Below the pieces are notes generated by a model that saw only the letters and a program-made list of their open reading frames with translations, did not search any database and had not been told where the DNA came from. The position numbers were made by a program, and so were the translations under genes. 22,042 nucleotides of DNA from a virus: positions 1-22,042 of the IMG/VR virus record IMGVR_UViG_3300028388_004604. The stretch is one strand, 5' to 3'. Positions 1-22,042 of the stretch are shown here, in pieces (within the stretch, counting starts at the first letter, position 1; the number at the start of each line of letters is the position of its first letter).

Positions 1-371
1 AAAACTCCGTCATCAATAGTTTTTTGATCAAACTCCCCCCAACTTCTAAATTCAACTGTATTTATAGCCTTGCCTTTATTTAAAAGACATCTGTTTCTAG
101 CATTGTTTCTATCGTAACAGTCTTTTACCATTTCTTTATTGTCGTGAAGTTGTTCATCATATTCTCTATGATTTACTGAAGCGTTATAATACTCTCCATA
201 AAACTCATTAAGCCAGTCTTTTTCTTCAGGAGTCAACGGTCTAATGCCAAGCCCTTCTCCAGTAACAGATTCTACTCCATTTAAAAAATGAACATCCATA
301 TAGTCTTGTCTTAGTTTGAGATTTTTTCTTTTTATAAGATTATCCCATCTACCTCTTCTCTTTTTTGGCAC
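1..371 (-). CDS. hypothetical protein, 3' end outside window
   Basis: The reading frame runs off the left edge, so only the first ~123 residues are visible. I place the start at GTG 371, because AGGAG lies 8 bases upstream and no ATG fits better. The N-terminus is very basic (PKKRRGRW), which suggests nucleic-acid contact. A segment reading RPLTPEEKDWLNEF then leads into a charged, Asn-rich stretch. The 5' end overlaps the preceding gene by 23 bases in another frame, which suggests translational coupling. I do not recognise the family. No catalytic motif is visible in this part. Confidence 0.75.
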   Translation of the reverse strand, partial: MPKKRRGRWDNLIKRKNLKLRQDYMDVHFLNGVESVTGEGLGIRPLTPEEKDWLNEFYGEYYNASVNHREYDEQLHDNKEMVKDCYDRNNARNRCLLNKGKAINTVEFRSWGEFDQKTIDDGV

Positions 372-729
372 TTGACAATCTCCTATTATAATTCTCTGCT
401 TTCATTATACCTTCTCTAGATGTATCAAAAGAAGAAGAGTCTAGTAAGTAATATCTTTGTTTATTTGTTCTATATTGAGTGAATTTTTTATTAAAAGATC
501 TAAAGAATACTATTTTATTAGATTTTTTATCTTTAAATTTATCATACCAATTTTGTCTATAAGCATAGTAAATAACATAGGTTGGAACTTTGTCCAACCC
601 TGTTTTTATATCTAAATCTTTTATAAACCTATCTACACTACTTAAATCTCTACTTTTTACTTCTCTTTTCTGCTTAACTTCAGCTTCGTTTACTATAGAT
701 AAAAGGTCTTCTAAACTTAAGTCTGACAA
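349..729 (-). CDS. hypothetical protein, basic, 126 aa
   Basis: A 126-residue basic protein with no signal peptide or membrane segment. TTG 729 is the likely start: GGAG sits 6 bases before it, and it follows directly on the TAG of the secreted protease gene. The centre is rich in Tyr, Phe, Lys and Arg (YYAYRQNWYDKFKDKKSNK, then FFRSFNKKF), like a small nucleic-acid-binding protein, though no known domain is recognised. Its 3' end overlaps the next gene by 23 bases. Function unknown. Confidence 0.75.
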   Translation of the reverse strand: MSDLSLEDLLSIVNEAEVKQKREVKSRDLSSVDRFIKDLDIKTGLDKVPTYVIYYAYRQNWYDKFKDKKSNKIVFFRSFNKKFTQYRTNKQRYYLLDSSSFDTSREGIMKAENYNRRLSSAKKEKR

Positions 730-1491
730 CTACATCTCCATTTTAACGTGATTAGAAATGTTATTGTAGTATTCAAATACATAGTCAACTTCTTGAGAAT
801 TAGCAGATTTAACTGATAATGGACTAGTAATTAATGGACATCTAGCAAACTCTACATCTAGTATTCCAAAGAATGATCTAAATTTTTGAATAAAAGATCC
901 TGTAAAGTTTTTATCACATCTTACAGAAACTACTTCATCAGCATGGTTTAGTTCTACAGCTTGAGCACCAGTTAACCAAAGTTCATCTGAAATAAGACTT
1001 TCATACTCTTCTACTGTAATTCCAACTCTAGAAGAAGCTGTTGTATTTAGCTCTCTAATATTTCTTTCTAGTAACTTTAGTAATTGGTTTAACTCTCCTC
1101 CAATTTCACCACTCAGACCTCTAATACTAGCTCTGTGGCTCATTAGAACACCAGATGGTAGTATATACCTGCCTTTTAAGTTCTGAACCGTCTGATAGCC
1201 CATAGAAGCTGCAAAAATAGTGATTGTATGGAAGTTACAAGGAAGTGCATTTAGCGTGTCAAAAAACAACTGACCTGCAGATACTGATCCACCTGGAGTA
1301 TATAATACTACGTAAATATCACTACCTTCGCTACTGTAGCATTTAGAAGCAGCTTCTAGTTGTTTTTGTGCAACAAAGCTTCCTGTAAATTGATTGTTAA
1401 AGTTAATACTATTAGCTTCTGTTAGTACAATGCTTTTTGAAAAAGCAAAAGTAGAAGATAGTAGTAAGACTAAAGATAAAAGTAATTTCAT
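730..1491 (-). CDS. secreted ClpP-like serine protease
   Basis: A 253-residue protein of the ClpP/crotonase-fold serine peptidase group. Residues 1-18 form a signal peptide (MKLLLSLVLLLSSTFAFS), so the product is probably exported to the periplasm. The catalytic apparatus looks complete: oxyanion-type YTPGGSVSAG at ~65-73, nucleophile in FAASMGY (S96), His in MSHRAS (H119) and Asp in ISDELWLTGAQAVELNHADEV (D169), spaced about as in ClpP. The ~60-residue tail after the fold contains two Cys. The start ATG 1491 has AGGAG 5 bases upstream, and a putative promoter with a palindrome precedes it. No ClpX-type partner is visible, and Clp ATPases are cytoplasmic, so it may act alone. The substrate is unknown. 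Confidence 0.88.
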   Translation of the reverse strand: MKLLLSLVLLLSSTFAFSKSIVLTEANSINFNNQFTGSFVAQKQLEAASKCYSSEGSDIYVVLYTPGGSVSAGQLFFDTLNALPCNFHTITIFAASMGYQTVQNLKGRYILPSGVLMSHRASIRGLSGEIGGELNQLLKLLERNIRELNTTASSRVGITVEEYESLISDELWLTGAQAVELNHADEVVSVRCDKNFTGSFIQKFRSFFGILDVEFARCPLITSPLSVKSANSQEVDYVFEYYNNISNHVKMEM

Positions 1492-1518
1492 ATAATCTCC
1501 TGTGTTATACCTTTATAC

Positions 1519-1547
1519 ATTGTATAATAACTTATTATACAAATCAA
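1519..1547 (-). promoter_or_regulatory. sigma70-like promoter for the secreted protease gene
   Basis: Read on the minus strand, TTGATT (1547-1542) and TACAAT (1524-1519) are separated by exactly 17 bases. They match the -35 and -10 consensus at 4/6 and 5/6 positions. This is one of only two real intergenic spacers in the window and sits just upstream of the secreted ClpP-like gene. Transcription would start near 1512. AT-rich DNA produces such matches by chance, so this is a good but unproven call. Confidence 0.5.
1520..1542. repeat. perfect 11-bp inverted repeat, operator-like
   Basis: TTGTATAATAA and TTATTATACAA are exact reverse complements around a single central base. The palindrome fills the whole spacer of the putative promoter and overlaps its -10 box, where a dimeric repressor could block transcription. 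In RNA the arms would be separated by one base, too short for a normal loop, so a DNA-binding site is more likely than a hairpin. There is no downstream U-run, which argues against a terminator. Confidence 0.6.
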
Positions 1548-1636
1548 AATATTAATTCACTAATGTTTAAAACTATATAGTCCCAATTTGATACTATAAT
1601 GCCGCCTAATAAAAATCCTATAATAAAGTCTTTCAT
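1544..1636 (-). CDS. 30-aa single-span membrane peptide
   Basis: A 30-codon gene starting at ATG 1636, with AGGA 6 bases upstream. Its ATG overlaps the TGA of the preceding gene (ATGA). The product begins MKDFIIGFLLGGIIVSNWDY: one hydrophobic segment followed by a Trp-Asp-Tyr boundary, typical of a tiny inner-membrane peptide. The Gly-Gly in the helix could allow close helix packing. The family is not recognised. The good start context and tight coupling argue that it is real despite its size. Confidence 0.6.
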   Translation of the reverse strand: MKDFIIGFLLGGIIVSNWDYIVLNISELIF

Positions 1637-2328
1637 TCTATTTCCTTTGTAAATATATGATTACTTCCAAAATATTCTCTAATCCACTTTTTATGTCTTT
1701 TCATTACTAATTTACCTAAAATTGAACTTTGCATACCTAAGTCCATTACTTTCAGCCATAGCATCATTCTAGCCGACTCTCCTCCTGCAAACACAGTAAG
1801 TAAAGAGTTTAAGTAAAATAAAATAGAGAGTAAAATTCCTGGATTACTATTTCCCATTTTTTTTACGTAGTATATATCTTCTGGAGGTAGTTTAAAAGCC
1901 AAAGGATATGCTTCTATTAAATTATTCTGCCAAACATAGTTTCTATGTTCTTTTCTTATTTTAAATAATATTTTTACTGCTTTAACAAAACTACTAAAAG
2001 TAAGTTCACGATTAAATTCTTTTGTCAAATTACAAAAATTATAGTTAGATTTTTCTAACTCCTTGTTTTCTAAAAGACCTAAAGAAACACATCCTAGTAC
2101 CTCATCTTTACTAAACGGAGGAGTTAGTTGACCAGGACTTCTATCTACCATAACTGGATCGGTACTTTTTTTACACTGATCATAACATTCTTTTAGTAAA
2201 CTCTCATCTAACATTTCTGGGACTAGGTGTTTTGCATAAGCAGAGTATATCCAACCATTATTAGAACTATAATCTACTCCGTTTGTAGGTTTATTATGAA
2301 ACCTTGTCCATTCGTCTTGGTAACTCAT
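1633..2328 (-). CDS. hypothetical protein with hydrophobic segment, 231 aa
   Basis: A 231-residue protein with a strong site (CAGGAG, 7 bases, ATG 2328). Motif-like patches are GWIYSAYA (25-32), RSPGQLTPPFSKDEVLG (63-79) and a long hydrophobic stretch at ~162-181 (GILLSILFYLNSLLTVF), which could be a membrane helix or buried core. No catalytic motif is evident. It sits between a nuclease pair and a small membrane peptide. Function unknown. Confidence 0.8.
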   Translation of the reverse strand: MSYQDEWTRFHNKPTNGVDYSSNNGWIYSAYAKHLVPEMLDESLLKECYDQCKKSTDPVMVDRSPGQLTPPFSKDEVLGCVSLGLLENKELEKSNYNFCNLTKEFNRELTFSSFVKAVKILFKIRKEHRNYVWQNNLIEAYPLAFKLPPEDIYYVKKMGNSNPGILLSILFYLNSLLTVFAGGESARMMLWLKVMDLGMQSSILGKLVMKRHKKWIREYFGSNHIFTKEIE

Positions 2329-2332
2329 TATT

Positions 2333-2746
2333 TTACTCCTGTTTATTTCTCTTTAAACTTCCTGATTTTTTACGAAGTTTCATTTCTTTATCTGTAGTGT
2401 TTTTATGACACTTTTTACAAAGTACCGTTAACTCTTCTGGACCGCACCATAATCTATTTATATACTCATCCCAACCTTGCCAACCTTGCTCTGCGTCAAC
2501 TACTTCTATGTCATGATCAAGTTCTGGTTTTTGCATTATTATATCTGGATAAACTTCTTTTAAATTATTAAAACTTTTTTCACTCTTCCCATCATACATT
2601 ATTTGAGCACACTTTTCACACTTAAAAGTGGCTTTGTCAATTTTAGCTCTATTTTTAGCTTTTGTATATTCAGGACGTTGTATACTTAGTCTTCTAAGAT
2701 GTTTTTTTATTTTAGCTACTTGAACGTATGATTTTTTTTTGCTCAT
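2333..2746 (-). CDS. HNH-type endonuclease
   Basis: A 137-residue protein with a basic N-terminus (SKKKSYVQVAKIKKHLRR) and an HNH (beta-beta-alpha metal) nuclease pattern: CEKC at 43-46, PELDHD at 75-79 with the catalytic His 78, the central Asn in YINRLW (N97), and CKKCH at 110-114. The two CxxC pairs would hold a structural zinc. Free-standing HNH proteins of this size are common in phages, as DNA-nicking enzymes in packaging or replication or as homing-type nucleases. It directly follows the stop of the DEDDh exonuclease gene, so the two probably share an mRNA. Which role it has cannot be decided from sequence. Confidence 0.85.
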   Translation of the reverse strand: MSKKKSYVQVAKIKKHLRRLSIQRPEYTKAKNRAKIDKATFKCEKCAQIMYDGKSEKSFNNLKEVYPDIIMQKPELDHDIEVVDAEQGWQGWDEYINRLWCGPEELTVLCKKCHKNTTDKEMKLRKKSGSLKRNKQE

Positions 2747-3325
2747 TTAAGACTCTTTCATTTTGTTATACAAAAAATGATGAAATCTAGCTGTGTTTAA
2801 TGCGTCAATAACGGCATTATGTTTTCCAACACCTTGCCAGGTTAAGCCACATCTTCTCATACTTTTTGATAAACCACCGCTTACGTTTAATCCATTTGCT
2901 TCTGCATATGTTTGATATAAATGCTTTATATTCATTCCAGAGTAACCAAACTCCCATTTAACGTCAGGAAGTTGTTTTTTAAGAGCATCCATGTCTCCTC
3001 CTCCCCACTGTTTAATAACCCTAGAAAAGTTATATTTTTTTTGAAGATCTACCAATTTGTTATAAGATTTTTCTAAAGTTGTTCCAGATTTTATATCATC
3101 GTCAGATATTTTTGTTAAGTTTTTTATAAACTCAGAAAGCTTAACACCAATATTAATAAACTCACTTACCTCTTCCAATACTTTAAAATCAGGCTCTATT
3201 TCGTATATAACATACCCTACTTGGATTATCATCTCTTTATTTAACTGAGAATCAGGAGTTTGGTGATTTGTATAGGGCTGTTCTAGCTCTAGGTCTATGC
3301 AACAGTGTATTTTGTTAGTATTCAT
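2747..3325 (-). CDS. DEDDh 3'-5' exonuclease (DnaQ/RNase T-like)
   Basis: A 192-residue exonuclease of the DnaQ superfamily with all motifs in order: Exo I as DLE (D11, E13), the MIIQVGYVI strand, LTKISDDDI, Exo II Asp in WGGGDMDALKKQL (D111), and Exo III GKHNAVIDALNTAR with general-base His (H169) and Asp (D174). HxAxxDAxxTA marks the DEDDh rather than the DEDDy subclass. It has no polymerase domain, so it would trim DNA or RNA 3' ends on its own. GGAGG upstream and an ATGA overlap with the previous gene support ATG 3325. Confidence 0.9.
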   Translation of the reverse strand: MNTNKIHCCIDLELEQPYTNHQTPDSQLNKEMIIQVGYVIYEIEPDFKVLEEVSEFINIGVKLSEFIKNLTKISDDDIKSGTTLEKSYNKLVDLQKKYNFSRVIKQWGGGDMDALKKQLPDVKWEFGYSGMNIKHLYQTYAEANGLNVSGGLSKSMRRCGLTWQGVGKHNAVIDALNTARFHHFLYNKMKES

Positions 3326-3567
3326 TCTAAATCCTCCATGTTTATTCCATGTGATTCTAATATAGAATAAAACTGCTCTCTAATAGACTCTACAGTTGAT
3401 AAAACAATATTAGGATCTTCTTCTGTCTGTAGTTCATATTTAACCATTTGTCTAAGTCTGTTGTCAATATCATGTAAACACAAGTATGCTTCTGTAGCAG
3501 AAACGCATCTTTTATGTGCTTTTCTCTCACTTGGATCGTCTAGATCAAATTCTAATTTAGCTTTCAT
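3322..3567 (-). CDS. hypothetical acidic helical protein, 81 aa
   Basis: An 81-residue, mostly helical acidic protein beginning MKAKLEFDLDD. I prefer ATG 3567 over ATG 3585, because AAGGA lies 4 bases before the inner ATG while the outer one has no Shine-Dalgarno. The C-terminus reads ILESHGINMEDLE and overlaps the exonuclease start (ATGA). There is no metal or nucleotide motif. Function unknown. Confidence 0.75.
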   Translation of the reverse strand: MKAKLEFDLDDPSERKAHKRCVSATEAYLCLHDIDNRLRQMVKYELQTEEDPNIVLSTVESIREQFYSILESHGINMEDLE

Positions 3568-3574
3568 AATGTCC

Positions 3575-3751
3575 TTAATCGTCATGTTCAGTTAATTCTA
3601 GATGAGATAAAATCTCTATCCCGACTAACTCTCCATCTTTATCATAATCTAAGTATATATCATCACTTAATTCTTTAGTTTTTAAAACCTTTTTATTATC
3701 TTTAACATAAATGTAACTTGCATGTTTACTAGTCGTTGCTTTCATTTTCAT
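3575..3751 (-). CDS. small hypothetical protein, ~58 aa
   Basis: A short charged protein (MKMKATTSKHASYIYVKDNK, then an acidic half ending TEHDD). It looks like a small beta-rich domain. The start is uncertain: TTG 3763, ATG 3751 and ATG 3745 are all in frame, none has a strong Shine-Dalgarno, and I chose 3751. It overlaps the upstream gene by 23 bases, so reinitiation is likely. Function unknown. Confidence 0.5.
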   Translation of the reverse strand: MKMKATTSKHASYIYVKDNKKVLKTKELSDDIYLDYDKDGELVGIEILSHLELTEHDD

Positions 3752-3941
3752 CGTCCCATTCAAACATCATAGTATATCCTCTAACTAATCCTTTTTTTAA
3801 AGTAACAGTATCTAAGGATTTAGGAGGTAACATTCCTAAGTCTTCAAATATTTCTAAAGTTCTCTCTACTATAGCTTTACTAACAAACACAGTATTTTTT
3901 TCGTGCTTTAATACTTTTTCTATAAATTCACTTCTTTTCAT
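3729..3941 (-). CDS. small hypothetical protein, 70 aa
   Basis: A 70-residue protein starting at ATG 3941, overlapping the previous gene by 14 bases in another frame. The N-terminal half is helical (KRSEFIEKVLKHEKN, AIVERTLEIFEDLG). The tail is acidic (FEWDDENESND). The helical half could be a small DNA- or protein-binding domain, but no specific family is recognised. The Shine-Dalgarno is weak, consistent with translational coupling. Confidence 0.65.
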   Translation of the reverse strand: MKRSEFIEKVLKHEKNTVFVSKAIVERTLEIFEDLGMLPPKSLDTVTLKKGLVRGYTMMFEWDDENESND

Positions 3942-4245
3942 AATCTAACTTAAATTCATCATAGTTTTTAAAAACTTTAATAATATCTTTATTTTTGTCT
4001 TCTTCATCAAATATAAAAGACATTACAGAAGTAGCACCGTAAGCTTCTTTGTGGCATTTATAAACCGATCCACTAAATCCTTTAAACAAGTAATAATCTC
4101 CGTCTTCTTCTATGTCTACAATTCCACTATTTAGTCTCCAACTATCGCCATCTAGATAGCCTCCTCTCCATCCTCCTAATACTTTGTAAGTGGTTTTATC
4201 ACCATCTCTAAATCTAATTATTAACCATTTATCAGGACAATGCAC
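3928..4245 (-). CDS. hypothetical protein, 105 aa, GTG start
   Basis: A 105-residue protein starting at GTG 4245 with AGGAG exactly 5 bases upstream, a clear non-ATG start. The sequence is rich in Trp, Gly and aromatic residues (GGWRGGYLDGDSWRLNSGI, then DGDYYLFKGFSGSVYKCHK), suggesting a compact all-beta fold. The last 30 residues are charged and helical. No enzymatic motif is seen. Confidence 0.75.
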   Translation of the reverse strand: MHCPDKWLIIRFRDGDKTTYKVLGGWRGGYLDGDSWRLNSGIVDIEEDGDYYLFKGFSGSVYKCHKEAYGATSVMSFIFDEEDKNKDIIKVFKNYDEFKLDYEKK

Positions 4246-4254
4246 AATATCTCC

Positions 4255-4785
4255 TTAATCCCAAAACCTATCTATATACTCTGACATCAGCTTATCATAT
4301 CTTTTTTTCCTACTTTTTGCAATTTTTAGGTCTTTTCTATAAGCTTTTCTAAATGCTTCTTTGTTTTTTATACCTTCTTCTAATAAATTAAAACGTCCAT
4401 ATTTTTCGTAATACAGGTTTATATAATAACTATCGTTAAAATCATTTTCTACTTTTCTTTTACACAACTCTTCTAGCTCGTATAGTTTTTTTATAAGTCC
4501 TTTTTTTCTACCACTATTCCACATAAGATGAGTTTTACCAGAGTCCATAAACTTTCTTACTCTTTTTACATGAGCATATATTAGATTATCTAAGCTGTTA
4601 GCATCAAAATCAAAAGTTTTAGTTCCTGCTTTTCCATAGTATATAAATTTATCTAAGTAATTATATAATTTTTTTGGTAAATTAATTAAATTATAAATAG
4701 GATGAAATATATCACTATAGTAAATTCCTTTTACCAATCCATACTCTTTTACGCAGTCTAATAAGTCTTCAAATAAATCTTTCAT
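4255..4785 (-). CDS. hypothetical basic protein, 176 aa
   Basis: A 176-residue protein rich in Lys and Tyr with no signal peptide. It starts at ATG 4785 (TAGGT upstream) just after the cytochrome c gene. It carries many Tyr and Phe residues in the first half and long basic helices in the second (KAYRKDLKIAKSRKKRYDKL), a composition compatible with nucleic-acid binding. Although downstream of the cytochrome, it has no haem, Cys-pair or export feature tying it to respiration. Function unknown. Confidence 0.75.
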   Translation of the reverse strand: MKDLFEDLLDCVKEYGLVKGIYYSDIFHPIYNLINLPKKLYNYLDKFIYYGKAGTKTFDFDANSLDNLIYAHVKRVRKFMDSGKTHLMWNSGRKKGLIKKLYELEELCKRKVENDFNDSYYINLYYEKYGRFNLLEEGIKNKEAFRKAYRKDLKIAKSRKKRYDKLMSEYIDRFWD

Positions 4786-4791
4786 AAATAC

Positions 4792-5175
4792 CTATTTTAA
4801 AGTAGTTATTTTACCTTTAGGTTTCTTTTTTAAAGAATCAATGTAATTTAACACTTCTTTAAGTTCTTCTTTTTCTATTTCTTGTTCTGGCATTATAGTT
4901 GGTTTATATAGCTCGTATATTTTTTTAGCAACAGGATCTGCTTTTTCATACCCTTCTTCTTCCTCGTCACCAAATATCATACCTTCTGGATAGTTTATAA
5001 ACTTTACTAACCAGTCAATTTCTCTTCTTTTAGAAACTTCAGCCAAATCAGGACCAATTTTATCTCCTTCTCCGATACTATGACAAGCAGAGCAGTTTTG
5101 TTTAAAATAACTTTCTCCGTCAATTCCAAAACAACTAAAAGAAATAGTTAATAAAAAAAATATCAAAGTTTTCAT
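4792..5175 (-). CDS. exported c-type cytochrome (class I)
   Basis: A 127-residue monohaem cytochrome c. The signal peptide is MKTLIFFLLTISFSCFG. The haem-attachment motif CSACH is at 28-32, followed by the class I signature SIGEGDKIGPDL and RREIDWLVKFI. The distal haem ligand is probably M95 in PTIMPEQ, with a final helix KEELKEVLNYIDSL. The frame stays open upstream to 5223, but GAGGAT just before ATG 5175 and the signal peptide starting there fix this start. The product would be exported by Sec and given haem in the periplasm by the host maturation system, acting as an electron carrier. An acidic insert (GDEEEEGYEKAD, 69-80) is unusual. It may support or divert host respiration during infection, which is inference. 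Confidence 0.9.
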   Translation of the reverse strand: MKTLIFFLLTISFSCFGIDGESYFKQNCSACHSIGEGDKIGPDLAEVSKRREIDWLVKFINYPEGMIFGDEEEEGYEKADPVAKKIYELYKPTIMPEQEIEKEELKEVLNYIDSLKKKPKGKITTLK

Positions 5176-5182
5176 AATATCC

Positions 5183-5287
5183 TCAATTGTTGTCGTTTTC
5201 TTCATCTGATTCAAACATTCCACATTTTTTGTAAAACAGAATCAAAGTAGTAAATCCTATTAGTATTAAAAATATATCAACTAAAAT
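5183..5287 (-). CDS. 34-aa membrane peptide, putative ATT start
   Basis: An open frame of 34 codons between the stop of the 60-aa secreted protein and the cytochrome gene. There is no ATG, GTG or TTG before the hydrophobic segment, but ATT 5287 lies 5 bases after AAGGAG, the same spacing seen at several confident starts here. The product would have one membrane span (DIFLILIGFTTLILFY) and a short acidic tail with one Cys (KKCGMFESDEENDNN). The frame is also in phase with the upstream gene across its TAA, so readthrough would append it to that protein. Alternatives are a start at an inner TTG/ATG or non-coding sequence. Confidence 0.45.
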   Translation of the reverse strand: MLVDIFLILIGFTTLILFYKKCGMFESDEENDNN

Positions 5288-5296
5288 AAAAACTCC

Positions 5297-5479
5297 TTAG
5301 TCTCCACATATTGCATTATATACTCTTTTTTCTTTTTTTACAAATTTTTTTAAACAAGATTTATATTGTTTTTTACAAACGTAACTCGCTCTTTTTTTAG
5401 ATTTTATATCTGAATTGTTCCAAGGTTCTGAAGAAAGATTTATCATTAATGTTGCAGCACATATTGCTAACATATACAT
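5297..5479 (-). CDS. small Cys-containing secreted or anchored protein, 60 aa
   Basis: A 60-residue protein with a short hydrophobic N-terminus (MYMLAICAATLMINL) resembling a signal peptide or anchor. A strongly basic domain follows, with three Cys (35, 42, 58; Cx6C then a terminal CGD). If exported, the Cys could form a disulfide. It starts at ATG 5479 (AAAGGG upstream; ATG 5473 also possible). It is the first of three consecutive envelope-directed genes ending in the cytochrome. The family is not recognised. Confidence 0.65.
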   Translation of the reverse strand: MYMLAICAATLMINLSSEPWNNSDIKSKKRASYVCKKQYKSCLKKFVKKEKRVYNAICGD

Positions 5480-5480
5480 A

Positions 5481-5828
5481 CTATTTCCCTTTGTTTACAG
5501 TCCTATAGGTGCAGCTTGTACAAGTTAAAACTTCCCCTACTTTTGGAACTTTAGTTTTATTTACAAAAGACAAACAGACTGGACACCTCGGCTCTACTTC
5601 TTTCACTTCTTTTAAACTTTTATCTGATTTAGCAGCTTCTATCAAATCTTCTAAACTTATTTCATCTAAATTATCTCTTAAAAATCTATTAGTTTTTTTA
5701 AAAGCCTGTTCATATGAATTTAATTCGCTTTTTAGTCTATTGTTTTCTTTTTCTAATTTATATATTCTTTTTTTAAGTTTGTTAAGTTCAGAATCTTTGT
5801 AGCCCTTTTTAGGCTCTTTTCTTTTCAC
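5481..5828 (-). CDS. coiled-coil protein with C-terminal zinc ribbon, 115 aa
   Basis: The start is GTG 5828 with AAGGA upstream, immediately after the MazZ-like gene. Residues ~14-45 form a charged coiled coil (LKKRIYKLEKENNRLK). A helical linker follows, then a four-Cys zinc ribbon (CPVC 82-85, CTSC 103-106). The arrangement suggests an oligomer that binds nucleic acid or protein through the ribbon. No enzymatic motif is present. Confidence 0.8.
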   Translation of the reverse strand: MKRKEPKKGYKDSELNKLKKRIYKLEKENNRLKSELNSYEQAFKKTNRFLRDNLDEISLEDLIEAAKSDKSLKEVKEVEPRCPVCLSFVNKTKVPKVGEVLTCTSCTYRTVNKGK

Positions 5829-5832
5829 TAAA

Positions 5833-6552
5833 CTAGTCCTTTTTTAATCTAACTCTATCGTCAATTCCTTTATCACAGCTTTCATAAGTTAATAAAAACA
5901 TTATGTTAGCTGCAGCTAGTTTTAAGTGATGTAGTCCGCTTTCTTCATCTATATCTACTCCCATCTTCCACTGTGCAATATGCCTTTCTAAAGATCCTAG
6001 AACTTTACTGTAATTTAAACCTTCTCCACATAAGTAGTTTGGAGTTTCTCCAGCTTTTTCAGAATATTTATTTGCACCATAGGCTAAGGCTTCTCCAAGA
6101 CCTAAAGTAAACTCTGGTCTAATAAGATCAAGTCTTGGCTTACCTTGGTCAAACTTTAATGGGCTATCTTTTTTAGTTTCTTTTTTTTCACTAACAATAC
6201 CTACCGCTAACTCTATCTCTTCCCTAGTTCTAGAAAGCTCTAAGTATCTGCTTTTAACTGGAACTTTGGCTGGTTTTGTGTCCCAAAAGTCTACTAACAC
6301 TGTCTTATCATCTAAGACTTCTATTACTCTACCCAACTTGTTTTCAACAAGACCGTTTACTGTTTTCATTCTTTTTGTAAGTTTTTTTAATTTTACTTCG
6401 TATTTAAACTGAAAAGGATTAGTGTCTTTAACTTCTTGAGTAACTTCTTCTTTAGGTAGTTCTTTTTCTAATTCTCCAAATATAGAAGCAGAACTAATTT
6501 CAGACATGCCAGCTTGAGATTCTAACTCTTTAGATTCGTTTATTTTATTCAT
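5833..6552 (-). CDS. MazZ-like dATP/dGTP pyrophosphohydrolase domain protein
   Basis: A 239-residue protein. ATG 6552 is chosen because AGGGGA lies just upstream; the open frame extends nine codons further. Residues 133-221 match the phage all-alpha NTP pyrophosphatase family (DUF5664 / dATP-dGTP diphosphohydrolase, MazZ-type): KFDQGKPRLDL, ALAYGANKYS, LGSLERHIAQW and HHLKLAAANIMFLL. The conserved Glu/Asp and His residues would bind Mg and cleave dNTPs to dNMPs. Residues ~70-105 look like a small SH3/KOW-type beta domain (GRVIEVLDDKTVLVDFW), and the N-terminus is acidic and probably disordered. MazZ works with PurZ in 2-aminoadenine phages, but no PurZ is in this window. It may instead only adjust dNTP pools. 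Confidence 0.8.
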   Translation of the reverse strand: MNKINESKELESQAGMSEISSASIFGELEKELPKEEVTQEVKDTNPFQFKYEVKLKKLTKRMKTVNGLVENKLGRVIEVLDDKTVLVDFWDTKPAKVPVKSRYLELSRTREEIELAVGIVSEKKETKKDSPLKFDQGKPRLDLIRPEFTLGLGEALAYGANKYSEKAGETPNYLCGEGLNYSKVLGSLERHIAQWKMGVDIDEESGLHHLKLAAANIMFLLTYESCDKGIDDRVRLKKD

Positions 6553-6562
6553 AAATCCCCTT

Positions 6563-7534
6563 TTAGTTGGAGCTATCACACTTTATTATACGGTTTACTG
6601 CTTTTTTAGTCAAATCATTAGTTTGAGCTAGATTAAAACGTATAAGAAATCTTCCAATTTCTTCATCTAAAGGTACGTATGTTATGTTTGCTTTTTCTAC
6701 TATGTCTTTTGCTTTTTTATCAGCCCATACACAATAGAACATTCCATCTCTTGAAACAGGAGTGTTATTAAATAAATAAGATATTCTATTCATTTCATTT
6801 CTATTATTATTTATAAGCTCTTTAGCATCTTTTGAAAAATAATACCAGTTTATAGTTTTCATTAAATCCAATACATATAGCTGACTAATAGCAGAAATTG
6901 TACAATTTTCATATAAACTATCGTAACAATATTTTTTAAAATCCTTTTCATTATTAGTAGCTATCCATCCTACTCTAGCTCCAGTTAGTCCTAAAAATTT
7001 ACTATAAGATCCACAATTAACAGTGTGATTTGGTGCTACATTATAAGAGTTTAGATAAACGTCATTATGATATACGCTGTCCCAAACTATGTCATTTGCT
7101 TCATAAGTACTAAATTTTCCAGAAGGATTAGAAGGACTATCTAATAAAACTAAGTTTTCTTTTTTGTTAAGTATGATATTACAAGTAGTTTCTAGTTTGT
7201 TAATTTGATTAAGGTTGTTTTTATATATGATGTCTGGGTAGTACGGAAAAAAATGCTCATTAGTATAGCAGTTTTCTTTCCCCTTTTTTTTCATATTCCT
7301 AAGAACAATATTTAAAGCATTAGTAGTTCCGTTAGTTATAGTAACGTATTTATAATCTATTCCTGTAGATTCTTTAAGGAACTTTTTTGTTATTTTTATC
7401 AAATCTTCATTACCATTGTCTGAAGAGTATGATAAATCTTTTATATTTATTTTAAAGTTTTTCCTGTAATGTTTTTCTAGAACTTCTCTAACGCAAAAAG
7501 GCTCTCCCCAACCTAAGTCGATTTTACTCATCAT
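6563..7534 (-). CDS. PLP-dependent class I/II aminotransferase
   Basis: A 323-residue fold-type I aminotransferase with a full active site: TNGTTNA (67-73), NPSG (136-139), Asp and Tyr in WDSVYHN (D152 binds the PLP ring nitrogen, Y155), the Schiff-base Lys in GSYSKFLGLTGARVGW (K179, with R187 for the phosphate), and the carboxylate-binding Arg in RFLIRFNLA (R299). The order and spacing resemble aspatate/histidinol-phosphate-type enzymes, but it is shorter than the usual 350-400 residues, mainly at the N-terminus. It has no signal peptide, so it is cytoplasmic. ATG 7534 overlaps the stop of the gene before it. The substrate cannot be read from sequence: amino-acid supply and nucleotide hypermodification are both possible. 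Confidence 0.88.
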   Translation of the reverse strand: MMSKIDLGWGEPFCVREVLEKHYRKNFKINIKDLSYSSDNGNEDLIKITKKFLKESTGIDYKYVTITNGTTNALNIVLRNMKKKGKENCYTNEHFFPYYPDIIYKNNLNQINKLETTCNIILNKKENLVLLDSPSNPSGKFSTYEANDIVWDSVYHNDVYLNSYNVAPNHTVNCGSYSKFLGLTGARVGWIATNNEKDFKKYCYDSLYENCTISAISQLYVLDLMKTINWYYFSKDAKELINNNRNEMNRISYLFNNTPVSRDGMFYCVWADKKAKDIVEKANITYVPLDEEIGRFLIRFNLAQTNDLTKKAVNRIIKCDSSN

Positions 7535-7820
7535 CTTCTTCTTTTTCTAAAAATTGCTCAAATACTTCGTCCACTGAGTAAACAGCTAGTGTTTGTAGCA
7601 GTTCATTTTTAGTAACTTTTTTAACTACTTTCTTAGCAACAGTTTTTGCTAGTATATCAGACTTGTCTACTGACTGGTTTTGAAAATTTCTAATAAACAT
7701 TTTTTCTAATTCTTCATTGTACTTTTCAGTAAGTTTTTCTAACTCAATTCTACCATCTCTTGAAAGAGGTACGTTTTTAGTTAATGTTTTAGTTTCTTGT
7801 CCAGTAATTACACACTTCAC
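7524..7820 (-). CDS. hypothetical protein, 98 aa, GTG start
   Basis: The start GTG 7820 has AGGAG 7 bases upstream and overlaps the protease stop as GTGA. The protein begins MKCVITGQETKTLTKNVPLSRDG, reminiscent of a degenerate zinc-ribbon knuckle with a single Cys. Long charged helices (IELEKLTEKYNEELEKMF, KTVAKKVVKKVTK) and an acidic tail follow. It is sandwiched between the ClpP-like and aminotransferase genes with overlaps on both sides. Function unknown. Confidence 0.7.
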   Translation of the reverse strand: MKCVITGQETKTLTKNVPLSRDGRIELEKLTEKYNEELEKMFIRNFQNQSVDKSDILAKTVAKKVVKKVTKNELLQTLAVYSVDEVFEQFLEKEEDDE

Positions 7821-8386
7821 TGTATTTCTCCTATGTGATCAATAAGTCCAAATTCAAAAGCTTCTTTAGCTGTTAAGTAAGTATCATATTCTAATAAGTA
7901 TTTTAATTGCTTTCTAGTAAAACGTGGCTTTTTTCCTTTTATTTTACTTAGATATATGTCTTCCATCCATTTTTCATCTTTTCTATGTTCTTCCATAGCT
8001 CTATCAGCATTTCTAGGCAAGCTTTGAGGTATGTACTCTTGTCCAGTATGTACCATTATTTTACTGTTAGGAGTCATTACTCTTTTATCAGCAGCCTGTA
8101 GTATTATAGTAGCAGAAGAAGATACTTCTCCATAGCATATAACTCTTACTACGTTTTTACAGCCTCTTATTAAGTCATAAATACCTCTAGCAACGCTTAC
8201 GCTTCCTCCATCACTCATTATCTTTATAGTGATTTCTCCATTTTTAGAATCTAAAGCATGAATGTTTTTAGCTAACATTTCAAACATATTCTCGTCTACA
8301 TCTCCTACTACCACTATAGTTTTTGTGTCTAAAAATACATTATTACTATGAAACTCGCTAATTAAGTCTTTGAAGCTGGTTGTCAT
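7817..8386 (-). CDS. cytoplasmic ClpP-like serine protease
   Basis: A 189-residue ClpP-family peptidase without a signal peptide. SDGGSVSVARGIYDLI (58-73) is the oxyanion region. The nucleophile lies in YGEVSSSATIILQA, S90 by alignment to ClpP AASMG. The His is H113 in NSKIMVHTG and the Asp is D168 in EYDTYLTAKEAFEFGLID. The S-to-H spacing of 23 is close to ClpP. The length matches mature ClpP (~190-200), so a ring-forming peptidase is plausible. It could recruit host ClpX/ClpA or act independently. ClpP-fold enzymes also serve as capsid-maturation proteases, but this one lies among DNA-metabolism genes. It is clearly different from the secreted protease at 730-1491. Confidence 0.9.
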   Translation of the reverse strand: MTTSFKDLISEFHSNNVFLDTKTIVVVGDVDENMFEMLAKNIHALDSKNGEITIKIMSDGGSVSVARGIYDLIRGCKNVVRVICYGEVSSSATIILQAADKRVMTPNSKIMVHTGQEYIPQSLPRNADRAMEEHRKDEKWMEDIYLSKIKGKKPRFTRKQLKYLLEYDTYLTAKEAFEFGLIDHIGEIQ

Positions 8387-8387
8387 A

Positions 8388-9344
8388 TTACCCTCTTCTG
8401 TTAGTGTTTCTTAGTTTTTTCTCCGCTTTTATTGATTTAGTATCTCTATACTCTTTACCACAATCCCCACATTTGTATTTTTGGTACTTGGTAGAGTTTG
8501 TATAATATATTCCATTTTTCTTAATATTTGTAGATCCGCAACTGCAGCGATCATCTTCAAAGTATATTGTAAAGTTTATAGTATCGTCCCAAGGGAGCAT
8601 GACTTCGTATAATTCTTCTAAAGAAAGTACATCATATTCGTTATATACTTTCATTTCTTCCCAAGCTTCTAAGTTTCCTCTTTGGCATTGTGTCCAAAGT
8701 TCTTGTCCTGGGAATTTACCGTGGCTTAGTTTTTTATACTTAGTACATAGTTTATCTGTTAAATAAGCCAACTTATTTGAAGTAAATCCAAAGTGCTTTT
8801 TAGCTACTAACTTGGTATCAATGTTTCTAAAACTACTAGGAGGTTGCATACCGTTTAAAATAAACCTAGCGTTTAGTTTTTTTATATCAAAAGCTTTACC
8901 ATTGTGAGTAACTACGATATCTGCTTTATCTAATAACTTCCATAAAGGTTTTAGTATTTTCTTGTCATTTTCTATATTCTTTGCATTTCTTTGATCTTCA
9001 TACATAACTTCATCTTCTCTATACCATTTAGCAGACCAACTCATTACATGCCAGTCTTTTTTAACCTGATTAAGCCCTAAGTTATTATTCCAAAGAGTCC
9101 ATACGTTTCCTAGTATTGGACTAGTTTCTATATCTAGTATTAAAATATTTGGAGCATTTTCTTTATTTTTAATTTGTAAAGAGGGGTATTTGTACCTTTC
9201 GTAAGCTTTTCTAATACTGTTAGAAGTGGTTTTAACTTTATATTTAGAGTTTATAATTTTAGATATTTCTTTATAAGTATTAGATTCATATAAATCTAAA
9301 ATATCTTTTATCATACTTTCAGTCCACTTTATTTTGTTTCTCAT
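8388..9344 (-). CDS. RNase H-fold 3'-5' exonuclease with N-terminal helical domain and zinc ribbon
   Basis: A 318-residue, three-part protein. Residues 1-55 form a helical domain resembling a Myb/HTH DNA-binding unit (WTESMIKDILDLYESNTYKE). Residues ~65-250 carry a DEDDy-type exonuclease: LDIETSP (D71, E73), THNGKAFDIKKLNARF (D153) and YNEYDVLSLEEL (D238). Residues ~265-300 form a zinc ribbon (CSC at 267-269, CGDC at 292-295), followed by a basic tail. The centre resembles the YprB/RNase_H_2 group, and the ends suggest sequence- or structure-guided DNA loading. ATG 9344 with AGGAG 5 bases upstream is better than the in-frame TTG 9347. It is separate from the polymerase, which has its own exonuclease domain. 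Confidence 0.85.
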   Translation of the reverse strand: MRNKIKWTESMIKDILDLYESNTYKEISKIINSKYKVKTTSNSIRKAYERYKYPSLQIKNKENAPNILILDIETSPILGNVWTLWNNNLGLNQVKKDWHVMSWSAKWYREDEVMYEDQRNAKNIENDKKILKPLWKLLDKADIVVTHNGKAFDIKKLNARFILNGMQPPSSFRNIDTKLVAKKHFGFTSNKLAYLTDKLCTKYKKLSHGKFPGQELWTQCQRGNLEAWEEMKVYNEYDVLSLEELYEVMLPWDDTINFTIYFEDDRCSCGSTNIKKNGIYYTNSTKYQKYKCGDCGKEYRDTKSIKAEKKLRNTNRRG

Positions 9345-9352
9345 CAAATCTC

Positions 9353-9580
9353 CTATTCATGTACTTGAAATTGAATACCAAAGCCAAGAACACTAACTCC
9401 TATATTAATATATATTTTATTAGAGTTCAATATAAAATAAGTAGGAAAAGACAATTTTCTGGATTTTATACTATCTCCATATATATTATATACAAATTTA
9501 CTATATTTTATTTCAGGCAGTAGCAAAGTTATCTTACAAAAGCTACAGTTTTTATTATACCTTTTGTTATAAAGTACCAT
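9353..9580 (-). CDS. small hypothetical protein, 75 aa
   Basis: A 75-residue Tyr/Ile/Lys-rich protein whose ATG 9580 follows the previous TAG with no gap. There is no independent Shine-Dalgarno, so translation would rely on coupling. CSFC (residues 12-15) is the only Cys pair. The C-terminal half alternates hydrophobic residues as in beta strands (KIYINIGVSVLGFGIQFQVHE). Function unknown. Confidence 0.6.
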   Translation of the reverse strand: MVLYNKRYNKNCSFCKITLLLPEIKYSKFVYNIYGDSIKSRKLSFPTYFILNSNKIYINIGVSVLGFGIQFQVHE

Positions 9581-9826
9581 CTATTGTAATTTTCTTTTCT
9601 TTTTATCTGTTTTAGGAATGTCAGCATAGAAGTCCTCTATATCAGCTTGAGCAAACTCTTCTGATATTCCAAAAGCATTTGACATTTCTTCTATAAATTC
9701 ATTAGAAGTTATTATGATGTAGTCTGGATTGTCCGAGTCATTTAAAACTACCTTTTCCATATTGGGATATAGTTCAGATATTTCCTCTAGTAACTCTAGC
9801 ACTTTTTCTAGTTTCCCATATTCCAC
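9581..9826 (-). CDS. small acidic hypothetical protein, 81 aa
   Basis: An 81-residue acidic protein starting at GTG 9826, with TAGGAGG 5 bases upstream. It is helix-rich (LEKVLELLEEISELYP, SNEFIEEMSNAFG) with a basic tail (KKKRKLQ). The acidic character could suit a DNA mimic or an adaptor, but no family is recognised. It is the last gene of the small-gene run before the exonuclease block. Confidence 0.7.
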   Translation of the reverse strand: MEYGKLEKVLELLEEISELYPNMEKVVLNDSDNPDYIIITSNEFIEEMSNAFGISEEFAQADIEDFYADIPKTDKKKRKLQ

Positions 9827-9840
9827 GATAGCCTCCTACG

Positions 9841-10050
9841 CTAATCCAATTTTCTTTTTACTAATAATAGTTCTTTTTTTACTCTAGTAATTTCTTTTTT
9901 ATAATTATTACTTTCTATTTTATAATCATCTAATTGAAGTTGTAAAAGTTTAATACTTTCTTCAAGTTGTGTTTTTTTATTTTTTAACTTTTTATTTAAC
10001 ATAATATAATAAGTTCCTAATAACATTAATAATACATTTAAAAATATCAT
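9841..10050 (-). CDS. membrane-anchored coiled-coil protein, 69 aa
   Basis: One N-terminal membrane helix (IFLNVLLMLLGTYYIML, ~2-18) is followed by a continuous charged coiled coil of ~45 residues. The plan of anchor plus coiled coil resembles phage inner-membrane spanins, although the coil orientation cannot be proven. The start ATG 10050 overlaps the stop of the preceding signal-peptide gene (ATGA). Lysis or membrane scaffolding are both possible. Confidence 0.65.
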   Translation of the reverse strand: MIFLNVLLMLLGTYYIMLNKKLKNKKTQLEESIKLLQLQLDDYKIESNNYKKEITRVKKELLLVKRKLD

Positions 10051-10391
10051 TTAGAAATCTCTTGTTGTATTTTAAAAGCGTAGCTAGTAATTACTACTCC
10101 TAGCAAAAAATATCCTACATTATATATATTATTTTTGAATTTTTCAGAAGATAGACGCTTTCTTTGTAAACTAGCGTCTTCTTTATAGTATTTTATTAAA
10201 GAGTCTTTGTGTAAACTAAGATCTTTTAGTAGTAAGTTAGATTTTTCTGCTTTTACAGCTTTTTCAGCTCTTTCTTTAGTTAACAACACTCCACTAAAGG
10301 GGGCAGGTGAGTCTTTTTCTATTAATACTGCATCTTGTGCATTACTTGTTGTTGAAATGATCAACAATATCATTATCAGAAAGTTTTTCAT
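10047..10391 (-). CDS. envelope protein with signal peptide and C-terminal membrane helix
   Basis: A 114-residue protein. Residues 1-18 are a signal peptide with a good cleavage site (MKNFLIMILLIISTTSNA / QDA). A PAPFSGVLLTKERAEKA motif at ~29-45 is a pattern I associate with small phage membrane or lysis proteins. A charged helical region follows, then a C-terminal membrane span (VGYFLLGVVITSYAF, ~92-106), which would leave the middle in the periplasm. The first 50 bases overlap the end of the 57-codon gene upstream. A spanin-like or other lysis role is inferred and untested. Confidence 0.7.
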   Translation of the reverse strand: MKNFLIMILLIISTTSNAQDAVLIEKDSPAPFSGVLLTKERAEKAVKAEKSNLLLKDLSLHKDSLIKYYKEDASLQRKRLSSEKFKNNIYNVGYFLLGVVITSYAFKIQQEISK

Positions 10392-10515
10392 TTTCTATCT
10401 CTTTTATTTTAGTTTCTGTTTGTTTTATTTTATTCTTTAAAGCAGCTTCTTGACCACTATTACTTTTTCCTATACCAAACAATTTTTTTATAAAATCTAA
10501 TATTATAGCTATCAC
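10342..10515 (-). CDS. 57-aa helical protein with amphipathic N-terminus, GTG start
   Basis: A 57-codon gene from GTG 10515, which overlaps the previous TGA as GTGA. The N-terminus is short, hydrophobic and basic (MIAIILDFIKKLFGIGKSNS). A helix and an acidic end follow (KIKEIENEKLSDNDIVDHF). Its last 50 bases lie inside the next gene in another frame, so both frames are constrained there. The family is not firmly recognised. The context of coupled membrane genes suggests a membrane-associated partner of the following protein. Confidence 0.65.
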   Translation of the reverse strand: MIAIILDFIKKLFGIGKSNSGQEAALKNKIKQTETKIKEIENEKLSDNDIVDHFNNK

Positions 10516-10976
10516 GACTCTTCACTTTCCTTTTTTTCTTCGATTTCTACAGGCTCTTTTGTATCAAAGTCTTCTACTCTGATTAAATTAGAAATTAACA
10601 CCATTGTATCATTTTCTTGATCATAAAAGATACCATTATTAAAAAACTGATCTAAATACTCTAAAGTTTGTTTATTTGTTAGTGTCTTTTTATCTAAAGC
10701 TTGTTTAAAAGCTTCTATTAACTGGTCTTTTTCTTCTAAATCTTCTTTAGCTTTGGATAAAGATTCTTCTACCTCTTTAAGTTTATTTTCTACTATCTTT
10801 AACTTGCTCTTTAGCTCTTTGTCCTGATTACTGTATTCTTCTACAAGTTCTTCTTTTTTTTCTAACAACAAACTATTGCTGTTTTCTGTATTTTTTAGTT
10901 TATTTTTTAAATAGTTAATAACATACAGTAGAGTTAATAAAGATAGTAGTAAAATTGCTATAGTTACTTTTTCCAT
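10512..10976 (-). CDS. membrane-anchored coiled-coil protein, 154 aa
   Basis: A single N-terminal membrane helix (VTIAILLLSLLTLLYVI, ~4-20) is followed by a long heptad-like coiled coil (~25-100, many Lys/Glu) and an acidic C-terminus (EEKKESEES). The start ATG 10976 has AAAGG upstream. It could be a scaffold or an i-spanin-type protein, but there is no diagnostic motif. Confidence 0.7.
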   Translation of the reverse strand: MEKVTIAILLLSLLTLLYVINYLKNKLKNTENSNSLLLEKKEELVEEYSNQDKELKSKLKIVENKLKEVEESLSKAKEDLEEKDQLIEAFKQALDKKTLTNKQTLEYLDQFFNNGIFYDQENDTMVLISNLIRVEDFDTKEPVEIEEKKESEES

Positions 10977-10979
10977 AAT

Positions 10980-11186
10980 TTACCTTTTATTTAATAAAGC
11001 TTCTATTTCTTTTCTAACTGGAGTGTTAGCTGTCATGTATTTTAAAGTACCTTTTAATAATCTTTCATAATTACTTTTTTTAACGTCCAGTTCTATTTCC
11101 AAAGACTTAATCCTAAGTAATGTATTTTTTAACATTATCATTAACATTAATATTATAACTGCTGGAATTGCTATAATTAAATCCAT
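10980..11186 (-). CDS. small membrane protein, 68 aa
   Basis: The N-terminal membrane helix MDLIIAIPAVIILMLMIML (~2-20) precedes a charged helical domain (RIKSLEIELDVKKSNYERLL). ATG 11186 has AAGG upstream. It has the same anchor-plus-helix plan as its neighbours at 10512 and 9841 and may have arisen by duplication with divergence, although no residue-level similarity is evident by eye. Function unknown. Confidence 0.65.
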   Translation of the reverse strand: MDLIIAIPAVIILMLMIMLKNTLLRIKSLEIELDVKKSNYERLLKGTLKYMTANTPVRKEIEALLNKR

Positions 11187-11187
11187 A

Positions 11188-11427
11188 TTACTTACCTTCT
11201 AATAAAGACTTTTCGTGAAACATTTTTCTAAGTTGCTTGTGTAAATGTATTATATTTAAAACTCTATTTATTTCTCTTCTAATAGCATCTACTTTTCTAG
11301 CTTCTTTCGCTTCGTTTTTTCCATACCTTTTAAATCTTCTTTTATAATGCTTAGCTCGTCTTTGTATAATTTCTAGCTGTTTTAACTCTTCTTTAGCTTG
11401 TTCGTAATTTAATAAAGCTTTATTCAT
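11188..11427 (-). CDS. highly basic helical protein, 79 aa
   Basis: A soluble 79-residue protein, almost entirely helical and very basic (RRAKHYKRRFKRYGKNEAKEARK), with no membrane segment. ATG 11427 overlaps the stop of the small membrane gene before it (ATGA), and AAAGG lies upstream. The composition suits binding to nucleic acid or to membrane phospholipid. No domain is recognised. Confidence 0.65.
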   Translation of the reverse strand: MNKALLNYEQAKEELKQLEIIQRRAKHYKRRFKRYGKNEAKEARKVDAIRREINRVLNIIHLHKQLRKMFHEKSLLEGK

Positions 11428-11588
11428 TTTTTCTTACCTTTTTCTTTTATCTGCAAATAAGCACTTCTAATAAAACAACCTAGAGCCATTCCTTGTAGAA
11501 AAACTCCATCCTGTAAATATTTTAATCCAAGACCTACATAAAGTCCAGAAAAAAGAAACAAGTACCCAAGTTTATCTTCTTTTCTCAT
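11424..11588 (-). CDS. 54-aa membrane protein
   Basis: A 54-codon gene from ATG 11588, with AAGGAG 5 bases upstream. The protein has two hydrophobic segments (LGYLFLFSGLYVGLGL and VFLQGMALGCFI) and a basic C-terminus (KEKGKKK). This is a two-span, holin-like outline, but small phage membrane proteins of many roles look alike. It overlaps the preceding gene by 17 bases and the next by 4. Confidence 0.65.
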   Translation of the reverse strand: MRKEDKLGYLFLFSGLYVGLGLKYLQDGVFLQGMALGCFIRSAYLQIKEKGKKK

Positions 11589-11760
11589 CTAAACTCCTTG
11601 CTTTTTTAATAAGATATAAGCTAGTAGAGACAAAGCTTAATATAGGAGTTGCCATAACTAGCAGAAATGCTTTTATAGTTATACCAACTGTTACTATCTC
11701 ATTAAATCCTAAAATAAATGTGTAAATTGCTAAAATAAACGATAATATATAGACTAACAA
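11572..11760 (-). CDS. 62-aa two-span membrane protein, TTG start
   Basis: The start TTG 11760 is supported by AGGAG 6 bases upstream. There are two predicted membrane helices (YILSFILAIYTFILGF and FLLVMATPILSFVSTSLYLI) with a basic, positive C-terminus (KKARSLDEKRR), giving a cytoplasmic tail by the positive-inside rule. The size and two-span topology are compatible with a class II holin. No lysin gene is seen next to it, so this is only a possibility. Confidence 0.65.
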   Translation of the reverse strand: MLVYILSFILAIYTFILGFNEIVTVGITIKAFLLVMATPILSFVSTSLYLIKKARSLDEKRR

Positions 11761-11762
11761 TT

Positions 11763-12038
11763 TTATCTCCTGTTTCTATTTTTTATAAGTTGTTTTTGGT
11801 TTTTTATTGATAATCCACCTTTAACATTTCCTACTCTTTCTTTTCTTTTAACTCCCATTAAATAATAATATAACTCATTACTATGTGTCATTATTTTTTT
11901 ACTAGCTACGGCATAATGCCCACAGTAGCTACATATTCCATTTTCTTCTGACTTAATTAGCCTATACGGTGTTCTTCCTTCTTTTACGCTCCTACTCTCT
12001 TTATTACCTTCTTTACAAGTGCAATAAAAATATACCAA
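11763..12038 (-). CDS. small zinc-finger-like protein, 91 aa, TTG start
   Basis: TTG 12038 is preferred because AAAGGAG lies 7 bases upstream; the frame stays open to 12080. The N-terminus VYFYCTCKEG and the later CSYCGH give a CxC plus CxxC set (C6, C8, C36, C39) for one zinc. The C-terminal half is strongly basic (VKRKERV, KQLIKNRNRR). A small zinc-ribbon nucleic-acid-binding protein is likely. The exact role is unknown. Confidence 0.7.
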   Translation of the reverse strand: MVYFYCTCKEGNKESRSVKEGRTPYRLIKSEENGICSYCGHYAVASKKIMTHSNELYYYLMGVKRKERVGNVKGGLSIKNQKQLIKNRNRR

Positions 12039-12040
12039 AC

Positions 12041-12208
12041 TTAAACTCCTTTTTTTGGTTTCAATAAAAATATAACACACATCGACATAACTAATAAACT
12101 ACAAATTACAATTTCTTCATCTTTTATTAAAATACCACGTAAGGTGCTGATTATAGTAATTAATAAATAAATATAAGGTTTTATTAACTTTAAGATCCCA
12201 GTCTCCAT
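12041..12208 (-). CDS. 55-aa membrane protein overlapping the upstream gene
   Basis: A 55-codon frame from ATG 12208, whose first 19 bases overlap the end of the 184-aa gene. The product has two hydrophobic segments (YIYLLITIISTL and IVICSLLVMSMCVIFLL) separated by RGILIKDEE. No Shine-Dalgarno precedes the ATG, so it would depend on ribosomes finishing the upstream gene. The end of the frame supplies the AAAGGAG for the next gene. It fits the local run of tiny membrane proteins and otherwise fills a 150-base gap. Confidence 0.5.
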   Translation of the reverse strand: METGILKLIKPYIYLLITIISTLRGILIKDEEIVICSLLVMSMCVIFLLKPKKGV

Positions 12209-12744
12209 ATAGTTTCGTTATATTGATATTTAGGAAGATTTTTATTGGAATCTGGACATAATGCATTGTCTAAAAATTGTAAACGATATTGGGGATATAA
12301 ATGAAAATTACCTTCTTCAGACTTTATTGCATGAAACATTTTCCACTCACTAGGATCTCTACTTAGGTCTTTACTACCAACATGATCTATAGTAAATAGG
12401 TATTCGCCTTTTATAGTTTCTCCAGAATCTAGTTTCAAACTACAAGGCATATATAATAAGGTTTCTAATTGTATTACTTCTATATTAGAGCTAATACTAT
12501 CCCACATTTGACAATCTATTAGTTTTCTTTCTGGTGCATCTTCTTCAAAACAAATGGCATGGGCAGGAAGTCCTGTAAACAACGCACCTGTTTCTAACAA
12601 GACTTGAAACTGCATGGCTTGGTTTTGTAAAGATCTAACTCCTATTAACCTTCCCCAAGTTTTTTTATTGTAATCAGGGTCTTTTTTATTATGCGTAAAT
12701 TTATTTCTTATAAAAACTCCGATTGGAGGTAGATTATAGTTCAT
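12190..12744 (-). CDS. conserved-looking phage hypothetical protein, 184 aa
   Basis: A 184-residue soluble protein that appears mainly beta-stranded. Distinctive segments are GRLIGVRSLQNQAMQFQVLL (31-50), TGALFTGLPAHAI (52-64), KLIDCQMWDSIS, and KGEYLFTIDHVGSKDLSRDP. I associate this pattern with a widespread phage family of unknown function. ATG 12744 overlaps the stop of the small secreted gene; AGGA is ~10 bases upstream, so the Shine-Dalgarno is mediocre. No catalytic residues can be assigned. Confidence 0.75.
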   Translation of the reverse strand: MNYNLPPIGVFIRNKFTHNKKDPDYNKKTWGRLIGVRSLQNQAMQFQVLLETGALFTGLPAHAICFEEDAPERKLIDCQMWDSISSNIEVIQLETLLYMPCSLKLDSGETIKGEYLFTIDHVGSKDLSRDPSEWKMFHAIKSEEGNFHLYPQYRLQFLDNALCPDSNKNLPKYQYNETIWRLGS

Positions 12745-12890
12745 CTTAAAAAATTCCTATTATTTTTTATAGTTTCTCTTATTACATCATGAAACGCTCT
12801 TTCGTATATTACTTCCGTATTAGTTTTAAATTTCCAATTAGAATCTTCTCCGATTGCTATTAAAGTAAATAAAGAAAGTGCTAAAAACAT
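12741..12890 (-). CDS. 49-aa protein with hydrophobic N-terminus
   Basis: A 49-codon gene directly after the DNA polymerase gene. AGGAG is 7 bases before ATG 12890, and the Shine-Dalgarno overlaps the polymerase stop. The N-terminus MFLALSLFTLIAIGEDSNW is a short hydrophobic segment, signal-like or a tiny anchor, followed by a soluble helix ending in basic residues. The stop overlaps the next start (ATGA). The family is not recognised. Confidence 0.6.
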   Translation of the reverse strand: MFLALSLFTLIAIGEDSNWKFKTNTEVIYERAFHDVIRETIKNNRNFLR

Positions 12891-12900
12891 ATTTAATCTC

Positions 12901-15174
12901 CTAATGCCCATCAGCTAAATTTTTTGACAACTCTGCAGGAGCTTTTAGATCTAAACTAAGCTTGTAGTTATTTTCCATAATTTCTTGTACTAATATTCTA
13001 CACTCTTCTTCTTTTTCTACTGGAACATTTACTACAAGTTGATCATGGATCTGTAAAGCAACCCAACCATCTATATTTCTTTTTGTTAGTTCTCTATTTA
13101 TTTCAATGGCAGCCATATTAACTATACTAGCAGATAAGCTTTGTATTTGGAAGTTTTTAGCATTATTAAGACCATTTTTGTAATCCTTATACATACAATA
13201 AACTTCTTCTTTTCCATATTTTTTAGCTATTTTATTTCTATATTTAAAATCTAACAGCTTATCTTTGTGTAATTTGTACAAATGTTTTACTTTATCTAAG
13301 TGTCTTTTTCTTCCTACTTCTGAAATAACATATCCTAAATGTTTTGCCATATCTTCAGAATCGCTCATCCATTTTTTTAGTTCTGGAAATCCCGATAAAT
13401 ACCCTTCTATAAGATCTTCAGCCTCTTCTGTATCAATTCCTAAAGTCTTACCTAGAGCAAATCCTTTCATTCCATAAGGCACACCAAGAGAGTATGCTTT
13501 GGCTTTTTGACGTAAAGGTTTGTTTACTTTACCAAGATAGTTATCAGCTTTTTTGTCAGCACTAACACCTTCTAATCCTTCTGTAGCAATGGCAATAGTA
13601 GAGTAAAAGTCGTGTCCTTTTCTAAATATATCCCTCAATCCCTCGTCATTAGAAACATGAGCAAAAACATGAGGTTCTAGTGATTCATAGTCATTATCTA
13701 CAAAAGATCTTCCATCTCCAGAAATAAAAAATTTTCTGATAATATTATTATACCTAAGCACTAAAGGGTCTAACTCCCCTTCTTCCTTTGGTCTATTTAG
13801 TTGCTGCATATCGCTTCCATACCTACCACTAATAGTCCTATGTTGGAAGAAACTAGGATAAAATATACCATCTTCTTGAGCATCTAAAAACCTATCAATA
13901 TAAGCACCTTTTATTTTAACAAGCTTATTATAATTACCCAACTTTCTAGCCCATTCAAATCCCAAGTCTTCTAGTTTTTGTATCATAGTGTCGTTAAATT
14001 GAGGAGATCCTTTATCAGTTTTAGATACAGGCTCTATATTCATAAAATCAAAAACTATTTCAGATAGTTGTTTTTTAGAGCTTATGTTTAGTAATTTACC
14101 TTCTTTATCAATATGCATTTTATATTGAATATTATAAATGTCTTCTGGGTTTAGTTCAGAATTACCTAATAAAAATCCAGTAGCTCTACAAGGTCTTTCT
14201 TGCTTTATAGACTTTTCTGTTAAGCTGTATTTTCCAGATTTAGTTTTAGGTATATTTAAGCCAAAGTATTTGCATACATATTGACCAAACTTACCTTTAT
14301 TATTAACTGGGTACTTTTCATTTAAGTACCAATTTAACCATGACTGTCCTGCATCTGTATTCATTATATCTTCAATAACTTGTTGCTCAAGCTTTATCAT
14401 GTCCTCTATTATACCCTTTTGGGTATAATTAATAAGATCTAAATCAAGAGCTATTCCTTTTTCTTCCATTTTAATAGTAACTTCTTTGTATAAAGGCATT
14501 ACTTCTTTATCATAAAATAGTTCTTCTAATTCCTCTTCAGCTAATTTATCCGCAAATAGCTCTCCAAGTCTTAAGGTTAAGTCAACATCGGCACAGGCAT
14601 ATATACCAATGTCATACAAGTCTGCTTTATATAATTCGTAGTTGGATTTAGTTGTACTTCCTCCGTTTTTTTCTATACTTGACTTAAGAGCTAACTGTTC
14701 TTCATTAGCTTCTTTTTCCATATCAAGACCTATCTGCTCTTGATATTCTATAGCTACGTCTTTTAGTCTGAAATTACCTTCTTCCTGTACAGTATGTTTC
14801 ATTAACATTATATCTGCTAAAAGAGAATTAGTAAGATCTAGTCCTAAATTATTTTTTACAATGCGAATATCATAACTAGCGTTCCACATTAAAAGGTCTT
14901 TTCTAGCTAATTCATGTAATAAAATAAAGTGATCTATAGCGTCATTTATAGGATGTTTTACTAGCTCTTTTAACTCTACATCATAATAATATAGCGGCAT
15001 ATAGTAACCTAGTCCTATTTCTCCACTAAACGAATATCCTATTACTTTATCTTTTCTTACATTTAATCCAGTAGTTTCTGTATCAAATGCCAAATACTCA
15101 GACTCTTTTATATGATTTAGAGCTTCTGTAAAGTCTTTTTTAGTTTTTATTATTGTATAATTCTTATTAACCAT
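12901..15174 (-). CDS. polA: family A DNA polymerase with 3'-5' exonuclease
   Basis: A 757-residue replicative polymerase. The exonuclease domain has Exo I AFDTETTGL (D31, E33), Exo II WNASYDIRI (D102) and Exo III YACADVDLTLRL (Y192, D196). The polymerase domain has TISGRYGSDMQQLNRP, motif A DNDYESLEPHVFAH (D495 catalytic, E500), motif B RQKAKAYSLGVPYG (R555, K559, L563, Y567) and motif C LQIHDQLVV (H710, D711). L563 aligns with F762 of E. coli Pol I, the Leu variant known from marine phage polymerases. Motif C has HDQ instead of HDE. There is no 5'-3' exonuclease domain, as usual in phage enzymes. GAGGA precedes ATG 15174, and the gene follows the small GTG-start gene directly. It would copy the genome with the helicase and primase encoded upstream. 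Confidence 0.97.
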   Translation of the reverse strand: MVNKNYTIIKTKKDFTEALNHIKESEYLAFDTETTGLNVRKDKVIGYSFSGEIGLGYYMPLYYYDVELKELVKHPINDAIDHFILLHELARKDLLMWNASYDIRIVKNNLGLDLTNSLLADIMLMKHTVQEEGNFRLKDVAIEYQEQIGLDMEKEANEEQLALKSSIEKNGGSTTKSNYELYKADLYDIGIYACADVDLTLRLGELFADKLAEEELEELFYDKEVMPLYKEVTIKMEEKGIALDLDLINYTQKGIIEDMIKLEQQVIEDIMNTDAGQSWLNWYLNEKYPVNNKGKFGQYVCKYFGLNIPKTKSGKYSLTEKSIKQERPCRATGFLLGNSELNPEDIYNIQYKMHIDKEGKLLNISSKKQLSEIVFDFMNIEPVSKTDKGSPQFNDTMIQKLEDLGFEWARKLGNYNKLVKIKGAYIDRFLDAQEDGIFYPSFFQHRTISGRYGSDMQQLNRPKEEGELDPLVLRYNNIIRKFFISGDGRSFVDNDYESLEPHVFAHVSNDEGLRDIFRKGHDFYSTIAIATEGLEGVSADKKADNYLGKVNKPLRQKAKAYSLGVPYGMKGFALGKTLGIDTEEAEDLIEGYLSGFPELKKWMSDSEDMAKHLGYVISEVGRKRHLDKVKHLYKLHKDKLLDFKYRNKIAKKYGKEEVYCMYKDYKNGLNNAKNFQIQSLSASIVNMAAIEINRELTKRNIDGWVALQIHDQLVVNVPVEKEEECRILVQEIMENNYKLSLDLKAPAELSKNLADGH

Positions 15175-15410
15175 TAGTCCTCTAATTCGTCATCATGCCA
15201 ATATAATAAATAATACCCTAACAAGTTCTGTCTTTCTTCTAAATTTAAAGTTCCTTTTTTTAAATAATTACCTACTATTTTATTTATTTGAGGATGTCTA
15301 TCGTAATCTAAATGTAATATTTCTTCCATTAAGTAGTCATCATCCATGTCATATACTTCCATGAACAGCCTCCACATTTTAACATCACTTAACCCAGAAT
15401 TAGCGTCCAC
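15174..15410 (-). CDS. small acidic hypothetical protein, 78 aa
   Basis: The start GTG 15410 has AAGGAG 5 bases upstream and shares one base with the metallopeptidase stop. The product is an acidic, aromatic, helical protein (KMWRLFMEVYDMDDDYLMEE, NLLGYYLLYWHDDELED). It is encoded next to the polymerase with a 1-base overlap, so it may be a polymerase-linked factor, but no family is recognised. Confidence 0.75.
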   Translation of the reverse strand: MDANSGLSDVKMWRLFMEVYDMDDDYLMEEILHLDYDRHPQINKIVGNYLKKGTLNLEERQNLLGYYLLYWHDDELED

Positions 15411-15865
15411 TAAATCTCCTTCATCTGCTTCACATATCTTTTAAAATTATAATAATTACACCAACTTCCAGTGTCAGAATAGTGCATAAAATGATCCGCA
15501 CATCCCCATTTATCTAACTTATTCATATGACCTACTCTTTTTTTGCAATGAACTATTTCATGAGCCATTAAAAGTATTTTACCATAATGGGTTAATTTAT
15601 TCCAACTTTTTTCATTAATTATTATTTCATTTCTTAAAAAATAACAAGTGGCTAGTACTTTTTCTTTTTGTTTTCCAAAATTTATACTTAAACTATTTCC
15701 ATTTAAGTTATTATTGGATAACTTTTTGACTTCTTTTACATAATACTTTAAATCAGGAGATATCCCTTTTTTTATAGGAAAGAAAGTAACATAACTTGCT
15801 ATGGATATTACTAAAAATAAAAGAGATCCCATTATTTTAATTATGGGTAGTTTTTTTAAATTCAT
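15410..15865 (-). CDS. membrane-anchored HExxH metallopeptidase-like protein
   Basis: A 151-residue protein with an N-terminal membrane helix (IMGSLLFLVISIASYVTFF, ~11-29) and no cleavage site, leaving the rest probably in the periplasm. AHEIVHCKKR (HEIVH 102-106) is a zinc-binding HExxH motif. Further His at H113, H125 and H128 (HFMH) are candidate third ligands. Several Cys (C74, C107, C122, C136) could form disulfides outside the cytoplasm. The short domain resembles minimal zinc metallopeptidases whose motif is followed by a conserved His/Met segment. The start ATG 15865 lies inside the previous gene. The substrate is unknown: envelope protein or peptidoglycan-linked target are both possible. 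Confidence 0.7.
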   Translation of the reverse strand: MNLKKLPIIKIMGSLLFLVISIASYVTFFPIKKGISPDLKYYVKEVKKLSNNNLNGNSLSINFGKQKEKVLATCYFLRNEIIINEKSWNKLTHYGKILLMAHEIVHCKKRVGHMNKLDKWGCADHFMHYSDTGSWCNYYNFKRYVKQMKEI

Positions 15866-16178
15866 AACACTCTACTGTTTTTTTTACTTTAGTAACATTT
15901 TTTATATCAGCCTTAACGAGATCGTAATAATCAGTACTTATGCATTTATCGTTAAAAGGAAGTAAAAGCCATTTTTGAGAATAAAATCTTCTAAATAAAT
16001 TAGACAGTACTTCATTTTTATCTTCGTGTTCATTTTCAGCAGTTTCAAATTCAGTGTATATTTCTACTTCTTTGTGTTTTCCGATTAGCATTATCTCTAA
16101 CTTTAATTTAACTAATTCTACTTCTTTTGTAATTTTTATAGGAGTTGTTTTTTCTTTAGTTGTAAAATAATTTATCAT
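15837..16178 (-). CDS. hypothetical protein, 113 aa
   Basis: A 113-residue protein with AAAGGA upstream of ATG 16178. The first half looks like beta strands (KEVELVKLKLEIMLIGKHKEVEIYTEF). The middle is an acidic loop followed by FRRFYSQKWLLLPFNDKCIST. Its 3' end overlaps the metallopeptidase gene by 29 bases, so the two are probably coupled. No function can be assigned. Confidence 0.7.
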   Translation of the reverse strand: MINYFTTKEKTTPIKITKEVELVKLKLEIMLIGKHKEVEIYTEFETAENEHEDKNEVLSNLFRRFYSQKWLLLPFNDKCISTDYYDLVKADIKNVTKVKKTVECYEFKKTTHN

Positions 16179-16513
16179 ATATTATCCTTTTTTTTATCAC
16201 ATATTTTACAATAATAAAACTGTTGAGATAGTCCTAGATAATATTCCCATTGATGGTTGCAGTTATCTTTAGTACTAACGTAAACATCTTTATTATCTAT
16301 AAATTCTAATATATCGTAATCTCTCATGTTTTTATTTGAATAAGTACCGTCCCTAAAGTGCCAAGTTCCTGTTACTAAAGAGCCACTATCAGGATCGTGT
16401 TTTACAAAAACTGGCATATTAGAATTATCAAAAACAGTAATTTTTGCTTTTACTTTGTTTTTTAATATAACATATCTTCCTATGTCACTTTCTTTTATAT
16501 CTAATTTTTGCAT
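16175..16513 (-). CDS. hypothetical protein with C-terminal zinc-knuckle, 112 aa
   Basis: A 112-residue protein. The N-terminal part looks like a small beta-barrel (IGRYVILKNKVKAKITVFD). The C-terminal part carries a putative zinc site (CNH at 85-87 and CKIC at 102-105, with WEYYLGLSQQFYY between). GGAG lies before ATG 16513, and the stop overlaps the next start. A nucleic-acid-binding role is plausible but unproven. Confidence 0.7.
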   Translation of the reverse strand: MQKLDIKESDIGRYVILKNKVKAKITVFDNSNMPVFVKHDPDSGSLVTGTWHFRDGTYSNKNMRDYDILEFIDNKDVYVSTKDNCNHQWEYYLGLSQQFYYCKICDKKKDNI

Positions 16514-16515
16514 TT

Positions 16516-16710
16516 TTAATCTCCAAAAACCTCTTTTACATATTTTTTTTCATATTTTTTAAATAATATAGGAGTCTTTGTACTTATATTAAAAGACTTT
16601 AATAACGATAGTACTTTTTTACTAGAGCTGGTAGTATCAAAACTTAATGTTGCTTTAGGTTTAGAAGAACAAGAAGCTGTAATTAATATTATGACTAGGA
16701 ATTTAAACAA
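16516..16710 (-). CDS. small lipoprotein, 64 aa, TTG start
   Basis: The protein begins MFKFLVIILITASCSSKPKA, a type II signal peptide whose TASC lipobox marks C14 as the lipidated residue. The mature part is ~50 residues, basic, with a Ser-rich linker and a helix ending KKYVKEVFGD. The start TTG 16710 has GGAGG 7-8 bases upstream. A phage-encoded lipoprotein could be an outer-membrane spanin subunit or a surface-exclusion factor. The 8-base overlap with the membrane peptide gene before it makes the pair interesting. Confidence 0.7.
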   Translation of the reverse strand: MFKFLVIILITASCSSKPKATLSFDTTSSSKKVLSLLKSFNISTKTPILFKKYEKKYVKEVFGD

Positions 16711-16825
16711 AAAATACCTCCGATAAAGAGTACAGTATTAATCCTACTAAAGATCCTATCACAAAATATCCTATAATTCCAAATATAATGTTTCTTATAG
16801 TATTGTATATCTTTTGTTCATCCAC
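16703..16825 (-). CDS. 40-aa single-span membrane peptide, GTG start
   Basis: A 40-codon gene from GTG 16825, preceded by AAGGAGG at 4 bases. This is the strongest ribosome site in the region, and it overlaps the stop of the primase gene. A short polar N-terminus (MDEQKIYNTIRN) is followed by one Gly-containing membrane helix (IIFGIIGYFVIGSLVGLILY). Its stop lies inside the start of the lipoprotein gene, so the two are translationally linked. The family is unknown. Confidence 0.65.
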   Translation of the reverse strand: MDEQKIYNTIRNIIFGIIGYFVIGSLVGLILYSLSEVFFV

Positions 16826-16826
16826 A

Positions 16827-17735
16827 TTACCTCCTTCTTGAAAAGGTAGAGCTTCTTTTCTTTTTCTTTATTTCTGCTTTTTCCTCTTCTTTTCTTTTAG
16901 ATTGCCCATCTTTATAAGCCCTTTCTAGTAAATATTCATCATGAGAATCTAGAGACTCTGGAGCTAATTCTTCAAATACTGTAGCTACATTTTGAAACGG
17001 TATGTTTTGTAAAGCTAGTGTAAATATAAAACTATTTGCTGAATTATGCCAAATTCCAGGGAGTCCTGTATGAGCCTCTCTAATAAAAAAATCTACTTGT
17101 TCTGGTATCTTTTCTCTGATTTCTCCATATAAAGCTTTTACAACGTCCTCAACGTCTTCTCCTACTTCAATAGTATCTGAGTAGCTTAATCTATCAAAAG
17201 TCTCTGATAGCTTAGGTTTTGGTTTTACAGGAGTATATAAGATACCATCTATCCAAAAACCATCGTCCATTGTAGATCCATAGTAAAATCTGGCAAGATC
17301 TTTACATTGTGGGTCTACAGGAAAATGCTCTGCTAATTTCATATAAGTTTCTTTATACTCATCAATGGAATGTATAGACCTAGATAATGGAAATATTAGT
17401 CTAAATTTATGGTGATTTTCTGAATGACTAGTACTTGGCATACATAAAGCACAAAGTTCAAGACTTTCAACAACTTTTTCAGCTTCTTCTATTGTCATAC
17501 CATCATCTATATCAAAAGCTATTAAATCAGTTTTTATAAAATCTGACTCTCTTCTATAGTTTTCAAAAACTAAGGGACTCCAAGCATATTTTGTAATAAT
17601 ATTTATAAGCTCGTTTTCGTTATTAAAGCACACTATTTCAGGACTATAAGGACTAGAAACAAACCTAGCATTTTTAGCTTTTTCTTCTTTTGTTTTAGGA
17701 TGTGATTTGGCTTTAGGAAATATACTAACCTGCAT
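16827..17735 (-). CDS. AEP-type primase / primase-polymerase-like protein
   Basis: A 302-residue protein with archaeo-eukaryotic primase motifs. Motif I is LIAFDIDDG (D75, D77, metal-binding). Motif II is PSTSHSENHHKFRLIFPL (H104, with R112). Motif III is the acidic region of DPQCKDLARFYYGS (D141/D146, R149). A helical C-terminal region of ~100 residues ends in a very basic tail (KRKEEEKAEIKKKKRSSTFS). It would make primers for the family A polymerase. It lies two genes downstream of the helicase, as expected for a primase-helicase pair split in two. AAGGAAGG precedes ATG 17735. Whether it also extends DNA cannot be told from sequence. Confidence 0.78.
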   Translation of the reverse strand: MQVSIFPKAKSHPKTKEEKAKNARFVSSPYSPEIVCFNNENELINIITKYAWSPLVFENYRRESDFIKTDLIAFDIDDGMTIEEAEKVVESLELCALCMPSTSHSENHHKFRLIFPLSRSIHSIDEYKETYMKLAEHFPVDPQCKDLARFYYGSTMDDGFWIDGILYTPVKPKPKLSETFDRLSYSDTIEVGEDVEDVVKALYGEIREKIPEQVDFFIREAHTGLPGIWHNSANSFIFTLALQNIPFQNVATVFEELAPESLDSHDEYLLERAYKDGQSKRKEEEKAEIKKKKRSSTFSRRR

Positions 17736-18136
17736 TAACCTTCCTTATTATCTACTAATTTTATAGAACCTCTTATTGTTGGAGTTTCTATTGCTTTTTT
17801 TAGAGCTTCTCCAAAAGCTTCCCAAGAGTCTATTCTTTCTTTTAAAGCATCTTTTCCGACTAAATCTTCTATTTTTTTTAAAGACCTTTTAAAATAAACT
17901 CCTTTATCTAAAACCGTATTATAAAGTTCTTGTTGAAATTTATAAAGATCTATTTGATTTTTATTAAAAACATCAATACAATTTTTTATATCAAACACTT
18001 GCCACTCCCCTTCGTTAACTACCCTTAGTCTCCAAGAATGACCTTTTCCATACATTATTTCATATCCATTATTATGAGAATAGAAGTATCCATTTATACA
18101 ATCTTGTATCATTTCCATTAAGTTTTCTATTTCCAT
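17735..18136 (-). CDS. hypothetical protein between helicase and primase, 133 aa
   Basis: A 133-residue soluble protein starting at ATG 18136 (AAAGGT upstream). Its last base is shared with the primase start. The N-terminal half appears alpha/beta (GYEIMYGKGHSWRLRVVNEG) and the C-terminal half helical (SLKKIEDLVGKDALKERI). The position between helicase and primase suggests a helicase loader or primosome linker, but no motif supports this directly. Confidence 0.75.
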   Translation of the reverse strand: MEIENLMEMIQDCINGYFYSHNNGYEIMYGKGHSWRLRVVNEGEWQVFDIKNCIDVFNKNQIDLYKFQQELYNTVLDKGVYFKRSLKKIEDLVGKDALKERIDSWEAFGEALKKAIETPTIRGSIKLVDNKEG

Positions 18137-18145
18137 AAACTACCT

Positions 18146-19165
18146 TTAGTCTTCTGCTTTATCTCCACTAAATATTTCTTTAATTTCAATTTCTTTTCCA
18201 TCCTTACCCATTACTTTTTTTGTAAGATCATAAGAAAAAGCTTTATTCCTTTCTTCTGCAGATTTCATTTCAAGGAGAGTATTATAGTATAGTTTAAATA
18301 TAGTATATTCTTCTGTAGTCATTTTTCTTAACATTCTAAGCTCTCTATCATAAGCTAGTAATTTATTCTGACCACGTTTAACTTTATCGTTTTTATGAGC
18401 TTCTCTAATTTTTGCATACCCCCATCCAAGGATGCTGATTCCAGCATCTTCTTCTAGTCTGAGTATTGGTCTATGGATTTGAATAATGTTATTAGCAATG
18501 TATTTAAACTGACTACACGCTAAAACAGAATCTGCATCTAAAGGTATTTCCCCTTTACCTCCAGAAGACTTATTAACTTGTGCCATAGCTATTCCTAAAG
18601 CATCTAAATTAACAGCCATTTCTTTTACCATAACCATTATAGAGTTTAGCGTACTTGGGTCATTTTCTCCAATTACGTGTAAATGATCAATTGCAAAACA
18701 ACTTACATCCCCAATAGCATCTTTATAAACATTTAACTGCTCTTTAATCCATCTCATGCTAATAGATTCTCTTGATTTACCTTCTTCATCATATCTAGAT
18801 AAAATAAACAATCTTTCAGCAAGGTCTTCATCGTCACCAGTCATATCAAACCATCTCTTAGCAATTTCTTGATCAGTCATTTCAAGAGATACGTAAACAG
18901 CACAACTGTTTTTATTCGATATTAAAATGTCTTTCATTAGTTGAAGAACTACTTCTGACTTACCGACACCACTATCGCCTAGTACTCCAAGAACTTCTTT
19001 ACGACTCCATTTATGTACTAAGCAATCAAACTCTGGAGTGGAGTTTACAAACAAAGAAGGGTCACTACCTCTTTTTACCCTACCACTTCTTCTTAATTCT
19101 CCTAAAGATCTTATTCCAGCTTGCTCTCTTCTTTTTTGTGCAAAATTCACTAAGCCTCCTTTCAT
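18146..19165 (-). CDS. DnaB/RecA-fold replicative helicase ATPase
   Basis: A 339-residue single-core RecA-fold ATPase. Walker A is GDSGVGKS (63-70). The DnaB-type catalytic Glu lies in VSLEMTDQE (E95). Walker B is CFAIDHLHV (D160). The motif H3 Gln lies in AMAQVNKSSGG (Q196). A basic segment (AKIREAHKNDKVKRGQNK) is a candidate DNA-contact region. The N-terminus is basic and short, without the DnaB N-terminal collar, as in phage helicases that use separate loaders. Two in-frame starts each have a Shine-Dalgarno: ATG 19165 (AAAAGGAG) and GTG 19150 (AAAGGAGG, inside the first codons). The second would give 334 residues. Confidence 0.9.
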   Translation of the reverse strand: MKGGLVNFAQKRREQAGIRSLGELRRSGRVKRGSDPSLFVNSTPEFDCLVHKWSRKEVLGVLGDSGVGKSEVVLQLMKDILISNKNSCAVYVSLEMTDQEIAKRWFDMTGDDEDLAERLFILSRYDEEGKSRESISMRWIKEQLNVYKDAIGDVSCFAIDHLHVIGENDPSTLNSIMVMVKEMAVNLDALGIAMAQVNKSSGGKGEIPLDADSVLACSQFKYIANNIIQIHRPILRLEEDAGISILGWGYAKIREAHKNDKVKRGQNKLLAYDRELRMLRKMTTEEYTIFKLYYNTLLEMKSAEERNKAFSYDLTKKVMGKDGKEIEIKEIFSGDKAED

Positions 19166-19193
19166 ATGTCTCCTTTTATTTTAACAGATATTT

Positions 19194-19403
19194 TTATTCA
19201 TATCCAAAAAAATCTTTTATAGCTTTAATTCTTTGTTTACAATTTTCTTCTTCTTCTGGTACTGCTTCCATTAAAAGCTCATATACTACTATAGTAGGAA
19301 CTCCTGTTAAAGCAGAGTAAAGAGACATTTCTCCAAATCCATGTCTTTTATAATGTGATAAAAGAGAGTGTAAACATTCTCTATAGTCTTCTTTATTATA
19401 CAT
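19194..19403 (-). CDS. small hypothetical protein, 69 aa
   Basis: A 69-residue helical protein starting at ATG 19403, just after the terminator-like hairpin, with only a weak AAGAG upstream. Segments YRECLHSLLSHYKRHGFGE and MSLYSALTGVPTIVVYELL could form a small winged or helical DNA-binding unit, but no HTH is certain. It is the first gene after the transcription punctuation and leads into the helicase. Confidence 0.65.
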   Translation of the reverse strand: MYNKEDYRECLHSLLSHYKRHGFGEMSLYSALTGVPTIVVYELLMEAVPEEEENCKQRIKAIKDFFGYE

Positions 19404-19422
19404 TGTACTCTTTTTTTTAAAA

Positions 19423-19440
19423 GCCCCTCAAAAGAGGGGC
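19423..19440 (-). terminator. Rho-independent-type terminator hairpin
   Basis: On the minus strand GCCCCTC and GAGGGGC form a perfect 7-bp stem with a TTTT loop, followed by TTTT and then an A-run. It is the only GC-rich hairpin I noticed in this AT-rich window, and it sits between two genes. The U-tract is only four bases long, so termination may be partial, which would let some transcripts continue into the helicase gene. Confidence 0.7.
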
Positions 19441-19461
19441 AGATATGAGGATCGTAATCCA

Positions 19462-19500
19462 AGTTAAATTAAGAAAAGGAGGGAGAAACTTAATTTAACT
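19462..19500 (-). repeat. 12-bp inverted repeat with pyrimidine loop over a gene 3' end
   Basis: AGTTAAATTAAG and CTTAATTTAACT are exact reverse complements separated by 15 bases. In the mRNA the upstream arm contains the stop codon of the 106-aa gene. The loop reads TTTCTCCCTCCTTTT and so exposes CCTCCTT, the anti-Shine-Dalgarno sequence found at the 16S rRNA 3' end. The stem-loop lies 22 bases before the terminator hairpin. It may protect the 3' end or influence ribosome release. Confidence 0.7.
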
Positions 19501-19810
19501 TTACTGTACCTTCTTCTAATATATATTCAGGTATTTTAGCAATACGGTCTTCTACTTGGTCTTCTGTCATTGTTCCGTTTTCTAACATGATTTCAAACTT
19601 TTCTGCAGGATCGTTTACGTAAATAGTCTTACCATTTACATTAACTCCATTGACTTCAATTTTTACATAATCTGCGTTTTTTACAAATTGAATATATTCA
19701 GAACCGTCTTCGCCTTTTTTAACTTCAAATAAAGTTACATACCCTGTAGTTTTTAAGTTACCTGAGTTATTACTTTCTCTTGTGGAAGTTCTTCTAGATG
19801 TTCTTGTCAT
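19490..19810 (-). CDS. hypothetical protein with basic Ser/Arg tail, 106 aa
   Basis: A 106-residue protein. The N-terminus is disordered and basic (TRTSRRTSTRESNNSGN). A compact beta-rich domain follows (GYVTLFEVKKGEDGSEYIQF, VKIEVNGVNVNGKTIYVND), then a short acidic helix. The size, basic tail and position at the end of the recombination block, followed by two hairpins, suggest an abundant DNA-associated protein, possibly an SSB-like factor. No OB-fold signature is certain. AAAGGAG precedes ATG 19810. Confidence 0.75.
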   Translation of the reverse strand: MTRTSRRTSTRESNNSGNLKTTGYVTLFEVKKGEDGSEYIQFVKNADYVKIEVNGVNVNGKTIYVNDPAEKFEIMLENGTMTEDQVEDRIAKIPEYILEEGTVKLN

Positions 19811-20225
19811 TTGTAGTCTCCTTTGATTTTCTTAGTTCTTGTATTTTTTGTTGTATTTGTTCAATAGTCTCTTCTTCTTCTTCGACATTACTATTTAATT
19901 GTAACGAGTCAGTACCTTCTTGTAAAGTATCTTCAATGACTTTTCTTCTTTTTATCTCAGAAGTTCCTATAGAATCCAGCATATAAGGAGTTTCAGTTAC
20001 TTCTAAATTTCTATCGTATAGTTTATATTGAGTAACTACATCATCTTCTATTAAATACACGTTACCTTTTACGTCTTCAGCTACATGGTATCTCCAAGAA
20101 CCCATGTTTCTAATCTTTACTGGAACTATATTAGAAACTCCGTCAGAAAGATCATTATAGTTAGGTATAGCGTTTCTTTTTAAATTTTTACTATTTATCC
20201 TATAAGCTCTAATCTTTTGAGTCAT
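19794..20225 (-). CDS. hypothetical protein, 143 aa
   Basis: A 143-residue protein starting at ATG 20225 (CAGGAG upstream). It has a basic N-terminus (TQKIRAYRINSKNLKRN), a central beta-rich part (WRYHVAEDVKGNVYLIEDDV) and an acidic, helical, probably coiled C-terminus (VEEEEETIEQIQQKIQELRK). It overlaps both neighbours by about 17 bases. No catalytic pattern is visible. Confidence 0.72.
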   Translation of the reverse strand: MTQKIRAYRINSKNLKRNAIPNYNDLSDGVSNIVPVKIRNMGSWRYHVAEDVKGNVYLIEDDVVTQYKLYDRNLEVTETPYMLDSIGTSEIKRRKVIEDTLQEGTDSLQLNSNVEEEEETIEQIQQKIQELRKSKETTNDKNI

Positions 20226-20487
20226 TAAGCTTCTCCTGTTCTCTTATAGCTAGGTTTAGCATACCCATCTTTAATTGTATTTCTTTTAATGCAGCTCCCA
20301 TTTTATAAACATCAACTTCTGTTTGATTAGTTAAGTCTTTACTCGGAGATACTGGATATTCCATTACTGCCATAAATACTCTATTTAATTCTTTCTTTTT
20401 TAAATCAACTACAGAATCTTGTATGTCTATTACAAGTTGAGCTGATATTTTAGCCATCTTTTCAAATTCTTTTTGTAACTCGCTCAT
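20209..20487 (-). CDS. hypothetical helical protein, 92 aa
   Basis: A 92-residue all-helical protein (LQKEFEKMAKISAQLVIDIQ, KMGAALKEIQLKMGMLNLAI). ATG 20487 has GGAG upstream and overlaps the stop of the annealing-protein gene. Tight coupling to the Sak3-type recombinase suggests a recombination accessory or mediator. There is no motif to confirm it. Confidence 0.72.
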   Translation of the reverse strand: MSELQKEFEKMAKISAQLVIDIQDSVVDLKKKELNRVFMAVMEYPVSPSKDLTNQTEVDVYKMGAALKEIQLKMGMLNLAIREQEKLNDSKD

Positions 20488-21044
20488 TCTGCAGTTCTCC
20501 TTCTAAATCCTCTTTTCTTTTTAGTTTCTTTTTCTGCGACTAGGTTTATATCAGTAGTAATTTCAGAACTATCAGTACTGGTTTCTTTACTAACTTGAAC
20601 TTTTTTAGACCTTGTGCTAGTTTTCTTTACTTCTTTTTCTCCAGCTTCATCTTCTGGTAGATCTTCTCCAGCATAAATATAAAGCCCTAGGCCATGCAAC
20701 CCAATAGCCTTTACTGTAGCTCTTTGTATAGCTTTATTAACGTCCATCATATCAAAAGCATCTTTAGATATTGATTTGTTTTTAAAGTCCATTAACGGTA
20801 AGTAACTAATATGCTCTACTCCATTTACCTCCACTCCAACTTTTACAATAACTCCAGCTTCAGATTCAAAATAGGGCATATTATCTTTTTCGTTATGATA
20901 AACTGTAACCTTGGCATTTGGAGCTACTTTTTTAAGCTCTCCCCAAGCAAAAGCCCAAGATAAATAAGTAAATTTACCTTTTTTTTCTGTCTTATCGTTT
21001 ACATTTACTTTGCTTAAAGAGTCAAATAAACTTTCATTACTCAT
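20484..21044 (-). CDS. DUF1071/Sak3-type single-strand annealing protein
   Basis: A 186-residue recombinase. Family hallmarks in order are YLSWAFAW (27-34), KVTVYHNEKDNMPYFE, the GVEVNGVEHISYLPLMDFKN strands, and MMDVNKAIQRATVKAIGLHG through to YAGEDLP (99-130). Proteins of this type (Sak3, DUF1071) coat single-stranded DNA and promote strand annealing. The last ~55 residues are a charged, probably disordered tail ending KKKRGFRRRT, a likely DNA or SSB contact. AAAGGAG precedes ATG 21044. A Cas4-like nuclease further upstream would supply the resected ends, making a phage SynExo-type pair. Confidence 0.88.
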   Translation of the reverse strand: MSNESLFDSLSKVNVNDKTEKKGKFTYLSWAFAWGELKKVAPNAKVTVYHNEKDNMPYFESEAGVIVKVGVEVNGVEHISYLPLMDFKNKSISKDAFDMMDVNKAIQRATVKAIGLHGLGLYIYAGEDLPEDEAGEKEVKKTSTRSKKVQVSKETSTDSSEITTDINLVAEKETKKKRGFRRRTAE

Positions 21045-21492
21045 CTGTAGACTCCTTTTCTTTTAAGTCTTCTTCTGTAATATCATATCTACTAAATACT
21101 ACTGACTCCAATCTAGTTTTAAATTCTCTCAACCCTTGAACTTCTTCCTCTACTCCACCTAAGTTAATAATTTGATTAATCATATTATCAATTTGTAAAT
21201 AAGATTTCATTTCAATTCTAGACTGATTGAAAGCTTCTCCTAAAGAATATTCTATTAACTTACTGTCTACTTTATCTACAGTAATTTCTTCTTCTTCTGC
21301 AATTTCTTCTACATCTACGTCTAATTTTGTAATTAAATGAGACTCTAAAGTATTAACAATCTTAGACACTTCTGTTTCAATCCCCAATTTAGGAGCAATT
21401 TTTTCTAACAATTGTCTATTATTCATTAACATCCCAAGCTCAAAATCTAAGTCTTCATGTCTTGCGTTTAAAGTTTCTGTTAATTTGCTCAT
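21037..21492 (-). CDS. hypothetical acidic helical protein, 151 aa
   Basis: A 151-residue acidic protein, predominantly helical (HEDLDFELGMLMNNRQLLEK, NQSRIEMKSYLQIDNMINQI), with a Glu-rich centre (DVEEIAEEEEI). CGGAGG lies upstream of ATG 21492. Its 3' end overlaps the annealing-protein gene by 8 bases. It lies between the putative nuclease and its annealing partner, so a structural or regulatory role in that complex is possible. No known domain is recognised. Confidence 0.72.
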   Translation of the reverse strand: MSKLTETLNARHEDLDFELGMLMNNRQLLEKIAPKLGIETEVSKIVNTLESHLITKLDVDVEEIAEEEEITVDKVDSKLIEYSLGEAFNQSRIEMKSYLQIDNMINQIINLGGVEEEVQGLREFKTRLESVVFSRYDITEEDLKEKESTDE

Positions 21493-21493
21493 A

Positions 21494-21814
21494 TTAAACC
21501 TCCGAAGTATATACTTGTTGATACATCTTTTCTGCTATTACCATTTCTAATTTATATAATGCTAATTCTTTACTATTTTCTTTTATTTGTTGAACTATCT
21601 TTACATTATTACTTTCTGGAGAGTATTTCATAATATCTACAATGTGAGAATTACCTTTCTTGTAATATGTATTTGCAAATAAAGGCAACTTACTCTCATC
21701 TAGTTCTCCTTTCTGGAGATTGTCTAATTGTTTTTTTAGTAGTTTATTTTCTTGCTTTAATTCTCTTGCAAGAGCTACTAAGTCTTTTTTTGTAAGCTTT
21801 TCTAATGCTGCCAT
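21494..21814 (-). CDS. hypothetical protein with N-terminal coiled coil, 106 aa
   Basis: A 106-residue protein. Residues ~3-40 form a coiled coil (LTKKDLVALARELKQENKLL) resembling a small dimerising head. A beta-rich part (LFANTYYKKGNSHIVDIMKY) and a terminal helix follow. ATG 21814 directly abuts the stop of the nuclease gene, and AGGAG inside that gene's last codons provides the ribosome site. Function unknown. Confidence 0.72.
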   Translation of the reverse strand: MAALEKLTKKDLVALARELKQENKLLKKQLDNLQKGELDESKLPLFANTYYKKGNSHIVDIMKYSPESNNVKIVQQIKENSKELALYKLEMVIAEKMYQQVYTSEV

Positions 21815-22042
21815 TTACACTCCTATTAATCCTTTTTTATTTTCACCATCACTTCTACAGTAAGAATAGTAAGGACATGGTTTACCAAAAAAATAACAAC
21901 CTGAGTCATAGTTTTTTTCAAAAGATTGCGAAGATATTCCTTCTAGTACATTATCGTATATTTCAAAGGTTTCGTCAATAGTATTTTCTGGTATTTTATC
22001 AATTATTAATTGTGTTCTGGTTCTGGGCTTTCTTTTTCTTAT
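21815..22042 (-). CDS. C-terminus of PD-(D/E)XK Cas4/RecB-like nuclease (partial)
   Basis: Only the last 75 residues are in the window; the 5' end lies beyond the right edge. The visible part has a helical segment (TIDETFEIYDNVLEGISSQS) and then GCYFFGKPCPYYSYC, with Cys at visible positions 49, 56 and 62. This matches the C-terminal cysteine cluster of Cas4/AddB-like nucleases, which with an N-terminal Cys holds a 4Fe-4S cluster. The catalytic D-ExK core would be upstream and is not visible. Proximity to the Sak3-type annealing protein supports a recombination exonuclease. Confidence 0.7.
   Translation of the reverse strand: MRKRKPRTRTQLIIDKIPENTIDETFEIYDNVLEGISSQSFEKNYDSGCYFFGKPCPYYSYCRSDGENKKGLIGV

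Follow-up and report, generated by a model that had tools for sequence, protein, structure and literature searches.

An exported-type cytochrome c gene in a phage cassette, with relatives in Bdellovibrionota oxidase operons

Why would a phage with an otherwise ordinary set of replication genes carry a respiratory electron carrier? The question is raised by a stretch of viral DNA of 22,042 nucleotides, analyzed at its full length and referred to here as the window, for which an earlier note had proposed an exported monohaem cytochrome c within a phage replication region. The setting is as that note described it: this 22-kb virus record contains genes for DNA polymerase A (polA), a DnaB-like helicase, primase, Sak recombinase, and ClpP-like proteins.

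The cytochrome gene and its predicted product

The window protein matches the Pfam family Cytochrom_C (PF00034) with an E value of 4.4e-10 and 41.2 bits, which exceeds the curated cutoff of 21.3. It has a single CxxCH haem-attachment site (C28-S-A-C31-H32), which is N-terminal and invariant among relatives; in an alignment of 51 relatives, C28, C31, H32, and M95 are all invariant. M95, the C-terminal methionine, aligns with the second methionine of the MMTDM motif in the Rhodothermus marinus cytochrome c structure 3cp5 and is the candidate sixth iron ligand. By inspection, a lysine followed by a hydrophobic stretch and then FG/FA can be seen at the N-terminus in both phages described below and in the bacterial orthologs. 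The motifs named in the earlier note, including a signal region, the haem site, GPDL, M95, and an acidic stretch (G69-DEEEEGYEKA-D80), are all present (Table 1).

Structure prediction, which the note had suggested as a check, gave an AlphaFold2 model of the protein without haem with a pLDDT of 87.9. VIA-align placed this model closest to 3cp5 (Z 9.5 over 87 residues) and to the cytochrome domain of 2l4d (Z 9.4), with other cytochromes at 6.2 and below. Foldseek also matched 3cp5, with a probability of 1.00 and an E value of only 3.8e-03. The model and its structural alignment thus display the all-helical class I fold. Taken together, the open reading frame, the Pfam match, the predicted fold, and the counterpart in a second phage identify the gene, at the level of sequence, as encoding an exported-type monohaem class I cytochrome c. 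The protein had no match among PHROGs. It is a 127-amino-acid single domain and lacks the fused Sco domain seen in Sco-cytochrome c fusions.

We favor the ATG at 5175 over an upstream GTG at 5223, which would give a protein of 143 amino acids, because a GAGG-containing putative ribosome-binding site precedes the ATG and because this start agrees with those of the orthologs. Each of the two phages has a putative ribosome-binding site ahead of its cytochrome gene; the counterpart in the second phage reads AAAGGAGCTATT. Scans for promoters and terminators returned matches at chance level.

Table 1. Cytochrome c gene, its residue features, and the genes around it (positions in the window; G001 and G003 are related phages)
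Feature	Position	Strand	Evidence or comparison
HNH endonuclease-like protein, downstream-side cassette neighbor	2333..2746	(-)	phrog_3106, 4.6e-05; synteny
DnaQ-like exonuclease, cassette partner	2747..3325	(-)	90% identical in G001; absent from G003; phrog_192, 1.2e-07
87-aa protein, cassette partner	3322..3585	(-)	78% identical in G001; absent from G003
105-aa protein, cassette partner	3928..4245	(-)	81% identical in G001; absent from G003; no PHROG match
176-aa protein, cassette partner in both phages	4255..4785	(-)	80% identical in G001; absent from G003; no PHROG match; among viral contigs, only in G001
Cytochrome c gene (127 aa, stop included)	4792..5175	(-)	ORF, translation, Pfam, alignments, model
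Signal region; CSACH haem site; GPDL	residues 1-18; 28-32; 41-44
Acidic insert; axial Met95 (predicted); C-terminal helix; tail PKGKITTLK	residues 69-80; 95; 102-114; C-terminus
GAGG-containing putative ribosome-binding site TTGAGGATATT ahead of the cytochrome ATG	5176..5190	(-)	sequence
60-aa protein next to the cytochrome gene	5297..5479	(-)	G001 homolog elsewhere (18241-18441); no Pfam match
Upstream-side cassette neighbor	5481..5828	(-)	directly abuts the HNH gene in G001 and G003

A second phage and a shifted five-gene cassette

A scan of viral contigs for the cytochrome returned a single relative, 74% identical, on the 74.4-kb contig G001, and further scans using the phage pair, a broad alignment, or a bacterial-plus-phage alignment as queries returned only G001. 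No relative of the phage cytochrome was detected among 50,697 phage records; a bacterial ortholog used as the query against phage records had no match even at an E value of 1, and a fold search of BFVD gave no convincing match. G001 carries terminase, portal, and major head protein genes and a polA 91% identical to that of the window, whose genes mostly have G001 counterparts in the same order. When the ends of G001 are joined, an uninterrupted 114-amino-acid gene, the counterpart of window positions 10047-10391, spans the junction, and the joined sequence aligns with the window across it at 76%, which makes it very probable that the G001 genome is complete and circularly permuted. The third phage of the group, G003 (78.8 kb, polA 78%), shares most replication genes and lacks the cytochrome gene, which is thus not essential to this group of phages.

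The earlier note had raised the concern that the contig could be an assembly chimera of bacterial and phage DNA. This explanation is excluded by the different location of the gene in the second phage, and we assign it next to no probability. The independently assembled G001 carries the gene among phage neighbors in a complete-looking genome, with a protein identity of 74% that shows it is not a copy, and no oxidase gene lies beside the cytochrome gene in either phage. By these sequence comparisons, the cytochrome c gene genuinely belongs to the phage.

In the window, the genes for the 176-, 105-, and 87-amino-acid proteins and the DnaQ-like exonuclease come after the cytochrome gene, and the genes that flank this group have counterparts that abut each other in G001 and G003. 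In G001, the same five genes are bordered by primase and by a metallopeptidase-like gene; there the cytochrome gene occupies the opposite end, adjoining the DnaQ-like exonuclease gene, and the arrangement amounts to a circular permutation. Between the window and G001, the cassette DNA is 86% identical in the partner genes and 81% identical over most of the cytochrome gene. The cassette (window 2747-5175; G001 6818-8885) is thus shifted and permuted between phages that are otherwise largely collinear, and it is absent from G003. Judged by gene order, the five genes are a mobile unit.

Several other features were observed in these genomes. At the edge of the same cassette in G001, a rhodanese-like open reading frame (L002:7998-8315; PF00581, 9.3e-13) that is absent from the window overlaps the end of the primase gene. 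A 64-amino-acid open reading frame with a lipoprotein-type leader (window 16516-16710) matches part of the 158-amino-acid metallopeptidase-like lipoprotein of G001 (6307-6783), relative to which it is apparently shortened. The window encodes two different ClpP-like proteases (730-1491 and 7817-8386), the first of which has a hydrophobic, signal-like start and is conserved in all three phages. A PLP-dependent aminotransferase-like protein (window 6563-7534) is also present in G001 and absent from G003, and the tail-side region of G001 (L019:2530-3012) encodes a weakly thioredoxin-like protein (E 0.0095).

Bacterial relatives, surface charge, and probable host

A first genome scan with two query sequences found no match. 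The best genome match overall was on a 399-kb contig of an uncultured Oligoflexia bacterium (Bdellovibrionota), with 65% identity over residues 3-127. Among 129 genomes of one Bdellovibrionota class, nine contain close orthologs (about 50-69% identity), and in all nine the ortholog is the first gene of a cytc-ctaA-sco-coxB-coxA-coxC-coxD-ctaB operon; for coxC in two of them (G039 and G042), there is no open reading frame in the table and a gap of coxC size is present. In the operon of G014, Pfam identified CtaA, SCO1-SenC, CoxB with a cytochrome c domain, CoxA, CoxC, subunit IV, and a UbiA-type CtaB. Additional cytochrome copies occur in G033, which has two more, and in G036, where a second copy directly follows the cbb3 oxidase genes: a fused ccoNO, ccoP, and a ccoG-like ferredoxin gene. 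The fusion itself (L131:3824-5998) joins the cbb3 subunits CcoN and CcoO in 724 amino acids (COX1 plus FixO).

The phylogeny that had been suggested as a way to find the donor leads to this oxidase-linked cytochrome c clade of Bdellovibrionota. In a maximum-likelihood tree, the phage pair forms one clade (99/97) within a bacterial clade (95/94), nearest to the protein of G032 (86/87). The simplest reading of these sequences is one capture from the bacterial lineage that predated the split of the two phages.

The earlier note had also set the acidic insert apart from the compact family pattern, as a possible determinant of partner choice. The idea that the insert is special to this protein did not hold. 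In an alignment of 14 sequences, the insert, located between a helix and the Met loop, and the GKI tail are common to phage and bacterial orthologs. Because the bacterial orthologs have GDEEEEGYEKAD almost letter for letter, and only more distant families lack it, the insert is taken to be an inheritance from the bacteria and no phage novelty. What differs is the surface charge outside the insert: the core pI is 4.83 and 5.09 in the phages (net charge -7 and -5), compared with 8.47 in G032 and 8.46 in G014 (net charge +2). Both phages have glutamates E46 and E107 where none of 12 bacterial sequences has an acidic residue, and E36 and E104 come close to this pattern. With only two phage sequences, these differences are suggestive of a phage-specific change in charge. 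We speculate that the phage retuned a host respiratory carrier by reversing its surface charge, such that it docks differently and, during infection, sends electrons to another oxidase or acceptor or acts as a brake on the oxidase; we consider this unlikely. If true, a charge-retuned carrier would represent viral control of the respiratory chain at the soluble carrier.

A Shine-Dalgarno site lies ahead of 64% of the genes in the window and 74% of those in G001, compared with 33% of genes in Bdellovibrionota loci and 3% in Bacteroidota loci. Although the nearest cultured polA, that of a Flavobacterium phage (46%), would suggest a Bacteroidota host, this difference makes such a host unlikely. 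Codon usage is nondiscriminating, with correlations above 0.9 for Flavobacteriales loci as well as for Bdellovibrionota loci. No prophage or close phage relative was found in the 129 genomes of the class: a portal search gave a single weak match, and a polA search, run without a positive control, gave none at its thresholds. Mainly from the origin of the cytochrome gene, we infer that the host belongs to the Bdellovibrionota. The finding thereby points to phages of this phylum, which includes predatory bacteria and whose viruses are little known.

Possible roles of the phage cytochrome and known systems

The mature part of the protein is 82% identical between the two phages, with a pS of 0.60, a pN of 0.097, and a ratio of 0.16, compared with pN/pS values of 0.13 and 0.18 for the core genes polA and primase, respectively. 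The signal part has a pN/pS of 0.96, yet its hydrophobicity is kept. These values indicate that the mature cytochrome is under purifying selection and that the gene has been kept as protein coding over considerable divergence. The gene is thus a host-type metabolic gene in a real phage genome that is kept by selection, as expected of an auxiliary gene.

We consider it fairly probable that the gene is an auxiliary metabolic gene encoding a phage copy of the small periplasmic cytochrome c that heads the caa3-type oxidase operon of some Bdellovibrionota, which would act as a carrier between quinol oxidation and a terminal oxidase. Of the roles proposed in the earlier note, keeping host electron transport running has the best support, since it is in oxidase operons that the bacterial orthologs are encoded. 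The Sec machinery of the host would export the protein, its cytochrome c assembly system would attach one haem to C28 and C31, and His32 and Met95 would bind the iron. The phage carrier could then pass electrons from alternative complex III to a terminal oxidase (caa3, or perhaps cbb3), such that oxygen respiration and proton-motive force would persist while host gene expression is shut down. The use of such bacteria as the host, haem binding, feeding of the oxidase by the carrier, and a benefit to the phage are what we infer under this reading.

The partner machinery was sought in the nine ortholog-bearing genomes. Eight contain a cytochrome c assembly protein and eight contain NrfD-family proteins, and bc1-type cytochrome b is absent from all nine. 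The act-type gene set of G032 includes ActB-, ActC-, ActD-, and monohaem ActE-like genes, named from their sequences and order. We considered whether the phage cytochrome itself could be the ActE subunit of alternative complex III and rejected this identity: neither the phages nor the bacterial oxidase operons showed an act gene nearby, and G032 has a separate ActE-like gene that adjoins its act genes. In Rhodothermus, soluble cytochrome c is reduced by alternative complex III, which is also able to pass electrons straight to caa3 (PMC5928083). Given this direct transfer and the cytochrome c domain within CoxB itself, the soluble carrier may not be limiting, which counts against the carrier role.

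Three other explanations were weighed against the carrier role. The strong charge shift could mean a changed partner, and the phage protein might accordingly be a diverter or decoy that binds the oxidase or the reductant and slows or reroutes electrons, for example to another acceptor such as a peroxidase, or away from caa3. The phage core pI values of 4.8 and 5.1, against about 8.5 in the two closest bacterial relatives, and the glutamates at positions 46 and 107, which have no acidic counterpart in the 12 bacterial sequences, together with the nearly phage-specific E36 and E104, would fit such a function, as would the pI of cyanophage plastocyanin, which also differs from the host form (PMC10452541). 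However, the haem ligands and conserved core are kept under purifying selection, and some bacterial copies are acidic too: those of G036 have a pI of 5.1-5.2, and one of them lies in a caa3 operon. We regard this explanation as quite unlikely. Alternatively, the protein could help in assembly, donating electrons to a Sco protein for construction of the copper-A site of CoxB rather than serving as a carrier. The orthologs share an operon with ctaA and sco, and 2l4d, one of the two closest folds, comes from a protein that joins Sco to cytochrome c, but the other closest fold, 3cp5, is a free cytochrome c, and the paralog that follows the cbb3 oxidase operon has no adjoining sco. The cbb3 oxidase is an enzyme without copper-A. 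An assembly function is, in our judgment, improbable.

Finally, the gene might be a useless passenger, captured by chance with the mobile cassette. Its presence in only two phages, between which the five-gene cassette has moved, and its absence from G003 are compatible with this. The selection test disfavors it: the mature protein has been conserved despite extensive synonymous divergence, and the freely changed signal part is still hydrophobic, with ribosome sites retained. Chance carriage therefore seems very improbable, and support of electron transport remains the role that we prefer.

Comparison with known systems places the phage protein nearest to the cytochrome c of the Bdellovibrionota caa3 operons (L025/G014, G032, and seven others), with which it shares about 50-69% full-length identity, the acidic insert, the C-terminal GKI tail, and the haem ligands. 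Unlike them, it stands by itself in a phage cassette that has no oxidase genes, and its core pI is lower by about 3.5 units than in the nearest relatives. The R. marinus cytochrome c shares the class I fold and the aligned methionine, and its source also uses alternative complex III and caa3; however, it is only about 31% identical, has no acidic insert, and is cellular. The cytochrome domain of Pseudomonas putida PP3183 (2l4d) shares the fold and a KDP.A...Y...MP pattern but is fused to a Sco domain and is without the insert.

Respiratory electron-transfer functions have been reported in viral sequences: ccoP and cydAB appear in a review (PMC12713726), soxD has been described, with two examples lacking haem motifs (PMC8190135), and reads of cbb3 subunit I have been found (PMC3474794). 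These are enzyme subunits, several of them from reads or unvalidated, whereas the phage cytochrome is a free carrier with a predicted intact haem site in two phage genomes. Neither the 50,697 phage records nor PHROGs, BFVD, and the open-access literature searched yielded a phage soluble cytochrome c taken from an oxidase operon. New here is a phage auxiliary gene whose cargo is a respiratory soluble cytochrome c.

Cyanophage genes that sustain photosynthetic electron flow are well known. Among them, plastocyanin (petE) occurs in 70 of 153 cyanophage genomes; it is a proposed electron donor to cytochrome c oxidase, and its pI is not that of the host protein (PMC10452541). Like plastocyanin, the phage cytochrome is, as far as its sequence tells, a phage-carried, exported-type one-electron carrier of host origin with a shifted pI; plastocyanin is a copper protein of photosynthesis, whereas the phage cytochrome is a predicted haem protein of aerobic respiration. 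The occurrence of a host oxidase-linked cytochrome c in two related phages suggests that respiration is supported or redirected during infection, and this small, testable protein makes it possible to ask whether phages intervene at the carrier step to manage the energy supply of hosts that respire. It would then be the aerobic-respiration equivalent of the cyanophage genes for photosynthetic electron flow.
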